Positions 1-64,000 of a DNA stretch of 64,000 bases are shown here, in pieces. Numbering within the stretch: position 1 is the first letter of the stretch; each line of letters begins with the position of its first letter. The stretch covers positions 2,914,001 to 2,978,000 of the forward strand of contig NZ_JANADO010000001.1 in the NCBI RefSeq assembly GCF_024199845.1, written 5' to 3'. Below the pieces are notes generated by a model. It was not told where the DNA came from. It saw only the letters and a list, made by a program, of their open reading frames with translations, and did not search any database. The translations under genes and the position numbers were made by a program. Origin of the DNA: Bradyrhizobium sp. CCGB12 (GTDB lineage Bacteria > Pseudomonadota > Alphaproteobacteria > Rhizobiales > Xanthobacteraceae).

Positions 1-454
1 GCGAGGCGTCGAGATCGACGACGCCCTTGTCGTAGCCGGGGCCGATCGCGAGCTTCTGCATGTAGACGTCGGGCGCGTGCAGCAGCGTGCCGCCGTCGGC
101 CATCGCCATCGTGGCGATCGAGCCCGGCATGTTCTTGGCGCACAGCGTGGTGCCTTCGAGCGGATCGACCGCGATATCGACTTCGGGGCCCGCCTTGAGG
201 CCGACCTGCTCGCCGATATAGAGCATCGGCGCCTCGTCGCGCTCGCCCTCGCCGATCACGACGGTGCCCTGGATCGGCAGCTTGTTGAGCTCGCGCCGCA
301 TGGCGTCGACGGCCGCCTGGTCGGCGGCCTTCTCATTGCCGTGGCCGCGCAACCGCGCCGACGACACTGCCGCCCGCTCCGTCACCCGCACGATCTCCAG
401 CGTGAGGATGCGCTCGAGCAAAGCGTGCGGGGGGACTGAAATATGGGTCGACAT
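1..454 (-). CDS. glpX: Fructose-1,6-bisphosphatase class II (GlpX), C-terminus beyond window
   Basis: Hydrolyses fructose-1,6-bisphosphate to fructose-6-phosphate in gluconeogenesis and the Calvin cycle, in the cytoplasm. The first 151 codons are present. The family signature VVIGEGERDEAPMLYIGE and the following metal/phosphate segment DIAVDPLEGTTLCAK are intact, as is the early RVTERAAVSSAR stretch. The ATG at 452-454 is preceded by AAGGAG at good spacing, which fixes the start. It is the third gene of a leftward run with the aminotransferase and hom, separated from hom by about 156 bases that hold two inverted repeats. The gene continues past position 1, so completeness cannot be judged. 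Confidence 0.95.
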   Translation of the reverse strand, partial: MSTHISVPPHALLERILTLEIVRVTERAAVSSARLRGHGNEKAADQAAVDAMRRELNKLPIQGTVVIGEGERDEAPMLYIGEQVGLKAGPEVDIAVDPLEGTTLCAKNMPGSIATMAMADGGTLLHAPDVYMQKLAIGPGYDKGVVDLDAS

Positions 455-478
455 CGGCTTACTCCTTCAAACGGTTCT

Positions 479-531
479 GGACGGACATCTCCGTCCGCAT
501 CAACTCGCAACGCCCACGGTTCGTTCGAACC
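479..531. repeat. Two inverted repeats in the glpX 5' leader
   Basis: A perfect 7-bp hairpin GGACGGA-CATC-TCCGTCC spans 479-496, just ahead of the glpX ribosome site. A second dyad, GGTTCG-TT-CGAACC, spans 518-531. Neither is followed by a T run, so they do not look like a terminator. They could be an operator or an mRNA structure controlling glpX separately from hom. The function is inferred only from position. Confidence 0.4.
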
Positions 532-610
532 GCCTCATTGTTTGAGCATCCTCTTTCCGGAAGGCCGCGTCATTTTGCGCAAGCACGGCCCTCCGGGTCC
601 GGAGCATACT

Positions 611-1927
611 CTAGTTCTTCTCGATCCGGATCACCTGCGGCCGTCCGCTGATCACCTTGTCGCGCTGCACGGCAGCGAGCGCGCGGCGCACGGCGTCCTC
701 ATGCGTCGCATAGGTGATCAGGATGACGGGCACGGGGACCGCCTTGCCGTTGCTGGGCGCAGCGCCGCCATTGGGATGACGCTGCACGATCGACTCGATC
801 GAGATCTTCTGTTCTGCAAGCCGCGTCGCGATCGCGGCCGCAGTGCCAGGGAAATCGCGCGCGAGCAGGCGGATGTAATAGCCGCCCTCATGACGTTCCA
901 TCGGCGCCTTCTTGGTGTCGCGCAGATGCGAAGTCGGCCGGCCGAACGGGTTGGCGCGGATGCCGCGCGCGACATCGGCGATATCAGCGACGACGGCCGA
1001 TGCGGTCGCCGCTCCCCCGGCGCCGGGCCCGACCAGCGTGATCGGCGGAATCCCCTCGCCGTCGATCGTGACCGCATTGGTGACCCCCATCACCTGCGCG
1101 ATCGAGGAAGATTTTGGCACCATGGTGGGATGCACGCGCTGCTCGATGCCCGTGGCGGTGCGGACCGCGACGCCGAGCAGCTTGACGCGATAACCGAGAT
1201 CGGCCGCCGCGCGAAGGTCTTCCGGCGCGATGGATGAGATGCCTTCGACATACACCGCGCTTTGAGCAACTTTCGTGCCGAAAGCGAGGCTGGCGAGAAT
1301 GGCGAGTTTTTGCGCGGTGTCATGGCCGTCGACGTCGAAGGACGGGTTGGCTTCGGCATAGCCGAGCCGCTGCGCGTCCTTCAGGCATTCGGCGAAAGAC
1401 AGCCCCTCCTGCTCCATCCGGGTCAGGATGTAGTTGCAGGTGCCGTTGAGGATGCCGTAGACGCGGTTGACCCCGGTTCCGGCAAGACCTTCGCGTAACG
1501 TCTTGATGACAGGGATCGCGGCGCCGACCGCTGCCTCGAAATTCAGCGCACCGCCGTGCTTTTCGGCCGCCTTGGCGAGCTTGAGGCCATGCTTGGCGAG
1601 CAGCGCCTTGTTGGCGGTGACGACCGACTTGCCGGCGTCGAGCGCGGCTTCCACCGCCGACAGCGCGGGATCGCCGGCGCCGCCCATCAGCTCGACGAAG
1701 CAATCGACCTCGGGATGCGTGGCAAGCGCCATCGGATCCTTCGCCCAGTCGACGCCGCGCAGGTCGACGCCGCGCTTCTTCGCCTTAGAGCGCGCCGTGA
1801 CCGCGACGACGCGGATGCCCCGGCCGCTGCGGCCCGCGAGCACGCGCGCCTGCGTTTCGATCAAACGGACGACTTCGGCACCCACGGTGCCGAGCCCCGC
1901 TATGCCCACTTTCAGGGGTGCGACCAT
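611..1927 (-). CDS. hom: Homoserine dehydrogenase
   Basis: Reduces aspartate-4-semialdehyde to homoserine with NAD(P)H, the branch step to threonine and methionine. The 438 residues show an N-terminal Rossmann loop (GIAGLGTVGAEV, residues 8-19) and the catalytic segment with GILNGTCNYILTRMEQEG near residue 160. A C-terminal ACT domain (about 350-430, YYIRLLARDFPGTAAAIA) is the usual site of threonine feedback. Length is normal for monofunctional Hom. It lies 29 bases after the aminotransferase stop, so the two are probably cotranscribed. Confidence 0.96.
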   Translation of the reverse strand: MVAPLKVGIAGLGTVGAEVVRLIETQARVLAGRSGRGIRVVAVTARSKAKKRGVDLRGVDWAKDPMALATHPEVDCFVELMGGAGDPALSAVEAALDAGKSVVTANKALLAKHGLKLAKAAEKHGGALNFEAAVGAAIPVIKTLREGLAGTGVNRVYGILNGTCNYILTRMEQEGLSFAECLKDAQRLGYAEANPSFDVDGHDTAQKLAILASLAFGTKVAQSAVYVEGISSIAPEDLRAAADLGYRVKLLGVAVRTATGIEQRVHPTMVPKSSSIAQVMGVTNAVTIDGEGIPPITLVGPGAGGAATASAVVADIADVARGIRANPFGRPTSHLRDTKKAPMERHEGGYYIRLLARDFPGTAAAIATRLAEQKISIESIVQRHPNGGAAPSNGKAVPVPVILITYATHEDAVRRALAAVQRDKVISGRPQVIRIEKN

Positions 1928-1956
1928 GATGCTTTTCGAAAACCTGTCGAAGAGAA

Positions 1957-3177
1957 TTAGCGCCGGTTGGCGAGCGGAACGACGTTGTGCAACGTTTCGA
2001 TGCCGCTTTCAAGGAAGCGGCGCACGCCGCGCGCGGCCTGCCTGATCCGTTGCTCGTTTTCCACCATGGCGATGCGGACATATCCTTCGCCATGTTCGCC
2101 GAAACCGACGCCGGGCGAGACCGCCACGCCGGACTTCTCCACCATCAGGGTCGCGAACTGCATGCTGCCGACGCTGCGGAAGGCCTCAGGCAGCGGCACC
2201 CAGGCGAACATCGAGGCCTCCGGCGGCGGAATCTCCCAGCCGGCCCGGCCGAATGATTCCACCAGCGCATCGCGACGCTTGCGATAGGTGTCGCGCATCT
2301 CCTTGATGCAATCGTCCGGGCCGTTCAATGCGGCGGTCGCTGCGACCTGGACCGGCGTGAAGGCGCCGTAGTCGAGATAGGATTTGACGCGGGCGAGCGC
2401 CGCGATCACGCGCTCATTGCCGACCGCAAAGCCCATGCGCCAGCCGGCCATCGAATAGGTCTTCGACATCGAGGTGAACTCGACGGTGACGTCCATCGCG
2501 CCCGGCACCTGGAGCACCGAGGGCGGCGGGTTGCTCTCGTCGAAATAGACCTCGGCATAAGCGAGATCGGACAGGATCAGGATCTCGTGCTTCTTCGCGA
2601 ATGCGACGAGGTCCTTGTAGAAGTCGAGGCTCGCGACATAGGCCGTCGGGTTCGAGGGGTAGCAGACGACGAGCGCCAGCGGCTTGGGGATCGAATGGAC
2701 GATCGCCCGCTCCACCGCCTCGAAGAACTGCGGCGTCGGCTCAGAGGGCACCGAGCGGATCACGCCGCCGGCCATCAAAAAGCCGAAGGCGTGAATCGGG
2801 TAGCTCGGGTTCGGACAGAAGATGACGTCGCCCGGCGCGGTGATGGCCTGCGCCACATTGGCAAAGCCCTCCTTCGAGCCCAGCGTCGCCACGACCTGGG
2901 TGTCGGGGTTGAGCTTCACACCGAAGCGGCGGTCATAATAGGCGGCCTGGGCCCTGCGCAGCCCCGGGATGCCGCGGGAGGCCGAGTAGCGGTCGGTGCG
3001 TGGCTTGCCGAGCGTCTCCTTGAGCTTATCAAGGACGTGCGGCGGGGCCGGCAGGTCCGGATTGCCCATGCCGAGGTCGATGATGTCGGCGCCGGCATTC
3101 CGCGCGGCCGCCTTGGCCCGGTTGACCTGTTCGAACACGTAAGGCGGCAGGCGGCGGATGCGGTAAAAATCTTCCAT
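1957..3177 (-). CDS. Class I/II PLP aminotransferase (LL-DAP/alanine aminotransferase-like)
   Basis: A fold-type I PLP aminotransferase of the AspC/AlaC/DapL group, 406 residues from the ATG at 3175-3177. Visible features are the N-terminal MEDFYRIRRLPPYVFEQVN, the DLGMGNPDLP substrate segment, the PLP lysine in TSMSKTYSMAGWRMGFAVGN, and an ARG near the C-terminus (YVRIAMVEN). Proteins of this kind are often named LL-diaminopimelate aminotransferase, but its neighbour hom also fits a role in aspartate-family or alanine metabolism. The substrate is not certain. An in-frame ATG at 3246 has a better ribosome site (AAAGGA) and would add 23 residues without similarity to the family. The shorter start follows the usual protein start. 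Confidence 0.88.
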   Translation of the reverse strand: MEDFYRIRRLPPYVFEQVNRAKAAARNAGADIIDLGMGNPDLPAPPHVLDKLKETLGKPRTDRYSASRGIPGLRRAQAAYYDRRFGVKLNPDTQVVATLGSKEGFANVAQAITAPGDVIFCPNPSYPIHAFGFLMAGGVIRSVPSEPTPQFFEAVERAIVHSIPKPLALVVCYPSNPTAYVASLDFYKDLVAFAKKHEILILSDLAYAEVYFDESNPPPSVLQVPGAMDVTVEFTSMSKTYSMAGWRMGFAVGNERVIAALARVKSYLDYGAFTPVQVAATAALNGPDDCIKEMRDTYRKRRDALVESFGRAGWEIPPPEASMFAWVPLPEAFRSVGSMQFATLMVEKSGVAVSPGVGFGEHGEGYVRIAMVENEQRIRQAARGVRRFLESGIETLHNVVPLANRR

Positions 3178-3417
3178 GGCTCTCTGGGCTCCGGGCAACC
3201 GGTCAGGACAGAATCGACAGGCCAAGACGGCCGTTCGGAAAGGCATTCATCCTTTCGCGAAAATCACTCAAAATCAAATATTTAGAGCAACATTCAACGA
3301 CGAGGACTGAAGTCGTTCGCCCTGAATCTCGGCTGAACTGAGGTCTTTTAGCACGGCAAGACGGAGGCGCCAGCGATTACCTTGCACCGGCTCACTTGCT
3401 CACGCTCACTTTGGCGC

Positions 3418-3693
3418 TCACTTTGCATCCTTGGCGGCAGCGGCTTGGCGATCGCGCGCGGCGGCGAGTTCGGCCTCGATCTTGGCGCGCTGGTCCGGCG
3501 GAATGACCGCTTGATCGCGGTCCGGCGGCAGGTCGTGCACCGGCAGATAGCTGCCGGGCTCCTTGGGATGCGCCTGCGCATCCGCGGGCGTGAGATCCGC
3601 GAGCTGGCTCGAGCAGCCGCCCAGGGCGAGCGCGGCAATCAGCAGCGCGCCGCGGATCGGCAGCGTCTTTTGCAGGTCCCATAACGCAAACAC
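3418..3693 (-). CDS. Small lipoprotein
   Basis: A 91-residue protein with a signal peptide ending in the lipobox LALGGC (Cys about residue 27), so it should be lipidated and held in the envelope. The mature part is charged and Ala/Asp/Pro-rich with a final helix of Glu/Ala/Lys. No catalytic domain is visible. It is divergent from phaC and separated from it by about 250 bases. The function is unknown; small rhizobial lipoproteins of this kind are often annotated as hypothetical. Confidence 0.75.
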   Translation of the reverse strand: MFALWDLQKTLPIRGALLIAALALGGCSSQLADLTPADAQAHPKEPGSYLPVHDLPPDRDQAVIPPDQRAKIEAELAAARDRQAAAAKDAK

Positions 3694-3854
3694 TTGGGAA
3701 ATCCCCTACTCGTCCCAAAGCACGGCCCCGGGCAACTTTACCCAAGACCATGCCCAAGCTCAAACCATTGCTGCCCAAATGGTGTGAGCGAGAAAGCAGC
3801 CCGGCACTACCAAGCCGAGCGGTGCGGCTCGATTGTGACGGAACCAAGAAAATT

Positions 3855-3869
3855 TGTCGCACTGCAACA
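3855..3869. promoter_or_regulatory. Near-palindromic TGC/GCA site upstream of phaC
   Basis: TGTCGCA-C-TGCAACA is a 15-bp dyad with one mismatch. It lies about 80 bases before the phaC start. PhaR repressors of PHB genes bind TGC-rich dyads of this sort, so this is a candidate PhaR operator. The assignment is inferred from sequence style and position. Confidence 0.4.
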
Positions 3870-3946
3870 CATCTTCGAGAGTGTTTAACGCCAAACATGC
3901 GAGCTTCGCGGTGACGAATACGGAATGAATCGTTACTGTTCTACGC

Positions 3947-5767
3947 ATGAGTACAGTCACAACCGACACGCCCAAATCCGGCAACAAGTTCGAGACGAAG
4001 TTCGATGCCGAAGCCTTCGCGATGAATGTTGCGCGGGCGATGGAGAGCGGTGGCAAGGCGCTCGCCGCCTACCTCAAGCCGCGCGAGAGCGGCGAGGTGC
4101 AGGATCGCCCGCCGCCCGAGCTTGCCGAGGTCGTCAAGACCTTCACGTCGGTCGCCGAATACTGGCTGTCGGACACGTCTCGCTCCTCCGATCTCCAGAC
4201 CAAGCTCGCCAAGGATTATCTCGATCTCTGGGGCTCGGCGGTGCGCCGCATGGCCGGACAGGACGCCGAGCCCGCGATCGGGCCCTCACCGCGCGACAAG
4301 CGCTTTGCCGATCCGGAATGGAAGTCGAACCAGTTCTTCGATTTCGTGATGCAGCTCTATCTGCTCACGACCAGATGGGCGCAGGAGCTGGTGCGCGACG
4401 CCGAAGGGCTCGATCCGCATACGCGCCGCAAGGCCGAGTTCTACGTCCAGCAGGTGACCAACGCGCTCTCGCCATCGAACTTCGTGCTGACCAATCCGGA
4501 GGTGCTGCGAGAGACGGTGGCGTCCAGCGGCGAGAACCTCGCGCGCGGCCTGAAGATGCTGGCCGAGGACATCGCGGCCGGCAAGGGCATGCTGAAGATC
4601 CGCCAGTCCAATCCGGACAATCTCGTCGTCGGCGTCAACATGGCGACGACGCCGGGCAAGGTGATCTACCAGAACGAGATGATGCAGCTGATCCAGTATT
4701 CGCCGACCACGGAGACGGTGCTGCGCACCCCGCTCCTGATCGTGCCGCCCTGGATCAACAAGTTCTACATCCTCGATCTCAAGCCGGAGAAATCCTACAT
4801 CAAGTGGTGCGTCGACCAGGGCATCACCGTGTTCGTGATCTCATGGGTCAATCCCGACAAGCGGCTCGGCAACAAGAGCTGGGAAGACTACATGAAGGAA
4901 GGCCCGCTTACGGCGATGGACGTGATCGAGAAGGTCACCGGCGAGATGAAGGTGCACACCGCCGGCTATTGCGTCGGCGGCACCATGCTCGCGACGACGC
5001 TGGCCTGGCTCGCCGAGAAGCGTCGCCAGCGCGTGTCGTCGGCGACGTTCTTCGCGGCCCAGGTCGACTTCACCCATGGCGGCGATCTCCTCGTGTTCGT
5101 CGACGAGGAGCAGATCGCAGCCCTCGAGCACGACATGAAGACGGCCGGCGTGCTCGAAGGCTCCAAGATGGCGATGGCCTTCAACATGCTGCGCTCCAAC
5201 GATTTGATCTGGTCCTATGTCGTCAGCAACTATTTGAAGGGCCAGCAGCCGAGCGCGTTCGACCTGTTGCACTGGAATTCCGATGCGACGCGCATGACCG
5301 CGTCGAACCATTCCTATTACTTGCGCAACTGTTATCTGGAGAACCGGCTATCGACCGGCTCGATGGTGCTCGACAACACGCTGCTCGACCTCTCCAAGGT
5401 CAAAGTGCCCGTCTACAATCTCGCCACCCGCGAGGACCATATCGCGCCGGCGGAATCGGTGCTGTACGGCTCGCAGTTCTTCGGCGGCCCGGTGAAATAC
5501 GTTCTGTCCGGCTCGGGCCACATCGCCGGCGTGGTCAATCCGCCGGCCTCGAACAAATATCAGTACTGGACCAACGACAACATCAAGGACGTCAACGTCG
5601 CGCAGTGGATGAAGGGCGCCGTGGAGCACAAGGGCTCGTGGTGGCCGGACTGGCGCCAATGGCTGGGTGAACTCGATCCGGAGGAGGTCCCAGCGCGCGC
5701 GGTCGGCAGCGACGCCCTGCCCCCGATCGAAGACGCGCCCGGCAGCTATGTCAGGGTCCGCGCATAG
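3947..5767 (+). CDS. phaC: Class I poly(3-hydroxyalkanoate) synthase
   Basis: Polymerises (R)-3-hydroxybutyryl-CoA into PHB at the granule surface. The protein has 606 residues, normal for class I. The lipase-like box GYCVGG gives the nucleophile Cys342. Asp497 in TREDHIAPAE and His525 in SGSGHIAGV complete the catalytic triad. The N-terminal third is the PhaC-N domain, followed by the alpha/beta hydrolase core. The conserved WWPDW motif is present near the C-terminus. The ATG at 3947 lacks a strong ribosome site, but the start matches the family. No phaA or phaB is adjacent. A candidate PhaR dyad lies upstream at 3855-3869. Confidence 0.97.
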   Translation: MSTVTTDTPKSGNKFETKFDAEAFAMNVARAMESGGKALAAYLKPRESGEVQDRPPPELAEVVKTFTSVAEYWLSDTSRSSDLQTKLAKDYLDLWGSAVRRMAGQDAEPAIGPSPRDKRFADPEWKSNQFFDFVMQLYLLTTRWAQELVRDAEGLDPHTRRKAEFYVQQVTNALSPSNFVLTNPEVLRETVASSGENLARGLKMLAEDIAAGKGMLKIRQSNPDNLVVGVNMATTPGKVIYQNEMMQLIQYSPTTETVLRTPLLIVPPWINKFYILDLKPEKSYIKWCVDQGITVFVISWVNPDKRLGNKSWEDYMKEGPLTAMDVIEKVTGEMKVHTAGYCVGGTMLATTLAWLAEKRRQRVSSATFFAAQVDFTHGGDLLVFVDEEQIAALEHDMKTAGVLEGSKMAMAFNMLRSNDLIWSYVVSNYLKGQQPSAFDLLHWNSDATRMTASNHSYYLRNCYLENRLSTGSMVLDNTLLDLSKVKVPVYNLATREDHIAPAESVLYGSQFFGGPVKYVLSGSGHIAGVVNPPASNKYQYWTNDNIKDVNVAQWMKGAVEHKGSWWPDWRQWLGELDPEEVPARAVGSDALPPIEDAPGSYVRVRA

Positions 5768-5836
5768 CGCATGATCCGGAAAAGTGCGAAGCGTTTTTCC
5801 GAAAAGGTCATGCGCAAGCAAAAGCTTTCTTGCGCA
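5767..5836. repeat. Dispersed rhizobial palindromic element
   Basis: Directly after the phaC stop, arms GCGCATGA and CGGAAAA pair with TTTTCCG and TCATGCGC (5767-5815). A second hairpin follows, TGCGCAAG with CTTGCGCA (5811-5836). I recall closely similar palindromes at many sites in Bradyrhizobium-type genomes. Here it may stabilise or end the phaC transcript. Confidence 0.6.
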
Positions 5837-5903
5837 TGGCGCATTCTTGCGCGCTTTCGTATAGACTCGCTCTCACCACAGCGACGACAGAGGGGACCGG
5901 ACT

Positions 5904-6302
5904 ATGACGCGCGAATTGTTCTGGCTGACACTGACGGTGATCCTGACCGGCATCCTCTGGGTCCCCTACATCATCAACCGCTGTCAGGTTCGCGGCCTCG
6001 GCGGCGCCATGGCCAATCCCTCGCGCAGCGACAAGCCGCAAGCCGAATGGGCCAACCGCCTCATGTTCGCGCACGACAACGCGGTCGAGAATCTCGTGAT
6101 CTTCGCCCCGCTTGTGCTGATCCTGAACGCGATCGACTATTCCAGCAAATGGACCGTGCTCGCCTGCGCCGTCTATTTCTGGTCCCGCGTCGCGCATCTG
6201 ATCGTCTACGCGATCGGCATCCCGGTGTTCCGCACCCTCGCCTTCACCGTCGGCTTCCTCGCCCAGGCCGTGCTGGCGCTGGCGATCTTCAGGGTGCTCT
6301 AA
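5904..6302 (+). CDS. MAPEG family integral membrane protein
   Basis: A 132-residue inner-membrane protein with four predicted helices (about 5-25, 55-78, 82-102, 108-130). It has the MAPEG-type loop RLMFAHDNAVENLVIFAPL. Family members are trimeric, and some are glutathione-dependent. This COG3686-type branch has no established substrate. The start is supported by GAGGGG eight bases upstream. It stands alone between phaC and the carbamoyltransferase-like gene, which begins about 30 bases later. Confidence 0.85.
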   Translation: MTRELFWLTLTVILTGILWVPYIINRCQVRGLGGAMANPSRSDKPQAEWANRLMFAHDNAVENLVIFAPLVLILNAIDYSSKWTVLACAVYFWSRVAHLIVYAIGIPVFRTLAFTVGFLAQAVLALAIFRVL

Positions 6303-6333
6303 AGCCCGTGCCGGACGCGTGGTGGCGGTAGCG

Positions 6334-7200
6334 ATGGAGAAGGAAACCGCGCGGGATTTTCTTGAATTCCATGACCTCGGCGCGGAAGCGATCCTGTCCA
6401 TCATCGACCGCGCGCAGGTGCTCGCGGCGGCATGGAGCAACCGCGCCATGCCTCAGCGTCTCGCCGGCAAGCGCGCGGCACTGATCACCGATGACAGTGG
6501 ATGGAGGAATACGACGGCCTTCGATCTCGGCATCCAGGCGATGGGTGGCATCTGTGTAAGCGCGCCGGTCAGATTCAACGCGGGCGAGGCGACGGCCGAT
6601 CTCGCCAAATATCTCGACAATTGGTTCGACGTCCTGATCGTGCGCACCAGGGAGCTGTCGACCCTGCGAGCGCTCGCATCGAACGCCCACGCGCCGGTCG
6701 TCAACGCAAGGACGCGGTCAAATCACCCCTGCGAAACGCTCGGCGATCTCGCTTATATCAGAAGCAAGAGAGGGCATCTCGACGACCTCAAGGTCGCGGG
6801 CGTGGCGCCCGATGCAAACATCCTGCGTTCCTGGGTCGAAGCCTCCATCGCCCTGCCGATCAACGTGACCCAGATCTATCCGGCGGACCGGCATGTCCGA
6901 GACATTGCAAGTCCGAGGTTCTCGGCAAGCACCGATCTAGATGCTTTGTACGATGCGGACGTGATCATCACGGACTGCTGGCCTGACGGCGCACATGAGG
7001 ATCAACTTGGACCCCACCGGATATCGGCGTCGTTGCTCGACAAATGCCGCAGCGACACGATTTTTCTGCCCTGCCCGCCCGTGACCAGGGGCCAGGAGGT
7101 CACCGCTGATGCTATGTCGCATCGCGCCTGCCAGAGCCCGGCGGCGAAGGCCTACCTGCTCCACGCGCAGAACGCGCTGCTGGAATGGATCGCGGCATGA
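6334..7200 (+). CDS. Aspartate/ornithine carbamoyltransferase-like protein with altered CP loop
   Basis: About 288 residues with the two-domain transcarbamoylase plan. The carbamoyl-phosphate loop, normally STRTR, reads DSGWRNTTAF here. The HPCQ motif reads NHPCETLGDL, and the C-terminal HCLPxxRGEEV-like segment reads LPCPPVTRGQEV. The middle Asp/ornithine-domain signature (KVAGVAPDANILRSWVEASI) is weaker than in ArgF. It is probably a diverged paralogue with a different or lost substrate and should not be called ArgF. ATG 6334 is preferred; a GTG at 6319 would add five residues. It sits close to MAPEG and converges on the methyltransferase. Confidence 0.72.
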   Translation: MEKETARDFLEFHDLGAEAILSIIDRAQVLAAAWSNRAMPQRLAGKRAALITDDSGWRNTTAFDLGIQAMGGICVSAPVRFNAGEATADLAKYLDNWFDVLIVRTRELSTLRALASNAHAPVVNARTRSNHPCETLGDLAYIRSKRGHLDDLKVAGVAPDANILRSWVEASIALPINVTQIYPADRHVRDIASPRFSASTDLDALYDADVIITDCWPDGAHEDQLGPHRISASLLDKCRSDTIFLPCPPVTRGQEVTADAMSHRACQSPAAKAYLLHAQNALLEWIAA

Positions 7201-7234
7201 TTGGCGCCATCGATTGGCGTGCGGGCCCGGACGC

Positions 7235-7828
7235 TCAGCCCGCCGGCTTGCGCATGACGAGATTCAGCATGCTCGCTGGCGTCTGGTCGAAACTCTGGAT
7301 TTGGTTGTTGTCCGCTGACAGCGTGATCCACGGACCCGCGCTGGCGTAGATCGCGTCCAGCCATTGGCGTGGCGGATAGTTGTAGTAGCGCCCGAGACTG
7401 TCCCGACCGTCGCCCTCGCCCATCTTGTAGCTGGCGTAGAACACGCCCGACGGCTTGAGCGCGCGATGAATCCGCCTGAGGATTCCGGCCAGCTCTTCGC
7501 GCGGGACATGGAGCAGACACGCGCTGGCCCAAACACCGTCATAGGCCTCTTGCACATCGAGTTCATCGAACCGCATCGCCTCGACGGGATGGCCGAGCCG
7601 CTGTGACGCGATCGCGGCCATTTCCGGCGAGCCGTCAGTGGCGCGCAGCGAAAAACCTTCCGCCAGCATCACCGCTGCATGATTGCCGGCGCCGCAGCCA
7701 AGTTCGAGGATAGCGCCGCCGGGTGGCAACAGAGCGAGAAAGCCCTTGAGCCGCGTCGACGGTGCCTTCGCCCAGTCTGCATAGGACTGGGCGTTGCTAC
7801 GATAAAATTGCAGAGTTCCCTCGTCCAC
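7235..7828 (-). CDS. Class I SAM-dependent methyltransferase
   Basis: A 197-residue protein with the SAM-binding motif I ILELGCGAGNHAAVML (about residues 40-55), acidic motif II (LRATDGSPEMAAIA) and motif IV region DGVWASACLLHVP. The fold is the UbiE/tellurite-resistance-type small-molecule methyltransferase, but the substrate is unknown. The start codon is GTG at 7828 with AGGTGG before it. It follows type 1 argC by eight bases, so it is probably the last gene of the paiB-argC-argC run. Confidence 0.85.
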   Translation of the reverse strand: MDEGTLQFYRSNAQSYADWAKAPSTRLKGFLALLPPGGAILELGCGAGNHAAVMLAEGFSLRATDGSPEMAAIASQRLGHPVEAMRFDELDVQEAYDGVWASACLLHVPREELAGILRRIHRALKPSGVFYASYKMGEGDGRDSLGRYYNYPPRQWLDAIYASAGPWITLSADNNQIQSFDQTPASMLNLVMRKPAG

Positions 7829-7836
7829 GATCCCAC

Positions 7837-8883
7837 CTACGGAAACAGCGCGATCTGCTCCAGGCCCGTAGTCTCGGGGAAACCGAACATCAGGTTCATG
7901 TTTTGGATCGCCTGCCCGGCCGAACCCTTCACCAGATTATCTAGCGTGGAAATCACGATCGCGCGGTTCTTGATGCGGTCGGCGACGACGCCGATCTGCA
8001 CGTAGTTGGAGCCGCGGACATTCTGGGTCTGCGGCAGCACGCCCTTCCTGGCGACATGCACGAAGGGCTCGTTGGCATAAGCCTGCTCCAGCACGGTTCG
8101 CAGATCGTCCGGCGTCGCGCCGTTGAGCTTGACGTAGGAGGTGCAGAGCTCGCCGCGCGCCATCGGAATAAGATGCGGCGTGAAGTTGATCGTCACTGCA
8201 GAACCGACGGCGACGCCGATCTCCTGCTCGATCTCGGGCGCGTGCCGGTGGGTGCCGACCGAATAGGGCGATAGTCCCTCGCCCGCCTCGCTGAACAACG
8301 TGCTCTGTTTCAGCCCGCGGCCTGCGCCGGTGACGCCCGATTTCGCGTCGATGACGATGTCGTCGACGTCGATCAGTTTGGCTTTCGCAAGCGGCACCAG
8401 CGCGAGCAGCGCCGCCGTGGGATAGCAGCCGGGACAGGCGACCAGCCGCGCCGACGTGATCTTCTCGCGATAGAATTCGGTGAGACCATAGACCGCTTCG
8501 CCCTGCAGCTCGAGCGCCCGGTGCTCATGTCCATACCATTGCGCATAGGTGTTCTTGTCCCGCAGCCTGAAATCGGCGGACATGTCGAGGACCTTGATTT
8601 TGGGATTTGCCTTGAGGACCGCGGCGATGATTTCCTGCGTGGTGCCGTGCGGCAGTCCGCAGAACACCGCATCGAGCTTGCTCCAGTCGACCTTTTCCCA
8701 TTCCACGAGTTTCGGCAGGTCCAGCATGAAGAAATGCGGAAACACGTCGCCCATCGACTTGCCGGCGTGGGTGTTGGCGGTGAGCGCGATGATCTCGGCA
8801 TTCGGATGCCGGGCCAACAGGCGCACCGCATCGGCCCCGGTGTAACCGGAGGCGCCGAGAATGCCGATCTTCTTCGAGCTCAT
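7837..8883 (-). CDS. argC: N-acetyl-gamma-glutamyl-phosphate reductase, type 1
   Basis: NADPH-dependent reduction of N-acetylglutamyl phosphate to the semialdehyde, third step of arginine synthesis. It shows the Rossmann loop GILGASGYTGADAVRLL, the catalytic Cys in CPGCYPTAAL near residue 153, and GTHRHAPEIEQE with the active-site His. The 348 residues are normal for type 1 ArgC. ATG 8883 is placed eight bases after AAAGG; a GTG at 8886 is one codon longer. A second, type 2 ArgC lies 96 bases upstream on the same strand, so this genome has two non-homologous-length forms side by side. Confidence 0.96.
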   Translation of the reverse strand: MSSKKIGILGASGYTGADAVRLLARHPNAEIIALTANTHAGKSMGDVFPHFFMLDLPKLVEWEKVDWSKLDAVFCGLPHGTTQEIIAAVLKANPKIKVLDMSADFRLRDKNTYAQWYGHEHRALELQGEAVYGLTEFYREKITSARLVACPGCYPTAALLALVPLAKAKLIDVDDIVIDAKSGVTGAGRGLKQSTLFSEAGEGLSPYSVGTHRHAPEIEQEIGVAVGSAVTINFTPHLIPMARGELCTSYVKLNGATPDDLRTVLEQAYANEPFVHVARKGVLPQTQNVRGSNYVQIGVVADRIKNRAIVISTLDNLVKGSAGQAIQNMNLMFGFPETTGLEQIALFP

Positions 8884-8979
8884 CACGCGTACCTTTCAGG
8901 CGTCATTTGGTCGTCTTGCCGGGGTAGAAAGTCGCAGCGTCGCTCCGTCCACCGGGTTGGCCTCGCGAGCAACGTTCGA

Positions 8980-9966
8980 TCAGCTATTGTCGGCAAGGCC
9001 CAGCATCAGCCGCATGTTCTGTACGGCTGCGCCCGAGGCGCCCTTGCCGAGATTGTCGAGCCGGGCGACCAGCACCGCCTGGTGATATTTGTCGCTGGCG
9101 AAGACGTAGAGCTCGAGCATGTTGGTCTCGTTGAGTGCCTCCGGCTCCAGCCGCCCGCCCTTGGTCGCCTCGTTCTGGAGCGGCATCACCGAGACGTATT
9201 TCGAGCCGGCATAGCGCGTTGCGAGGGCAGCCTGAAGATCAGCACCGCTGGGCTTGCCCGGCAGCGCGTCGAGCTGGAGCGGCACCGACACCAGCATGCC
9301 CTGCCGGTAGTTACCGACCGAGGGAATGAAGATCGGCCGCCGGGTCAGGTTCGAATAGAGCTGCATCTCCGGCAGATGCTTGTGCTCGAAGCCAAGGCCG
9401 TAGAGCTCGAAGGACGGCGCGCTGCCGTCTTCGAAGCTCGCGATCATCGACTTGCCGCCGCCGGAATAGCCGCTCACTGCGTTGACGGTGACGGGATAGT
9501 CAGGCGGCAACAGGCCGGCATCGACAATCGGCCGCAGCAGCGCGATCGCACCGGTCGGATAGCAGCCGGGATTCGAGACCTTTTTCGCGGCCTTGATCTT
9601 GCCGGCCTGGTCCGCCGTCAGCTCGGGAAAGCCATAGGCCCAGTCGGGCGCGACCCGGTAGGCGGTGGAGGCGTCCAGCACCTTCGGTCCCGAAGCGCCC
9701 ATGCTGTCGACCAGCGCGACGGTTTCCTTCGCGGCATCGTCGGGCAGGCAGAGGATGACGAGATCCACCTCCTCCATCAGCGCCTTCTTGGCCGCGGGGT
9801 CCTTGCGTTTGTCGTCGGCGATGGTCTTCACCGCGACGTCGCCCTGCAGCTTCAGCCGCTCGTTGATGCCGAGCCCGGTGGTGCCGGAGCCGCCGTCGAC
9901 GAAGACGGTGGCCGGCTTCTTCGCCGCGCCGGTGGTCGGGGCTTTCGTGGTCTCAGCGAGGCTCAT
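8980..9966 (-). CDS. argC: N-acetyl-gamma-glutamyl-phosphate reductase, type 2
   Basis: Same reaction as the neighbouring gene but from the shorter type 2 ArgC family. The 328 residues carry [18 protein letters not shown] as nucleotide loop and [14 protein letters not shown] with the catalytic Cys135. The first 20 residues form an Ala/Thr/Lys-rich tail before the domain. The ATG overlaps the stop of the paiB-like gene by four bases (ATGA), and AAAGGAG precedes it, so the two are translationally coupled. Having both ArgC types in tandem suggests duplicated control or different substrates; see the findings. Confidence 0.95.
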
Positions 9967-10643
9967 GGCGCGCTCCTTTCGAGCATGTTGGTGTCGTCTG
10001 CGAAAACTTGTTCAGTGAAGGCTTGCGGCCGGGTCTGCCGCATCAATTGCGAGATCTGCCTGGCGTCGGCATCGCCGTCGCCAAGCGCGCTCGCGATCGC
10101 TGCGTAGTCGGCATCCGACTTGTGCTGGTTCAGCTTGAAGCTGCCTTCGACCTCCTCAACCGTCATGACCAGACCCACGATCGCCTTCTTCATCGCCTCG
10201 AGCCGGCCCGCCGTCATCTTCGCCGATGTCCACGGTTTCTTCGGCAGCAGCCAGTTCTCGAACTTGTCGCTGAGCGTGTCGATCTGCACGGCCAGCTCGT
10301 CGTCCGACAACAGCCGCACCGGACCGCCGAGATGCACCGACTGGTAGAGCCAGGTCGGCACCTGATCCGGCGAGACGTACCAGTCCGGCGACACATAGGC
10401 ATCGGGACCGTTGACCGCGAGCAGCCAGGACGCAGCGCCGCCCGCAAGCTTTAGCAGCGGATTGTGACGGGCGACATGAAAGGCGGCCTGCGGCGTGCCG
10501 TCCGCCGCGTAGGTCAGATAGAACGGCAGCGGCGATGCGACCGGCTTGTGGCCGTCGAAGGCGCACATGGTGCCGAAGCCGCGCGCCTCGGCGAATTTCA
10601 GGCTCGCGGCGCGGTCCTGCTTGAAAAAGGGTGGCGTATACAT
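9963..10643 (-). CDS. FMN-binding PaiB-family protein
   Basis: A 226-residue protein of the PaiB / FMN-binding negative transcriptional regulator family. It starts [11 protein letters not shown] and contains [12 protein letters not shown] and the FMN-site [12 protein letters not shown] segment ([13 protein letters not shown]), with [14 protein letters not shown] in the middle. These proteins fold as split barrels that bind flavin; PaiB of Bacillus affects sporulation and protease genes, but a DNA-binding role elsewhere is unproven. AGGAG precedes the ATG at 10641-10643. It is the first gene of the run with the two argC genes and lies behind the candidate Arg leader. Confidence 0.88.
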
Positions 10644-10697
10644 CGTGGTCTCCTGCTGGGCCTCCTTGGGAAGCCGCCGGATCAGATCGCGCTGACA

Positions 10698-10730
10698 GGA
10701 GAAAGAATGCCGCGGATCGGATCCAGCGGC
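10698..10730 (-). terminator. Candidate attenuator terminator of the argC operon
   Basis: On the minus strand GCCGC-t-GGA pairs with TCC-GCGGC around a five-base loop (10709-10730). It is followed by ATTCTTTCTCC (10698-10708), a pyrimidine/T-rich tail. It lies between the Arg-rich leader frame and the ribosome site of the paiB-like gene, where an attenuator terminator is expected. Confidence 0.45.
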
Positions 10731-10743
10731 AAAGACGATGATC

Positions 10744-10821
10744 TCAAACGCGATCGACCGCCCAAACCGCAAGAGTGCGGCGGCGGCGACGGGCGAACAG
10801 GATGGTCGCGGCGTTGATCAT
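10744..10821 (-). CDS. Candidate arginine leader peptide (25 codons)
   Basis: A 25-codon frame beginning MINAATILFARRRRR, with five consecutive Arg codons (CGT and four CGC) and a sixth Arg near the end, closed by TGA at 10744. Its ATG lies about two bases after the start site predicted from the promoter at 10830-10858, so the transcript would be leaderless or nearly so, like the trpL leader of rhizobia. The Arg codons sit in the ascending arm of a small hairpin (CCGCA-CTCT-TGCGG). A terminator-like hairpin follows, then the paiB-like and argC genes. Translation is inferred, not shown. In GC-rich DNA, Arg runs also occur by chance. Confidence 0.5.
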   Translation of the reverse strand: MINAATILFARRRRRTLAVWAVDRV

Positions 10822-10829
10822 GGCGCGGG

Positions 10830-10858
10830 CCTATAAGGCCGGCGGGTTCCAGGGTCAA
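10830..10858 (-). promoter_or_regulatory. Sigma-70-type promoter of the Arg leader and argC run
   Basis: On the minus strand TTGACC (10853-10858), a 17-base spacer and TATAGG (10830-10835). Initiation would fall near 10822-10824, directly before the ATG of the Arg-rich frame. The region to the right up to 11020 carries no gene I can support. Confidence 0.6.
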
Positions 10859-11020
10859 GTCAAATCCGTGGCGTTCGCGGGCAGGTTGCCGCACCCGCAC
10901 TGATGTCATCGGGGTGCAGCGGAATTTCCGTTAAGCATAGGGGTTCCCGAGAATGACCGACGCGACACAACCCCGCCGGTCCGTGTGCCTTTCGTTCGCA
11001 ACCCAGCCCAGGACATCGCC

Positions 11021-12016
11021 ATGACCGAGATTACTCGTCGTGCAACGCTAGCCGGCGCCGCCGCCTCGGCGCTCCTGCCCTTCGTGAAGACCTCGCCCGC
11101 GAGCGCTGCCGCGCCCCCGGCTGCGTCCCAGAATGCGAGCTTCTACCGCTACAATGTCGGCAGCCACCAGATCACGGTGGTCTGCGACGGCGTCATTACG
11201 GTCAACCTGACCGACAATTACGCGGCCGGCGCCAGCAAGGACGACGTCAACAAGGTCTTTGCCGAGCATCACCTGCCGGCCGACAAGGTCACCCACACCT
11301 TCAATCCCGTGGTCGTCAACACCGGGCCGAAGCTCGTCGTCATCGACACCGGTCTCGGGCCCGACCAGTTCACGCAGACCAAGGGCAAGGTGGGCCAATT
11401 CCACAACAACCTCGCAGCCGCCAGCATCGACCGCGCGGCGGTCGACACCGTCATCATCTCGCACTTCCACGGCGACCACATCAACGGCCTGCTCGCGGCC
11501 GAGAACAAGCCGGCCTTCCCCAACGCCGAGATCATGGTGCCGGCGGTGGAATGGAAGTTCTGGATGGACGACGGTGAGATGAGCAAGGGGACCGGCAATC
11601 CCATCCTCGAAAACAACTTCAAGAACATCCGCCGCGTGTTCGATGCGCTCGGCCGCAAGGTCACGCAATACGAGTCCGGCAAGGAAGTCGCGCCCGGCAT
11701 CACCTCGGTGGCAAGCCCGGGCCACACGCCGGGGCACAACTCCTTCATCGTCGCCTCGGGCTCCGAGAAGGTGCTGGTGCAGGTCGACATCACCGCGGGC
11801 GCGGCGTTCCTGTTCGTGAAGCACCCTGAGTGGAACATCGCCTCCGATGTCGACAAGCCGCTGGCGCAGCAGACACGGCGAAAGCTCTACGACATGGCGA
11901 TCGCCGAGAAGATGCCGATCCAGGCCTTCCATGCCGCCTTCCCCGGTCTCGTCCGGGTCGAGAAGGACGGCTCCGGCTATCGCTGGGTTCCTGCGATCTG
12001 GAACGCCTCGCTGTAG
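11021..12016 (+). CDS. Tat-exported MBL-fold metallo-hydrolase
   Basis: A 331-residue metallo-beta-lactamase-fold hydrolase. The N-terminus TEITRRATLAGAAASALL is a twin-arginine signal, with Ala-rich cleavage region ASAAAPPAA near residue 30, so the mature enzyme is periplasmic. Metal ligands are seen in IISHFHGDHINGL (HxHxDH), SPGHTPGHNSF (His) and a later VDITAG Asp. The terminal part resembles the AHL-lactonase/QuiP and alkylsulfatase-like group, but the substrate is unknown. The start at 11021 has AGGA ten bases upstream. It faces the dedA gene. Confidence 0.88.
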   Translation: MTEITRRATLAGAAASALLPFVKTSPASAAAPPAASQNASFYRYNVGSHQITVVCDGVITVNLTDNYAAGASKDDVNKVFAEHHLPADKVTHTFNPVVVNTGPKLVVIDTGLGPDQFTQTKGKVGQFHNNLAAASIDRAAVDTVIISHFHGDHINGLLAAENKPAFPNAEIMVPAVEWKFWMDDGEMSKGTGNPILENNFKNIRRVFDALGRKVTQYESGKEVAPGITSVASPGHTPGHNSFIVASGSEKVLVQVDITAGAAFLFVKHPEWNIASDVDKPLAQQTRRKLYDMAIAEKMPIQAFHAAFPGLVRVEKDGSGYRWVPAIWNASL

Positions 12017-12054
12017 GCTGCCTCAGGCCCTGGCCGGGCGGCCCTGCTGCCCGG

Positions 12055-12585
12055 TCAGATCAGACGCCAGGTCCATTCCATCAGCTTCGCGATCACGTCG
12101 CCGAACAGCAGCAGTGCCGCCGACCAGACCAGCGCCGAGACGAAATTGGCGATCTGGAAGCTCCAATAGGGCATCTCGAAGATGCCGGCCGCGAGCGGTA
12201 CCGAAGCGCGCAAGGGGCCGAAGAAGCGGCCGATGAAGATGCTCGGCACGCCCCACTTCCGCACGAAGGCCTCGCCCCTCGGCAGGAGTTCCGGATAGCG
12301 CGAGAGCGGCCATATCTGGGCGACCCTCTCCTTGTAGCGGAAGCCGAACCAGTAGGAGACCCAGTCGCCGAGTGCCGCGCCGAGGCCGCCGGCGATCCAG
12401 ACTGGATAGAAGCTGATGCCGCTCACCCCGATCAACGCACCGATCCCCACCAGCGCGCCCCAGGCCGGGATCAGCAGCGAGATGAAGGCAAGCGACTCGC
12501 CGAAGGCGAGCACGAACACGATCGGGGCCGCCCAAGCCTGGTGAGCGCGCACGAAGTCGGCCAGGGCGTGCGCAAACTGCTCCAT
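12055..12585 (-). CDS. DedA family membrane protein
   Basis: A 176-residue inner-membrane protein of the DedA/VTT family, involved in undecaprenyl-phosphate or phospholipid translocation and membrane homeostasis. Diagnostic segments are FGESLAFISLLIPAWGAL, the glycine helix GGLGAALGDWVSYWFG and the conserved GRFFGPLRASVPLAAG near residues 118-133. Four to five hydrophobic helices are visible. It is shorter than E. coli YqjA but complete for the family. The intergenic space to parE is 276 bases. Confidence 0.88.
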   Translation of the reverse strand: MEQFAHALADFVRAHQAWAAPIVFVLAFGESLAFISLLIPAWGALVGIGALIGVSGISFYPVWIAGGLGAALGDWVSYWFGFRYKERVAQIWPLSRYPELLPRGEAFVRKWGVPSIFIGRFFGPLRASVPLAAGIFEMPYWSFQIANFVSALVWSAALLLFGDVIAKLMEWTWRLI

Positions 12586-12650
12586 TCCAGATTTAGCCTT
12601 CTCGCCCTATCTCAAGGTGCTGCTCGATGAAAAGGACTGGTAAGCCAAGG

Positions 12651-12676
12651 GCTTGTGTGACATCAAGTCACAAAGC
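12651..12676. repeat. Inverted repeat between dedA and parE
   Basis: TGTGAC-ATCAA-GTCACA (12656-12672) lies inside a longer imperfect hairpin with GCTT and AAGC ends. It is followed by CCCGGGCCCGGG. The TGTGA...TCACA halves have seven bases between them, one more than a CRP site. It may be an operator of dedA or parE, or simply a structure. Confidence 0.35.
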
Positions 12677-12861
12677 CCGGGCCCGGGTGTGCTGGGACGT
12701 CAAATTGCCGGGAACTGACGTGCCTACGGCGTAAAATCGCCGGGATTGGCTCCCAACCACACGGCCCGGCCCGCCCCCGCGGTAACCTTTCCAAGTCAGA
12801 AGTGGCATAGTCGGCCTAACCGATTCGCCGCTGATGCGGCCCTCAAAATGTATCAAGATAT

Positions 12862-14910
12862 ATGTCCAAGCAGTTGAAAACCAAAGCGAAAGACGACCTG
12901 TTCGGTGCCGACGAGCCGAAGTCTCGCGCGCCGGCCGCCAAGACCCCCTCACGCGCAAGCGGCGCGGAAGCAGACTACACGGCGGCTGACATCGAGGTGC
13001 TCGAGGGCCTGGAACCGGTGCGACGCCGGCCTGGCATGTATATCGGCGGCACCGACGAGAAGGCCCTGCATCATCTCTTCGCCGAGGTCATCGACAACTC
13101 CATGGACGAGGCGCTGGCCGGGCACGCGACCTTCATCGGCGTTGAGCTGAGCGCGGACGGTTTTCTGACCGTCACCGACAACGGCCGCGGCATCCCGATC
13201 GATCCGCATCCGAAATTTCCGAAGAAGTCGGCGCTCGAAGTCATCATGTGCACGCTGCATTCGGGCGGCAAGTTCGACTCCAAGGTCTACGAGACCTCGG
13301 GCGGTCTGCACGGCGTCGGCATCTCCGTGGTGAACGCCCTCTCCTCGCGTCTCGAGGTCGAGGTCGCGCGCAGCCAGAAGCTTTACCGCATGATTTTCGA
13401 GCGCGGCCATCCCAAGGGCAAGCTCGAGGATCTCGGCAAGATCAACAACCGCCGCGGCACGCGCGTGCGCTTCAAGCCCGACACCGACATCTTCGGCGCC
13501 AAGGCCGCGTTCAAGCCGCAGCGCCTGTTCAAGATGACGCGCTCGAAGGCGTATCTGTTCGGCGGCGTCGAGATCCGCTGGAATTGCGCGCCCGAGCTGC
13601 TCAAGGGCGTCGAGGACGTGCCGGCGGAGGCGACGTTCCACTTCCCCGGCGGTCTCAAGGATTATCTCGCTGCGGCGATCCATGCCGACACGCTGGTGCA
13701 TCCCGATATCTTCTCTGGCAAGTCCGGCCGTAACGGCGCGCATGGCGCCTGTGAATGGGCGGTGGCCTGGACCGCGGATGCCGACGGTTTTCTGTCGTCC
13801 TACACCAACACCGTGCCAACGCCTGACGGCGGTACGCACGAATCCGGCCTGCGCAGCGCGCTCTTGCGCGGCCTGAAGGATCACGCCGAGCGCGTCGGCC
13901 AGGGCAAGCGCGCAGCGTCCGTCACCTCCGAAGACGTGATGGTCGGTGCCGCCGTGATGCTCTCGGTGTTCGTGCGCGAGCCCGAATTCCAGGGCCAGAC
14001 CAAGGATCGTCTCGCCACCGCCGAAGCACAGCGCATCGTCGAGCAGGCGATGAAGGATCCATTCGACCATTGGCTCTCGGGCAATCCGAACCAGGCCAAC
14101 AGGCTGCTCGACTTCGTGGTCGACCGCGCCGAGGAGCGGCTGCGCCGCCGCCAGGAAAAAGAGACCGCGCGGAAAACCGCCGGCAAGAAGCTGCGCCTGC
14201 CCGGCAAGCTCGCCGACTGCACCGACGCCGGCACCGAAGGCTCCGAGCTCTTCATCGTCGAGGGTGACTCGGCCGGCGGCAGCGCCAAGCAGGCGCGCGA
14301 TCGCAAGACCCAGGCCGTGCTGCCGCTGCGCGGCAAGATCCTCAACGTCGCTTCCGCCGGCAAGGACAAGCTGACGGCGAACGCCCAGCTCTCCGATCTC
14401 GTGCAGGCGATCGGCTGCGGCCAGCTTCTGCATTACCGCGAAGAGGATCTGCGCTATCAGCGCATCATCATCATGACCGACGCCGACGTCGACGGCGCGC
14501 ACATCGCTTCGCTCCTGATCACCTTCTTCTACCGGCAGATGCCGCGGCTGATCGATGAAGGCCACCTCTTCCTGGCGGTGCCGCCGCTCTACAAGCTCAC
14601 GCACGGATCGAAGTCGGTCTACGCCCGCGACGACAAGCACAAGGAGGCGTTGCTCAAGAGCGAGTTCAACGCCAACGCCAAGGTCGAGGTGAACCGCTTC
14701 AAAGGCCTCGGCGAGATGATGCCGGCGCAGCTCAAGGAAACCACCATGGATCCGAGCAAGCGAACGCTTCTCAAGGTGGTGCTGCTCGCCGACGACCGCG
14801 ACACGACCGCGGATTCGGTGGAGCGCCTGATGGGCACCAAGGCCGAGGCGCGGTTTGCTTTCATCTCGGACAAGGCCGAATTCGCCAGCGAGGAGCTGCT
14901 GGACGTCTGA
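12862..14910 (+). CDS. parE: DNA topoisomerase IV subunit B
   Basis: The ATPase subunit of topoisomerase IV, which separates replicated chromosomes with ParC. The 682 residues contain the GHKL ATPase motifs (NSMDEALAGH, VTDNGRGIPID, SGGLHGVGISVVNALS), the transducer domain, and a TOPRIM domain with EGDSAGGSAKQARDR and MTDADVDGAHIASLL. The length and the absence of a long insert fit ParE rather than GyrB. The N-terminal 35 residues are a Lys/Ala-rich tail seen in rhizobial ParE. The ATG follows a weak AAGAT sequence. A strong terminator begins 36 bases after the stop. Confidence 0.95.
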   Translation: MSKQLKTKAKDDLFGADEPKSRAPAAKTPSRASGAEADYTAADIEVLEGLEPVRRRPGMYIGGTDEKALHHLFAEVIDNSMDEALAGHATFIGVELSADGFLTVTDNGRGIPIDPHPKFPKKSALEVIMCTLHSGGKFDSKVYETSGGLHGVGISVVNALSSRLEVEVARSQKLYRMIFERGHPKGKLEDLGKINNRRGTRVRFKPDTDIFGAKAAFKPQRLFKMTRSKAYLFGGVEIRWNCAPELLKGVEDVPAEATFHFPGGLKDYLAAAIHADTLVHPDIFSGKSGRNGAHGACEWAVAWTADADGFLSSYTNTVPTPDGGTHESGLRSALLRGLKDHAERVGQGKRAASVTSEDVMVGAAVMLSVFVREPEFQGQTKDRLATAEAQRIVEQAMKDPFDHWLSGNPNQANRLLDFVVDRAEERLRRRQEKETARKTAGKKLRLPGKLADCTDAGTEGSELFIVEGDSAGGSAKQARDRKTQAVLPLRGKILNVASAGKDKLTANAQLSDLVQAIGCGQLLHYREEDLRYQRIIIMTDADVDGAHIASLLITFFYRQMPRLIDEGHLFLAVPPLYKLTHGSKSVYARDDKHKEALLKSEFNANAKVEVNRFKGLGEMMPAQLKETTMDPSKRTLLKVVLLADDRDTTADSVERLMGTKAEARFAFISDKAEFASEELLDV

Positions 14911-14946
14911 TCCGCCAACCTGGCGCGCGGCCACTTCCCAGAAAGA

Positions 14947-14975
14947 GCCCCGGCCTAACCGCCGGGGCGCTTTCA
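14947..14975 (+). terminator. Rho-independent terminator of parE
   Basis: GCCCCGGC (14947-14954), loop CTAACC, GCCGGGGC (14961-14968), then GCTTTCATTT. It sits shortly after the parE stop at 14910. Confidence 0.8.
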
Positions 14976-15356
14976 TTTGGGAGGAAGAATCGCCATCCCT
15001 ACAACCCTGCCAGTGGTCCGCGCCGGGGGATTCGCGCGCCGTTATAGGGCGACTCGGCCAACGACTCACGGAACCAGGGCTGAGGCAGGAAGACCTCCAT
15101 TTCAGACAAACCCGAATTCGCTAACGAGACCTTACCAAAAACCAATCTCGCAATATTGACGCAACATATTGATAATACAAATATATTTTGGATCATAGTA
15201 GCAACGACCCAAATCCTTGCCAGTGGGCGTTTTCCCGCGACTGTGCCTGCCCGGCAACAGCATTTCAGCAGGAAACGTCTATAGTCCGGTCATCAGATCA
15301 CACGGACTTCAGCGCGCTCGCGCCCTCTACGACAGACCAAGGTTGGGGATTTTGAC
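14976..15356. other. Gene-free region upstream of the porin gene
   Basis: About 380 bases without a supported gene. Roughly 15120-15210 is clearly AT-richer than the surroundings, with TTGACG, repeated ATATT and TATTTTGGATCATA. It is the likely promoter area of the outer-membrane protein at 15357. I cannot fix one promoter with confidence. Confidence 0.4.
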
Positions 15357-16142
15357 ATGAAAAAGACTTTGCTCGCTCTGACCGCGGTTGCGGCGATGAC
15401 CGGTTCGGCTTCGGCGGCCGACCTTGGCGCCCGTCCCTACGTGAAGGCCCCTGCGCCCGCGCCGGTGGCAAACTGGACCGGCTTCTATGTCTTCGGCGGC
15501 GGCGGTGGCGGTCTCTCGAATTCTGATCAGACCGTTGTGGATACGGTTTCCGGCACCCCGCTGACCATCACCCAGCGCCAGGGTGGCTCGGGCTGGTTCG
15601 GCACGGTCGGCGCCGGTTACGACTGGCAGTTCAGCGGTACGTGGGTCGCCGGCGTGTTCGCCGACGGTCAGTTCGGCAGCATCCGCGGCACTGTTCAGGA
15701 TCCGATCTTCGGCCTCACCGGTTCCCAGAAGCTGGAAACCTCTTGGGCTGCGGGTGTTCGCCTCGGCTGGCTGGTCGCCCCGAACGTTCTCTCCTACGTC
15801 AACGGCGGTTACTCCGGCGCTCACTTCGGCCGGACCAATTTGACGGACCTCGCGGGCGTTCCCGTTGGCGGCCACATCAACAGCTACAACCGCAATGGTT
15901 GGTTCGTCGGCGGCGGCGTCGAGAACAGCCTGAATATCTTCGGCATCACCTCGCCCGGCTGGTTCATGAAGACCGAGTATCGTTCGGCCTTCTACGACCA
16001 AAAGACCCACGATGAAATCGACGATGTCACCGGCCTCCCGACCGGCGTCAACAGCATCCGCTCCAACAGCTGGAACCAGACGATCTCGACCTCGCTGGTC
16101 TACCGCTTCAACTGGACCGGTCCGGTCGTCGCGAAGTACTGA
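15357..16142 (+). CDS. Outer-membrane beta-barrel porin-like protein
   Basis: A 261-residue protein with a clean signal peptide (MKKTLLALTAVAAMTGSASA) cut before ADLGARPYVKAPA, the typical mature start of rhizobial Omp25/RopB-type barrels. The mature part has alternating aromatic and polar beta strands (WTGFYVFGGGGGG, GWFGTVGAGYDWQF) and ends in the barrel signal YRFNWTGPVVAKY. It belongs to the Omp25/31 family of small barrels with no proven transport role. A terminator (16165-16192) follows the stop. A related porin lies at 17528-18301 on the other strand. Confidence 0.92.
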   Translation: MKKTLLALTAVAAMTGSASAADLGARPYVKAPAPAPVANWTGFYVFGGGGGGLSNSDQTVVDTVSGTPLTITQRQGGSGWFGTVGAGYDWQFSGTWVAGVFADGQFGSIRGTVQDPIFGLTGSQKLETSWAAGVRLGWLVAPNVLSYVNGGYSGAHFGRTNLTDLAGVPVGGHINSYNRNGWFVGGGVENSLNIFGITSPGWFMKTEYRSAFYDQKTHDEIDDVTGLPTGVNSIRSNSWNQTISTSLVYRFNWTGPVVAKY

Positions 16143-16162
16143 TCTGACCTCACCTTCAGACG

Positions 16163-16300
16163 TCAAAGCCCCGGCATCGTCCGGGGCTTTTTCGTTGCGG
16201 CGTACCTTGGCGCGTGACGCCGAACGATGGCATGGGCCGCAACCAGCGCGGCTGCGGCGGCAAAGCCCACGACAGCCAGGACGATCTTGCGCGTGGACAT
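16163..16300 (-). CDS. Small membrane protein (45 residues)
   Basis: Starts MSTRKIVLAVVGFAAAAALV and has one hydrophobic helix followed by a basic tail. The ATG at 16298-16300 has an excellent ribosome site, GGGAGGACCT. The last residues (TKKPRTMPGL) are read through the porin terminator hairpin, so the C-terminus may be incidental. It is divergent from the 61-residue gene at 16437. Function unknown. Confidence 0.5.
   Translation of the reverse strand: MSTRKIVLAVVGFAAAAALVAAHAIVRRHAPRYAATKKPRTMPGL
16165..16192 (+). terminator. Terminator of the 15357 porin gene
   Basis: AAAGCCCCGG-CATCGT-CCGGGGCTTTTT: a perfect stem with a T run, 22 bases after the porin stop. Confidence 0.88.
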
Positions 16301-16436
16301 AGGTCCTCCCTGCGGCCCTGCGCCGGGGGCCCATTGTATCCGAACCGAAGCTACGGCTAGTCTGCCTCCGAGTTTTCGCGCCTCGCGGCAATCGTCATGC
16401 TGCGTCGCGACAGAAGCGGACCGATGGGAGGAATGC

Positions 16437-16622
16437 ATGCGCAGATTTCTGCTGATCGCAGGCCTGTTTGCGACTGCCGTCGGGCTGCTCTGGATCGGAC
16501 AGGGCACGGGCACGGTTGCCTGGCCGCGATCGAGCTTCATGGTCAACCAGCTGCAATGGGCCGGCTATGGTGCAGCCATGGCCGGATTCGGGCTGGTGCT
16601 GATCTGGCAGAGCAACCAATAG
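16437..16622 (+). CDS. Small conserved inner-membrane protein (61 residues)
   Basis: Starts MRRFLLIAGLFATAVGLLW and has two hydrophobic segments with a short loop (GQGTGTVAWP, then NQLQWAGYG). The ATG at 16437 is five bases after GGAGG, which decides it against the longer frame. I recall similar 60-residue two-helix proteins in Bradyrhizobium and Rhodopseudomonas annotated as hypothetical. It ends 21 bases before the SDR gene and may be in the same transcript. Function unknown. Confidence 0.7.
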   Translation: MRRFLLIAGLFATAVGLLWIGQGTGTVAWPRSSFMVNQLQWAGYGAAMAGFGLVLIWQSNQ

Positions 16623-16643
16623 AAGAAACCAAGGAATAGAGTC

Positions 16644-17414
16644 ATGACATCCAGCCGGTTCGATCTTCGCGGCAAGGTCGCCATCGTAACAGGAGGCAAT
16701 GGCGGCATCGGGCTCGGCCTGGCCCACGGCCTCGCCGATGCCGGCGCTGATATCGCCGTGGTCGGGCGCAACGAAACCAAGTCGGCGGGCGCCGTCGCTG
16801 ATCTCAAAGCGCGCGGCGTGAAGGCGATTTCCGTCGCCACCGACGTCACTGACAAAGCGGCGGTCGCCGCCATGATCGATCGCGTCGTGAAGGAGCTCGG
16901 CCGTATCGATATCCTCATCAACAATGCCGGCATGAGCATCCGCAAGCCCCCGCACGAGCTCGAACTCGACGAGTGGAACAAGGTGATCGACACCAACCTC
17001 ACCAGCGCCTTCGTGTGCTCGAAGCTGGCCTATCCGGCCCTGAAGGCATCCGGCAACGGCAAGGTGATCAACATCGGCTCCATGATGTCGATCTTCGGCG
17101 CGAGCTTCGCGACCGCCTATGCGGCGAGCAAGGGCGGGATCGTGCAATACACGCGCGCCTGCGCCAATGCGTGGGCGCCCGACAACATCCAGGTCAACGC
17201 CATCCTGCCGGGCTGGATCGACACCGATCTCACCCGCGGCGCGCGGCAGGAGGTGTCCGGGCTGCACGAGCGCGTGCTGGCGCGCACGCCTGCGGGGCGT
17301 TGGGGCGACATCGACGACTTCGCCGGCATCGCCGTGTTCCTCGCCTCGCCTGCCTCGAACTTCGTCACGGGCACCGCGATCCCCGTCGACGGCGGCTTCT
17401 CGGTGATGGCCTGA
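16644..17414 (+). CDS. Short-chain dehydrogenase/reductase
   Basis: A 256-residue classical SDR. The nucleotide loop is VTGGNGGIGLGLAHGL, the structural motif is NNAGMS, and the catalytic set is Asn-Ser-Tyr-Lys with GSMMSIFG and YAASKGG. VPVDGG-like C-terminus (IPVDGGFSVMA) is complete. The basic/acidic pattern after the second strand (VGRNETKS) suggests NADP as possible cofactor. It resembles 2-deoxy-D-gluconate 3-dehydrogenase and glucose 1-dehydrogenase-like enzymes, but the substrate is not determined. It is downstream of the 61-residue membrane protein and ends at a strong bidirectional terminator. Confidence 0.9.
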   Translation: MTSSRFDLRGKVAIVTGGNGGIGLGLAHGLADAGADIAVVGRNETKSAGAVADLKARGVKAISVATDVTDKAAVAAMIDRVVKELGRIDILINNAGMSIRKPPHELELDEWNKVIDTNLTSAFVCSKLAYPALKASGNGKVINIGSMMSIFGASFATAYAASKGGIVQYTRACANAWAPDNIQVNAILPGWIDTDLTRGARQEVSGLHERVLARTPAGRWGDIDDFAGIAVFLASPASNFVTGTAIPVDGGFSVMA

Positions 17415-17450
17415 GCCCAGCTCTGCCCCAACGAGGCTGCACGCAAAAAG

Positions 17451-17478
17451 AAGCCCCGGTGGAAGCCGGGGCTTTTGA
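17451..17478. terminator. Bidirectional terminator between SDR and porin genes
   Basis: AAGCCCCGG (17451-17459) pairs with CCGGGGCTT (17466-17474). T runs follow on both strands (TTTTGAATTTT rightward, CTTCTTTTTG leftward). It serves the converging SDR and porin genes. Confidence 0.85.
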
Positions 17479-17527
17479 ATTTTGCAGTGATCGTCTTTTA
17501 TAGGTGCTTGGTCGTTCGTTGACGTGC

Positions 17528-18301
17528 TCAGTAGCGCGCGATGACCGGCGCGTCGAACTTGTAGCTCGCGCGCACGACAGCCCACTGGATGTCGCGCGGC
17601 TTGGCGTCGAAGGTGTAGTTACCCGAAGTGCCGCCGAGCTGATAGGTCTGGCTGCCGAAAGCCGCGTAGTTGTATTCGAGGCCGACGATCCAATTGCGGG
17701 TGATGCCGTATTCCCAGCCGGCGCCGACGGTCCAGCCGTTGTGCCAATGGGTCTGGCCGCCGGAGCCCGTGGACGGGTTCGCAACGTTGTCGACCACCGA
17801 CAGGCGATTGTTCACGCCGGCATAGCCGCCCTTGATGTAGAACAGGTTGTTCTGCACGGCGAAGCCCGCACGGCCGACGACGGTCGCCAGCACGCTTGCG
17901 CGCCAGCTGAATTGATCGTCGAGGCCGACGCCAAACACGGTGTTCGTGAACGAGCCCTTGTTGTCGAGGCCGGAGATCGTGCCTTCCATGCCGAACACGT
18001 AATTGTTGGCCTGCCAGTTGTAGCCGATCTGGGCGCCGCCCATGATGCCCGACTTGCGCTGACGGAAGCCTTCGCCCGGCGAAAGGTCGCCGAACGCCGC
18101 GCCGGTCCCGTTGTTGATGAACTGCTCGTTGGTCCACGCGCCACCGATATGACCGCCGACATAGAAACCGGTCCAGTTGAACAGCGGCTCGACATAGGCG
18201 GGCGCCTTCGTGTAGCGCGCGCCGAGATCGGCGGCGGAAGCAGCGCCGGTCGAAACCAGAGCGGTCGTGCAGGCGAAGGCGGCAATCAATTTGTTACGCA
18301 T
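17528..18301 (-). CDS. Outer-membrane beta-barrel porin-like protein
   Basis: A 257-residue Omp25/RopB-type barrel. Signal peptide MRNKLIAAFACTTALVSTG... is cut after AASA, before ADLGARYTKAPAYVEP. The mature part repeats strands such as NWTGFYVGGHIGGAW and ends in YKFDAPVIARY. It is a paralogue of the protein at 15357. The ATG at 18299-18301 is chosen because the signal peptide begins there. Upstream is a 180-base AT-richer stretch that must hold its promoter. Confidence 0.92.
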   Translation of the reverse strand: MRNKLIAAFACTTALVSTGAASAADLGARYTKAPAYVEPLFNWTGFYVGGHIGGAWTNEQFINNGTGAAFGDLSPGEGFRQRKSGIMGGAQIGYNWQANNYVFGMEGTISGLDNKGSFTNTVFGVGLDDQFSWRASVLATVVGRAGFAVQNNLFYIKGGYAGVNNRLSVVDNVANPSTGSGGQTHWHNGWTVGAGWEYGITRNWIVGLEYNYAAFGSQTYQLGGTSGNYTFDAKPRDIQWAVVRASYKFDAPVIARY

Positions 18302-18480
18302 GGTACACCCCGTGTCCTCAGATGGGCGCACGCTCACAGACGGCCCTTACTAAAATTGAAATCAACACGGTTAACGTGACGAATTCGGCACGCATTGCGC
18401 CGGGAATCCATTGGCGCTGTTGCACGCGCGCAACGCGCCGCGCACGATTTAACGCAGCGTTATCCCTGCCGAAGTTTGCG

Positions 18481-19728
18481 CTACGATTCTGGCGCGGCCT
18501 TCGAATGCACGTGCTCGGGCCGAACACCAAGCGCAAGCAGGCGCGCCGGAATGCCCTGTAGCCAGGGCAGTGCGGTGATGAGGCGCACGATCAGCGGCAC
18601 CTTCAACGGCCGGTCGCCGGGCTGCAAGGCGCCACTGATGATGTTGTTCTGCACGACGACCTGCATCCGCTGCGTCATCTTCACCGGAAACTCGCGCCGG
18701 CGCCTGACCGCATCGAGCTCGTTCTCCGACGGGCAGCCGTGGTTCAGCTTGTCCGCCAGCAGGTTTGCGGTCGCAACCGCGTCCTGCACGGCGAGATTGA
18801 CGCCGACGCCGCCGACCGGCGACATCGCGTGCGCGGCGTCGCCGATGCACAGCAGGCCAGGCCGGGTCCAGCGCGTCAAGCGGTTGATCGCGACGGTGAG
18901 CAGCTTGATGTCGTCAAAGCTCTTCACCTCCGCGATGCCAGATCGAAGGATCGGCGCCATGCGCACGACGTCATCGAGCAACGCCTGCAATCCCCTCGCC
19001 TTCACCGCATCGAATTGTCCCTTGGCGATGACATAGGCGCATTGCCAATAGTCGCCGCGGTCGAAGGTGATCATCATCTTGCCGGGCTCGACGCGCGCGA
19101 ACACATTCTCCGTCTCGTCGGGTTTGCGGCCGGCACGGAACCACAGCACGTCCATCGGCGCGCCGATCTCCTCGACACCAAGACCCGCGCGCTCGCGCAC
19201 CGTGGAATGCCGGCCGTCGCAGGCGATGGTGAGATCAGCCTCGATGTCGATGATGCCCTCAGGCGTCTTTGCCCGCACGCCGGCGATCGTCTCGCCGCGG
19301 CGGATCAGATCGACCGCCTCCGTGCCCATCATCACCTCGAGCGAGGCAAAGCGCCGGCCGGCCTCGCGCAGATAATTCAGGAAGTCCCATTGCGGCATGA
19401 AGGCGATGAAAGGGTATTTGGTATGGAGCCGGCTGAGATCGGCGATGCGCACCGGCGTGCCGCCGAACAGGCCGTCCATTTTCTGCAAGCGCTGATGCGG
19501 CAGCTTCAGGAAGCCGTCGATCAGGCCGAGCTCGTCCATCACCTGAAGCGTCGAGGGATGCACGGTGTCACCGCGGAAGTCGCGGAAGAAATCCGCATGC
19601 TTCTCCAGCACCACGACATCGATGCCGGCGCGTCCCAGGAGATAGCCGAGCATCATGCCCGCCGGACCGCCGCCGACGATGCAGCAGCGGACTTTTGCCG
19701 TTCGTTTGGGTTGCTGGTCAGATGTCAT
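18481..19728 (-). CDS. FAD-dependent monooxygenase, class A flavoprotein
   Basis: 415 residues with the FAD-binding loop CCIVGGGPAGMMLGYLLGRAG near the N-terminus, the middle DG motif (IACDGRHSTVRERAG) and the GD motif CIGDAAHAMSPVGGVGVNLAVQDAV. This is the UbiH/PHBH plan, which hydroxylates aromatic or polyketide-like substrates with NAD(P)H and oxygen. Nothing in the neighbourhood points to a substrate. The C-terminus (residues 370-415) is hydrophobic with short helices. ATG 19728 is preferred to a TTG at 19764. Confidence 0.87.
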   Translation of the reverse strand: MTSDQQPKRTAKVRCCIVGGGPAGMMLGYLLGRAGIDVVVLEKHADFFRDFRGDTVHPSTLQVMDELGLIDGFLKLPHQRLQKMDGLFGGTPVRIADLSRLHTKYPFIAFMPQWDFLNYLREAGRRFASLEVMMGTEAVDLIRRGETIAGVRAKTPEGIIDIEADLTIACDGRHSTVRERAGLGVEEIGAPMDVLWFRAGRKPDETENVFARVEPGKMMITFDRGDYWQCAYVIAKGQFDAVKARGLQALLDDVVRMAPILRSGIAEVKSFDDIKLLTVAINRLTRWTRPGLLCIGDAAHAMSPVGGVGVNLAVQDAVATANLLADKLNHGCPSENELDAVRRRREFPVKMTQRMQVVVQNNIISGALQPGDRPLKVPLIVRLITALPWLQGIPARLLALGVRPEHVHSKAAPES

Positions 19729-19871
19729 TGCAGCCGGGACCTCGCGATGTGACTGTCGGTCCAAATATGTCGACCAATTGTAACGCGGGTACCAGTCGCG
19801 TGCAGTTCCAATTTTGCGGCGAGCCCCGTCGCAATCGATCCACGGCAGCAGACACTGCCAGGGCCAACAAA

Positions 19872-19896
19872 AAAGGCCCGCGGTGCACGGGCCTTT
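19872..19896 (-). terminator. Terminator of the Gly/Ala-rich protein gene
   Basis: AAAGGCCCG (19872-19880) pairs with CGGGCCTTT (19888-19896). On the minus strand the stem is followed by TTTTTTG, 18 bases past the stop of the 19914 gene. Confidence 0.85.
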
Positions 19897-19913
19897 CGTA
19901 GAAGCGGGCGGGA

Positions 19914-20348
19914 CTATTTCTGGTCCTCGTTGCTGGTCCCGGTCCCCGGACTGCCGATCGGTAACCCATTGGGCGCATGTCCTACACCCGTGTTTCGCTC
20001 GACCTGCGCCGCTGCGGGTGTCTTTCCGTTCGCCGTTGGAAGCTGAACGTTCGGATTGTTCTGGCTGATGTTGCTATTCACGTTGGCACCCGTGGTGGTC
20101 CCTTGCGTCCCCATTCCTGAGGGAGCCGATGGCCCGGAATTGGCGCTGCCGGACGACGTGCCGGTTCCGGCACCCGAGCTGCCCGCAGATCCGGCGCTGG
20201 CGCCGCCGGTCCCTGTGCCTGCACCCGCACCTGCCGCAGCACCCGCGCCTGCACCACCGCCGCCTGCGCCACCACCACCCCCTTGGGCAAAGGCGGCCGT
20301 CGAAAGCGCAGCGCAAGCGATCGTCACGAGGATGGATTTGCGGATCAT
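19914..20348 (-). CDS. Secreted Gly/Ala/Ser-rich low-complexity protein
   Basis: A 144-residue protein. Signal peptide MIRKSILVTIACAALSTAAFA is cut before QGGGGGAGGGG. The mature part is a Gly/Ala/Thr/Ser tract, then a more ordered tail with NVNSNISQNNPNVQLP and NGLPIGSPGTG. AGGGAG precedes the ATG at 20346-20348. No domain is recognised. It could be an envelope or extracellular flexible protein. A terminator follows the stop. Confidence 0.75.
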   Translation of the reverse strand: MIRKSILVTIACAALSTAAFAQGGGGGAGGGGAGAGAAAGAGAGTGTGGASAGSAGSSGAGTGTSSGSANSGPSAPSGMGTQGTTTGANVNSNISQNNPNVQLPTANGKTPAAAQVERNTGVGHAPNGLPIGSPGTGTSNEDQK

Positions 20349-20497
20349 GGATCGTCTCCCTGGTTTGACAGACAATCCAAAAAACTGAGAAGTTGTTCCT
20401 ACTCCTCAAGCGAATAGACGTCGGCTCTCCTCAGCTCCGTTCCCCCGACGGTACCCGCTCTCAGTTGCCCAAGAGCGGGCCCTTGCCCTGGTGCCGC

Positions 20498-20770
20498 TCA
20501 GGCTTTCTTTTCCTTAAGGTCGAAATCCATCTGCCACGTCGAATTGCCAGGCTGTTTTCGGAATATCCAGATGGTGAGGGTTGAGCCGGGCGGAATGACG
20601 ATGCTGTCGCCTTCGTGCATCGTGAACTGCCGAATGTTGCTTTCAGTCGCCCATATCGAATGAGAATAGACGTCCTTGTCACTGGACTTGGTGCAGCTCA
20701 AAACCCCACCGCCCACAACGGCCCGTGTGATGGTTTGACTAACGGACGAGTCCAAATGGATTGCGGTCAT
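20498..20770 (-). CDS. Hypothetical protein (90 residues)
   Basis: Starts MTAIHLDSSVSQTITRAVVGGG and is rich in beta-forming residues, with MHEGDSIVIPPGSTLTIW and a charged end (DLKEKKA). The ATG at 20768-20770 lies eight bases after GGAG, better placed than the ATG two codons earlier. Base composition is slightly less GC-rich than the neighbours, so recent acquisition is possible. I recognise no family. The GDSIVIPPGS stretch is reminiscent of a cupin strand, but that is weak. Confidence 0.55.
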   Translation of the reverse strand: MTAIHLDSSVSQTITRAVVGGGVLSCTKSSDKDVYSHSIWATESNIRQFTMHEGDSIVIPPGSTLTIWIFRKQPGNSTWQMDFDLKEKKA

Positions 20771-20916
20771 CGGCATTCTCCAAAAATATGAATGAAACGC
20801 CGGATGCTCCCTCAGGTTGTCATGGTCTGTCAAGCACTCCAACGATCGCTAAGGCCGTTTGACAGATTTGATCAGCGCGCTTGGCGTTGGCTGACAGACG
20901 AGGCAGCCGAGGGACC

Positions 20917-22428
20917 TCAATTGTTGCTGCGGTTCGCGCTGCGAAAACTCTTGATCTCCGAGACGCTGCCGTCGCGATAGGTCAGCTCCACCGAGACGAA
21001 CTGCGTGGCCGGGGCGAGCTTCATGTAGAGCGGCATGCCGGTGGTGATCGCGCTGGGATCGCGCATGTCGCAACCCGGCATCTTCAACACCTGGTTGGGC
21101 ACAGCGGTGTCGATGCCGATGCGAACCTCGCGGATCGCGCAGCGGTAGGACACGAGGTGCGTGTAGTAGACCAATAGGCCGTTGAACTCGCGGAACGACA
21201 GCCAGCTCGTCGCGGTCATGTCGAGGATCTTGCGCTGGTCGCGGATCAGCGCGGCCTCGGGATCGAACCTGATCGGGAACGGTCCCTGCATCTCACCGGA
21301 CTGGTCGACATAGCGGACCTCGATGGTGCCGGCCGCAGCGTCCGGCGGCAATTCGATCGACGGGTTCGGCATCCGCTTGCGCGTGCGCGGATCGAGCGTG
21401 TCGATGAAGCCGGTCTCGCGGAAATCGCCTTTGCCGGCCATGCGCCAGGAAATGCCGACCGTCGGGTCGGCGAAGGAGAACACCACGCTCCAGCCGCCAT
21501 TGTGCCGCGAGAAGCTCGCGATCGGCGCGTTGGTGGTCTCCTCCTTCGGCAGTTGCGGCACCGACACCGGCGGCAGCGCTGCGAGCTTCTGCGGCGGCGG
21601 CTCGTCCGAGCGCGCGGCATCCTTGGCGAGGCCGCTGAGGAACACGTCGTCGACCATCTGGTCGAAATAGACAGGCACCTGCCTGTGCTTCACGGTATCG
21701 GCCATCTCGCTGACGGCACGGCGGGTGCGCTGCGCCACCTGCACGAGGTTCTCGCCAGGCTTGAGCAGCTCCTTGGCGAAGGTGCGCGTGAACACCGAAT
21801 TTGGATTGGCGTCGTCGTTGGACAGGCGATCGAGCGCGGTCTGGCGGGGCCCTGCCGAAAACACCGAGAACACGCCTTCCGGCAATTGCGTCATCGGCGC
21901 AAGCCCGCCGCCGCCGGCGACCGCACGGGTGCCCTTGCGCTCGAACGGATTGTTGCGGCAGGCGTCGAACACCAGGATCGAGGTCCGCGCCTTCTTGTTC
22001 TGGAGGCGCTCGACGATGCGGTCGGCGAGGATCGAGGCGTCGCGCACCAGCTCTTCCTGTCCCTCGGTAGCCGCCGGCACGTCGGTCGGCAGCAGATAGT
22101 TCTGGCCCATGATCTCGAAGCCGTGGCCGGCATAGAAGAAGAACGCGGTGTCGCCGGGCTCGATCGCCTTGTCGAAGGCGAGCAGCGTCTCGGAGAATTG
22201 CTGCCGGTTCTGGTTCTCGGCGAGCATCACCGAGAAGCCGAGCTGCCTCAGCGTATCGCCCATGGTACGGGCGTCGTTGACCGCCTTGAGCAGCTTCGGC
22301 ACGTTCCTGTAGTCGTTGTTGCCGACGACGAGCGCGACGCGCTTCTCGGCATGTGCGGGAATTGCAAACCCGCTCAGGCCCGCCGCAAGCCCAAGGGCGG
22401 CCAGAAATCTGAAAAGCCGACGCGTCAT
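20917..22428 (-). CDS. Caspase-like (C14) secreted protein
   Basis: A metacaspase-type peptidase domain after a signal peptide (MTRRLFRFLAALGLAAGL..., AHA cut site). The p20 core begins KRVALVVGNNDYRNVPKL. The catalytic dyad is present: His in AFFFYAGHGFEIMG and Cys in LVFDACRNNPF. Residues about 270-500 form a separate C-terminal region with beta-rich segments such as VVFSFADPTVGISW and no clear homology. Bacterial caspase-homologues of this layout are common in Bradyrhizobium and largely uncharacterised. An ATG at 22482 has the better ribosome site (AGAGG) and adds 18 residues; I prefer the start at the signal peptide. Confidence 0.87.
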   Translation of the reverse strand: MTRRLFRFLAALGLAAGLSGFAIPAHAEKRVALVVGNNDYRNVPKLLKAVNDARTMGDTLRQLGFSVMLAENQNRQQFSETLLAFDKAIEPGDTAFFFYAGHGFEIMGQNYLLPTDVPAATEGQEELVRDASILADRIVERLQNKKARTSILVFDACRNNPFERKGTRAVAGGGGLAPMTQLPEGVFSVFSAGPRQTALDRLSNDDANPNSVFTRTFAKELLKPGENLVQVAQRTRRAVSEMADTVKHRQVPVYFDQMVDDVFLSGLAKDAARSDEPPPQKLAALPPVSVPQLPKEETTNAPIASFSRHNGGWSVVFSFADPTVGISWRMAGKGDFRETGFIDTLDPRTRKRMPNPSIELPPDAAAGTIEVRYVDQSGEMQGPFPIRFDPEAALIRDQRKILDMTATSWLSFREFNGLLVYYTHLVSYRCAIREVRIGIDTAVPNQVLKMPGCDMRDPSAITTGMPLYMKLAPATQFVSVELTYRDGSVSEIKSFRSANRSNN

Positions 22429-22623
22429 CGAAAAATTCCCGTTGTAGACGGCCCCGCCGGTTCCCCTCGAACGGTCGTTCATTGGGACCTCTGCCGTTGA
22501 TGTGATAGTCGGCCCAGCCATATCGACGGTTCAAGGGTCATCATCCCCCGATTCCATCATTGCCCTATGGCAGATTCGAGCGGAATCTGCTTTTTCTTAG
22601 GCATTCCATTGAAAGGGGCTGCC

Positions 22624-23589
22624 GTGTATCGCTGGTGCACCGACGAGGTCGAGCCGCACGACCGCTTCGACTATTGGCGAGAAGTGCGCGCCAAGGGCCT
22701 GTTCGGCGTCACCGCCGAGCTCGAGCGCGAACGCCGTGCTGATTTCTTCGGCGAGTTCTCACTCTGCCAGCTTGGCGGAGCCGGCCTCGTCGAGCTGAAG
22801 GCCTCGCACTACAGTGTCGAGCGCAGCGCGTCGGACATCGCCTACGCGCCGGGCGACGCAATCTGCGTCTACCAGCAGCTCGGCAGCGGCGGCTGGTTCG
22901 GCGGGATGCGCGGCAGTGACTTTTTGATCGCCAATGGCAACTTCGCGACCAGCCACACCGACCTGCCCTATCGCACCACGCCGCTGGGCGCAGGTGGCTT
23001 CCATTTGCGGATCCTGAAGATCCCGGTGAGCGGCATCCCGGGGCAGGACAAGCGCATGCGCGAGCTCGCCCCGCGCACGTTTAACGATTCCAGCCTCGCC
23101 CCCCTCCTCGGCGCCTGCTTTGCCGATCTCGGCGAGGCTGCCGCGGGCGATGATGGCGCCGCCGGTGCAACCTCCATCGTCCAGGCTCTCGCCCATCTGG
23201 CGCTGATCGAGCGCGGTATCCTGCGACCCGGCAGCCGGCGCGGACAGGCCGCACTGCGGACCGCGCGCCTCTCGCAGGCACGGCACCTGATCGCGCGCCA
23301 CCTGCAAGACCCCAATCTCGCGCCGGCCATGGTGGCCGATCTGCTCGGCGTGTCCGTGCGTCACCTGCACATGCTGTTCGAGACGGCGGAGAAGAGCTTC
23401 TCGCAGACCGTGACCGACGAGCGCCTGAAACAGAGCCGCCGCCTGATGCGGGAGGCCCCGGAGCGGCTGATCGCTGATATCGCGATCTCCTGCGGTTTCG
23501 AGAGCCTGGCGACCTATTACCGGGTCTTCAACGCCGCCTATGGCATGGCCCCCGGCGACTTCCGAGCCCAAGGACCGGAGGGGCGTTAG
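22624..23589 (+). CDS. AraC family transcriptional regulator
   Basis: About 321 residues with an N-terminal sensing domain of the AraC-binding-2 type (ERSASDIAYAPGDAICVYQQL) and a C-terminal double helix-turn-helix. The first HTH is VADLLGVSVRHLHMLFE; the second is IADIAISCGFESLATYYRVFNAAYGMAPGDFR. The GTG at 22624 lies six bases after AAAGGGG. An in-frame ATG at 22567 has no ribosome site. It is divergent from the caspase-like gene across a short interval. Its effector and targets are unknown. Confidence 0.87.
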   Translation: MYRWCTDEVEPHDRFDYWREVRAKGLFGVTAELERERRADFFGEFSLCQLGGAGLVELKASHYSVERSASDIAYAPGDAICVYQQLGSGGWFGGMRGSDFLIANGNFATSHTDLPYRTTPLGAGGFHLRILKIPVSGIPGQDKRMRELAPRTFNDSSLAPLLGACFADLGEAAAGDDGAAGATSIVQALAHLALIERGILRPGSRRGQAALRTARLSQARHLIARHLQDPNLAPAMVADLLGVSVRHLHMLFETAEKSFSQTVTDERLKQSRRLMREAPERLIADIAISCGFESLATYYRVFNAAYGMAPGDFRAQGPEGR

Positions 23590-23700
23590 CTGTCGTTTGC
23601 CGGCTCCGGCCAGCGCCGCGGGTTGGGCGGAAAACCTTAGCCGCGCCCGCTATTTGGGCAAAAACCTCAGGTTTTTTAGGGTCTTCCCGCGCCCGCTCCA

Positions 23701-23728
23701 TTGACTTTGGCGGATTCCCGCCTATGTT
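23701..23728 (+). promoter_or_regulatory. Sigma-70-type promoter of rhlE
   Basis: TTGACT (23701-23706), a 16-base spacer, and TATGTT (23723-23728). It would give an untranslated leader of about 150 bases before the rhlE ATG at 23888. Confidence 0.5.
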
Positions 23729-23887
23729 CCGGGGCGACGCGGCTCAAATCGAAAACCGATTCCCGAGCCTGGCGCTTTGTTCGCGTGAGTCAGCACCCCC
23801 AGCTTCTTTGAGAGCGCGCCGTTTCGGGGTGGAACGCGACAGCCTTATTACCCTCGATTCCGAACGGCGGTTTCGACCAGAGGCTCA

Positions 23888-25411
23888 ATGTCCTTTTCAA
23901 ATCTCGGACTGTCCGAAAAAGTCCTCGCCGCAGTGGCGGCCACCGGTTACACCACCCCCACTCCCATTCAGGAACAGGCGATCCCCCACGTCCTCGCACG
24001 CAAGGACGTGCTCGGCATCGCCCAGACCGGCACCGGCAAGACCGCGGCCTTCGTGCTGCCGATGCTCACCATCCTCGAAAAGGGCCGAGCCCGGGCGCGC
24101 ATGCCGCGCACGCTGATCCTCGAGCCAACCCGCGAGCTCGCGGCCCAGGTCAAGGAAAACTTCGATCGCTACGGCGCCGGCCAGAAGCTCAATGTCGCCC
24201 TACTGATCGGTGGCGTCTCCTTCGGCGACCAGGATGCCAAGCTGACGCGCGGCGTCGACGTGCTGATCGCCACCCCCGGCCGCCTACTCGACCACACCGA
24301 GCGTGGCGGTCTCCTGCTCACCGGCGTCGAGCTGCTCGTCATCGACGAAGCCGACCGCATGCTGGACATGGGCTTCATCCCCGACATCGAGCGCATCTGC
24401 AAGCTCGTTCCCTTCACGCGGCAAACGCTGTTCTTCACCGCAACCATGCCGCCGGAGATCCGGCGCATCACCGAAGCCTTCCTGCACAATCCGCAAAAGG
24501 TCGAAGTCTCCCGGCCCGCCACCACCGCCGTGACCGTCACGCAGGCCCAGGTGCCCGCCGGACGCGAGGCGCACGAGAAGCGCGAGCTGCTCCGCCGCCT
24601 GCTGCGCGAGGCCAAGGACCTCAAGAACGCGATCATCTTCTGCAATCGCAAACGTGAAGTCGCCATCGTTCACAAATCGCTTCAGAAGCACGGCTTCAGC
24701 GTCGGCGCCCTGCACGGCGACATGGACCAGCCGGCCCGCATGGCTGCGCTCGATCAGTTCCGCAAGGGCGAGCTGCCGCTGCTGGTTGCCTCCGACGTTG
24801 CCGCACGCGGCCTCGACATTCCCGAGGTCAGCCACGTCTTCAATTTCGACGTCCCCCATCACGCCGACGACTACGTGCACCGCATCGGCCGCACTGGCCG
24901 CGCCGGCCGCACCGGAACTGCGATCTCGATCGTGACGCCGCTCGACCAGAAGTCGATGGTGGCGATCGAGAAGCTGATCGGCCAGAGCATTCCGCGCGCC
25001 GAGGACTACGAAATCCGTGCCGAGGCCGCCGACGGCACCGAGCGTCCACGTGAGCAGCGTGGCCGTGAACGTTCACGCGGCGGACGTGGCAAGCCGCAGC
25101 GCGGCGAGCGGCGCGGTCACGACCGCGAGCGCAGCCACGAGCCGCGCGAGGCGCGTGGTGAGGAACGGCCTTCAGCCGAAACACATCTTGCTCCCGAGGC
25201 GAAGCCTGCGCGCGAGGCGAAGTCTCCGCGTGAGGGGAGGCAATCATCCGAGCCGCGTCGCGGCGCGCGCCAGCAGGCCAATGCATCGCATGTGCCGTCG
25301 ATCGGCCGGCCCGAACCGCGCCGGCAACGCGAGGCCGACACCGAGCCGGGCGATCATTCGCATCTGCCGGCATTTCTGTTGCGCCCGGTTCGTTCCCCCG
25401 CCGGCGCCTGA
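23888..25411 (+). CDS. rhlE: DEAD-box ATP-dependent RNA helicase RhlE
   Basis: Unwinds RNA in ribosome assembly and RNA turnover. All core motifs are visible: Q motif TPTPIQEQAIP, I AQTGTGKT, Ia PTRELA, II DEADRMLDMGF, III as TAT (FFTATMPPEI), IV-VI with HGDMDQPARM, DVAARGLDIPEV and HRIGRTGRAGRTG. The last 130 residues are a disordered Arg/Glu/Gly-rich tail typical of RhlE. The AGAGG ribosome site is five bases before ATG. Its promoter appears about 190 bases upstream, giving a long leader. Confidence 0.94.
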   Translation: MSFSNLGLSEKVLAAVAATGYTTPTPIQEQAIPHVLARKDVLGIAQTGTGKTAAFVLPMLTILEKGRARARMPRTLILEPTRELAAQVKENFDRYGAGQKLNVALLIGGVSFGDQDAKLTRGVDVLIATPGRLLDHTERGGLLLTGVELLVIDEADRMLDMGFIPDIERICKLVPFTRQTLFFTATMPPEIRRITEAFLHNPQKVEVSRPATTAVTVTQAQVPAGREAHEKRELLRRLLREAKDLKNAIIFCNRKREVAIVHKSLQKHGFSVGALHGDMDQPARMAALDQFRKGELPLLVASDVAARGLDIPEVSHVFNFDVPHHADDYVHRIGRTGRAGRTGTAISIVTPLDQKSMVAIEKLIGQSIPRAEDYEIRAEAADGTERPREQRGRERSRGGRGKPQRGERRGHDRERSHEPREARGEERPSAETHLAPEAKPAREAKSPREGRQSSEPRRGARQQANASHVPSIGRPEPRRQREADTEPGDHSHLPAFLLRPVRSPAGA

Positions 25412-25576
25412 AGCGCGTCGCGCTTTTGGTTTCGGTTGAGGAAAAACGCCCCACACTTTTTCGGACGCTTTCGAGAACGTATATTTACGGGGCGTTCACG
25501 ATCGTCCGTTAGCCTACGAACATAATTTAAGCATTGCTGCGGTCGAGGGCGCATCGACCGCTGTGGGGTATGTTCC

Positions 25577-26644
25577 GTGGTCAAGGTTCTCGACGAACAC
25601 GAACGCACGATGGCGTTCGCCGAGGTAGCGCTCGGTCAGATCCGATCGCTTCGGCAGACGGCAATTCCCCGCAACTACGAGATCTGGTACGTCTACGCCA
25701 CCGGCTACAACGCACCGCTCAACAAGATCATCAACGAGACGCTGGCACGCAACGGCAAGCTGACCGAAGCCGATCTCGAGCAGATCTACGAGACCTATCT
25801 CTCCCACATCAAGACCACCGATCGCATCGACAAGGTCGGCGCGCGCGTCATCGGCGAGATCGACGACGTCGTGAAGGTTCTTGGCGATGCGCTCGGGATG
25901 AGCGGCTCCTATGATGCCAGCCTGTCGGGGGCGACCGCGAGACTGTCGTCAGCCAAGAGCCGCGACCAGATCAAGTCGATCGTCGAGGCGCTGCTGCATT
26001 CGACCAGCGAGATGCGCGAGGCCAACAAGGCGCTGGAAGGCCGCCTGATGCTGTCGAAGAACGAGATCAGCAATCTCCAGCAGAGCCTGGAGGCGATCCG
26101 CGCCGAGAGCCTGACCGATCCGCTCACGGGCCTCGGCAACCGCAAATATTTCGATCGCATGATCGGCATGGCCGTACAGAGTGCGCTCGCCTCCGGCGAG
26201 CCGCTGTCGCTGTTGCTGTTCGACATCGATCACTTCAAGTCGTTCAACGATTCCTACGGCCATCTCACCGGCGACCAGGTGCTGCGGCTGGTCGGCCTGT
26301 CCCTGAAGCAGACCATCAAGGGCCAGGACATCACCGCGCGCTATGGCGGCGAGGAATTCGCCGTGGTGCTGCCCAACACCGCGCTGCGCCAGGCCCTCAC
26401 CGTGGCCGATCACATCCGCCGCGCCGTGATGGCAAAGGAACTGAAGAAGAAGTCGACCGGCGAAATCCTCGGCCGCGTCACCATCTCCGTCGGCGTCTCC
26501 ATGCTCAAGCAGGGTGATGACACCGACGCGCTGATCGAGCGAGCCGATGCCTGCCTCTACGCCGCCAAGCGCAACGGCCGCAACCGCGTGATCTGCGAAG
26601 TCGATCCGGAATACGCGGTCGAAACGCACAACCGGGTGGCGTGA
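25577..26644 (+). CDS. Diguanylate cyclase (GGDEF)
   Basis: 355 residues. The first 165 are a helical region without a named sensor, ending in a coiled coil (LSKNEISNLQQSLEAIRAE). The GGDEF domain follows with LTGLGNRKYFDR, LLFDIDHFKSFNDSYGH, and GGEEF at residues 257-261. It should convert two GTP to c-di-GMP. The inhibitory RxxD site is replaced by KGQD (residues 248-251). The N-terminal part begins MVKVLDEHERTMAFAEVAL, resembling proteins in which it is a conserved uncharacterised domain. GTG start with GGGG nearby. No transmembrane helix, so cytoplasmic. Confidence 0.92.
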   Translation: MVKVLDEHERTMAFAEVALGQIRSLRQTAIPRNYEIWYVYATGYNAPLNKIINETLARNGKLTEADLEQIYETYLSHIKTTDRIDKVGARVIGEIDDVVKVLGDALGMSGSYDASLSGATARLSSAKSRDQIKSIVEALLHSTSEMREANKALEGRLMLSKNEISNLQQSLEAIRAESLTDPLTGLGNRKYFDRMIGMAVQSALASGEPLSLLLFDIDHFKSFNDSYGHLTGDQVLRLVGLSLKQTIKGQDITARYGGEEFAVVLPNTALRQALTVADHIRRAVMAKELKKKSTGEILGRVTISVGVSMLKQGDDTDALIERADACLYAAKRNGRNRVICEVDPEYAVETHNRVA

Positions 26645-26742
26645 CGCGGAAGCCCCGCGCCACCGCCCGCGCTTGACATTCCGACCTGACGAACGACATC
26701 TTCCTCGGCGCCTGACCGCGAGCGCCTGGAGGACTTGTCGTC

Positions 26743-27273
26743 TTGCCCAATCCGCACGATTTTCACGCTCCGCAACCGTCCTATACGAGAGACGAACTGC
26801 TGAGATCGAGCGAAGGCGGCTATTTCGGCCCCGGTAACGCGCAATTGCCGGCACCGCCGATGCTCATGATGGACCGCATCACCGAGATCAGCATGGACGG
26901 CGGCGAATTCGGCAAGGGTCGCATCGTCGGCGAGCTCGACATCGTGCCGGGCCAGTGGTTTTTCGATTGCCACTTTCGCGGTGACGCGACGATGCCGCCG
27001 ACCCTGGGGCTCGACGCCATGTGGCAGATGATCGGCTATTGGCTCGGCTGGTCGGGCTCACCGGGCAAAGGCCGCGCCATCGGCGTCGGCGAAGTGGAGT
27101 GCACGGGCACCATCACACCCGACACGCGACGCGTGCGCTACGAGGTCACCATGCGGCAAGTCCGACGCGGAAAGCTGGTGCTCGGAATTGCCGACGGTCG
27201 TGTGCTCGCCGACGGCGTCTGTGTCGTCACGGCCAAGGATATGAGGGTCGGCCTGACCAAGGCGGTGGACTGA
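26743..27273 (+). CDS. fabA: FabA-type 3-hydroxydecanoyl-ACP dehydratase
   Basis: Dehydratase/isomerase of unsaturated fatty acid synthesis, 176 residues with a hotdog fold. The active-site His77 is in WFFDCHFRGD and Asp91 in LGLDAMWQ. GKGRAIGVGEVECTG and the C-terminal AKDMRVGL are as in E. coli FabA. The start is TTG at 26743 after GGAGG. The usual MPGCLGLD reads MPPTLGLD, so Gly79 and Cys80 of E. coli are Pro and Thr. No fabB or fabI is adjacent. It may be an extra paralogue with a changed function rather than the main FabA. Confidence 0.85.
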   Translation: MPNPHDFHAPQPSYTRDELLRSSEGGYFGPGNAQLPAPPMLMMDRITEISMDGGEFGKGRIVGELDIVPGQWFFDCHFRGDATMPPTLGLDAMWQMIGYWLGWSGSPGKGRAIGVGEVECTGTITPDTRRVRYEVTMRQVRRGKLVLGIADGRVLADGVCVVTAKDMRVGLTKAVD

Positions 27274-27278
27274 AGTCC

Positions 27279-27372
27279 CGTAGGGTGGGCAAAGGCGCAG
27301 CGCGCCGTGCCCACCATCTCTCCGGCACCTTTATCCAGAATGGTGGGCACGCTTCGCTTTGCCCACCCTACG
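27279..27372. repeat. GTAGGGTGGGCAAAG palindromic repeat
   Basis: Arms CGTAGGGTGGGCAAAG (27279-27294) and its complement (27357-27372) enclose an inner pair GTGCCCACCAT / ATGGTGGGCAC (27307-27317, 27340-27350). This form is a widespread intergenic repeat in Bradyrhizobium-type genomes. It overlaps the end of the TfoX-like gene. Confidence 0.75.
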
Positions 27373-27789
27373 CACCGTTTTCTTGACTGCCTGCTTGGCT
27401 GGCCGCTTCTTGGCAACGGGCCTATTGGGCTTTGTCTTCTTCGCCTTCTTCTTCCCCTTCGGCCGCTTCTTCACCTTGGCGCGCTGCGCGGCGGCGAGCG
27501 CGGCCCTCGCCCATTCGGCAAGCTCCTCGGAATCGTCGAACAGGCGCGCCGGTAATTGCCAGTAGGAATTCACCGTCACCGTCTTGGCGCGGGTCTGATA
27601 TTGGAAGGGCCCCGAGCCCTCGGCCTCAAAGCCTGGGATCGTCACTTCGTCGGCGCGAAAAAACAGCCCGGCACGCAAGGCCAGCGCGAAATTGGTGCCG
27701 TCGGCAGAGATACCGTAGCCGGAGAACATTTTCCGGATGGTGACCGGGCCGAAATCAGCGAACAGGTCGATCAGAAATTCGCGGTCCAT
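27331..27789 (-). CDS. TfoX N-terminal domain protein with Lys-rich tail
   Basis: The first 105 residues match the TfoX/Sxy N-terminal domain (MDREFLIDLFADFGPVTIRKMFSGYGI, then LALRAGLFFRAD and the YWQLPARLFDD end). This domain in Vibrio and Haemophilus affects competence, but rhizobial single-domain proteins have no known role. The final 45 residues are Lys/Arg/Ala-rich, and the last 13 (RVGKAKRAHHSG) are encoded by the palindromic repeat at 27279-27372. So the repeat has probably replaced the original C-terminus. Confidence 0.82.
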   Translation of the reverse strand: MDREFLIDLFADFGPVTIRKMFSGYGISADGTNFALALRAGLFFRADEVTIPGFEAEGSGPFQYQTRAKTVTVNSYWQLPARLFDDSEELAEWARAALAAAQRAKVKKRPKGKKKAKKTKPNRPVAKKRPAKQAVKKTVRRVGKAKRAHHSG

Positions 27790-27809
27790 GGCCCGGGTGC
27801 CTCCACACG

Positions 27810-27942
27810 GTCGTCCTGGCGAAGGCCAGGACCCATTCCCCCAGGAAGCAGTTTAGCGAAGACTTGAAGTCACGCCACGCGGTACTGGCACCACCCGTCA
27901 CCGAGAGATCACGCGGTGGGTCCTGGCCCTCGCCAGGACGAC
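27810..27942. repeat. Inverted GTCGTCCTGGCGA repeats
   Basis: A 26-base arm at 27810-27835 (GTCGTCCTGGCGAAGGCC...) and its complement at 27917-27942 differ at one base. Each arm is itself a hairpin (GTCCTGGC / GCCAGGAC). It is a dispersed element of this genus, lying between the TfoX-like and SUF genes. Confidence 0.7.
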
Positions 27943-27970
27943 AGCTGATCTCAAAACGCGAAAGTCGGGC

Positions 27971-28369
27971 TTACCCCTCAACCTTCGCCGGCCGCAACTC
28001 GACCGACTCGCCGCAGCCGCAGGCGGAGACCTGGTTGGGGTTGTTGAAGACGAACTGGGCCTGCATCTTGTCGGCCTTGTAGTCCATCTCGGTGCCGAGC
28101 AGGAACAGCACGGCCTTGGGATCGACCAAGATCTTGACGCCCTTGTCCTCGACGACCTCGTCGGTCGGGCGGACATCATGGGCGTACTCGACGGTGTAGG
28201 ACTGACCGGCGCAGCCGCCGTTCTTCACACCGACGCGCAGGCCCACGATTTCGGAATCGGCGCGCTGGGTCAGCTCGGTGATCCGCTGCGCGGCGGCATC
28301 CGTCAGCCGCATCACCTGCGGGCGGGGTCGCCGGGGCTTTGGTGCCGAAGCTGGTGTTGCCTGGGTCAT
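27971..28369 (-). CDS. sufA: A-type iron-sulfur carrier (SufA/IscA/HesB family)
   Basis: 132 residues with the three conserved cysteines of A-type carriers: one in GGCAGQSYTVEY and two in the C-terminal SACGCGES. It receives Fe-S clusters from SufBC2D and passes them to target proteins. The first 25 residues are a Pro/Ala/Arg tail. ATG 28369 is used, 50 bases after the sufT stop. No clear ribosome site is seen, so a longer form cannot be excluded. Last gene of the leftward SUF run. Confidence 0.9.
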   Translation of the reverse strand: MTQATPASAPKPRRPRPQVMRLTDAAAQRITELTQRADSEIVGLRVGVKNGGCAGQSYTVEYAHDVRPTDEVVEDKGVKILVDPKAVLFLLGTEMDYKADKMQAQFVFNNPNQVSACGCGESVELRPAKVEG

Positions 28370-28419
28370 GTTATCTATGTGGTCCGTTGCGAAGCGAAAT
28401 TCAATGCGAGCTGAGACCG

Positions 28420-28791
28420 TCACCACATGTTGAGGACGAGGCGAGCCTCGTCGCTCATGCGCTCGGGCGACCACGGCGGCTCCCAGACGACCTTGACGTC
28501 GACCACACCGACGCCGGGGACGCTGGCGACCGCGTTCTCGACCATGGTCGGCAGCTCGCCGGCGGCCGGACAGTTCGGCGTCGTCAGCGTCATCTGGACG
28601 TCGACCGAGCGGTCATCCTTGATCTCGACCTTGTAGATCAGGCCGAGCTCGTAGATGTCGGCCGGGATTTCCGGATCGAACACGGTCTTGAGCCCAGCGA
28701 TGATCTCCGTGGTGAGACGCTCGGTCTCCTCCGGCGGCAGCGCCGACTGGGTTTCCATCGGACTGGCTTTGATTTCGGCCGTGTCACTCAT
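28420..28791 (-). CDS. sufT: SufT-type iron-sulfur assembly protein (MIP18/DUF59)
   Basis: 123 residues of the MIP18 family. The core is EIIAGLKTVFDPEIPADIYELGLIY and LTTPNCPAAGELP with the conserved Cys. SufT helps mature Fe-S proteins, especially under high demand for clusters. The ATG overlaps the sufS stop by four bases. Cotranscription with sufS is evident. Confidence 0.9.
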   Translation of the reverse strand: MSDTAEIKASPMETQSALPPEETERLTTEIIAGLKTVFDPEIPADIYELGLIYKVEIKDDRSVDVQMTLTTPNCPAAGELPTMVENAVASVPGVGVVDVKVVWEPPWSPERMSDEARLVLNMW

Positions 28792-30035
28792 GCGAACAAA
28801 TCCCGCGCCTTCAGAAGCGCCTGTGCCAGATGATCGACTTCTTCCCGCGTATTATACATGCCGAACGACGCCCGGCACGTCGCGGTCACGTTGAACCGCT
28901 CTAAAAGCGGCATCACGCAATGGGTGCCGGCGCGCACCGCGATGCCCTGGCGGTCGATCACGGTGGCGACATCGTGGGCATGCGCGCCCTTGAGCTCGAA
29001 GGAGATCACCGGGCCCTTGCCGCGCGCCGTGCCGATCAGACGCAGCGAGTTGATCTCGCGGAGCCGGTCCTGGGCGTAGGTGACGAGATCGTGCTCGTGG
29101 GCGGCGATGCGCTCCTTGCCGACCGAGCTGACGTAGTCGATGGCGGCACCGAGGCCGATCGCCTCGACGATGGGCGGGGTGCCGGCTTCGAACTTGTGCG
29201 GCGGGTCGCCATAGGTGACGATTTCGCGCGAGACCTCGCGAATCATCTCGCCGCCGCCGTTATAGGGGCGCATCGCGACGAGGTGGTCGTATTTGGCCCA
29301 GAGCACGCCGATGCCGGTCGGACCGTAAACCTTGTGGCCGGTGAACACGTAGAAGTCACAGCCGAGATCCTGGACATCAACAGGCAGGTGCACCGCGCCC
29401 TGGCTGCCATCGACCAGCACGGGAATGCCGCGGGCATGGGCGATCTTCACGACATCCTTGACCGGCACGATGGTACCGAGCGCATTCGACATCTGCGTGA
29501 TCGCGACCAGCTTGGTCTTCGGCGTCAGCAGCTTCTCGAACTCGTCGATGAGGAAGTTTCCCTCGTCGTCGACCGGCGCCCATTTGATCACGGCACCCTG
29601 GCGTTCCCTCAGGAAATGCCAGGGCACGATGTTGGAGTGGTGCTCCATGATCGAGACGACGATCTCGTCGCCTTCTCCGATATTCGGCCCACCCCAGGAC
29701 GAGGCGACCAGATTGATCGCCTCCGTCGCGTTGCGGGTGAAGATCACTTCCTCGGTGCGGCCAGCGTTGATGAACTGCGCCACCTTGGTGCGGCCGCCCT
29801 CATAGGCCTCCGTCGCCGCGTTGGCGAGGTAATGCAGGCCGCGATGCACGTTGGCGTATTCGGACCTATAGGCCTGCGTCATGCGGTCGAGCACGGCGCT
29901 CGGCTTCTGCGCCGACGCGGCGTTGTCGAGATAGACCAGAGGCCTGCCGTAGACCTGCATGGCCAGTGCCGGAAAATCCTGGCGCACGCGCGCAACGTCG
30001 TAGGCACCGTTCTTGACTGCCGGATGCGTGCTCAT
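28788..30035 (-). CDS. sufS: Cysteine desulfurase SufS
   Basis: PLP enzyme that takes sulfur from cysteine for the SUF machine. 415 residues: start DFPALAMQVYGRPLVYLDNAASAQKP, PLP lysine in YVFTGHKVYGPTGIGVLW, and the active Cys in RAGTHCVMPLLERF. This class II form usually works with SufE or SufU. It overlaps sufD by four bases. Neither sufE nor sufU is seen in the window. Confidence 0.95.
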   Translation of the reverse strand: MSTHPAVKNGAYDVARVRQDFPALAMQVYGRPLVYLDNAASAQKPSAVLDRMTQAYRSEYANVHRGLHYLANAATEAYEGGRTKVAQFINAGRTEEVIFTRNATEAINLVASSWGGPNIGEGDEIVVSIMEHHSNIVPWHFLRERQGAVIKWAPVDDEGNFLIDEFEKLLTPKTKLVAITQMSNALGTIVPVKDVVKIAHARGIPVLVDGSQGAVHLPVDVQDLGCDFYVFTGHKVYGPTGIGVLWAKYDHLVAMRPYNGGGEMIREVSREIVTYGDPPHKFEAGTPPIVEAIGLGAAIDYVSSVGKERIAAHEHDLVTYAQDRLREINSLRLIGTARGKGPVISFELKGAHAHDVATVIDRQGIAVRAGTHCVMPLLERFNVTATCRASFGMYNTREEVDHLAQALLKARDLFA

Positions 30036-31336
30036 GATCGCCGCTCCAGCCAGCGCTCGGCAATGCCGATCACATGCTCGCGCAGGCCGTCATCGGCGAT
30101 CTGCTCGATCGCCTCGCCCACGAAGGCCTGGATCAGCAGCGCCTGGGCCTGCTTCTCCGGCAGCCCGCGCGCCTTCAAATAGAATAGCAGGCTCTCGTCC
30201 AGCGCGCCGGCGGTGGCGCCGTGGCCGCAGGAGACGTCGTCGGCAAAAATCTCGAGCTCTGGCTTGTTGTCGGCCTCGGCCTCGTCCGAGAGCAGCAGCG
30301 CGCGGGTCATCATCTTGCCATCGGTCTTCTGCGCGTCGGGACGGACGATGATGCGACCCTGGAACACCGAGTGAGCACGGTCGTCGATCACCGCGCGGAA
30401 GATCTCGCGGCTGACGCAGTTCGGAACGGCATGGTCAACCACCAGCGTGGTGTCGCCATGCTCGGTCTTCTGCAACAGGTTGACGCCGTTGGCCGAGAGC
30501 TCGCTGCCCTCGCCCGCCAGCGTGATGAAGCCCTGCAGGCGACTGACGGCGGCGCCGGTCGTCATGTTGAAGAAATTCAGCTTCGTATTCGCACCGACCG
30601 TGACGAATTGCGAGGTGACATTCACCGCGTCGGGCGCATCGTCCATCAGGCGAATGTGCGCAACGTCGGAATCGTCGCCGACCGAGACGATCACTGCGTC
30701 GTTGACCTGATAGGCCTTGGCGCCGGCCGCGACGAAGCTCTCGACGATGGTGGCGCGAACGCCCTTCCCGATCGCGACCTGCGAACGGGTGAACGCCGAT
30801 GCGGAAGCCGCGGTCGCGATGTGAATGATCTGGATCGGTGCGGACAGTTGCGCACCGTCAGCGATCGACAACACGACGCCGTCGGTGGCCATCGCCGCGT
30901 TCAGCGCGATCACGGCGTCGGTGGCCGCGGTCTTCAGGAGACCGGCATCCTTTTCCAGCGTCTCTCGCAGCGTCTTGACGCTGACCTCGGACGCCAAAGC
31001 CTTCAGGTCCGACAGATCAGCCACAAACACACCGTCGACCAGCACCAGCTTACGGGCGCCCGCGATCGCATGGGCCTTCACCGCGTCCACGGCGCGCTTC
31101 AGCGCGGCCGCATCGGGGGCGGCGGCGAGCGGCAGCACCTCGCCGACCAGCGCGCGCAGATCGGTGTATTTCCACTCCTCGATCCGGCGATGCGGCAGGC
31201 CGAGACGCTCATAGCGCTCGAAAGCTTCGCGGCGCGCCGCGATCACATCAGGCGAACCCGGCAGGCGGCCCTCGGCGCTGGCGAAGAGATCGCTCACCGC
31301 GCGGCCGTTCCCGGTCTTTGCCACAGCAACGTTCAT
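30032..31336 (-). CDS. sufD: SufD, SufBCD scaffold subunit
   Basis: 434 residues with the SufB/SufD beta-helix. Characteristic stretches are RRIEEWKYTDLRAL, GVNLLQKTEHGDTTLVVDHAVPNCVSRE and the late CGHGATAGALDE with the conserved His. It pairs with SufB in the cluster scaffold complex with two SufC. Start 31336 with upstream spacing of 11 bases to sufC. Confidence 0.95.
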   Translation of the reverse strand: MNVAVAKTGNGRAVSDLFASAEGRLPGSPDVIAARREAFERYERLGLPHRRIEEWKYTDLRALVGEVLPLAAAPDAAALKRAVDAVKAHAIAGARKLVLVDGVFVADLSDLKALASEVSVKTLRETLEKDAGLLKTAATDAVIALNAAMATDGVVLSIADGAQLSAPIQIIHIATAASASAFTRSQVAIGKGVRATIVESFVAAGAKAYQVNDAVIVSVGDDSDVAHIRLMDDAPDAVNVTSQFVTVGANTKLNFFNMTTGAAVSRLQGFITLAGEGSELSANGVNLLQKTEHGDTTLVVDHAVPNCVSREIFRAVIDDRAHSVFQGRIIVRPDAQKTDGKMMTRALLLSDEAEADNKPELEIFADDVSCGHGATAGALDESLLFYLKARGLPEKQAQALLIQAFVGEAIEQIADDGLREHVIGIAERWLERRS

Positions 31337-31347
31337 CGCAAAATTCC

Positions 31348-32100
31348 TTACGCGGCATCCTCGAACTGGGCATAGCCGGACGCTTCCAGCTCCAGCGCCA
31401 GTTCCTTGTCGCCGCTCTTCACGACGCGGCCCTTCGACATCACGTGCACGAAATCAGGCACGATGTAGTTGAGCAGCCGCTGATAATGGGTGATCACGAC
31501 CATCGCGCGCCCCGGCGAGCGCAGCGCGTTGACGCCGTCCGCCGCGATGCGCAGCGCGTCGATGTCGAGGCCGGAATCCATCTCGTCGAGGATGCACAGG
31601 CTCGGCTCGAACAGCGCCATCTGCAGCACCTCGTTGCGCTTCTTCTCGCCCCCGGAGAAGCCGACATTGACGCCGCGCTTGAGCATGTCCTGCGGAATGT
31701 TCAGCGACTTCGAGACCTCGCGGACCTTCTTCAGAAAGTCCGGGGTCGAATATTCGCTTTCGCCGCGCGCCTTGCGCTGCGCATTCAGCGCGGTGCGCAG
31801 GAAATTCATGGTGGCAACGCCGGGAATCTCGACCGGATACTGGAACGCCAGGAACACGCCCTTGGCGGCGCGCTCGTCCGGCGACATCTCCAGGAGATCC
31901 TCGCCCTTGAACAGGATCTGGCCGTCGGTGACCTCGTAGCCGGGCTTGCCGGCGATGACGTGCGAGAGCGTCGACTTGCCGGAGCCGTTCGGCCCCATGA
32001 TCGCGTGCACCTCGCCCTCGTTCACGGTCAGCGTCAGCCCGTGGAGGATCTCACGTTCCTCGACACGAACCTTCAGGTCTTTCACTTCAAGCAAAGCCAT
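31348..32100 (-). CDS. sufC: SufC, ABC-type ATPase of Fe-S assembly
   Basis: 250 residues. Walker A GPNGSGKSTLSHVI, signature FSGGEKKRNEVLQM and Walker B CILDEMDSGLDIDALR are intact. The ATPase drives structural change in SufBCD and does not transport. Neighbours on both sides are its partners. The 130 bases before it contain a palindromic repeat, unusual inside a tight operon. Confidence 0.96.
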   Translation of the reverse strand: MALLEVKDLKVRVEEREILHGLTLTVNEGEVHAIMGPNGSGKSTLSHVIAGKPGYEVTDGQILFKGEDLLEMSPDERAAKGVFLAFQYPVEIPGVATMNFLRTALNAQRKARGESEYSTPDFLKKVREVSKSLNIPQDMLKRGVNVGFSGGEKKRNEVLQMALFEPSLCILDEMDSGLDIDALRIAADGVNALRSPGRAMVVITHYQRLLNYIVPDFVHVMSKGRVVKSGDKELALELEASGYAQFEDAA

Positions 32101-32119
32101 CTTGTTTTTCCATCTATCC

Positions 32120-32225
32120 CCTCATCCTGAGGAGCGCCGAAGGCGCGTCTCGAAGGAATGAGGCCACAATCGTTCCGGTATCCATCCTTCGAGACGGCCG
32201 CTTGCGCGGCCTCCTCAGGATGAGG
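32120..32225. repeat. Palindromic repeat inside the suf operon
   Basis: Perfect arms CCTCATCCTGAGGAG (32120-32134) and CTCCTCAGGATGAGG (32211-32225). Inside them CGTCTCGAAGGA (32146-32157) pairs with TCCTTCGAGACG (32185-32196). The transcript of sufB to sufC must run through this long hairpin. Confidence 0.75.
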
Positions 32226-32231
32226 TCCGAG

Positions 32232-33752
32232 CTATCCGACCGACCCTTCGAGCGAGATCGAGATCAGCTTCTGCGCTTCCACCGCGAACTCCATCGGCAG
32301 CTGCTGCAGCACGTCCTTGACGAAGCCGTTGACGACGAGGCCGACGGCTTCTTCCTGGGACAGGCCACGCTGGACGCAGTAGAACAACACGTCCTCGGAG
32401 ATTTTTGAGGTCGTCGCCTCGTGCTCGAACGTCGCCGACGAATTCTTCGCTTCGATGTACGGCACGGTGTGCGCGCCGCACTTGTCGCCGATCAACAGCG
32501 AATCACAGGCGGTGAAGTTGCGCGCGCCGGTCGCCTTACGATGCGCGGTGACGAGGCCGCGATAGGTGTTCTGCGATTTGCCGGCGGCGATACCCTTGGA
32601 GATGATCCGGCTCGACGTGTTCTTGCCGAGATGGATCATCTTGGTGCCCGAATCGACCTGCTGGAAGCCGTTCGAGATCGCGATCGAGTAGAACTCACCG
32701 CTCGAATTGTCGCCGCGGAGAATGCAGCTCGGATATTTCCAGGTGATGGCGGAGCCGGTCTCGACCTGGGTCCAGGAGATCTTGGAGCGGTTGCCACGGC
32801 AGTCGCCACGCTTGGTGACGAAGTTGTAGATGCCGCCCTTGCCTTCCGAATTGCCGGGATACCAGTTCTGCACCGTCGAATATTTGATCTCGGCATCGTC
32901 ATGCGCGACGAGCTCGACCACGGCCGCGTGCAGCTGGTTCTCGTCGCGTTGCGGTGCGGTGCAGCCTTCGAGGTACGAAACGTAGGAGCCCTTGTCGGCG
33001 ATGATCAGCGTACGCTCGAACTGACCGGTGTTGCGCTCGTTGATGCGGAAATAGGTCGACAGCTCCATCGGGCAGCGCACGCCCGGCGGCACGTAGACGA
33101 ACGAGCCGTCGGAGAACACCGCGGAGTTCAGCGTCGCGTAGAAATTGTCCGACGTCGGTACCACCGAGCCCAGATATTTCTGCACCAATTCAGGGTGCTC
33201 GCGGATCGCCTCCGAGATCGGCATGAAGATCACGCCGGCCTTCTTCAGCTCCGCCTTGAAGGTGGTCGCAACCGAGACCGAATCGAACACAGCATCGACC
33301 GCGATCTTGCGGCGGGCGGGATCTTCTTCGCCGGGCTTGGGCTCGACGCCTTCGAGCATGGCGACCTCCCGCAAGGGGATGCCGAGCTTCTCGTAGGTCT
33401 TCAGGATCTCCGGATCGATCTCGTCCAGTGAGGTGACCGTCTTCTTCGGCTTCGGCGCCGCGTAGTAATAGAGGTCCTGGAAGTCGATCTTGGGATAATC
33501 GACGCGCGCCCAGGTCGGCTCGGTCATGGTCAGCCAGCGCCGATAGGCCTCAAGCCGCCACTGGAGCATCCAGGCGGGTTCGTTCTTTTTCTGCGAGATG
33601 AATTTTACGATCTCTTCCGACAGCCCCTTGGGGGCCTTCTCGGAGTCGATCAGGGTTTCAAACCCATAACGATACTGGTCGACGTCGATGCGCTTCACGC
33701 GCTCGACCGTCTCTTGTACGGCTGGCATTCCATCCTCCGCTCGCGGTTTCAA
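32232..33752 (-). CDS. sufB: SufB, main SUF scaffold subunit
   Basis: 506 residues, the usual rhizobial SufB length. Hallmark segments are [53 protein letters not shown] (shown in part as [19 protein letters not shown]), and the Cys-bearing [21 protein letters not shown]. The 4Fe-4S cluster is built on SufBC2D. The ribosome site GGAGG is before ATG 33750-33752. An Irr/ICE-like dyad lies 70 bases upstream. Confidence 0.96.
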
Positions 33753-33814
33753 GGACCGCGGTGGATCAAATTCGGACGAGTATTACGATGTCTCTTACGA
33801 TGTTTTTTGGCGGA

Positions 33815-33839
33815 AAGCACGTGCTTAGAACCGTTCAAG
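33815..33839. promoter_or_regulatory. ICE-like (Irr) element and palindrome upstream of sufB
   Basis: AAGCACGTGCTT (33815-33826) is a perfect 12-base palindrome. It overlaps TTAGAA-CCG-TTCAAG (33825-33839), which has 10 of 12 half-site bases of the iron control element TTAGAA-N3-TTCTAA bound by Irr. Irr/ICE control of suf operons is known in rhizobia. Also, TTGAAC on the minus strand could be a -35 box. Confidence 0.5.
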
Positions 33840-33853
33840 CCGTGTTTCGTCGC

Positions 33854-34993
33854 TCAACCCTTAAGTAGGGTATTACCAAGCTTTCGCCAAGCCTCTAACG
33901 CCCTATTGATGTCATCCGGTTCCGTGGACCAGCCCAGACTGAGACGCACCGCTCCTTGGGCCGTGATGGGATCGCAGCCCATCGCCGACAGCACGTGGGA
34001 CGGCTGGACTTTGCCGGAGGAACAGGCCGAGCCGGAGGACACGGCAATCCCTTCGAGATCGAAGCCGATCACGGCGGTCTCGGCCTTCAGGCCGGGCGCG
34101 GTGAAGAGAATGGTGTTCGGCAACCGCTCGACGTCATCCGAGAAAATCGTCGCATTGGCGATCGCGCGAATGCCATTTTCCAAGCGATTCCTGAGGGTTG
34201 CCATCCGCTCTATATCCTCCGGCAGAGCCTGAAGCGCGACCTTCACGGCCGCGCCAAAGCCAGCGATCCCGGCGACATTCTCGGTTCCCGCACGGCGGTT
34301 GAGCTCCTGCCCGCCGCCCCGCAGCACGGGCTCCAGTCCTGCGATCCCCTCGGCCACCACAGCAGCGCCGACCCCCTTGGGACCGCCGACCTTGTGTGCA
34401 GAAAAGGTCGCAACGTCCGAGCCTATAATCCTAATGTCAAAAGGGATTTTACCCAACGCCTGGATCGCGTCGACGTGCAGGAGGCCGCCGGCCTCGTGGA
34501 CGATCTGTGCGGCCTCTGCGACCGGCTGGAGCGCGCCCGTCTCGTTGTTAGCCGCCATGATCGAGACCAGCGCCGGGGGGCCGCCGGCGAGCAGCGCCCG
34601 GAGGTGATTGAGATCGACCACGCCGGAAGGCGTGACCCGGATCTGACCGATGCCGTCGACCGGGAACCGGCCGCCTACTAGGATCGAGGGATGTTCGACG
34701 GCCGAGACCAGCAACCGCTCGACGGGACCACCGGACGGGCCCTTCAGGCCAGGTGACAGCGCCAGCGCATTGGCCTCGGTTCCAGCGGAGGTAAAGACGA
34801 CGTTCCGTGGCAGCGCTCCCACCGCCGCGGCCAATGTGGCCCGGGAGTCCTCGACCAGCCGCCGCGCCTCGCGCCCCTCGGCATGGACGGAGGACGGATT
34901 GCCGATCAGCTCCCAGGCGGCCAGCATCGCTGCGCGCGCCTCGGTGCGCAGCGGCGTGGTCGCATTCCAGTCGAGATAGACGCGGCTCGGCAT
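33854..34993 (-). CDS. Class I cysteine desulfurase (IscS/NifS-like)
   Basis: 379 residues, a second cysteine desulfurase at the head of the SUF operon. It has VYLDWNATTPL at the start, PLP lysine in TFSAHKVGGPKGVG, and the active Cys in SSGSACSSGKVQPSHVL with the longer IscS-type loop. Rhizobiales commonly carry this type before sufB. The ribosome site AGAGGG lies four bases before ATG. The intergenic distance to sufB (101 bases) carries its own control element, so the transcripts may be separate. Confidence 0.93.
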   Translation of the reverse strand: MPSRVYLDWNATTPLRTEARAAMLAAWELIGNPSSVHAEGREARRLVEDSRATLAAAVGALPRNVVFTSAGTEANALALSPGLKGPSGGPVERLLVSAVEHPSILVGGRFPVDGIGQIRVTPSGVVDLNHLRALLAGGPPALVSIMAANNETGALQPVAEAAQIVHEAGGLLHVDAIQALGKIPFDIRIIGSDVATFSAHKVGGPKGVGAAVVAEGIAGLEPVLRGGGQELNRRAGTENVAGIAGFGAAVKVALQALPEDIERMATLRNRLENGIRAIANATIFSDDVERLPNTILFTAPGLKAETAVIGFDLEGIAVSSGSACSSGKVQPSHVLSAMGCDPITAQGAVRLSLGWSTEPDDINRALEAWRKLGNTLLKG

Positions 34994-35044
34994 GGCGCCC
35001 TCTTAGCACCTTTTGCCATCGCGCCAATCGGCCGCCGCCGCACA

Positions 35045-36250
35045 TCACGCCAGCTGCTGAGCGATCCCGGCCGGGGAACGGAGCTCCGTCCGCAGTCCGA
35101 ACAACGGACGCAGCCAGGAGATCCGCCGCACGATCTCGTAAGTGACAAAACAAGTGAGTGCGGTGCCGGATATCACGATGGCGGCTTCGCTTCCGGCTGA
35201 CAGCCCACTGCCCCGCAGCATGTGCGCAATCATGATGATCGCGGTCTGATGCACGATGTAAAAGGGAAAGATTGCGTCGGTGAGATAGCGGCGCGCGGGA
35301 CCATCGGCCGTCAGATGGCGCCGCGCGAATCCGAGCACAGCCGCCATCGCGATCCATTGGTAGCAGCCATAGGCCGAGCCAGCGATCCATCGCAGCATCG
35401 GCGACCGTGGAAACACGCCAGCATAAACGAGGATGAACGCGGTGAAGCAAGCAGCCGCAACGGCCAACGCCACCCACCGTTGCCGCTCGACGTCGCGCCA
35501 GACACTTTCCTGGCGAGCCAGAAGCAAGCCGATCAGGAACGCGGTCGCGTAGTCCGCGTGATTGTACCAGTCGCCGAACAGCGCGTGCGTCGACGGGAAG
35601 CTCGGGAACAGAAACAGCCGCCAGGCCGCGAACAACAGGCACGGCAGCACCAGCAGCCGCGGTCCAGCGAGCGCGACTGCCAGCCTCTCGCCAAGCCAAT
35701 CTGCGGCAGCCGGCCACAATGCCAGCACGCCAATCAAGGCGATCGTGTAGACCCAGAGATAGACCACGAACCAGAGATGGTTCCAGGTCGGCTGCACGAT
35801 GCAGGGGTTCGGGCAGAACTGCGAGCTGAAGGCCAGATAGTGGTGAACATAGAAATCGGCAAAGCCCTGGAGGTAAGAGCTTTGGGGGTAGCCGAGGCTC
35901 TCGACGATCTGGAGATAGGATTGCGGCGGCACGATCACGAGCATGCCGAAGGCCAGCGGGATCAAGAGACGCGCCGATCGCGCACGCGCGAAGGCGGCAA
36001 GGCGGTACTTTCCCAACATGAAGCGGGTGGCCACCCCGGAGACCAGGAACAGCAGCGACAGCCGCCAGGGATTGAGGAACAGCATCACCGGCTCGAGCCA
36101 GGTGAGCCTGTGCACGCTCTTGATGTGAAATCCCCAGGACACGTAGAGCATGCCGACGTGGTAGAAGATCAAGAGCCCGAAGGCTAAAATCCGCACCCAA
36201 TCCAGATCGATGCGCCGTTCCGAGGCCGAAAGTTGATGCGGTGTTGACAT
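35045..36250 (-). CDS. Membrane acyltransferase (acyltransferase 3 family)
   Basis: 401 residues with about ten hydrophobic helices and the Acyl_transf_3 start RRIDLDWVRILAFGLLIFYHVGML, with the catalytic His in FYHVG. WNHLWFVVYLW and FPFYIVHQTAIIMIAH are further conserved points. Such enzymes acylate or succinylate glucans, lipids or peptidoglycan at the membrane; OpgC is the nearest named type, but the substrate is unknown. It is divergent from a membrane-bound LytTR regulator with only 44 bases between. Confidence 0.85.
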   Translation of the reverse strand: MSTPHQLSASERRIDLDWVRILAFGLLIFYHVGMLYVSWGFHIKSVHRLTWLEPVMLFLNPWRLSLLFLVSGVATRFMLGKYRLAAFARARSARLLIPLAFGMLVIVPPQSYLQIVESLGYPQSSYLQGFADFYVHHYLAFSSQFCPNPCIVQPTWNHLWFVVYLWVYTIALIGVLALWPAAADWLGERLAVALAGPRLLVLPCLLFAAWRLFLFPSFPSTHALFGDWYNHADYATAFLIGLLLARQESVWRDVERQRWVALAVAAACFTAFILVYAGVFPRSPMLRWIAGSAYGCYQWIAMAAVLGFARRHLTADGPARRYLTDAIFPFYIVHQTAIIMIAHMLRGSGLSAGSEAAIVISGTALTCFVTYEIVRRISWLRPLFGLRTELRSPAGIAQQLA

Positions 36251-36294
36251 GGTTCTCTGCTCCCTGACGGCACGACAAACCCGGTTTTCGGGCC

Positions 36295-37245
36295 ATGGCT
36301 GAGAGCCACAATGCCCCCGAGACGGAGCGCGTCGAGGCGGTTTGGGATCAGGACCGGGCGCGAAGGGACGAGGCGCCGCCGGCTGGGACGAGCGGTTGGC
36401 GCGGCGGGATCAGTGGCGACTGGACGACGTTCGGTGCGATTGCGGGCGTCGCGCTCGCGATTGGCATCGTCAATGCACTCTCCGGCGCCCAGGACGCCGC
36501 CTGGCGGGGCGGCAGCTCCGATGTCGGCCGGCGGCTGTTCTGGGAGCTGACAAGCATCATCGTCATCCTGCTGCTGGTGCCGATCCTAGTCATGGCCATC
36601 AGGCGCATGCGGCAGGCACAGGCCCTGGCGGCACGCGCTGCAATCGGAGCAGCCGCCCTGCTCGGCTTCTCCGCCCTCCACATCGCCGGTATGGTGTGGT
36701 TCCGGAAATTGGCGCTCTGGCTGGCAGGCGGTGCCTACGACTTCCATTTCTCGCTCGCGACGGTCCTGTACGAGTTCCGCAAGGATGTAGTGACCGGCGT
36801 CCTGATCGGAGCAACGCTCTGGCTGATCGAAAGCCGGCGTGAGCTGCGCAAGGCGGTTCTCGCTGCCGCGTCCATACCGACCGCGCCGTCGGAGCAAGCG
36901 TTCCCCGATCTGATCTGGCTCAGGGACGGCACAAGCCGCATTCGCGTCGCACCGCGCGACATCCTGTGGGTCACCTCCGCCGGCAACTACATCGAATACA
37001 GCCTCGCCAACGGTACGCAGCACCTGATCCGCGGCACGCTCGCCGCGACCGAAAGCGAGCTCGCCCGCTTCGCCATCGTGCGCGTTCACCGGACCAGGCT
37101 TGCCAATCTCGGCCGGGTGAGTGGCGTGGAGTTCAAGCCGTCAGGAGATTTCGAGCTCACGTTCGACAATGGGCAGACGCTTGGCGGCAGCCGCCGCTAT
37201 CGGCCCGCCGTCGCGGCGCTCGGAAGCCGCACCGCACCGGTGTGA
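36295..37245 (+). CDS. Membrane-anchored LytTR-domain regulator
   Basis: 316 residues. A charged N-terminus, then four transmembrane helices (about 46-65, 80-105, 113-137, 150-180), and a cytoplasmic LytTR DNA-binding domain (about 200-310) with LWVTSAGNYIEYSL and FAIVRVHRTRLANLGRV, GSRRYRPAVAAL. No receiver domain is present, so it should sense a signal in or across the membrane itself. It is divergent from the acyltransferase gene, which is its natural target. Confidence 0.85.
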   Translation: MAESHNAPETERVEAVWDQDRARRDEAPPAGTSGWRGGISGDWTTFGAIAGVALAIGIVNALSGAQDAAWRGGSSDVGRRLFWELTSIIVILLLVPILVMAIRRMRQAQALAARAAIGAAALLGFSALHIAGMVWFRKLALWLAGGAYDFHFSLATVLYEFRKDVVTGVLIGATLWLIESRRELRKAVLAAASIPTAPSEQAFPDLIWLRDGTSRIRVAPRDILWVTSAGNYIEYSLANGTQHLIRGTLAATESELARFAIVRVHRTRLANLGRVSGVEFKPSGDFELTFDNGQTLGGSRRYRPAVAALGSRTAPV

Positions 37246-37580
37246 ATCGCCGCCGGGATCGCGCAGCAGTAGATAAACAATCGTGATTCCAATTGGTTGG
37301 CCCGATGTGTTCGATCCGGACAGTGGCTCCGCTGCCGGCACGTGGCATCGGGATGATCCGGCTAAGCTCTTGAGCCCATTGGCAGATGTCGAAGATGCTT
37401 GCTTTTTGACCCTGTGCCTATGTTAGAACCCGCACCGTCAAGTCACCGCGCGTCGTCAGCGCATCACCGCTACGCGCGCCCTCTCACCCTTCATTCGCGC
37501 TTTCGTCGGCATCTGCCGATGAGGCCACAATCGGTTGATTGCCAAGGACCGTCCTCCAGGAATCAATCAAGAGATCATCG
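37246..37580. other. Gene-free region before the alpha/beta hydrolase
   Basis: 335 bases with no supported gene, repeat or terminator. A few promoter-like hexamers (TTGCTT, TTTGACC and TATGTT near 37400-37425) do not make a well spaced pair. Confidence 0.4.
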
Positions 37581-38228
37581 ATGCCTGAAGTCATTTTCAC
37601 CGGCCCTGCTGGCCGTCTCGAAGGCCGCTATCATCCGGCCAAGCAGAAGAACGCGCCGATCGCGATGATCCTGCATCCGCATCCGCAGTTCCACGGCACG
37701 ATGAACCATCAGATCGTGTACCAGTGCTACTACGCATTCGCACATCGCGGCTTCTCCGTGCTTCGCTTCAACTTCCGCGGCGTCGGCCGCAGCCAGGGCT
37801 CGTTCGACCACGGCACCGGCGAATTGTCGGACGCGGCGGCAGCGCTCGACTGGGCCCAGACCATCAATCCCGAAGCACGCGCTTGCTGGGTCGCCGGCTT
37901 CTCCTTCGGCGCCTGGATCGGCATGCAGCTCCTGATGCGCCGCCCCGAGGTCGAGGGCTTCATCTCGATCGCGCCGCCCGCCAATCTCTATGACTTCTCG
38001 TTCCTCGCGCCCTGCCCGTCGTCGGGTCTGATCGTGCACGGCGAGAAGGATGCGGTGGTGCCGCCCAAGGACGTCAACACGCTGGTCGAGAAGCTGAAGA
38101 CGCAGAAGGGCATCGTGATCGACCAGCAGGTCATCCCGGGCGCCAACCACTTCTTCGACGCCAAGCTCGAGCCGCTGATGGAAACCATCACCGCCTATCT
38201 CGACATGCGCCTCGCCAACGTGCGGTAG
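37581..38228 (+). CDS. Alpha/beta hydrolase (COG2945 type)
   Basis: 215 residues. The nucleophile elbow is GFSFGAW, with earlier HPHPQFHGTMNHQIV and FNFRGVGRSQGSF. Asp (GEKDAVVPPKD) and His (GANHFFDAK) complete the triad. The COG2945 group are small soluble hydrolases, often near cysteine desulfurase genes in rhizobia, with unknown substrates. ATG 37581 follows AAGAGA. A palindromic repeat follows directly. Confidence 0.88.
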   Translation: MPEVIFTGPAGRLEGRYHPAKQKNAPIAMILHPHPQFHGTMNHQIVYQCYYAFAHRGFSVLRFNFRGVGRSQGSFDHGTGELSDAAAALDWAQTINPEARACWVAGFSFGAWIGMQLLMRRPEVEGFISIAPPANLYDFSFLAPCPSSGLIVHGEKDAVVPPKDVNTLVEKLKTQKGIVIDQQVIPGANHFFDAKLEPLMETITAYLDMRLANVR

Positions 38229-38233
38229 ACCTT

Positions 38234-38318
38234 GTAGCCCGGATGGAGCGAAGCGAAATCCGGGACAGCCGTTGCTTGTGGCAAGACCCCGGATTGCGCT
38301 TCGCTCCATCCGGGCTAC
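38234..38318. repeat. GTAGCCCGGATGGAGCGAAGCG palindrome
   Basis: The arm GTAGCCCGGATGGAGCGAAGC at 38234-38254 and its near complement GCTTCGCTCCATCCGGGCTAC at 38298-38318 enclose about 40 bases. It is one of the common Bradyrhizobium-type dispersed repeats, placed between the convergent hydrolase and SMR genes. Confidence 0.75.
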
Positions 38319-38337
38319 GAAACCGCGGCGCGGTGGC

Positions 38338-38661
38338 TCAAGCCAGCTTGAGCGCAACGATCCCCATCAAGACGAGCGCGATGCCCGCAAGCTTCATCGC
38401 GCTCAAGGTCTCGCCGAACAGCACGACGCCCATGACAAACGTGCCGGCAGCACCGATGCCGGTCCACACCGAATAGGCGACGCCGACATCGAGCACCTTC
38501 AAGGCACGTCCCAGCAGGAAGACAAAGGCGGCGAGCAGCACGAGTGAAGCAATGCTCCACCCCGTCCGCGTGTAGCCTTCGGCATATTTCATCGAGATCG
38601 CCCAGCCGACATCGAGCGCGCCGGCGATCACCAGCAACAGCCAAGCCATGGGTTGAGACAT
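38338..38661 (-). CDS. SMR-family exporter (SugE/Gdx-like)
   Basis: 107 residues with four helices, from the small multidrug resistance family. The order MAWLLLVIAGALDVGWAI, VAYSVWTGIGAAGT and LFGETLSAMKLAGI matches E. coli Gdx, a guanidinium exporter. The membrane Glu13 that is essential in the family is Asp here (GALDVGW). From the inner ATG at 38649 the numbering matches Gdx exactly, so 38649 may be the true start. It follows the GST gene by nine bases. Confidence 0.87.
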   Translation of the reverse strand: MSQPMAWLLLVIAGALDVGWAISMKYAEGYTRTGWSIASLVLLAAFVFLLGRALKVLDVGVAYSVWTGIGAAGTFVMGVVLFGETLSAMKLAGIALVLMGIVALKLA

Positions 38662-38670
38662 CGTGCGCGC

Positions 38671-39348
38671 TCAGGCCGCGAGCTTGAGCAGATGCGCGTC
38701 GTGCCGCACCAGGAAGGCGCGGAGCAATTGCGGATAGTCTTCGCCGACGGCAGTGCGGACGCTCGGGCGCTTCGCTAGCTCGGCGCGCCATGCACGGACC
38801 TTCGGCACATCGCGGAAGATGCCATGCTCGGTCAGCTCGTCGAACAGATCGAAATAACGGAAGACAGGTGCGAACACGGCGTCGACCAAACTGAACTGTT
38901 CGCCGGCAAAGAATGGGCCTGCGCCGAGCGCGGCCTCCACGCGAACGAATTTCGCCACAAGCGCCTGACGCTTGCTCTCGTACGTCACAGGCTCGGTCGT
39001 TGTCTCCAGCCCCCAGAGATCGCCAAGGATGGCCGAGCCGAACTCCATCCAGGCGCGATGCTCGGCACGCACCAGCGCATCCGCCGGATGCAGCTTCGCG
39101 CCGCCTTGCGTCTCCTCGATGTATTCGCAGATCACGTTGCTCTCGAACAGCGCGACCTCGCCCTTCTCCGTCGTCACCACCAGCACCGGCACTTTGCCGA
39201 GCGGCGAGAGTTTCAGGAACCAGTCGGGCTTGTTGGCGAGATCGATATCGACCCGCTCGAACGGCACGCCCTTCTCCTTCAGCGCGATCACCGCGCGCTG
39301 CACATAAGGGCAAAGCTTGTGGCTGATGAGTTTCAGTGAAGCGGTCAT
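38671..39348 (-). CDS. Glutathione S-transferase family protein
   Basis: 226 residues. The thioredoxin-fold N-domain has ISHKLCPYVQRAVIALKEKG with a Cys as in omega-class GSTs, LGKVPVLV and LFESNVICEYIEE. The helical C-domain includes FFAGEQFSLVDAVFAP. It is likely a thiol transferase or dehalogenase-like enzyme. It heads an operon with the SMR exporter, and three ATGCA/TGCAT dyads lie upstream of its ATG. This looks like a small detoxification unit controlled by one repressor. Confidence 0.9.
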   Translation of the reverse strand: MTASLKLISHKLCPYVQRAVIALKEKGVPFERVDIDLANKPDWFLKLSPLGKVPVLVVTTEKGEVALFESNVICEYIEETQGGAKLHPADALVRAEHRAWMEFGSAILGDLWGLETTTEPVTYESKRQALVAKFVRVEAALGAGPFFAGEQFSLVDAVFAPVFRYFDLFDELTEHGIFRDVPKVRAWRAELAKRPSVRTAVGEDYPQLLRAFLVRHDAHLLKLAA

Positions 39349-39368
39349 GGCAAATGATCCCGGCGTTA

Positions 39369-39431
39369 GATGCAGCTGCATCAAATATAGATGCATTTGC
39401 ATGTAGGCGTCAAGATCAATGCATCTGCATG
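39369..39431. promoter_or_regulatory. Three ATGCA/TGCAT operator-like dyads
   Basis: GATGCAGCTGCATC (39369-39382) is a perfect palindrome. Two near copies are GATGCATTTGCATG (39390-39403) and ATGCATCTGCATG (39419-39431). Spacing between them is 21 and about 28 bases. They lie in the control region of the GST-SMR pair. No repressor gene is adjacent. They are read here as operators for a dimeric repressor. Confidence 0.55.
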
Positions 39432-39446
39432 AACTGCCTGTGATCT

Positions 39447-40550
39447 TCAGGGCCGCGCGATCACCCCGCCCGTCATCGGCATCGGCACGCCCGTGGTGGC
39501 CGGGTAGGACAGCGGCAGCCCCTTCAAGCCGCGCGCGGCGAGGAAGCCGAAGGCCTGGGCCTCGATGGCGTCGGAGGCCCAGCCGAGTGCCTCGGCGGCC
39601 TCGACGGTGGCCGAGCCCACCCGCTCCCGCAGCATGCGCAGCATGGTGAGGTTGCGGGCGCCGCCGCCGCAGACGATCCAGCTGCGCGGCCGCCGTGGCA
39701 GCAGCGAAATGATCCGGCCGATCGCGGCTGCAGTGAAGGCTGTGAGAGTTGCCGCACCGTCGGCCGGTGCGACGTCGCCGAGCCTCAAGGCGGCGAAGTC
39801 GTTGCGGTCGAGTGATTTCGGCGGGGGCGCAGCGAAGAACGGCAGCTGCAGCGCCCGCGCGATCCAGGCTTCATCCACCTTGCCGAGCGCGGCGAATTTT
39901 CCTTCCGCATCGAACGCCTGGTTCATGGTGCGGTACATGAAATCGTCGAGCAGCGCGTTGCCGGGCCCGGTGTCGCAGGCGATCAGCGTATCGTTGCCGT
40001 CGATATAGGTGATGTTGGAGACGCCGCCGATATTGACCACGACGATCGGCCCTTCGCGCGCCAGCGAGTTGGCGAGCGCGCGGTGATAGACCGGCACCAA
40101 GGGCGCGCCCTGCCCGCCGGCCTCGACGTCGGCAGCGCGGAAATCATGCATCACCGGAATATGGATCGCCTTGGCCAGCGCCGGCGCATCGCCGATCTGC
40201 ACCGTCAGCCGCTTTTCGGGCCGGTGCAGCACCGTCTGGCCGTGGAAGCCGACGATGTCGATATCCTCCGGCTTCATGCGGTTTTGGGCGATGAAGGCGG
40301 CCACCGCTTCGGCATGAGCCTGCGTCACGGCGCGCTCGGCTTCGGCCAGAACGCCTTGCCGGGAATCGCGCTGCGACAGGTGCACGGCTTCGCTCAAGGC
40401 CTGGCGCAGCAGATTGCGCTCCGGGGGGCCATAGGGCCGGTAGCCGGACGGTCCGAACGCCTTCACCTGCTTTCCGTCGGTTTCGATCAGCGCGACATCC
40501 ACCCCGTCCAGCGAGGTGCCGCTCATCAAACCGAGTGCCGTCAACATCAT
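39447..40550 (-). CDS. anmK: Anhydro-N-acetylmuramic acid kinase
   Basis: 367 residues. Recycles peptidoglycan anhydro-MurNAc to MurNAc-6-phosphate. The N-terminal MSGTSLDGVDVALIETDG ATP site, VGFHGQTVLHRP and CDTGPGNALLDDFM are all family hallmarks. Complete in length. It is divergent from tyrS, a common arrangement in alphaproteobacteria. Confidence 0.95.
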   Translation of the reverse strand: MMLTALGLMSGTSLDGVDVALIETDGKQVKAFGPSGYRPYGPPERNLLRQALSEAVHLSQRDSRQGVLAEAERAVTQAHAEAVAAFIAQNRMKPEDIDIVGFHGQTVLHRPEKRLTVQIGDAPALAKAIHIPVMHDFRAADVEAGGQGAPLVPVYHRALANSLAREGPIVVVNIGGVSNITYIDGNDTLIACDTGPGNALLDDFMYRTMNQAFDAEGKFAALGKVDEAWIARALQLPFFAAPPPKSLDRNDFAALRLGDVAPADGAATLTAFTAAAIGRIISLLPRRPRSWIVCGGGARNLTMLRMLRERVGSATVEAAEALGWASDAIEAQAFGFLAARGLKGLPLSYPATTGVPMPMTGGVIARP

Positions 40551-40715
40551 GGATCAGCGTCCTCAACAGACCCGCTCTGGCATGCCGATCTTGTGCCAGA
40601 GGGACACATCTTATAATGCCACAGCGCCAAATGGCGGGCGGCAATCGAGTTCCCACGGAAGATCCTTAAATTGCCCCCAAAACAGTAAACCAAGAATTGT
40701 CAGGCACGCCGACAA

Positions 40716-41969
40716 ATGACTGCATTTAAATCGGATTTCCTCAATACCCTGCAGGAACGTGGATTCATCCATCAGTGCTCCGATTTCGAGGGGCTGGACG
40801 CGCTCGCCGCCAAGGGCGAAGCGACCACCTATGTCGGCTACGATTGCACCGCCCGCTCGCTGCATATCGGCAACTACCTGACCATGATGATGCTGTACTG
40901 GCTCCAGCAGTCCGGCAACAAGCCGATTACGCTGATGGGCGGGGGCACCACCATGGTGGGCGATCCCTCCGGCAAGGACGAGACGCGCGCAATGCGCACG
41001 GTCGCCGAGATCGAGGCCAACAAGGAATCGATCCGCGGCGTGTTCGCAAAGGTGCTGCATTACGGCGAGGGCAAGAGCGACGCCGTCATGCTCGACAATG
41101 CCGAGTGGCTGACCAAGCTGAACTGGATCGAGATGCTGCGCGACGTCGGCCGGCACTTCTCGGTCAACCGCATGCTGACCATGGATTCCGTGCGGCTTCG
41201 CCTTGAGCGCGAGCAGGAGATGAGCTTCATCGAGTTCAACTACATGGTCTGCCAGGCCTACGACTTCGTCGAACTCGCCAGGCGCACCGGCTGCCGCTTG
41301 CAGATGGGCGGCTCGGACCAGTGGGGCAACATCATCATGGGCGTCGATCTCGGCCGCCGCATGGGCACCCATCAGCTGTTCGCGCTGACGACGCCGCTGC
41401 TGACGACCGCGTCCGGCGCCAAGATGGGCAAGACCGCGCAGGGCGCGGTCTGGCTCAACGCCGACCAGTTCGCGCCGTATGATTTCTGGCAGTACTGGCG
41501 CAACACCGAGGACGCCGACGTCGGCAAATTCCTGAAGCTGTTCACGACGCTGCCGATAGCTGAGATCAAGAAGCTCGAGGCGCTCGGCGGCTCGGAGATC
41601 AACGAGGCCAAGAAGGTGCTGGCGACCGAGGCGACCGCGCTGCTGCACGGCCGCGATGCCGCGAACGAAGCCGCCGAAACCGCGCGCCGCACCTTCGAGG
41701 AAGGCGCGCTCGCCGAAAGCCTGCCGACGGTGGAAATTCCGCGCGGCGAACTGGACGCCGGGCTCGGTGTGCTCAACGCCTTCGTCAAGGCGGGCCTCGT
41801 CGCCTCCAACGGCGAAGCCCGACGCCAGATCAAGGGCGGCGGCCTGCGTGTCAACGACGAGCCCGTCACCGACGAGAAGATGATGCTCACACCGGCCGAT
41901 CTGACGCCGGAGGGCGTCATCAAGCTGTCCTTCGGCAAGAAGAAGCACGTCCTCATCAGGCCCGCATAG
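40716..41969 (+). CDS. tyrS: Tyrosyl-tRNA synthetase
   Basis: 417 residues, TyrRS type 1. The HIGH motif reads HIGN (LHIGNYLTM), Tyr-site [23 protein letters not shown], and KMSKS reads KMGKT ([11 protein letters not shown]). The C-terminal S4 domain is present with [19 protein letters not shown]. Essential gene. The ribosome site is weak. An MFS gene follows by 55 bases. Confidence 0.97.
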
Positions 41970-42024
41970 CCGTATGAGCTTTTGATGCTTGTCAGGGCGC
42001 GCCGAAGCGCGCTCCCTGACTGCA

Positions 42025-43287
42025 ATGGACCAGAACACGCCCAGCAGGGAAATGAACGGGGATCGCGTTGTGGCGACGCCGCAAAGCGCCGTGCGCATCG
42101 CGCTCACTGTCCTCGCGCTCTGCTTCACACTGGCTGTGCTCGGCCGCGGGCTCGGCGACAGCTTTACGGTGTTCCTGAAGCCGATCTCCGAGAGCTTCGG
42201 CTGGGATCGCGCGCAGATCGTCTCGGTCTATTCCCTCACCTGGCTCGCGAGCGGTCTCACTGCACCCTTCGTCGGACGCCTGTTCGACCATTCCGGACCG
42301 CGCATCGTCTATGCGGTCGGCCTGTTGCTTCTCGGCGCGGCGTTCCTGATCGCGGCCCACGCACAGCAGCTCTGGCAGTTCCAGCTCTCGATCGGCCTCT
42401 GCGTCGGCATCGGCGTCGCCTTCATCGGCATCGTGCCGAACTCGATCCTGCTCGGCCGTTGGTTCGGGCCCCGCCTGCCGACCGCGATGTCGGTGGTTTA
42501 CTCGGCGATGGGCGGCGGCGTGCTGGCGCTGCTGCCGGCATCGCAGCTCCTGATCGATCACATCGGCTGGCGCGGCACCTACGAGCTGTTCGGCTTCGTG
42601 GCTCTGGGCCTGCTGCTGCCGCTCATGCTGCTGCCGTGGCGGCTGTTCGCTGCCGGCTCGCCCCATGTCCTGAAGAAGACCGATCCTGACTTCGTCGACA
42701 ATGGCTGGACGCTCCTCCGCGCCATGCGGCACCACGCGTTCTGGGCGCTGTTCTCGACCTTCTTCTTCACTGCGGTCGGCATGTATGCGATCGCCGCGCA
42801 GATCGTGGCCTACCTGATCGATGCCGGGTTTCCGCCGCTCCAGGCCGCAACCGCCTGGGGCTTCTCCGGCGTCGTGCTGGTGTTCGGCATGTTGGGGGTC
42901 TCCGCCCTCGATGGCCTGATCGGGCGCCGGCCATCCGTGCTGCTCAGCTACGCGATCTCGATCCTCGGCATCTTCCTGCTCTGGCTGCTGCAGTACCATC
43001 CGAACATCCTTCTGCTCACCGGCTTCGTGGTCTGCTTCGGCAGCATGATGGGCTCGCGCGGCCCGCTGATCAGCGCCACCGCGATGAGGATCTTCCAGGG
43101 CAAGCGGGTCGGCACCATCTACGGCACCATCTCGATCGGCAGTGGCCTCGGCTCCGCGTTCGGCTCCTGGAGCGGCGGCCTGATTCATGATGCGACGCAC
43201 GGCTACAACGCATTGCTCGTCTTCGCGCTTGCGAGCGTGGTGCTGGGGATGATTCCGTTCCTGGTCGTGCCCGCCTTGCGGCGCTAG
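42025..43287 (+). CDS. MFS transporter
   Basis: About 420 residues with twelve hydrophobic helices. The first loop has the family motif in the form GRLFDHSGPR, and FVLGRGLGDSFTVFLKPIS-like helix 1 (AVLGRGLGDSFTVFLKP) fits the monocarboxylate/oxalate-formate group (OFA). Substrate unknown. No strong ribosome site at 42025. Next gene is DoxX after 220 bases. Confidence 0.85.
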   Translation: MDQNTPSREMNGDRVVATPQSAVRIALTVLALCFTLAVLGRGLGDSFTVFLKPISESFGWDRAQIVSVYSLTWLASGLTAPFVGRLFDHSGPRIVYAVGLLLLGAAFLIAAHAQQLWQFQLSIGLCVGIGVAFIGIVPNSILLGRWFGPRLPTAMSVVYSAMGGGVLALLPASQLLIDHIGWRGTYELFGFVALGLLLPLMLLPWRLFAAGSPHVLKKTDPDFVDNGWTLLRAMRHHAFWALFSTFFFTAVGMYAIAAQIVAYLIDAGFPPLQAATAWGFSGVVLVFGMLGVSALDGLIGRRPSVLLSYAISILGIFLLWLLQYHPNILLLTGFVVCFGSMMGSRGPLISATAMRIFQGKRVGTIYGTISIGSGLGSAFGSWSGGLIHDATHGYNALLVFALASVVLGMIPFLVVPALRR

Positions 43288-43507
43288 GTCTCTCAGGGGT
43301 AACTTGAGCGCATTCGCGTAACCGGCAAACTACGGACGAGCACGAGGTGGACACGTGCAAAAATGGCGTATCGCGCGCGGCTGAAAGCCGAGCCTGCGCT
43401 GTTTTGTCCGACATGACAAAAATGTCAGCGCGGAATTGCTCCTGGGTGGCTTGCGAGGCGGAACCGAATGCGGTCCAAGTCGCGCATTGGATGGAGGGCA
43501 CAAACCA

Positions 43508-43936
43508 ATGGACTTTCCCTATCTCACTCGCTTTCAACCGGTTCTTCTGAGCCTGTTTCGCTTCATCACCGGTCTCTTGCTGTTCCAGTACGGCGTCGCC
43601 AAGCTGTTCAAGTTTCCGGTGCTCCCCTACTTCGCCAATATCCCGCCGCTGATCTACGCGGCCGGCACGCTCGAGCTCGTGCTCGGCGCGCTCCTGATGC
43701 TCGGCCTGTTCACTCGCCTCACGGCCTTCATCCTCTCGGGTGAAATGGCCTTCGCCTACTTCATGGGCCACATGTTCAAGGGCGAGACGCCGGTGTTCCT
43801 GCCGCTGCTCAACGGCGGCACCGCCGCGATTCTGTTCTGCTTCGCCTGCCTCTACCTCGCGGCAGCCGGCGGCGGCTCGGTCAGCGTCGATGCCGCGATG
43901 GGCAAGGACAGCGACGCAGCCTACGCGCGGCGCTGA
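43508..43936 (+). CDS. DoxX family membrane protein
   Basis: 142 residues with four helices. The DoxX form is visible in LFRFITGLLLFQYGVAKLF, PPLIYAAGTLELVLGALLML and GEMAFAYFMGH. DoxX-like proteins act in quinone-linked or redox membrane complexes, exact role unclear. GGAGGG lies nine bases before the ATG. A TGACA-AAAA-TGTCA dyad at 43414-43427 is a possible operator in its upstream region. Confidence 0.88.
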   Translation: MDFPYLTRFQPVLLSLFRFITGLLLFQYGVAKLFKFPVLPYFANIPPLIYAAGTLELVLGALLMLGLFTRLTAFILSGEMAFAYFMGHMFKGETPVFLPLLNGGTAAILFCFACLYLAAAGGGSVSVDAAMGKDSDAAYARR

Positions 43937-43961
43937 CGCACTCGCGGATTCCAAGGAAAGA

Positions 43962-43989
43962 CCGGCACCGGCGAATTCGCCGGTGCCGG
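43962..43989 (-). terminator. Terminator-like perfect 28-bp palindrome
   Basis: CCGGCACCGGCGAATTCGCC continued to 43989 is fully self-complementary. On the minus strand it is followed by TCTTTCC and starts one base after the stop of the 28-residue frame at 43991. It may end both that gene and doxX. Confidence 0.6.
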
Positions 43990-43990
43990 C

Positions 43991-44077
43991 TCAGCGCGCG
44001 CCCAGCACGTTCCAGATCAGAACGAGCGCCGCCACGAGCAGCACGGACATGACGATGCGGTGGACGAATCGATTCAT
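43991..44077 (-). CDS. Possible 28-residue membrane peptide
   Basis: The frame starts MNRFVHRIVMSVLLVAALVL, has one hydrophobic helix with a basic N-terminus, and ends near WNVLGAR. GGGG lies five bases before ATG 44075-44077, and a perfect terminator-like palindrome follows the stop directly. Such a compact arrangement suggests a real small gene. I recall peptides like it in related species, but this is memory and not a search. Confidence 0.5.
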   Translation of the reverse strand: MNRFVHRIVMSVLLVAALVLIWNVLGAR

Positions 44078-44294
44078 CGCCGCCCCGGCCCGGCTCGATC
44101 ACAACCAAAATCCAGCATCATCTTTCTCCGCGACCTGACGCGCCACGTGCAGGCAAGGCGCGTTGTGTCTGCACATTTGCGCATGTGGCTGCGAACGCTG
44201 CGTGCGTGGCAGCCCATCGCACGCGTCCGTTCATGATTGGTAAGAACTTCATGCTACCGACGCGAGCAATAACAATCATTCCATAGGGGCTGCG

Positions 44295-45989
44295 ATGAAG
44301 CTGCTGAGTCATCTCAAGATCCGCACCAAGCTCGCCAGCATGGTCTGTCTCGCGGCGCTCACGGTTACCGCCATCATCGGGGTATCGGCGGTGCTCAGCA
44401 AGAGCCGCATGATGGAGGATCGCGTCCAGCAGATGCGGACCGCGGTAGAACTCCTCTACAACTACGCTCAATCCCTCCAAGACGAGGTGACCGCCGGCAA
44501 GATGACGCAAGCGGAGGCCAAGGCGCAGTTCCACGAGCGCGGTCGCCGCATGAGCTTCAACGGCGGCCAAGGCTACCCCGTCGTCTACAACGCCGACACG
44601 TCGCTTCTCGTCAACGGCGCCAACCAGCAGCTCGAGGGCAAGATCACCGGCGCGAAAGACTCCAACGGCGTCCTGATCGCCGACGCCATCATCAAGGCCG
44701 GCACTGAGACCGCGCAGGGCGGCGTGACCTCCTATCTCTATCCCCGTCCCGGTCAGACCGAGCCGGTCCGCAAGACCGTGTTCACGCGCAGGTTCGCGCC
44801 CTGGAACGTGACGATCAGCTACGGCCTCTATGTCGACGACATCGACGCCGATGCGCGCGCGCTGACGCTGGAGCTGGCCGCGATCGGTGTCGCCCTGATG
44901 TTGCTGATGGCGGCGCTGTCCTGGCTGATCGCCCGCGACGTGCTCAGCGCGCTCGACCGCCAGAAGAACCGCATGCAAGAAATCGCGGACGGCGCCATCG
45001 ACAAGCCGGTCGAGGAGACCAACCGCGGCGACGAGATCGGCCGCATGGCCGAGACGCTCGAAGTGCTCCGGCAAACCGCACTGACGGCGCGCGCGCTGGA
45101 AGCCGAACAGATCGCCACCAAGATGCGCGCCGAGCAGGAGAAGCGCGACGCCCTGATCGCGCTCGCCGACCGCTTCGATGCCTCGGTCGGCCAGCTCGTC
45201 GGCCTGATGGCCTCCGGCTCCGGCGAGCTCGAGACCACCGCCAAGTCGATGTCGTCGACCGCCGAAGGCACCAACCGCCGCGCCGCCGTGGTCGGCTCCG
45301 CCGCCACCGAGGCCAGCCAGCGCGTCCAGACCGTCGCGGCTGCCGCCGAGGAACTGTCCTCCTCCATCACCGAGATCAGCCGTCAGGTCGCGCAATCCGC
45401 CGAAGTCACGGGACGCGCGGTCGACAGCGCCCGCCGTACCGACACCATCGTGCGCGCGCTCTCCGACGGTGCCCAGCAGATCGAGCACGTCGCCGAGCTG
45501 ATCTCCAGCATCGCGGCGCAGACCAATCTGCTCGCCCTCAACGCCACCATCGAGGCCGCGCGCGCGGGCGAAGCCGGTCGTGGCTTTGCCGTCGTCGCCT
45601 CCGAGGTGAAGTCGCTGGCGAGCCAGACCGCGGAAGCCACCCGCGAGATCGGCGACAAGATCGCGCAGATCCAGGGCGCGACCAAAGAGGCCGTGGACGC
45701 GATCGGCGGCATCACCGCCACCATCGAGGAGGTCAGCCGCATCGCCACCTCGATCGGCGCCGCGATCGAGGAGCAAGGCGCCGCCACCGCCGAGATCGCC
45801 CGCAGCGTCTCGCAGACCGCGGAGGCGACCAGAGAGGTCACCACCAATATCGGCGGCGTCAGCACGGCCGCGAACGAGACCGGCAGCGCCGCCGGCATGG
45901 TGCTCGCGGCGGCCTCGAGTCTCTCCAAGCAGGCCGAACAGCTCTCCGGCGAGGTCGGGACGTTCCTCGCAGGCGTGCGCGCGGCGTAA
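44295..45989 (+). CDS. Methyl-accepting chemotaxis protein with single Cache domain
   Basis: 564 residues. First helix ([21 protein letters not shown]), periplasmic sCache_2-type domain (about 35-190, with [19 protein letters not shown]), second helix (195-215), HAMP (about 215-270, [16 protein letters not shown]), and an MCP signalling domain with [20 protein letters not shown] at its hairpin tip. Sensed ligands of such domains are often small acids. No CheR-docking pentapeptide is visible at the C-terminus. AGGGG is five bases before ATG. Confidence 0.94.
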
Positions 45990-46135
45990 GCTGCTCTTCG
46001 ACCTCAGGACGTTTGGCGCGAAGGCGTCGCCACATTCGTTATGGCCGGGCATAGCCGTCCGAAGGTCGGCGTCGCTTTCGCTCGCCTATGGTCCCGGCCA
46101 TCCACTTTTTTGCCGGGGCCGCCCGAAGAACGTGG

Positions 46136-46197
46136 ATGCCCGGGCCTTCGCCTCGCCGAAGCGGCTTCGGCCGCGCAGGCGGGACAAGCCCGGGCAT
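46136..46197. repeat. ATGCCCGGGC inverted repeat
   Basis: ATGCCCGGGC (46136-46145) pairs with GCCCGGGCAT (46188-46197), and the intervening bases hold further short dyads (GCCGAAGCGGCTTCGGC). It is a dispersed repeat type of this genus between the chemoreceptor and the AsmA-like gene. The bases from 45990 to 46135 hold only imperfect copies of the same element. Confidence 0.6.
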
Positions 46198-46223
46198 GAC
46201 GAACACTTGGAAATGTTGGCGGA

Positions 46224-49200
46224 TTATCGCCGTGCGAGGTTGCAACCGCTCGACAGCTGACGCGCCGATCCGGTCGAGCCGTCGTTCGACTGCGAGGGGA
46301 ATTCCTCGAACGGCGAGTTCTGCTTGCCGGTATTGAATTCGAAGATCTTGCGGAACAGGCCCGGCGCCATCGCCGAGATCGGATTGACGCGCATCACGGG
46401 GGCGGCCGGGGTGCCGACGACCTCGTAGGTGACGCCGATCAGCCCCTCTTTGTCGCCGCCGCCGAGGAAGATGCCGAACAACGGGATCTGGCCAAAGATG
46501 TTGTTGACGCCATACATCGGCACGAAGGTGCCGCTCATGCAGACCTGGTTGCCGGGATAGTCGATCGAGCCCTCGATGGTGGCGCCGATCATCGGCCCCT
46601 TCACGACGCCGTCACGGATCGTCAGCGCGCCGTTCTGCCGCGTGAACTCGGCGCGCAGTGCGCTGAAGGAGACGCCGTTGCCGGTACCGTTGGGCGCGCC
46701 GGCGGCAACGCGCTCGAGCTGTGCCTCGCCCTTCACCGTGAAGTCGCGCACGTTGATGAGGCCTTCGCGGGGCGCGTTCGGCTCGGATGTCGGCGGCTCC
46801 ATCGCCACCACCATCTGGCCGCCGACTGCCTTGGTGTAGGTGTCGGTGAAGCGCAGCAGCGCGCCGGCATCGCTGGTCTGGAGGTAGATCACTTCGCGGT
46901 TGCCCTGGGCGCGGCCGCCGCGCAAATCGGCGGCCACTGGCGTGTCGCGGCCGATCTTGCCGCTCAGCGTAAAGGCCTTGATGGCGCCGTTGCGTTTCGA
47001 CATCTTGGCATCGACGCTGCGCATGGCCTCGCCGTTGAAGCCGGCGACGGCACCGAGCTTCACGTCGATGTCGAAATCGACGTTCTTCAGCTTGCTCTTG
47101 CTGTCGTCCTTGGAGTTGCCCGAGATCGCCGATTTCAGGAAAGCGCGGCCGTCGAACACGTCGCCACGCATGGTGCCGCGCACGACGCCTTCCTGGCTGC
47201 GCTCCACCTTCAACGATGCCTTGTCGCCGTCGGATGGCGCGTAGGTCGGGAAATTCGCGCTCATGAGATCGCCATTCGCATCGACCTCGAGCGAACCCTT
47301 GATCGAGGCGCCGCCGCCTTCGATGACGATGTCCTCGAAACGCGTCGATTGCGCCGTCGGCACCACCTTGAAGCTGGCCTTTCCGGACTTGCCCGGCAGC
47401 TTGACCCAGCCGGGCAGGATGTTGTCGAGCTTGACCGAGGTCAGGTCGGCCTCGACGCCGAGCTTCGTCGTCTGATCCGCATTGCTCGCGATCTTGCCCG
47501 ACAGCTTGATCGGCAGCGATCCGCTGACGGCGGGGCTGAGATCGAACCCCAGACGCGCGCGGCTGGCATCGTCCAGCGTCGCCTGCAGGCGGACATCCGC
47601 GTCGCCCTCGGCCGGCTTGCGATAGTCGAGCGAGGCCGCCTGCCCGTTGATCTTGACGTCGCCCTTGACCTGATAGCCCTGGTTATTGGCGATGATCTTG
47701 AGATTGTTGGCCTCCAGCTTCTGGTTCATCACCAGCTTGTCGGCGGCAAAGCCGTTGAGGTCGGCAGTCACGGCATAGGTGGTGTCGGCCTTGGTCAGCT
47801 CGCCCTTGACCGGCATGCCGAGCTGGATGTTCGCCGAGAACGTCCCCTTGCTGGTGTTGGGATCGACGACGGTCGACGACAGATCGCTCAGGCGATCATT
47901 GGAGAGCATTTCGGCCGCCGCGGGCACCGGTCCGTCGACGCGAAACTTCGTCCGCGACGGCGACGGCTTGGGCGCCATGTCCGGCACCTCGAAGGTGAAG
48001 TCGGAAATCGTGATCTTGCGGCCGGCGGGCGTATCGGCAATCCCTTGCGCGATGTTCACGGTCGCGGTGCGGCCGGTCACGCGCGCCTTCAGATCGGCAT
48101 CATGCACCACAGGCATGCCGTCCACGGGACGTACCGCGACGCCGCTCGCCACGATGTTGACCGACAGGCCGTCGTCAGGGATCGGGGGCCCCTTGCGCGG
48201 AAGGTTCTTCGTCGGCGAGTTGACGCCGATCTCGATGCGCTGGAGCGTGCCGCGCTCGATCCGCTCGATCACCCATTCGCGCAGCTCCGGGACGACGAGC
48301 GTCGGCCACATCCGCTTCAGCGCGGAGGCCGACATCGGCGTCCCCGCAAAGCCGAGCGTCAGCCGCGGCTCGCCCGAATAGTCGATCGCACCGGTGCCGG
48401 CGACTCCGATCTCGCCGTTGCTGATATCGGCCTGCGTCAGCAAGAGCCGCTTGTGGTCGGTGTCGAAGCGGAAGCCGATCGCAATGCGGTTGAAGACGAG
48501 CGGCGGCTCGTTGTCGATGCCGCCCAGCAAGATCGAACCGCCGCTGAAGCCGAGCTGCCAATCATTGATGGTGCCGTTCGGTGGCTCCAGATGCGCCAGC
48601 AGCGTCAGGCGGTTCGCGCCGGAGAGGATCTTGAATGGTGCGACCAGCACCCGCCGGTTCGCGTCCCATTCGACGTTGATCTCGGCCTGGTCGATCGCCA
48701 TCGGGTAGTCGGGCGTGTCGGTATCGATGATATTGCCCGCACCGACCGCGATCTTGCCGCGGAAGAAGGTCGGCACCCCGTCGCGGCCGAGCTCGCCCTT
48801 GAGCTCGCCGGTCAGCGGCAGATCGGCGGTATAGGTGAGATCCTTGACCCGCAACGCCAGCAGGATGTTGGAGGTCGAGACCTTGTCGGCGCGGATGTCG
48901 ACCGAGCGCACGCCGTTCTCGGCCGGCCCGATCGTGGCGCGCAGCATCCACGGGCGCGCGCCCTCCTCGCCGAGACTGAGCGCCACGCCGCCACGGCTCG
49001 GCCGGCGCAAGCTGAGCGTGATGTTCTCGAACGACCATTTGCTGCCGCGCTGCTGATCGTCGACGATCAGATTGCCGTTCTTCAGACCGATCTCGTTGAG
49101 GTTTTGACCGTCGAGGCCGGTCATGCTCAGGCTGTCGAGCCAGTCGAGGCCCTGAAGAATACCGCTCTGTGCGGTTGTCTGGGGAGCAGCCTGGGACGTG

Positions 49201-49937
49201 TCCGGGCTGGCAGGCGCTGTGGCGAATGGCGGCGGCGGCACGCCATTGCGGGGGAATGTCGGGGGCAGGCCGGCATCCTTCTTGGAAGCAACGCCGGTTG
49301 CCAACGGCTTTGCGGTGTCACCCGCCGAGACCGTGACTGTGCCGTCAGGCGCGATGCGGATCGCGAGCTCGGCATCGACGAGATTGAGGCTTTCCGCGCG
49401 CAGATGCCCCATGAGGAGACCCGCGCCCGACAGCTTCACCTCGGCCTTTGGCGCACTGGCGACGATGGCGTGATCGCTGTCGCGAACGATGATGTCGCGG
49501 ATGCGGACGGCGATACGAATTCGCCCGGCCCGCTCGATCTGGGTGCCACCGATCTCCACGGTGTTGCCGTGGCCGATATTGTCCTCGATGGCGGCTGCCA
49601 GCCATGGGGTCGCGATATCGAGATTGATGGGACCGGCGCCGAGCCGCCACCACAGCGCACCGAAACAGCCGACGAAGATGACGACCACGGCCCCGACGAC
49701 CATGGTGAAGCGCTTCAACCAGCGGTCGGCGACCAGCCAGCGGCGCAACGCCCCAAACGCGTCACCGAAACGATAGATACCGGAATTGGAACGCGACAAC
49801 AGCCGGCGCGCGCGATGGCCCGCCGCTTCCTCCTGATCCGGATCCCAATCGGCCTCGTCCCATTCCTGCGGCTGTGGTTGACCGCCGCGCCGATCGAAGT
49901 CCCGCGTGTAATCCTGGGGCGACTTATTCCTTGCCAT
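46224..49937 (-). CDS. Large AsmA/YhdP-like envelope protein (DUF3971 type)
   Basis: About 1237 residues from ATG 49937. The first 70 residues are a cytoplasmic charged part (Q/D/E/R-rich), followed by one helix (VVGAVVVIFVGCFGALW) and a very long periplasmic part of repeating beta strands. Segments such as ISDFTFEVPDMAPKPSP, SLKVERSQEGVVRGTMRGDVFDGR and the C-terminal IPLFGIFLGGGDKEGLIGVTYEVVGTPAAPVMRVNPISAMAPGLFRKIF fit the YhdP/AsmA family, thought to conduct phospholipids between membranes. GAGAGG precedes the ATG. It is divergent from the peroxiredoxin gene. Confidence 0.87.
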   Translation of the reverse strand: MARNKSPQDYTRDFDRRGGQPQPQEWDEADWDPDQEEAAGHRARRLLSRSNSGIYRFGDAFGALRRWLVADRWLKRFTMVVGAVVVIFVGCFGALWWRLGAGPINLDIATPWLAAAIEDNIGHGNTVEIGGTQIERAGRIRIAVRIRDIIVRDSDHAIVASAPKAEVKLSGAGLLMGHLRAESLNLVDAELAIRIAPDGTVTVSAGDTAKPLATGVASKKDAGLPPTFPRNGVPPPPFATAPASPDTSQAAPQTTAQSGILQGLDWLDSLSMTGLDGQNLNEIGLKNGNLIVDDQQRGSKWSFENITLSLRRPSRGGVALSLGEEGARPWMLRATIGPAENGVRSVDIRADKVSTSNILLALRVKDLTYTADLPLTGELKGELGRDGVPTFFRGKIAVGAGNIIDTDTPDYPMAIDQAEINVEWDANRRVLVAPFKILSGANRLTLLAHLEPPNGTINDWQLGFSGGSILLGGIDNEPPLVFNRIAIGFRFDTDHKRLLLTQADISNGEIGVAGTGAIDYSGEPRLTLGFAGTPMSASALKRMWPTLVVPELREWVIERIERGTLQRIEIGVNSPTKNLPRKGPPIPDDGLSVNIVASGVAVRPVDGMPVVHDADLKARVTGRTATVNIAQGIADTPAGRKITISDFTFEVPDMAPKPSPSRTKFRVDGPVPAAAEMLSNDRLSDLSSTVVDPNTSKGTFSANIQLGMPVKGELTKADTTYAVTADLNGFAADKLVMNQKLEANNLKIIANNQGYQVKGDVKINGQAASLDYRKPAEGDADVRLQATLDDASRARLGFDLSPAVSGSLPIKLSGKIASNADQTTKLGVEADLTSVKLDNILPGWVKLPGKSGKASFKVVPTAQSTRFEDIVIEGGGASIKGSLEVDANGDLMSANFPTYAPSDGDKASLKVERSQEGVVRGTMRGDVFDGRAFLKSAISGNSKDDSKSKLKNVDFDIDVKLGAVAGFNGEAMRSVDAKMSKRNGAIKAFTLSGKIGRDTPVAADLRGGRAQGNREVIYLQTSDAGALLRFTDTYTKAVGGQMVVAMEPPTSEPNAPREGLINVRDFTVKGEAQLERVAAGAPNGTGNGVSFSALRAEFTRQNGALTIRDGVVKGPMIGATIEGSIDYPGNQVCMSGTFVPMYGVNNIFGQIPLFGIFLGGGDKEGLIGVTYEVVGTPAAPVMRVNPISAMAPGLFRKIFEFNTGKQNSPFEEFPSQSNDGSTGSARQLSSGCNLARR

Positions 49938-50228
49938 TGCCTCTCGATAAAGGCGCCCATCGTAGGATTGAGCGCCGCCGGGACCGCAGCCGTCGATGGG
50001 GAGCGAGGGCCCCCGCGCCGGCACTGCCGCCATACCTCGAATATTCCTGCTGTTCGTCATTTCGCCCCGGGAGCGCGTTCAACGAGCAGTGGGGTGGTGC
50101 GTGGAATTCCTTGTAACCATACTCCGGCGTCGTCAGACTTGCCCAGCCGAGGGCGCGATTCCGGCACACCGGACGAGAGCTGCAATACCGCTTTGGTTGA
50201 CCTGCCGAAAGCGACGAAAGGAAGGCGT

Positions 50229-50909
50229 ATGTCCAAGAAATCCCGAAAGAAATCGTCCAAAACGCCCTCCGGCAGTCCGACGGCTAAGAAGAAGGCCCTG
50301 AAAACGCGGGCACCGACTCAAACAAAGTCCGCGAAGACACAGCGGGCACCGGCGAGCAAATCAGCCGGGACCATAGCAAAAGCAGGATCACATAAGGCCG
50401 CATCGAAACAGTTAAATTCTTCCAAGTCGACCGCGGCCGCGAAGTCCGGCCTGGCCGAAGGCCAGAAGGCTCCCGCTTTCCGCCTGCCCCGCGACGGCGG
50501 CGATGTCGTCACGCTGGCGGACTATGCCGGACAAAAGCTCGTCCTGTTCTTCTACCCCCGCGCCGACACGCCCGGCTGCACCAGGGAGGCCATCGACTTC
50601 ACTCGGCTGGCAGACGCCTTTGCCGCCGCCGGCACGGCCGTACTCGGCATCTCCGCCGATCCGTTAAAGGCCCAGGAGAAATTCCGCGACAAGCACAAGC
50701 TCGGCGTCCCCCTCATGTCGGATGAGACACATGAGATGCTGGAGGCCTATGGCGCGTGGGGCGAAAAGTCCATGTACGGCAAGAGCTTCCTTGGAATTCT
50801 TCGCACCACGGTGCTGGTGGGGAGCGACGGCAGCGTGGCCAGGGTCTGGCGCAATATCCGGGTCGACGGTCATGCCGACGAGGTGCTTGAAGCGGCAAGA
50901 AGTCTTTAA
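50229..50909 (+). CDS. bcp: PrxQ/BCP peroxiredoxin with Lys-rich N-terminal tail
   Basis: 226 residues. Residues 1-73 are Lys/Ala/Ser/Thr-rich with no fold (MSKKSRKKSSKTPSGSP...), like a histone H1 tail. The PrxQ domain follows (FRLPRDGGDVV, FFYPRADTPGCTRE). The peroxidatic Cys117 is present. The second Cys of E. coli BCP, five residues later, is Ile. Cys117 is the only Cys in the protein, so it must be a one-Cys enzyme. AAGGAAGG precedes the ATG at 50229, which decides the start among many upstream in-frame codons. Confidence 0.92.
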   Translation: MSKKSRKKSSKTPSGSPTAKKKALKTRAPTQTKSAKTQRAPASKSAGTIAKAGSHKAASKQLNSSKSTAAAKSGLAEGQKAPAFRLPRDGGDVVTLADYAGQKLVLFFYPRADTPGCTREAIDFTRLADAFAAAGTAVLGISADPLKAQEKFRDKHKLGVPLMSDETHEMLEAYGAWGEKSMYGKSFLGILRTTVLVGSDGSVARVWRNIRVDGHADEVLEAARSL

Positions 50910-51019
50910 CCAGACCTTTAAATTCGAATGTTCCCGTTTCCGGAAAATTAACCATGACCGGCCCAGATTGCTGCGGCAATTAGGCCGTACGGACTCATCC
51001 GACCGGCGCGGGAGTGCCG

Positions 51020-52381
51020 ATGTCGAAAAGTTCTGCCCAACACTCGCAGCACCCCCAGCATCATCCTCACGACCACGGAAGGGCCTTCCATCGCCGTCCA
51101 GCTGCCGTAGCGGTTGCGATTCCCCTTCCCGCGACCGACGACGCCTACACCATCGTCCACGCCGGCAAGCAGGTCCGCTTCGGGCCCGTGGTGTTCTGGA
51201 TCGTGGTCGGCACGGTGGTGTTGCTCGGACTGTGGTCGGCGGCGACCGCCACCTATTTCGCCTTCCGCGACGACGTCCTGACCCGGTTGATCGCGCGCCA
51301 GGCCGAGATGCAATACGCCTATGAAGACCGCATCGCCGAACTGCGCGCCAAGGTCGACCGCACCACCAGCCGACAGCTGCTCGACCAGGAACAGTTCGAC
51401 CAGAAGCTCGACCAGATCATGAAGCGCCAGACGGCGCTGGAGTCCCGGGCCACGGCGCTCGGCGCCATGCCTGACGTGACCGGATCGATCCCGCGCGCGA
51501 CGCCTCAGCGCGGTGACGCCGGCCAGAACGCGATGCAGGGCACGCCGAAGCCGTCGCCGATCAGCGACACCGTGATCTTCGTGGCGCCCCCGGACCGCGA
51601 AGCGCGACTCGAGTCGCGCGCGCCCACCGTCGCGGCGCCGCCGACCAACCAATTCGCCAAGAACCAGGGCTTCGACAACGTCCTGGTCCGGCTCACGACC
51701 TCGCTTGATCAGGTCGAGCGGCGCCAGATGGCGGCGCTCAACGCCGCCGAGGAAGGCATGGATTCACGCATGCGCCGGATGCGCGGCGTCGTCAGCGATC
51801 TCGGCCTCAACCTCGCCAATCTCGAAGCCGCCGTACCCCGCAGCGCGATGGGCGGACCTTTCGTACCGGTCAAATTGACGCCCAACGCCGGGCCATTCGA
51901 GAAGCAGCTCTATCGCATCAACACCACGCGCGCCGAGTTGGACCGTCTCAATCGCACCCTGGCGCTGGTGCCGTATCGCAAGCCCGTCATCGGCGAGGTC
52001 GAGTTCACCTCCGGCTTCGGCGTGCGCAGCGATCCTTTCCTCGGCCGGCCCGCGATGCATACCGGGCTCGACTTCCGCGCCGCCACCGGCGATCCCGTTC
52101 GCGTCACAGCCAATGGCAAGGTGGTCTCCGCCGGCTGGTCCGGCGGTTACGGCCGCATGGTCGAGGTCGATCACGGCAACGGGCTTTCGACCCGCTATGG
52201 TCATCTCTCCGAGATCAACGTGAAGGTCGGCGAGATCGTGAAGATCGGCCAGGTGGTCGGTCTCGTCGGTTCGACCGGCCGTTCCACTGGTCCGCATTTG
52301 CACTATGAGACCCGCATCGAGGGCGAAGCAGTCGATCCGCAGAAATTTCTGCGCGCCGGCGTGCGGCTCAGCGCAGGCTAG
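51020..52381 (+). CDS. M23 family metallopeptidase (peptidoglycan endopeptidase-like)
   Basis: 453 residues with a His-rich cytoplasmic start, one helix (FWIVVGTVVLLGLWSAATATYF, about 58-80), a coiled coil (about 85-140), a disordered Pro/Ala stretch, a second helical part and the C-terminal M23/LytM domain. Zinc motifs are HTGLDF (in RPAMHTGLDFRA) and GPHLHYE. The start codon ATG 51020 lies six bases after GGGAG; a GTG at 51014 is possible. It resembles division-linked LytM proteins anchored in the inner membrane. Confidence 0.92.
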   Translation: MSKSSAQHSQHPQHHPHDHGRAFHRRPAAVAVAIPLPATDDAYTIVHAGKQVRFGPVVFWIVVGTVVLLGLWSAATATYFAFRDDVLTRLIARQAEMQYAYEDRIAELRAKVDRTTSRQLLDQEQFDQKLDQIMKRQTALESRATALGAMPDVTGSIPRATPQRGDAGQNAMQGTPKPSPISDTVIFVAPPDREARLESRAPTVAAPPTNQFAKNQGFDNVLVRLTTSLDQVERRQMAALNAAEEGMDSRMRRMRGVVSDLGLNLANLEAAVPRSAMGGPFVPVKLTPNAGPFEKQLYRINTTRAELDRLNRTLALVPYRKPVIGEVEFTSGFGVRSDPFLGRPAMHTGLDFRAATGDPVRVTANGKVVSAGWSGGYGRMVEVDHGNGLSTRYGHLSEINVKVGEIVKIGQVVGLVGSTGRSTGPHLHYETRIEGEAVDPQKFLRAGVRLSAG

Positions 52382-52411
52382 GCCCGCGCCGCTCTCTTCC
52401 GTAAGCGGCCC

Positions 52412-53611
52412 TTAGCGCCGGCCACCGCCCATCCCGCCTCCGGGACCACCAAAACCGCCACCACCCATTCCACCGCCGGGCCCCATCGGCCCGCCGGGCG
52501 AGCCCGTGCCGCCGGGTCCTGACGGACCGCCAGACCCTGAAGGCGCAGAGCCGGGCGTCGGACCGGGGCTCGATCCGGGCGCAGGCGCACCCGGCGCGCC
52601 GGGCTGGCCGCCGCCCGGCGTGACGACGCCGCGATCGGGATGCATGATCGAGCCGCCGGGCGACCGGTTGGGATGACCGGCACCACCCGGCGCCTGCATC
52701 GGCGATCCCGGAAATTGGCCGACGGCCTGCGCGGAGTCGACCTGAAGGCCGCGCGAACGGTCGAACACGCCGTTGACCACCATGCGCGCTTCGCCGGCGG
52801 CCGGGCCGAAGCGCGAGCCGTCATTGGCGATGAACCCGGATCCGAGCTGGAGGTTTGCGCCCACCCGCTGCACATAGGCCTCGATCGACAGGCGGCTGGC
52901 GCCAACGAGATCCGAAAAATCGTCGATCCGCGTGCGCGTGGCCTGCATCGCCCCCTGGCGCGCGCTGCCCTCGATCTGGACGCGCTGGCCGACGAGCAGG
53001 GGATCGACGCCGTTCAGCTTCAAGCCGCCGATTCGCAACCCGTCCGCCCCGCGCTCGACCAGACCCGTCACGCGCGCGGCCGCGTCGCGCCGCGGCTCGA
53101 TCAAGCTTGCGACGATGACCCCGTCAGTACGGCGCAAGCCGTAGACGGCAACTTGCGTACCCGTGCGGAGCTTGCTCTCCTTGTCGCCGGCGACAATCTT
53201 CTGGCCGAGCACCGTGAGCTCGTTGTCCTTCACCTGTTCAATCGGACCAGAGACCTCGCTGGCGATCGTGATGTTGCGCGTGACGAGCGTGCCGTTGGCC
53301 TGACGGGTCGCAACCACGCGCGCGAGCTGGCCGATGCGCAGCGCCTTGGCGCTGGCCGCCTCGCCGTCGATCCGGACCGGAACGTCGCTCGCATAGGTGA
53401 CGCGCTGGCCGTTGACGTAGATGCTGCCGAAACGCTGGATCACGCCGACGATCCCGGTGCCGCCGATGCCGTGATCATCGCCGCGCGTGATCCCGGTGCC
53501 ACCGATGCCCTGATCGGTGCCGCGCTTGACCTGCGCATTGGCGATGGCCGTGCCGGCGAGCCAGAATCCCGCCAGCAGCAGGCGGCGGGAGATGAGCGGC
53601 GGCCGGCTCAT
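52412..53611 (-). CDS. DUF5666-domain exported protein
   Basis: 399 residues with a signal peptide (RRLLLAGFWLAGTAIANA). It has a repeated GIGGTGI motif just after it (TDQGIGGTGITRGDDHGIGGTGIVG), two or three DUF5666 modules (about 60-290, small beta barrels such as GQRVTYASDVPVRIDGE), and a 100-residue Pro/Gly/Ser tail ending in Gly-Met repeats. DUF5666 has no known biochemical role. The ATG overlaps the stop of the DUF6502 gene by four bases. Confidence 0.85.
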   Translation of the reverse strand: MSRPPLISRRLLLAGFWLAGTAIANAQVKRGTDQGIGGTGITRGDDHGIGGTGIVGVIQRFGSIYVNGQRVTYASDVPVRIDGEAASAKALRIGQLARVVATRQANGTLVTRNITIASEVSGPIEQVKDNELTVLGQKIVAGDKESKLRTGTQVAVYGLRRTDGVIVASLIEPRRDAAARVTGLVERGADGLRIGGLKLNGVDPLLVGQRVQIEGSARQGAMQATRTRIDDFSDLVGASRLSIEAYVQRVGANLQLGSGFIANDGSRFGPAAGEARMVVNGVFDRSRGLQVDSAQAVGQFPGSPMQAPGGAGHPNRSPGGSIMHPDRGVVTPGGGQPGAPGAPAPGSSPGPTPGSAPSGSGGPSGPGGTGSPGGPMGPGGGMGGGGFGGPGGGMGGGRR

Positions 53612-54522
53612 GACGAAGCGCCCTCTTTGCCACCGTCCTTGCCGACCTCCTTCGCCACGCCCTCCTCATCGGCAGCTTCGCTATAGATGTAGATGCCGAA
53701 GTTCCAGCGGGCGTCGCCGCCCTTGTCCTTGGCGAGCGCCCGGTTGGCCTCGCGGTTGGCGGTTTTCAGCGCCTCCATGGCGAGCTCACGCGAGCGCGCT
53801 TCGAGCCGCCGCGCGAGCTTGGGCGAGATGTTGTTGTAGTGCACCGCCCGTTCGAGGAAGCGCGGCGCGGGCCCCGAGACGTTTTCCGCGGCGGCCGCGA
53901 TATGGTCATGCAGATTGCGGCCGAGATAGTGCCATTTGCCGTCGTCCTCGCCGCTCGGCACGAAGGCGGCCTCGACCAGCTCGATCTCATCGGCGTCGTT
54001 GATGGTGACGAGCTTGCGGTCGATCCATTCGTCGAGCACCGCGCGCGGGCGCACGTCCTTGGTAACGGAGGCGACGAGCTGCTCGAACGAGGGCGCATCG
54101 CCCTCGGCGGTGCGCGGCAAAGGAAGCGGCTCGCCCTTGGCGTCGGTGAACGCAGGCGCGGCAAGCCAGCGCGCGATCACGGCACTGGTCAGCGACACCG
54201 CCGCCGGCGCCTCGTGCACGGGTGCGCCCGCGCCGCGCAGACGCGCCACCTCCTTGCGATGGATGCCGGTGAGCAGGCTGACCCGGCTGTCGGTCTGCTC
54301 CTTTCCTTCCAGGGCGAACTCGTGTTCGGCGACGTTGACGAAGAGCTCGCGAAGCAGCTGCGCCAGCGCCGGAAAGGTCATGCCGCTGCGGATGCACAGG
54401 CGCACGAGCGGGCGCAGCAGCCGCGCCAGCGGCGCGTGCAGCTTCCCGGCGGCATTCGGCTGCGGCGCCATCGGCTTGTCGGCCGACTTGTCAGCCTCCT
54501 TGGACCCGGACTTGGCATTCAT
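53608..54522 (-). CDS. DUF6502 family protein
   Basis: 304 residues. The conserved segment LLRPLVRLCIRSGMTFPALAQLL, followed by GKEQTDSRVSLLTGIHRKEVARL, fits DUF6502, and the second part looks like a helix-turn-helix. The C-terminus is Lys/Glu/Gly-rich. No catalytic residue is recognised. ATG 54522 has no ribosome site; with the promoter at 54529-54557 the mRNA would begin at or next to the ATG. It is cotranscribed with the DUF5666 gene. A DNA-binding role is possible. Confidence 0.83.
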   Translation of the reverse strand: MNAKSGSKEADKSADKPMAPQPNAAGKLHAPLARLLRPLVRLCIRSGMTFPALAQLLRELFVNVAEHEFALEGKEQTDSRVSLLTGIHRKEVARLRGAGAPVHEAPAAVSLTSAVIARWLAAPAFTDAKGEPLPLPRTAEGDAPSFEQLVASVTKDVRPRAVLDEWIDRKLVTINDADEIELVEAAFVPSGEDDGKWHYLGRNLHDHIAAAAENVSGPAPRFLERAVHYNNISPKLARRLEARSRELAMEALKTANREANRALAKDKGGDARWNFGIYIYSEAADEEGVAKEVGKDGGKEGASS

Positions 54523-54528
54523 GTCTGA

Positions 54529-54563
54529 ATTGTACCGATGCCGCACGTGGGACACAATCCCAC
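54529..54563 (-). promoter_or_regulatory. Leaderless promoter and overlapping operator of DUF6502
   Basis: On the minus strand TTGTGT (54552-54557), 17 bases, TACAAT (54529-54534). Initiation would fall at about 54522, on the A of the start codon. The palindrome GTGGGA-CACAA-TCCCAC (54547-54563) covers the -35 box and is a likely repressor site. Confidence 0.6.
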
Positions 54564-54580
54564 TTTTTTCCGCCAACCGA

Positions 54581-54609
54581 TTGACGTGGTAAATTTTCCC
54601 ACATATACG
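54581..54609 (+). promoter_or_regulatory. Promoter of the polysaccharide export cluster
   Basis: TTGACG (54581-54586), a 17-base spacer and TATACG (54604-54609). TCCCAC at 54597-54602 in the spacer repeats a half of the DUF6502 operator, so both divergent promoters may share a regulator. Confidence 0.6.
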
Positions 54610-54650
54610 AAACGCCACTGAGGGCGCGACGTAAAGGGACACACCCCACA

Positions 54651-54812
54651 ATGGCTGACCGCTTGGTCCGTATCTCCAGCTCACTGCGTGCTGTGCCGGC
54701 TCCCGACTGGGGGCACGGCGCGATCGAGCCGATGCTGCCGGCGCTGCTGCGCGGCGTGATCTTCATCTCGGTGCTGGCAGCACCGTTCCTCGCAGCGCTC
54801 CTCGCAGGCTGA
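54651..54812 (+). CDS. Small membrane protein (53 residues)
   Basis: Starts MADRLVRISSSLRAVPAPDW and ends in a hydrophobic helix (LLRGVIFISVLAAPFLAALLAG). The promoter at 54581-54609 lies directly upstream and AAAGGGA about 11 bases before the ATG. The stop is eight bases before the glycosyltransferase-permease ATG, so it is likely the first gene of that operon. I recognise no family. It could be a membrane partner or regulator of the export complex. Confidence 0.6.
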   Translation: MADRLVRISSSLRAVPAPDWGHGAIEPMLPALLRGVIFISVLAAPFLAALLAG

Positions 54813-54820
54813 CCACCGTC

Positions 54821-56761
54821 ATGCATCACACCCAAGAAACCTTGCAAGACACCCTGCGCCGCCCGTCGGTGCTGCACATCTTCAAGGTCTATTATCCCGA
54901 CCTGTTCGGCGGCACGCTTACGGTGATCCGCGACATCTGCGCGAGCCTGAAGGACGCCTTCGCTTCCGCCGTGGTGGTCTGTTCGCGATCAGCCGGGCGG
55001 CGCGACATCGTGGTCAACGACGTCCCGGTCGAGCGCGTCCGGTCCTTCGGCAACCTCTTGTCACTGCCCATCGCCCCCACCTATCCCTGGCGTCTCTGGC
55101 GCAAGATGGCCGAGCATGATCTGCTCGCGCTCCACGCCCCCTTCCCGCTCGCCGACCTCGTTTTCGCCTTCGGATTCGGCGCGAAGCGACCGCTGGTGGT
55201 GCACTGGCACGCCGACATCGTCACCCATGCCGGCTTGCGCTGGTTCGTCGAACCCTTGATGCGACGGACGCTGCGGCGCGCCAAGGCGATCATCGTCTCG
55301 GATCATGCGCTGATCGACAACACGCCGCTGCTGCGCGAATTCGAGGACAAATGCCACGTCGTTCCGTTCGGCATCGACACCACGAGCTATGACTGGCCGA
55401 AGATCGAGCCGCACCATGTCAACGATCGCGGCCGGCTCGTGCTGGCCTGCGGCCGGCTCGTGCCCTACAAGGGTTTCGACGTGCTGATCCGCGCCGCAGC
55501 CGCGCACAATTTCGAAGTCTGGATCATTGGCGAGGGCGTCGAGCGGCCGCGGCTCGAGCAGTTGATCCAGGAGCTCGGACTCGGTGACCGCGTCCGCCTG
55601 CTCGGCTCGGTCAACGATTGCGAGCGCATCAAGCTGATGTGTTTCGCCGACGTCTTCGTGATGCCGTCGGTGACTAATGCCGAGACCTTCGGCCTCGTCC
55701 AGCTGGAGGCCATGGCCGCCGGCCGCCCGGTCGTGAACACGGCGCTCGACACCGCGGTGCCGCGCGTCGCCCGCCACGGCATGGAGGCGATCACCGTGTC
55801 GCCCGGTGACGCCGCGAAGCTGGGTGAGGCCATCGCGACTCTGATCCGCGATCCCGAGCGCCGCCGCCGCATGGGACTATCGGCGCGGACGCGCGCCCTC
55901 ACCCGCTATTCGGCCACGGCCTTCAAGCAAGGCATGGAGACCGTCTACCGCGACGCCATCGCGGCACCGAGCGAGCAGCGTTCGGCGATCGCCGATCCGC
56001 CGCAGGCGACGGGCTGGGTGGACACCGTGCGGATCGCGGCGGCGCTGGCCTGGTCCGACATGCGCCACCGCTACGTACGCTCGTTGCTCGGCCCGTTCTG
56101 GATGTCGCTTCAGATGGCGATCGTGGTCGCGGTACTGGGCTCGGTGATCGGCCAGATATCGAACGCCGATGTGCTGTCGCGCCTGCCGATGCTCGCACTC
56201 TCGATGACGGCCTGGACCTTTCTCAACAGTGTGGTGCTCGATGCCACTACAGCGCTCCAGAACTCCGCAAGCTTGATCCGCGACCGGGCGCTGCCGCCGG
56301 TCATCTTCCTCCTGCAATGCACGTTCCGCCAGGCGCTGTTCGCGCTCCATAACGCCTGCGTGCCGCTGCTCCTGTGGCTCATCCTCTCCCGCCACGAGCA
56401 CTCACACGCGCTGGCAGCGCTGCCTGGCCTGTTGCTGTTCGTGCTCTGCACCTTCGCATTGAGTATCGTTCTCGGTGCGATGGCAACGCGGTATCGCGAC
56501 CTCAAGCCGATCATCGAATCCACATTGATGCTCGCGTTTCTCGCCTCGCCCATCATCTGGTCGTCGGAGATGATCAACCATCGCTCGGCCGTGATGCGGA
56601 TCAATCCGCTGACGCATCTGTTCGCGGTGTGGCGCGAGCCGCTGGCGGGTGGCCATGTCGATCCCGCCAGCGTCATCTATGTCCTCGTCGCGCTGGCCCT
56701 CCTGATCTGTGCGAGCGTTCTGACGATGGTTCATCTGCGCAAAGCTGCATTCTGGATCTGA
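54821..56761 (+). CDS. Glycosyltransferase-Wzm permease fusion protein
   Basis: 646 residues combining two normally separate proteins. Residues about 15-385 are a GT-B, GT4-type glycosyltransferase (YYPDLFGGTLTVIRDI, GRLVPYKGFDVLI, ETFGLVQLEAMAAGRPVV). Residues about 400-646 are an ABC-2 permease of the Wzm/O-antigen type (SDMRHRYVRSLLGPFWMSLQ, then six helices). The link (QRSAIADPPQATGWVD) is short and in one frame. The ATPase partner starts three bases after the stop. It implies that sugar transfer and export across the inner membrane are coupled. Confidence 0.88.
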   Translation: MHHTQETLQDTLRRPSVLHIFKVYYPDLFGGTLTVIRDICASLKDAFASAVVVCSRSAGRRDIVVNDVPVERVRSFGNLLSLPIAPTYPWRLWRKMAEHDLLALHAPFPLADLVFAFGFGAKRPLVVHWHADIVTHAGLRWFVEPLMRRTLRRAKAIIVSDHALIDNTPLLREFEDKCHVVPFGIDTTSYDWPKIEPHHVNDRGRLVLACGRLVPYKGFDVLIRAAAAHNFEVWIIGEGVERPRLEQLIQELGLGDRVRLLGSVNDCERIKLMCFADVFVMPSVTNAETFGLVQLEAMAAGRPVVNTALDTAVPRVARHGMEAITVSPGDAAKLGEAIATLIRDPERRRRMGLSARTRALTRYSATAFKQGMETVYRDAIAAPSEQRSAIADPPQATGWVDTVRIAAALAWSDMRHRYVRSLLGPFWMSLQMAIVVAVLGSVIGQISNADVLSRLPMLALSMTAWTFLNSVVLDATTALQNSASLIRDRALPPVIFLLQCTFRQALFALHNACVPLLLWLILSRHEHSHALAALPGLLLFVLCTFALSIVLGAMATRYRDLKPIIESTLMLAFLASPIIWSSEMINHRSAVMRINPLTHLFAVWREPLAGGHVDPASVIYVLVALALLICASVLTMVHLRKAAFWI

Positions 56762-56764
56762 TGC

Positions 56765-57505
56765 ATGGTCTCGATCAGCCTTCGCAACATCTGTCTCGAC
56801 TATCCGCTCTACGGCGCCTACGACTATTCACTGAAACGGCGGCTGCTCGGCCATCTCATCCGCGAGCCGGGCGAGATGCGGATCATCCGCGCCGTCGACA
56901 ACGTCACGATCGAGGCCGAAGCAGGCAGCCGCATCGGACTTGCCGGCCCGAACGGCTCCGGTAAATCGACGCTGCTGCGGCTGATTGCCGGCGTCTATCC
57001 GCCGAGCAGCGGCGGCATCGCGATCCAGGGCAACGTCATGCCCCTGCTCGGCCTCAACGCCGGCGTCAACCTGGATTTCGTCGCGGAGGACAACATCGCG
57101 CTGCTGCTGCGGATCAGCGGCCGCAAGCCGACCCGCAGCGTGATCGACGAGATCTGGGCCTTCACCGAACTCGAGACCCGCATGCGGCGGATCCCGTTGC
57201 GGATGTTCTCCTCGGGCATGCTGATGCGGGTTCTGTTCGCGACCGCCACCGCCTTTCCGGCCGACATTCTTCTGCTGGACGAATGGCTCAGCGTGGTCGA
57301 CGAGCACTTTGCGGAAAAGGCTCAGGAGCGCCTCCTCAACCTCGTATCGCAGGCGGCGATCGTGATCATTGCCTCCCACGACCAGCCGCTGCTGCGTCGT
57401 ACCTGCAGCAGCATCATCAATCTCGATCGCGGCCGCATCGCCTCGACCGTCTCCGTCGAGCCGCCGTCGCCCCTTCCCTTCGAGTTCCGCGAGAAACGCG
57501 CATGA
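56765..57505 (+). CDS. Wzt-type ABC transporter ATPase
   Basis: 246 residues. Walker A GPNGSGKSTLLRLIAG, signature FSSGMLMRVLFATA (Wzt form, with SSGM in place of SGG) and Walker B ADILLLDEWLSVVDEHF. The Wzt/KpsT group exports O-antigen or capsule chains with a Wzm permease. There is no C-terminal carbohydrate-binding domain, so length control or capping of the glycan may not go through Wzt. The last bases overlap the next gene's ATG (ATGA). Confidence 0.93.
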   Translation: MVSISLRNICLDYPLYGAYDYSLKRRLLGHLIREPGEMRIIRAVDNVTIEAEAGSRIGLAGPNGSGKSTLLRLIAGVYPPSSGGIAIQGNVMPLLGLNAGVNLDFVAEDNIALLLRISGRKPTRSVIDEIWAFTELETRMRRIPLRMFSSGMLMRVLFATATAFPADILLLDEWLSVVDEHFAEKAQERLLNLVSQAAIVIIASHDQPLLRRTCSSIINLDRGRIASTVSVEPPSPLPFEFREKRA

Positions 57506-58881
57506 AACAGAACATCCTCGTCGTGTCCGAGTCGCTCGGACAACCCAATCACAAGCGAGGCATCTTCCACTTCACCCGGGAATTGGTCCGTTCGCTCGCA
57601 TCGGAGGGCCACGAGCTCACGCTGCTGGTGGAAACTTCCAAGCGCTACCGCAAGCTGTGCCGGCGCGAGCGACGTACAAGGCTGTTTCCGGCACAGTCGC
57701 GCAACATCGAGCTGCTCGCCCTTTATCGCTTCCTCGACGAAGTCAATGTGAGTGGGCCGGTGACGCTCAGCGGCACGCGCCGCAAATTCGACTGGCTCCG
57801 CCACAGGGTCGGCATGCTGCTGTCGCGGGACAATGTCCTCTGCCTCCTGCGCGCGATCGGCGTGCGTGGCCTGCACGCTCGGCTGATCGAGAACCGGACC
57901 GCGGCGCTCGAATACATTCCGCCGGATCTGCGCCACCTCGAACTGTTCCGCGACTTCCAGCTCGAGCCCGGATTCTTCAACTATCAGGACTCCTCAGCCT
58001 TCTTTCTGCTGCCGCCGCCGCGGATCGACGCGCGCGACTATGACGTGATCGTCGTGGACACCCCGACGCGGGTGGCGATCAAGCGCAGACCGGACGCAAA
58101 AGTCATCTGCGTCGTTCACGATTTGCTGCCGCTCACCGACCTCAAGCTCAGCGACATCGCCACACGGCAATTCCTGGCGCGGATCCTCACCAGCCTGCGT
58201 CAGGCCGACGAACTCGCCTTCGTTTCAAACTATAGCATGATGCGGTTCAGGGAACTGTTGCCGCAATTTGCGCACCTGCCGGCGCGGGTCGTGTATCCCC
58301 GCACCCGGTTCGACGCCCCGGATGTCCTGCATCTGCCAGCCCCGTCGGGGCGTCCGGGGCGGCCGAGCTTCGTCATCATCGTGTCGAACGAGCCGCGCAA
58401 GAACGTCGCCATCGTCATCCGCGCCTTCCGCAGCGTGCCCCAGGCCGATCTCGTCGTGATCGGCTATGCCGGCGAGATCAGCCGGATGCGCAATCTCCCG
58501 CAAAACGTCCGCTTCGCCGGCTATGTCGACGAGCATCAGAAAGCCGCCCTGATTGCGGAGGCCCATGGCCTGATCATGCCGAGCCTGGCCGAAGGCTTTG
58601 GCATACCGATCATCGAGGCGCTGGCTGCGAGCACGCCGGTGCTGTGCTCGGACATCGCGGTGTTCCGCGAGGTCGCGGGCGAGCTTGCCGACTATTTCGA
58701 CCCGTTCTCGCCCGACTCGATTGCGGCCTCCGCCACCCGCGTGCTGACGCGGCAAGAGGAGTGGCGCGGCAAGATCCGGGCACGACGCCATGAGCTTGCC
58801 GATCGATTCGGCTACGAGACCCAGGCCCGCGACTTCCTCGGGCATGAGATGCCCAGAGAACGCCTGGTCGCGGCACAATAG
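57502..58881 (+). CDS. Glycosyltransferase family 4 protein
   Basis: 459 residues, start MKQNILVVSESLGQPNHKRGIF, overlapping the ATPase stop by four bases. GT-B features are VICVVHDLLPLTD, FVIIVSNEPRKNVAIVIRAF and the nucleotide-sugar motif EGFGIPIIEALAASTPVLCSD. It likely adds a sugar (mannose- or rhamnose-type) in the synthesis of the polysaccharide exported by the neighbours. The donor is unknown. Confidence 0.9.
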   Translation: MKQNILVVSESLGQPNHKRGIFHFTRELVRSLASEGHELTLLVETSKRYRKLCRRERRTRLFPAQSRNIELLALYRFLDEVNVSGPVTLSGTRRKFDWLRHRVGMLLSRDNVLCLLRAIGVRGLHARLIENRTAALEYIPPDLRHLELFRDFQLEPGFFNYQDSSAFFLLPPPRIDARDYDVIVVDTPTRVAIKRRPDAKVICVVHDLLPLTDLKLSDIATRQFLARILTSLRQADELAFVSNYSMMRFRELLPQFAHLPARVVYPRTRFDAPDVLHLPAPSGRPGRPSFVIIVSNEPRKNVAIVIRAFRSVPQADLVVIGYAGEISRMRNLPQNVRFAGYVDEHQKAALIAEAHGLIMPSLAEGFGIPIIEALAASTPVLCSDIAVFREVAGELADYFDPFSPDSIAASATRVLTRQEEWRGKIRARRHELADRFGYETQARDFLGHEMPRERLVAAQ

Positions 58882-58892
58882 GCGTCATCCAC

Positions 58893-60185
58893 ATGACGAC
58901 CCAACGCGCGGCGTGGCCAGGTGCCAGCGGCCTGCAAGGCTGGCATGACCGATGGGAGACCTGGCGCAGCTCGGCCGCGCTGATCCAGGCCGCGGACGTG
59001 CTCGTCGTCCTGACCGCGGCGTCGCTCCCTTGGTCGACCACGGCGCCTTCGATCTTCGTCGGGCTCTTTCTGCTCGCGGTGACGCCGACCATCATCTGGC
59101 GTGACTATGCGCGCAGGCTCGCGCAGCCCGCGTTTGCCCTGCCCTTCGCGCTCCTGCTGCTCGCGCTTCTTGGCACGCTGTGGTCGGACGGCGTGTGGGC
59201 GGATCGGCTGCACGCGATCAAGCCGGTCGCAAAGCTCGTGCTGATTCCACCGCTGCTCTACCATTTCAGCCGGTCCGAGCGCGGCTTGTGGGTCTGCATC
59301 GCCTTCCTCACCTCCTGCGCGCTGCTTGCCGTGTTCTCCTGGCTCGTGCTGCTCAACCCCGCCTGGAAGATCGCCGCGACGGTGTCATCAGGCGTTCCCG
59401 TCAAGAATTACATCGACCAGAGCCAGGAATTCGCGCTCTGCGCCTTTGCGCTTGCGCTACCCACGCTGTCCTTCTGGCGCAGCGGAAGCACCATCACGGC
59501 AATCGCCTGCCTGGCGTTGATCCTGCTGTTCGCTACCAACATGGTGTTCGTCGCTTCCGCCCGCACGGCACTGCTCTGCATCGCCGTGCTGCTGGGATTG
59601 TTCGCGTGGAGGCATCTGGGCCGACGCGCGGCACTGCTCTTGCTCGCGGCCACAGTCGCTGCGAGCGCGCTCGCCTGGATGACGTCGCCCTATCAGCGCC
59701 AGCGCATCACCGACATTGCCGTTGAATATCGTCACGGCCATGAGGACATCAGCCGCGCCTCGACCGCGCAGCGGCTGACCTATTGGCGCAAGTCGCTTTA
59801 TGCCTTCGCCGAGGCGCCCCTGATCGGCCACGGTACCGGCTCGATCAAGCGGCAGTTCGAGCGCGCCGCCACCAGCGAGAGCCCCCTCGATGCCGAGGTT
59901 GTCAGCAATCCCCACAACCAGACTCTCAATGTCGCCGTGCAGTGGGGCTTGGTCGGCGTCGTCCTGCTCTACGCCCTATGGATCGCGCATCTTCGCCTGT
60001 TCCTGGGCGAAGGCCTTGCCGCCTGGATCGGCCTCGTCGTCGTGGTGCAAAACATCGCGAGCTCGCTGCTCAACTCGCACCTGTTCGATTTCCACGAGGG
60101 CTGGATGTACGTGCTCGGCGTCGGCGTCGCCGGCGGCATGGCGCTGAAGGCCCGAGCCGAAGCAGAGAGCGGCAGTCAGCCGTGA
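58893..60185 (+). CDS. O-antigen ligase/polymerase (WaaL/Wzy_C family)
   Basis: 430 residues with about ten helices and a long periplasmic loop holding NPHNQTLNVAVQWG, where the His is the conserved ligase residue. RTALLCIAVLL and LIGHGTGSIKRQF also fit the Wzy_C family. It would link exported chains to lipid A-core or polymerise them. It ends the polysaccharide cluster; the following gene is on the other strand, and the stops touch at 60185/60186. Confidence 0.87.
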   Translation: MTTQRAAWPGASGLQGWHDRWETWRSSAALIQAADVLVVLTAASLPWSTTAPSIFVGLFLLAVTPTIIWRDYARRLAQPAFALPFALLLLALLGTLWSDGVWADRLHAIKPVAKLVLIPPLLYHFSRSERGLWVCIAFLTSCALLAVFSWLVLLNPAWKIAATVSSGVPVKNYIDQSQEFALCAFALALPTLSFWRSGSTITAIACLALILLFATNMVFVASARTALLCIAVLLGLFAWRHLGRRAALLLLAATVAASALAWMTSPYQRQRITDIAVEYRHGHEDISRASTAQRLTYWRKSLYAFAEAPLIGHGTGSIKRQFERAATSESPLDAEVVSNPHNQTLNVAVQWGLVGVVLLYALWIAHLRLFLGEGLAAWIGLVVVVQNIASSLLNSHLFDFHEGWMYVLGVGVAGGMALKARAEAESGSQP

Positions 60186-61421
60186 TTACTGGCTCCGCTC
60201 GTGGCCGACCTCGCCGGTGATGACGTCGCCGAACAGCTCCCAGGCCTGCCCGTTGAAGCGCATCAGCTGCATCTGCTCGATCGGGAAATAATCGTCGGGC
60301 GAGGTGTTGACCATGATGCCCGGCAGTATCAGGTCGGTGTGGAAATCCTTCAGGCTCGCGGCCTGCTTCATCACGTTCTCGCGGGTGAGATTGTCGCCGC
60401 ACTGCTTCAGGACCTGCGTCATCGCTTCGGCCTGGACATAGCCATAGATGTTGTTGGAGTTGGCCTTGTCGCCATCGGGATAGTACTTGTCCATGAACGC
60501 GCGCCACTTCACCACGGCCGGATCCTTGTCCCAGGTGGGATCGGTCGGGTCTTTCAGATAGACCGTCGAGATGATGTCCTTGGAGTATTCGAGCCCGGCG
60601 GGCTTGAGCACCGAGGCGACCGAGGTCGCGGTGTTGGCGAGGAAGAATTTCGGCTTCCATCCGAGCTCGCCCACCTTCCGGATCGCCTGTGCCGAACCTT
60701 TCGGTGCAGCCCATGAGAAGAAGATGTCGGCGCCGGAATCGTGAAGTGCAACGATCTGCGAGTCGATCGAGGGATCGCTGACCTCATAGGATTTGTCCGC
60801 GATGATCATGCTGGCCTTGTCGCCAAGCCCATCCTTCAGGCCCTTGAACTGGTCCTTGCCGGCATCGTCGTTCTGCCAGAACACCGCGATCTTGCTGTTG
60901 GGGAAATGATCGCGGATGTACTTTGCGTAGATCCGTCCCTCGCTCTGGTAGTTGGGCTGGAAGCCCATGGTCCATGGGAAATTCTTGGGATCGCCGAACT
61001 TGGTGCCGCCGGAGGCGACGAAGAGCTGCGGCACCTTCTTGGCGTTCATGTATTTCATGATCGCGGAGTTCGAGGGTGTGCCGAGCGCCTGGAAGATCAG
61101 CAGCACCTCATCGCTCTCGACCAGCTTGCGCGCCTGCTCGATCGCCTTCGGCGGCGAATAGGCGTCGTCATAGCTGACGAAGTTGATCTTGCGGCCGTTG
61201 ATGCCGCCTTGATCGTTGATCATCTTGAAGAACGCGGCTTCGGTCTTTCCGATCACGCCATAGGACGATGCCGGCCCGCTATAGGGCATGATGTTGCCGA
61301 TCTTGATTTCGGTGTCGGAGGCGCCGGGATCGTATTTCTTCTGCGCCAAAGCCGGTGTCGTGACGAGCACTCCGGCAGCAAGCATGGCGAGGGCAGCGAG
61401 GTTTTTGCGACGACCCGGCAT
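60186..61421 (-). CDS. ABC transporter substrate-binding protein (branched-chain amino acid/amide type)
   Basis: 411 residues. Signal peptide MPGRRKNLAALAMLAAGVL..., cut after LAQ, then the Peripla_BP_6 start IKIGNIMPYSGPASSYGVIG. NDQGGINGRKINFVSYDDAYSPPKAIEQARKL is typical of LivK-like proteins. It binds a small ligand in the periplasm; permease and ATPase genes are not nearby. GGGGAGAG precedes the ATG. Ligand not predictable from sequence; rhizobia hold dozens of such proteins. Confidence 0.92.
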   Translation of the reverse strand: MPGRRKNLAALAMLAAGVLVTTPALAQKKYDPGASDTEIKIGNIMPYSGPASSYGVIGKTEAAFFKMINDQGGINGRKINFVSYDDAYSPPKAIEQARKLVESDEVLLIFQALGTPSNSAIMKYMNAKKVPQLFVASGGTKFGDPKNFPWTMGFQPNYQSEGRIYAKYIRDHFPNSKIAVFWQNDDAGKDQFKGLKDGLGDKASMIIADKSYEVSDPSIDSQIVALHDSGADIFFSWAAPKGSAQAIRKVGELGWKPKFFLANTATSVASVLKPAGLEYSKDIISTVYLKDPTDPTWDKDPAVVKWRAFMDKYYPDGDKANSNNIYGYVQAEAMTQVLKQCGDNLTRENVMKQAASLKDFHTDLILPGIMVNTSPDDYFPIEQMQLMRFNGQAWELFGDVITGEVGHERSQ

Positions 61422-61571
61422 CGTTCTCTCCCCTATGTTTTGTAGTCTTGTTTTGTGAGGAGTGTCGCAAGGAGACTCGTCGCTGGCAAGCGCGACGATT
61501 TTCCGCGAGGTGAAACGACGGATCCGGAACCTACGTGACGCGCCGCAACAGATTCAGAACGCGTCCGTCGA

Positions 61572-62444
61572 TCACGAGCAGCGCACTGCCGATGACGACA
61601 GCTCCTGCAATCTCTCTCGCGCCGAGATCGGCTCGCCCAGCACCAGCCATCCCAGCAGGATGGCGGTGACCGGAATGAGCAATGTCACCAACATGACATT
61701 GGTTGCGCCGGAGCGCCGGATGATCTGAAAGAACACGATATAGGCAAGGGCTGTCGACAGAGCGGCAAGACCAAGCACGGCGAGCCATGTCGTGATCCCC
61801 GGTATGGGCAGATGCCATGGCTGTTCTACCGCCCCGGCGACGATCGCCATCATCACCGTTGAGGCCATCAGCTGAAACGTTGCCGTTCCCAGCGGCGGAG
61901 AGTCCTTCAGCAGCCGCCGCGCGGCGAGCGCCGCAAAGCCATAGCTGAGCGCGCCGCCAAGGCAGAGCAGGATGCCGAGCCCCTGCCCGGTCCGCGTCTC
62001 GATGCCCCAGCCGCGCAGGATGACCACACCAGCGATGCCGAGTGCCACGCCGGCAACCCGCCGCATCTGCAAGGCTTCCTCGCCGGCCATCGCCATGACG
62101 ATCACCGTGAACAGCGGCGTGGTGGCATTCAGGATCGACGCCAGTCCGCTCGGAATGAAAGTCTGACCGATCACGATCAGCGAGAACGGGATGACGTTGT
62201 TGAACAACCCGATCACAGCGAACGGCTTCCAGGCCGTTGTGCTTTTGGGAAAGCTGATCCCCTGCATGCGCAGGAGCGGCAGCAGCATGGTCGACCCAAG
62301 CGCGACACGCAAAAGCACCAGCGTCAGCGGCGGCAATTCCCGCAGCGCCGCGCCATTGAAGAAGAACGACCCACCCCAGAGTATCGAGAGCACCGCGAGC
62401 AGCGACCAGTCGCGCGCATCGATCCGGGTATCGTTCGGGGGCAT
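61572..62444 (-). CDS. EamA/DMT transporter with frameshifted C-terminus
   Basis: A drug/metabolite transporter with ten helices in two EamA repeats (LWGGSFFFNGAALREL, NATTPLFTVIVMAMAGEE, LIPVTAILLGWLVLGEPISA). After ISARE the frame changes to RLQELSSSAVRCS and stops. A two-base shift at the TC run 61611-61618 restores the usual end IAGAVVIGSALLVIDGRV with a stop at 61531. So the last helix is lost or the base count is variable. The first 280 residues are intact, and the ATG at 62444 is the proper start. Substrate unknown. Confidence 0.8.
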   Translation of the reverse strand: MPPNDTRIDARDWSLLAVLSILWGGSFFFNGAALRELPPLTLVLLRVALGSTMLLPLLRMQGISFPKSTTAWKPFAVIGLFNNVIPFSLIVIGQTFIPSGLASILNATTPLFTVIVMAMAGEEALQMRRVAGVALGIAGVVILRGWGIETRTGQGLGILLCLGGALSYGFAALAARRLLKDSPPLGTATFQLMASTVMMAIVAGAVEQPWHLPIPGITTWLAVLGLAALSTALAYIVFFQIIRRSGATNVMLVTLLIPVTAILLGWLVLGEPISARERLQELSSSAVRCS

Positions 62445-62520
62445 GGCGTCTCACCTCGGCCCATCGCCTAGGATGGCACGGAGCACCTTGCCACCCGATT
62501 TCTGACAAGGCGCCCGTGTT

Positions 62521-63411
62521 CTAGGACGACGCGGTCTCAGCCCCCTCACGCTTTCGCGCATCCCCGACGATATCGGCAACAACTGCTCCGATCACCAGGG
62601 TACCGCCGATGAGCGCGTGGGTGGCGGGTATCTCGCGGAAGGCAACCCAGATCCAGAACGGCATCAGCGGCGTTTCCAGCGTCGCGATCAGGGAGGCCTG
62701 TCCTGATGGCAGCAGGCGTGAGCCGAGCATGTAGAAGGTCAGGCCGAGCGCGACCTGAAGGCAGCCGAACATCGCGAGGATCACAAGGCCATTGCCGCCG
62801 ACATGGGCGATGTCACGCGCAAAGGGGAGGCTGACGAGACTGCCGAGGAAATTCGACAGCGCCGCTGCCGCCACCATCGACGTTTCGCGGTGGCGTCGAA
62901 CCACAACCGTCATGCCCGAAATGGCGAGCACCATCAGGCAGCTCAGAGCCAAGCCGTCGACATCGGCGCCGGCATGCACGCCACCGACCGTGATGACGAC
63001 GCCGGCAAAGGCAATCAGGCTCGCAATCAGCGTGCGCCATGTGGCGGCTTCGCCGAGCCACAGCCACGCGAGTGCAGCGGCGACGAAGGGCTGAGTTGCG
63101 ATCAGCACCGCAACATTCATGACGTTGGTCATCTGAAGCGCGGGAATGAACGAGACCATGCCGATGGTGGACAAGGAGGCGACGAGCAAGCCGCCCTTCC
63201 CCGGCACCACCAACTGCCACAGCGCAGCGCGCCCCTGCATCAGGACGAGAAACACGCTGATCAGCCCGCCGGCGAACACGCCGCGCCAGAACAGGATGGT
63301 CCAGGGATCGAACGGCAACAGTCGGGTGAAGAACGGCGCCGTGCTCCAGGCAACCGCGGCTGAGATGACGAGGGCAATGCCGAGACCGCGTTCCGAACGA
63401 GGCTGCCCCAT
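62521..63411 (-). CDS. EamA/DMT family transporter
   Basis: 296 residues with ten helices (VISAAVAWSTAPFFTRLLPFD, NVAVLIATQPFVAAALAWLWLGE, LIATLETPLMPFWIWVAFRE). A complete RhaT-like/EamA permease for metabolite export. It lies between a second EamA gene and a dehydrogenase, all leftward, 15 bases from the latter. The two EamA proteins are not near-identical, so this is not a recent duplicate. Confidence 0.9.
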   Translation of the reverse strand: MGQPRSERGLGIALVISAAVAWSTAPFFTRLLPFDPWTILFWRGVFAGGLISVFLVLMQGRAALWQLVVPGKGGLLVASLSTIGMVSFIPALQMTNVMNVAVLIATQPFVAAALAWLWLGEAATWRTLIASLIAFAGVVITVGGVHAGADVDGLALSCLMVLAISGMTVVVRRHRETSMVAAAALSNFLGSLVSLPFARDIAHVGGNGLVILAMFGCLQVALGLTFYMLGSRLLPSGQASLIATLETPLMPFWIWVAFREIPATHALIGGTLVIGAVVADIVGDARKREGAETASS

Positions 63412-63426
63412 GTCGATGCGACCTGA

Positions 63427-64000
63427 CTAGGACGGCTTCTTCGGCCGCGACACCAGCTCGATCATCCGGCCTTCATCGTCGTCCGGCATCGCCGCCTTTG
63501 CGTGCGCGTAGGACTCGACTGCGGCGCGCGAGACCAGCGGCTTGTCCGCCAAGAGGCTCTCGGCGAGCTTGACTGCATAGGCGGCATCCTTGTGCCGCAA
63601 CGCTGCCGTGAAGGTCGCGCCGCTGAAATCGCGGGCGACCATGCGCTTGGAATGACGCTGCACCTGCGGGCTTGCGGCGACGCCCGCCTGGATCGACTCC
63701 AGCACCAGGTTCATGTCGAGCCCGGCCTGCTCGGCGATGGCGAGGCCCTCGGCAAGGCCGGCGATCTGGATCGCGCCCAGGAGATTGTTGATGAGCTTGT
63801 AGACTGTGCCGGTGCCGACCGCGCCGAAATGGCGGATGGTCGAGCCGATCGGTTCGAGGAACGGCCGCGCGCGTTCGAGGTCGGCCGCGTCTGCGCCGGC
63901 CAGCAGCGTCAACTTCCCGGCTGCAGCTGCATCGGGCAATCCGGTGACGGGGCAATCGATGTAGATGAGCCCGCGCACATTGAGCTCGCGGCCCATCTCG
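63427..64000 (-). CDS. NAD(P)-dependent oxidoreductase, 3-hydroxyisobutyrate dehydrogenase family (N-terminus beyond window)
   Basis: The last 190 residues of a beta-hydroxyacid dehydrogenase. Visible: the substrate-binding segment YIDCPVTGLPDAAAAGKLTLLAGAD, the catalytic Lys in VYKLINNLL and the second domain helix set (LVLESIQAGVAASP, DFSGATFTAALRHKD). The Rossmann half is outside the window. It may produce or use a metabolite exported by the EamA protein that follows by 15 bases. The substrate is unknown. Confidence 0.9.
   Translation of the reverse strand, partial: EMGRELNVRGLIYIDCPVTGLPDAAAAGKLTLLAGADAADLERARPFLEPIGSTIRHFGAVGTGTVYKLINNLLGAIQIAGLAEGLAIAEQAGLDMNLVLESIQAGVAASPQVQRHSKRMVARDFSGATFTAALRHKDAAYAVKLAESLLADKPLVSRAAVESYAHAKAAMPDDDEGRMIELVSRPKKPS

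Follow-up and report, generated by a model that had tools for sequence, protein, structure and literature searches.

How is arginine synthesis adjusted in Bradyrhizobium and its relatives, and could a translated leader stand in for the repressor ArgR? The question is raised by a locus in a stretch of 64,000 nucleotides from Bradyrhizobium sp. CCGB12 (the window), in which an earlier note had proposed an arginine attenuator ahead of a paiB-argC operon. In rhizobia, the trp leader trpL is leaderless and is reported to act by attenuation through Trp codons (PMC7298713; PMC10117765). Comparison with related genomes confirms the leader at window positions 10698-10858, and the comparative evidence supports its interpretation as an arginine attenuator. 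We consider it highly probable that this element upstream of paiB-argC works as a ribosome-mediated transcription attenuator, with charged Arg-tRNA as the signal that it senses.

The earlier note had named ArgR repression as the usual regulator in these bacteria. A search for the ArgR C-terminal domain (PF02863) returned nothing in any of 42 genomes, the window's included, while 8 of 14 control genomes were positive. Judged from this domain content, ArgR repression is unlikely here, and that part of the note appears not to hold.

The leader precedes an operon with two argC genes

The leader and the operon lie on the minus strand. Profile matches in the window give the gene order 3′ of the leader as PaiB-like, argC_other, argC and methyltransferase, bearing out the claim of a paiB-like gene followed by two argC genes. 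The first gene (9966-10643, start ATG at 10643) encodes a PaiB-like FMN-binding protein (Pfam FMN_bind_2, 1.6e-40); no NCBIfam model gives this gene the name paiB, and the label is that of the earlier note and of this report. Its Shine-Dalgarno sequence AGGAG occupies 10650-10654, and all 44 loci examined have GGAG ahead of the start. Two N-acetyl-gamma-glutamyl-phosphate reductase genes follow, argC2 (argC_other, 8980-9966; TIGR01851, 3e-125) and argC1 (argC, 7837-8886; TIGR01850, 1.5e-126), and a SAM-dependent methyltransferase gene (7235-7828; Pfam Methyltransf_25, 2.1e-14) ends the run. Because the window's genome has no argC match above the cut-off beyond those two (the next, at 63 bits, falls far below), a switch at this site would gate the arginine pathway itself.

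Downstream of the leader, argC2 is present in 139 of 139 loci tested and argC1 as well in at least 36, a count from which the window and L001 were left out and in which 33 loci are short on the downstream side. At two loci (L319 in genome G163 and L320 in G084), a TIGR01850-type argC takes the place of argC_other behind the same leader and PaiB-like gene. As far as these gene arrangements indicate, the leader is linked to ArgC function rather than to one particular argC gene.

Three observations concern the genes of the neighborhood. The window's argC1 shares 84% identity with argC of genus g20 (L171), which belongs to another family, and 58% with its counterpart in L320, a locus from the window's family; this disparity may point to horizontal acquisition of argC1 by the operon. 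A carbamoyltransferase-fold gene (6319-7200, plus strand; OTCace_N, 1.5e-23) converges with the argC operon; it scores below the cut-off of every NCBIfam carbamoyltransferase model and may encode a divergent ArgF-like enzyme. The divergent neighbor on the other side (10985-12016, plus strand) encodes a metallo-beta-lactamase-fold protein that is nearest to AidB-type lactonases, far under that model's cut-off, and genes resembling it lie upstream of the operon on the same strand in several relatives.

Promoter and leader frame are conserved across the family

The promoter described in the earlier note is present at the claimed site, with a -35 element TTGACC (10853-10858) separated by a 17-base spacer from a -10 element TATAGG (10830-10835) that lies 8 bases before an ATG (10821-10819), which predicts a leaderless or near-leaderless start. 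The ATG opens a frame of 25 codons plus TGA, MINAATILFARRRRRTLAVWAVDRV (10744-10821), in which codons 11-15 form a run of five Arg codons, CGT CGC CGC CGC CGC (segment 1, 10777-10791; three to five codons in relatives), and codon 24 (10752-10750) is a sixth Arg codon, again as the note had it. A strict consensus scan of the window for promoters and terminators listed neither this promoter nor the hairpin terminator discussed below, and folding of the leader RNA surpasses that of shuffled sequences by a modest margin (z = -1.89; 9 of 200 shuffles were equally good). Since the consensus scans are silent at the site and the folding margin is modest, the case for the leader rests on comparison.

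We collected 141 loci with a PaiB-like match at E ≤1e-30, a set in which L001 and the window are one and the same place and some species are represented twice; three paralogues from the window's own genome (L002-L004) were left out of the count, and no leader frame was found before them. A frame of 22-25 codons precedes the PaiB-like gene in all 141 loci, from Bradyrhizobium and six more genera of the family. A scan of named genomes gave 177 PaiB-like relatives, from which 80 loci, nearly all Bradyrhizobium, were kept, and whole-genome searches added 29; the frame lies upstream of the PaiB-like gene in all 80 and all 29. When 248 genomes of the family were searched for argC_other, 55 scored above the cut-off, and 40 of those places were fetched. 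Thirty of these carry a PaiB-like gene, each with the leader, and contribute the genera g30, g37, g44, g50, g52 and g64 beside the window's own. Outside this sampling lie 97 of the 177 relatives, six PaiB loci of the same genus listed without a locus, and distant PaiB relatives of other families.

The -35/-10/ATG pattern matches 139 of the 141 loci, with 6-8 bases between the -10 element and the ATG in 135. In an alignment of 48 sequences, TTGAC is retained in every one, TTGAC and the -10 element keep a near-fixed distance from the ATG, and bases farther upstream are unconserved. A GC-rich genome could be expected to give CGC runs and hairpins anywhere, and a background of this kind exists: a covariance-model search of the window's own genome returned 14 matches at E ≤1, the true site included, and loose-rule Arg-run frames appear before other argC genes in 27 of 129 regions, four of them judged real. 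The true site, however, scored 1.8e-25 versus 0.002 for the next match, and retention of the leader in 141 of 141 loci refutes a chance origin, to which we give practically no credence.

The leader appears to be under selection as a translated frame

Among 81 distinct DNA versions of the leader, the start ATG is kept in all 81 and an in-frame stop is always there, as TGA (62), TAA (12) or TAG (7). The Arg run comprises five codons in 45 versions, four in 24 and three in 12, never fewer than three, and its codons are CGC (306) or CGT (51). When 34 leaders were aligned at the run (L115, L117, L125 and L147 being left out), three Arg codons proved invariant with synonymous CGC/CGT changes. Beyond these, the aligned part has a single invariant residue, an Ala (GCG) within segment 2; the rest vary. 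Because ATG, stop and Arg run are kept while codons vary synonymously, we infer that the leader is translated, and the pattern is that expected from selection on translated Arg codons.

These data bear on two other readings of the frame. One holds that the locus encodes a conserved structured RNA or small RNA in which the Arg-rich frame is incidental and the CGC repeats serve pairing alone. The Arg codons do form GC-rich pairing strands, and the long-range helix 3:5 described below co-varies, as such an RNA would have it. A frame without a coding role would not be expected to keep its start, register and stop in all 81 versions while the stop codons interchange, and differently designed Arg leaders precede argC elsewhere; we therefore find this reading very unlikely. 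The other holds that the nascent peptide, rather than tRNA charging, senses free arginine, for which the fungal arginine attenuator peptide is a precedent. The peptide is near-constant within the main Bradyrhizobium clade and identical in 67 of the 141 loci. Across genera, however, the 34 aligned leaders vary at nearly all positions but the three Arg and one Ala, and the invariant Ala codon sits in a pairing strand, which leaves peptide sensing highly improbable.

Helices 2:3 and 3:5 co-evolve in the leader RNA

In the reading that we prefer, sensing of Arg-tRNA charging by a translating ribosome, the transcript would begin on the leader ATG or no more than about two bases away from it, as the conserved promoter spacing suggests, and because of this position the first ribosome would load onto the 5′ end of the RNA. 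With ample arginine the ribosome would reach the stop codon and cover segment 2, so that segment 3 pairs with segment 4; hairpin 3:4 would then stop transcription and release a leaderless RNA of about 115-125 nt. Under arginine shortage the ribosome would wait at the first Arg codons, and the free segment 2 would capture segment 3 ahead of the synthesis of segment 4. With 2:3 formed, the polymerase would read through into paiB-argC. In this scheme we infer actual termination, arginine as the effector and the transcript start site.

The predicted pairing strands lie as follows. Segment 2, GCGGUUUGGGCGGUCG (10755-10770), a GCGG..GGGCGG.. sequence directly after the Arg run, can pair alternatively with segment 1 or segment 3. 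The segment 3 region, GAUCAUCGUCUUUGCCGCU (10725-10743), supplies the 3′ strand of the antiterminator, and its end doubles as the 5′ arm of the terminator hairpin. Farther on, element 5, GATCCGGCGGC (10673-10683), is complementary to the terminator 5′ arm over about eleven bases (10683-10673 against 10730-10720) and could form an alternative helix 3:5.

We compared the duplex energies of pairing strands from the same locus with those of swapped partners, using either 37 loci (44 minus seven near-duplicates) or 13 hand-chosen clade representatives, permutation tests in which relatedness is incompletely corrected. For 2:3, own partners averaged -24.06 versus -22.49 (sd 0.36) for swapped ones in the 37 loci, a difference reached in 0 of 20000 permutations, and the 13 representatives gave 91 of 50000. 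Individual loci follow the same trend: a five-base insert in segment 3 of L135 is matched by an altered segment 2, and L115, L117 and L125 keep the 2:3 pairing in a shifted register. Helix 3:5 co-evolves in the 13 representatives (5/50000) and more weakly in the 37 loci (903/20000). Helix 1:2 is borderline in the 37 loci (921/20000), with no signal in the 13 representatives (9714/50000). No signal was seen for 2:5, 1:3 or 2:4 in the 13 representatives, or in either set for 3:4, whose strands hardly vary. A pairing between the end of the leader frame and alignment columns 151-155, suggested by 18 double-change cells, was not confirmed by partner swapping (19553/50000).

Ribosome position is predicted to select the fold

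We modeled folding in 44 representative leaders with the ribosome edge assumed to lie 12 bases past the A site. A ribosome placed on the stop codon gives 3:4 in 44 of 44 RNAs that end at the hairpin. If the ribosome is instead held at the first Arg codon before segment 4 exists, all 44 leaders form 2:3, whereas a stall at the last Arg codon permits 2:3 in just 11 of 44; because of this difference in nascent 2:3 formation, the Arg run appears to be placed where stalling matters. The earlier note had called for the leader RNA to be folded for alternative pairing, and the predictions indeed contain a mutually exclusive antiterminator and terminator, of which 2:3 co-varies.

Once segment 4 is present and the ribosome waits at the first Arg codon, 26 of the 44 leaders have the antiterminator as their equilibrium fold and 18, the window's clade among them, have the terminator. 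Since 3:4 is then the equilibrium fold even during the stall, leaders of the window's type would need the order of folding to operate the switch. In full-length leaders extending to paiB, the mean probability of 3:4 is 0.48 with the ribosome at the stop and 0.22 in a stall. Segment 3 pairs with the frame at a mean probability of zero at the stop and 0.25 in the stall, and with the region past the hairpin, which holds element 5, at 0.46 and 0.49. In the window's own full-length fold with the ribosome at the stop, 3:4 has a probability near 0 and 3:5 dominates once element 5 is transcribed. Because 3:5 thereafter nearly excludes 3:4 in the window, the attenuation decision would have to precede transcription of element 5.

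Terminator quality differs among relatives

The GC hairpin with a tail that the earlier note placed before the paiB-like gene is there: hairpin 3:4, TGCCGC..GCGGCA (10708-10731), separates the frame from the PaiB-like gene and is followed by a pyrimidine tail, ATTCTTTCTCC (10698-10708). The hairpin is all but invariant, with seven RNAalifold pairs (columns 100-107/116-122) kept in 44 of 44 loci, one of them as G-U. Conservation in species with the same operon, whose absence would by that note have refuted its proposal, extends to the Arg run, the promoter, hairpin 3:4 and pairing 2:3. The 12 bases past the hairpin contain between 2 and 11 U across relatives, 7 in the window, a weak U tract, and three or fewer in 12 of 44. 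From these sequences, intrinsic termination at 3:4 seems plausible for Bradyrhizobium; for some of its relatives it is doubtful.

The same arginine-sensing leader might instead act through Rho-dependent termination, RNA decay or control of paiB translation. In many relatives the U tract that follows 3:4 is weak, which would fit such an output, as would helix 3:5, which adjoins the paiB Shine-Dalgarno sequence, co-evolves and dominates the window's predicted full-length fold, and a possible Shine-Dalgarno hairpin with a weak co-evolution signal (2227/50000). Salmonella orf34-speF, moreover, is reported to join Arg codons to Rho, RNA structure and RNase G (PMC6386406). Against this stand the Arg leaders of L124, L131, L171 and L221-L224, which have a classical hairpin followed by T6 to T8, and the predicted accessibility of the Shine-Dalgarno sequence, which is the same for a stalled ribosome as for one at the stop (mean 0.30 and 0.30). 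The latter led us to reject Shine-Dalgarno sequestration as the main output. On balance we regard an output other than intrinsic termination at 3:4 as unlikely, though a serious contender.

Arginine leaders of other design precede argC

Arg leaders of a different design occur directly before argC in two groups. In the ten fetched argC_other places that have no PaiB-like gene, L124 and L131, from the window's family, have argC2 alone preceded by an Arg leader of 20 codons and a T6 terminator, and no Arg leader was recognized in the other eight. In genus g20, which belongs to another family of the same order, the leader of five of the six genomes runs to 16 codons and contains RRR or RRRR (MFSTVTTRRRRILIQR is one of these leaders), and that of the sixth (L225) reads R-S-R-R by eye, a run that our rule missed. 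All six g20 leaders (L171, L221-L225) are followed by a GC hairpin and T6 to T8 directly before argC. In seven leaders of other design, the equilibrium fold during a stall keeps the terminator in five and loses it in L171 and L224.

The loose-rule survey covered 129 further argC regions from the order and the class, and the four frames judged real were L221-L224. Because no convincing Arg leader was found outside g20 in these regions, Arg attenuation before argC does not appear to be general in the class. Thirteen weak covariance-model matches elsewhere were also inspected: L162 and L168 are the same leader before a PaiB-like gene, L171 is the Arg leader of other design mentioned above, and the remaining ten were rejected as lacking the promoter-ATG-Arg run-stop layout. 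Rfam covariance models gave no match in the window or in L221, L171, L131 and L124. Since the leaders of g20, L124 and L131 differ from the window's in sequence and layout, Arg attenuation before argC would seem to have arisen, or been rebuilt, more than once.

Discussion

If the attenuator reading is true, it provides a concrete answer to how arginine synthesis is adjusted in the Bradyrhizobium group, alphaproteobacteria that seem to lack ArgR, and arginine would apparently join the amino acids that regulate their own synthesis through classical attenuation. It also predicts a small leaderless RNA and a peptide. A more speculative extension, which we consider improbable as a whole, is a two-tier arginine switch standing in for ArgR: tRNA-charging attenuation through 1:2, 2:3 and 3:4 would be followed, after read-through, by a 3:5 decision beside the paiB ribosome-binding site, the released leaderless Arg-leader RNA or peptide might act in trans like rnTrpL or peTrpL, and Arg leaders would have originated repeatedly, ahead of argC genes of more than one type.

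To our knowledge there is no arginine case among the classical his, trp, leu, ilv and thr attenuators, whose logic of segments 1-4 the leader shares. A search of mainly open literature found no arginine attenuator of argC or arginine biosynthesis for these bacteria, and none appears in the portions available of a survey of Actinobacteria (PMC1262725) or of premature terminators (PMC2965389). The main texts of a B. japonicum start-site paper (PMC4842269) and a small-ORF paper (PMC5082802) make no mention of argC, arginine or leader peptide. A Rho-linked leader is reported to control a DUF1127 gene in S. meliloti (PMC12218461).

Three described leaders invite comparison. Salmonella orf34, the leader of speF, likewise uses consecutive Arg codons in an upstream frame to report arginine via ribosome pausing, but it has two such codons, serves a polyamine gene rather than an arginine biosynthesis gene, and is described as acting through Rho, RNase G and Shine-Dalgarno sequestration (PMC6386406). 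The S. aureus leader peptide rbfL also senses arginine limitation at Arg codons; there, in contrast, the codons are rare, and the paused ribosome is reported to block the next ribosome-binding site and repress a biofilm regulator (PMC13009471). The closest likeness is to trpL/rnTrpL of S. meliloti trpLE(G) and peTrpL of B. japonicum, which combine a leaderless frame, consecutive end-product codons, alternative antiterminator and terminator, and release of a small RNA (PMC7298713), features that are predicted here. The present leader differs from rhizobial trpL in its Arg codons, its presumed control of paiB-argC, its weaker U tract and its extra co-evolving helix 3:5. Taken together, these comparisons suggest that the Arg leader is a ribosome-mediated attenuator with a new amino acid, to which helix 3:5 would add an element beyond that scheme.
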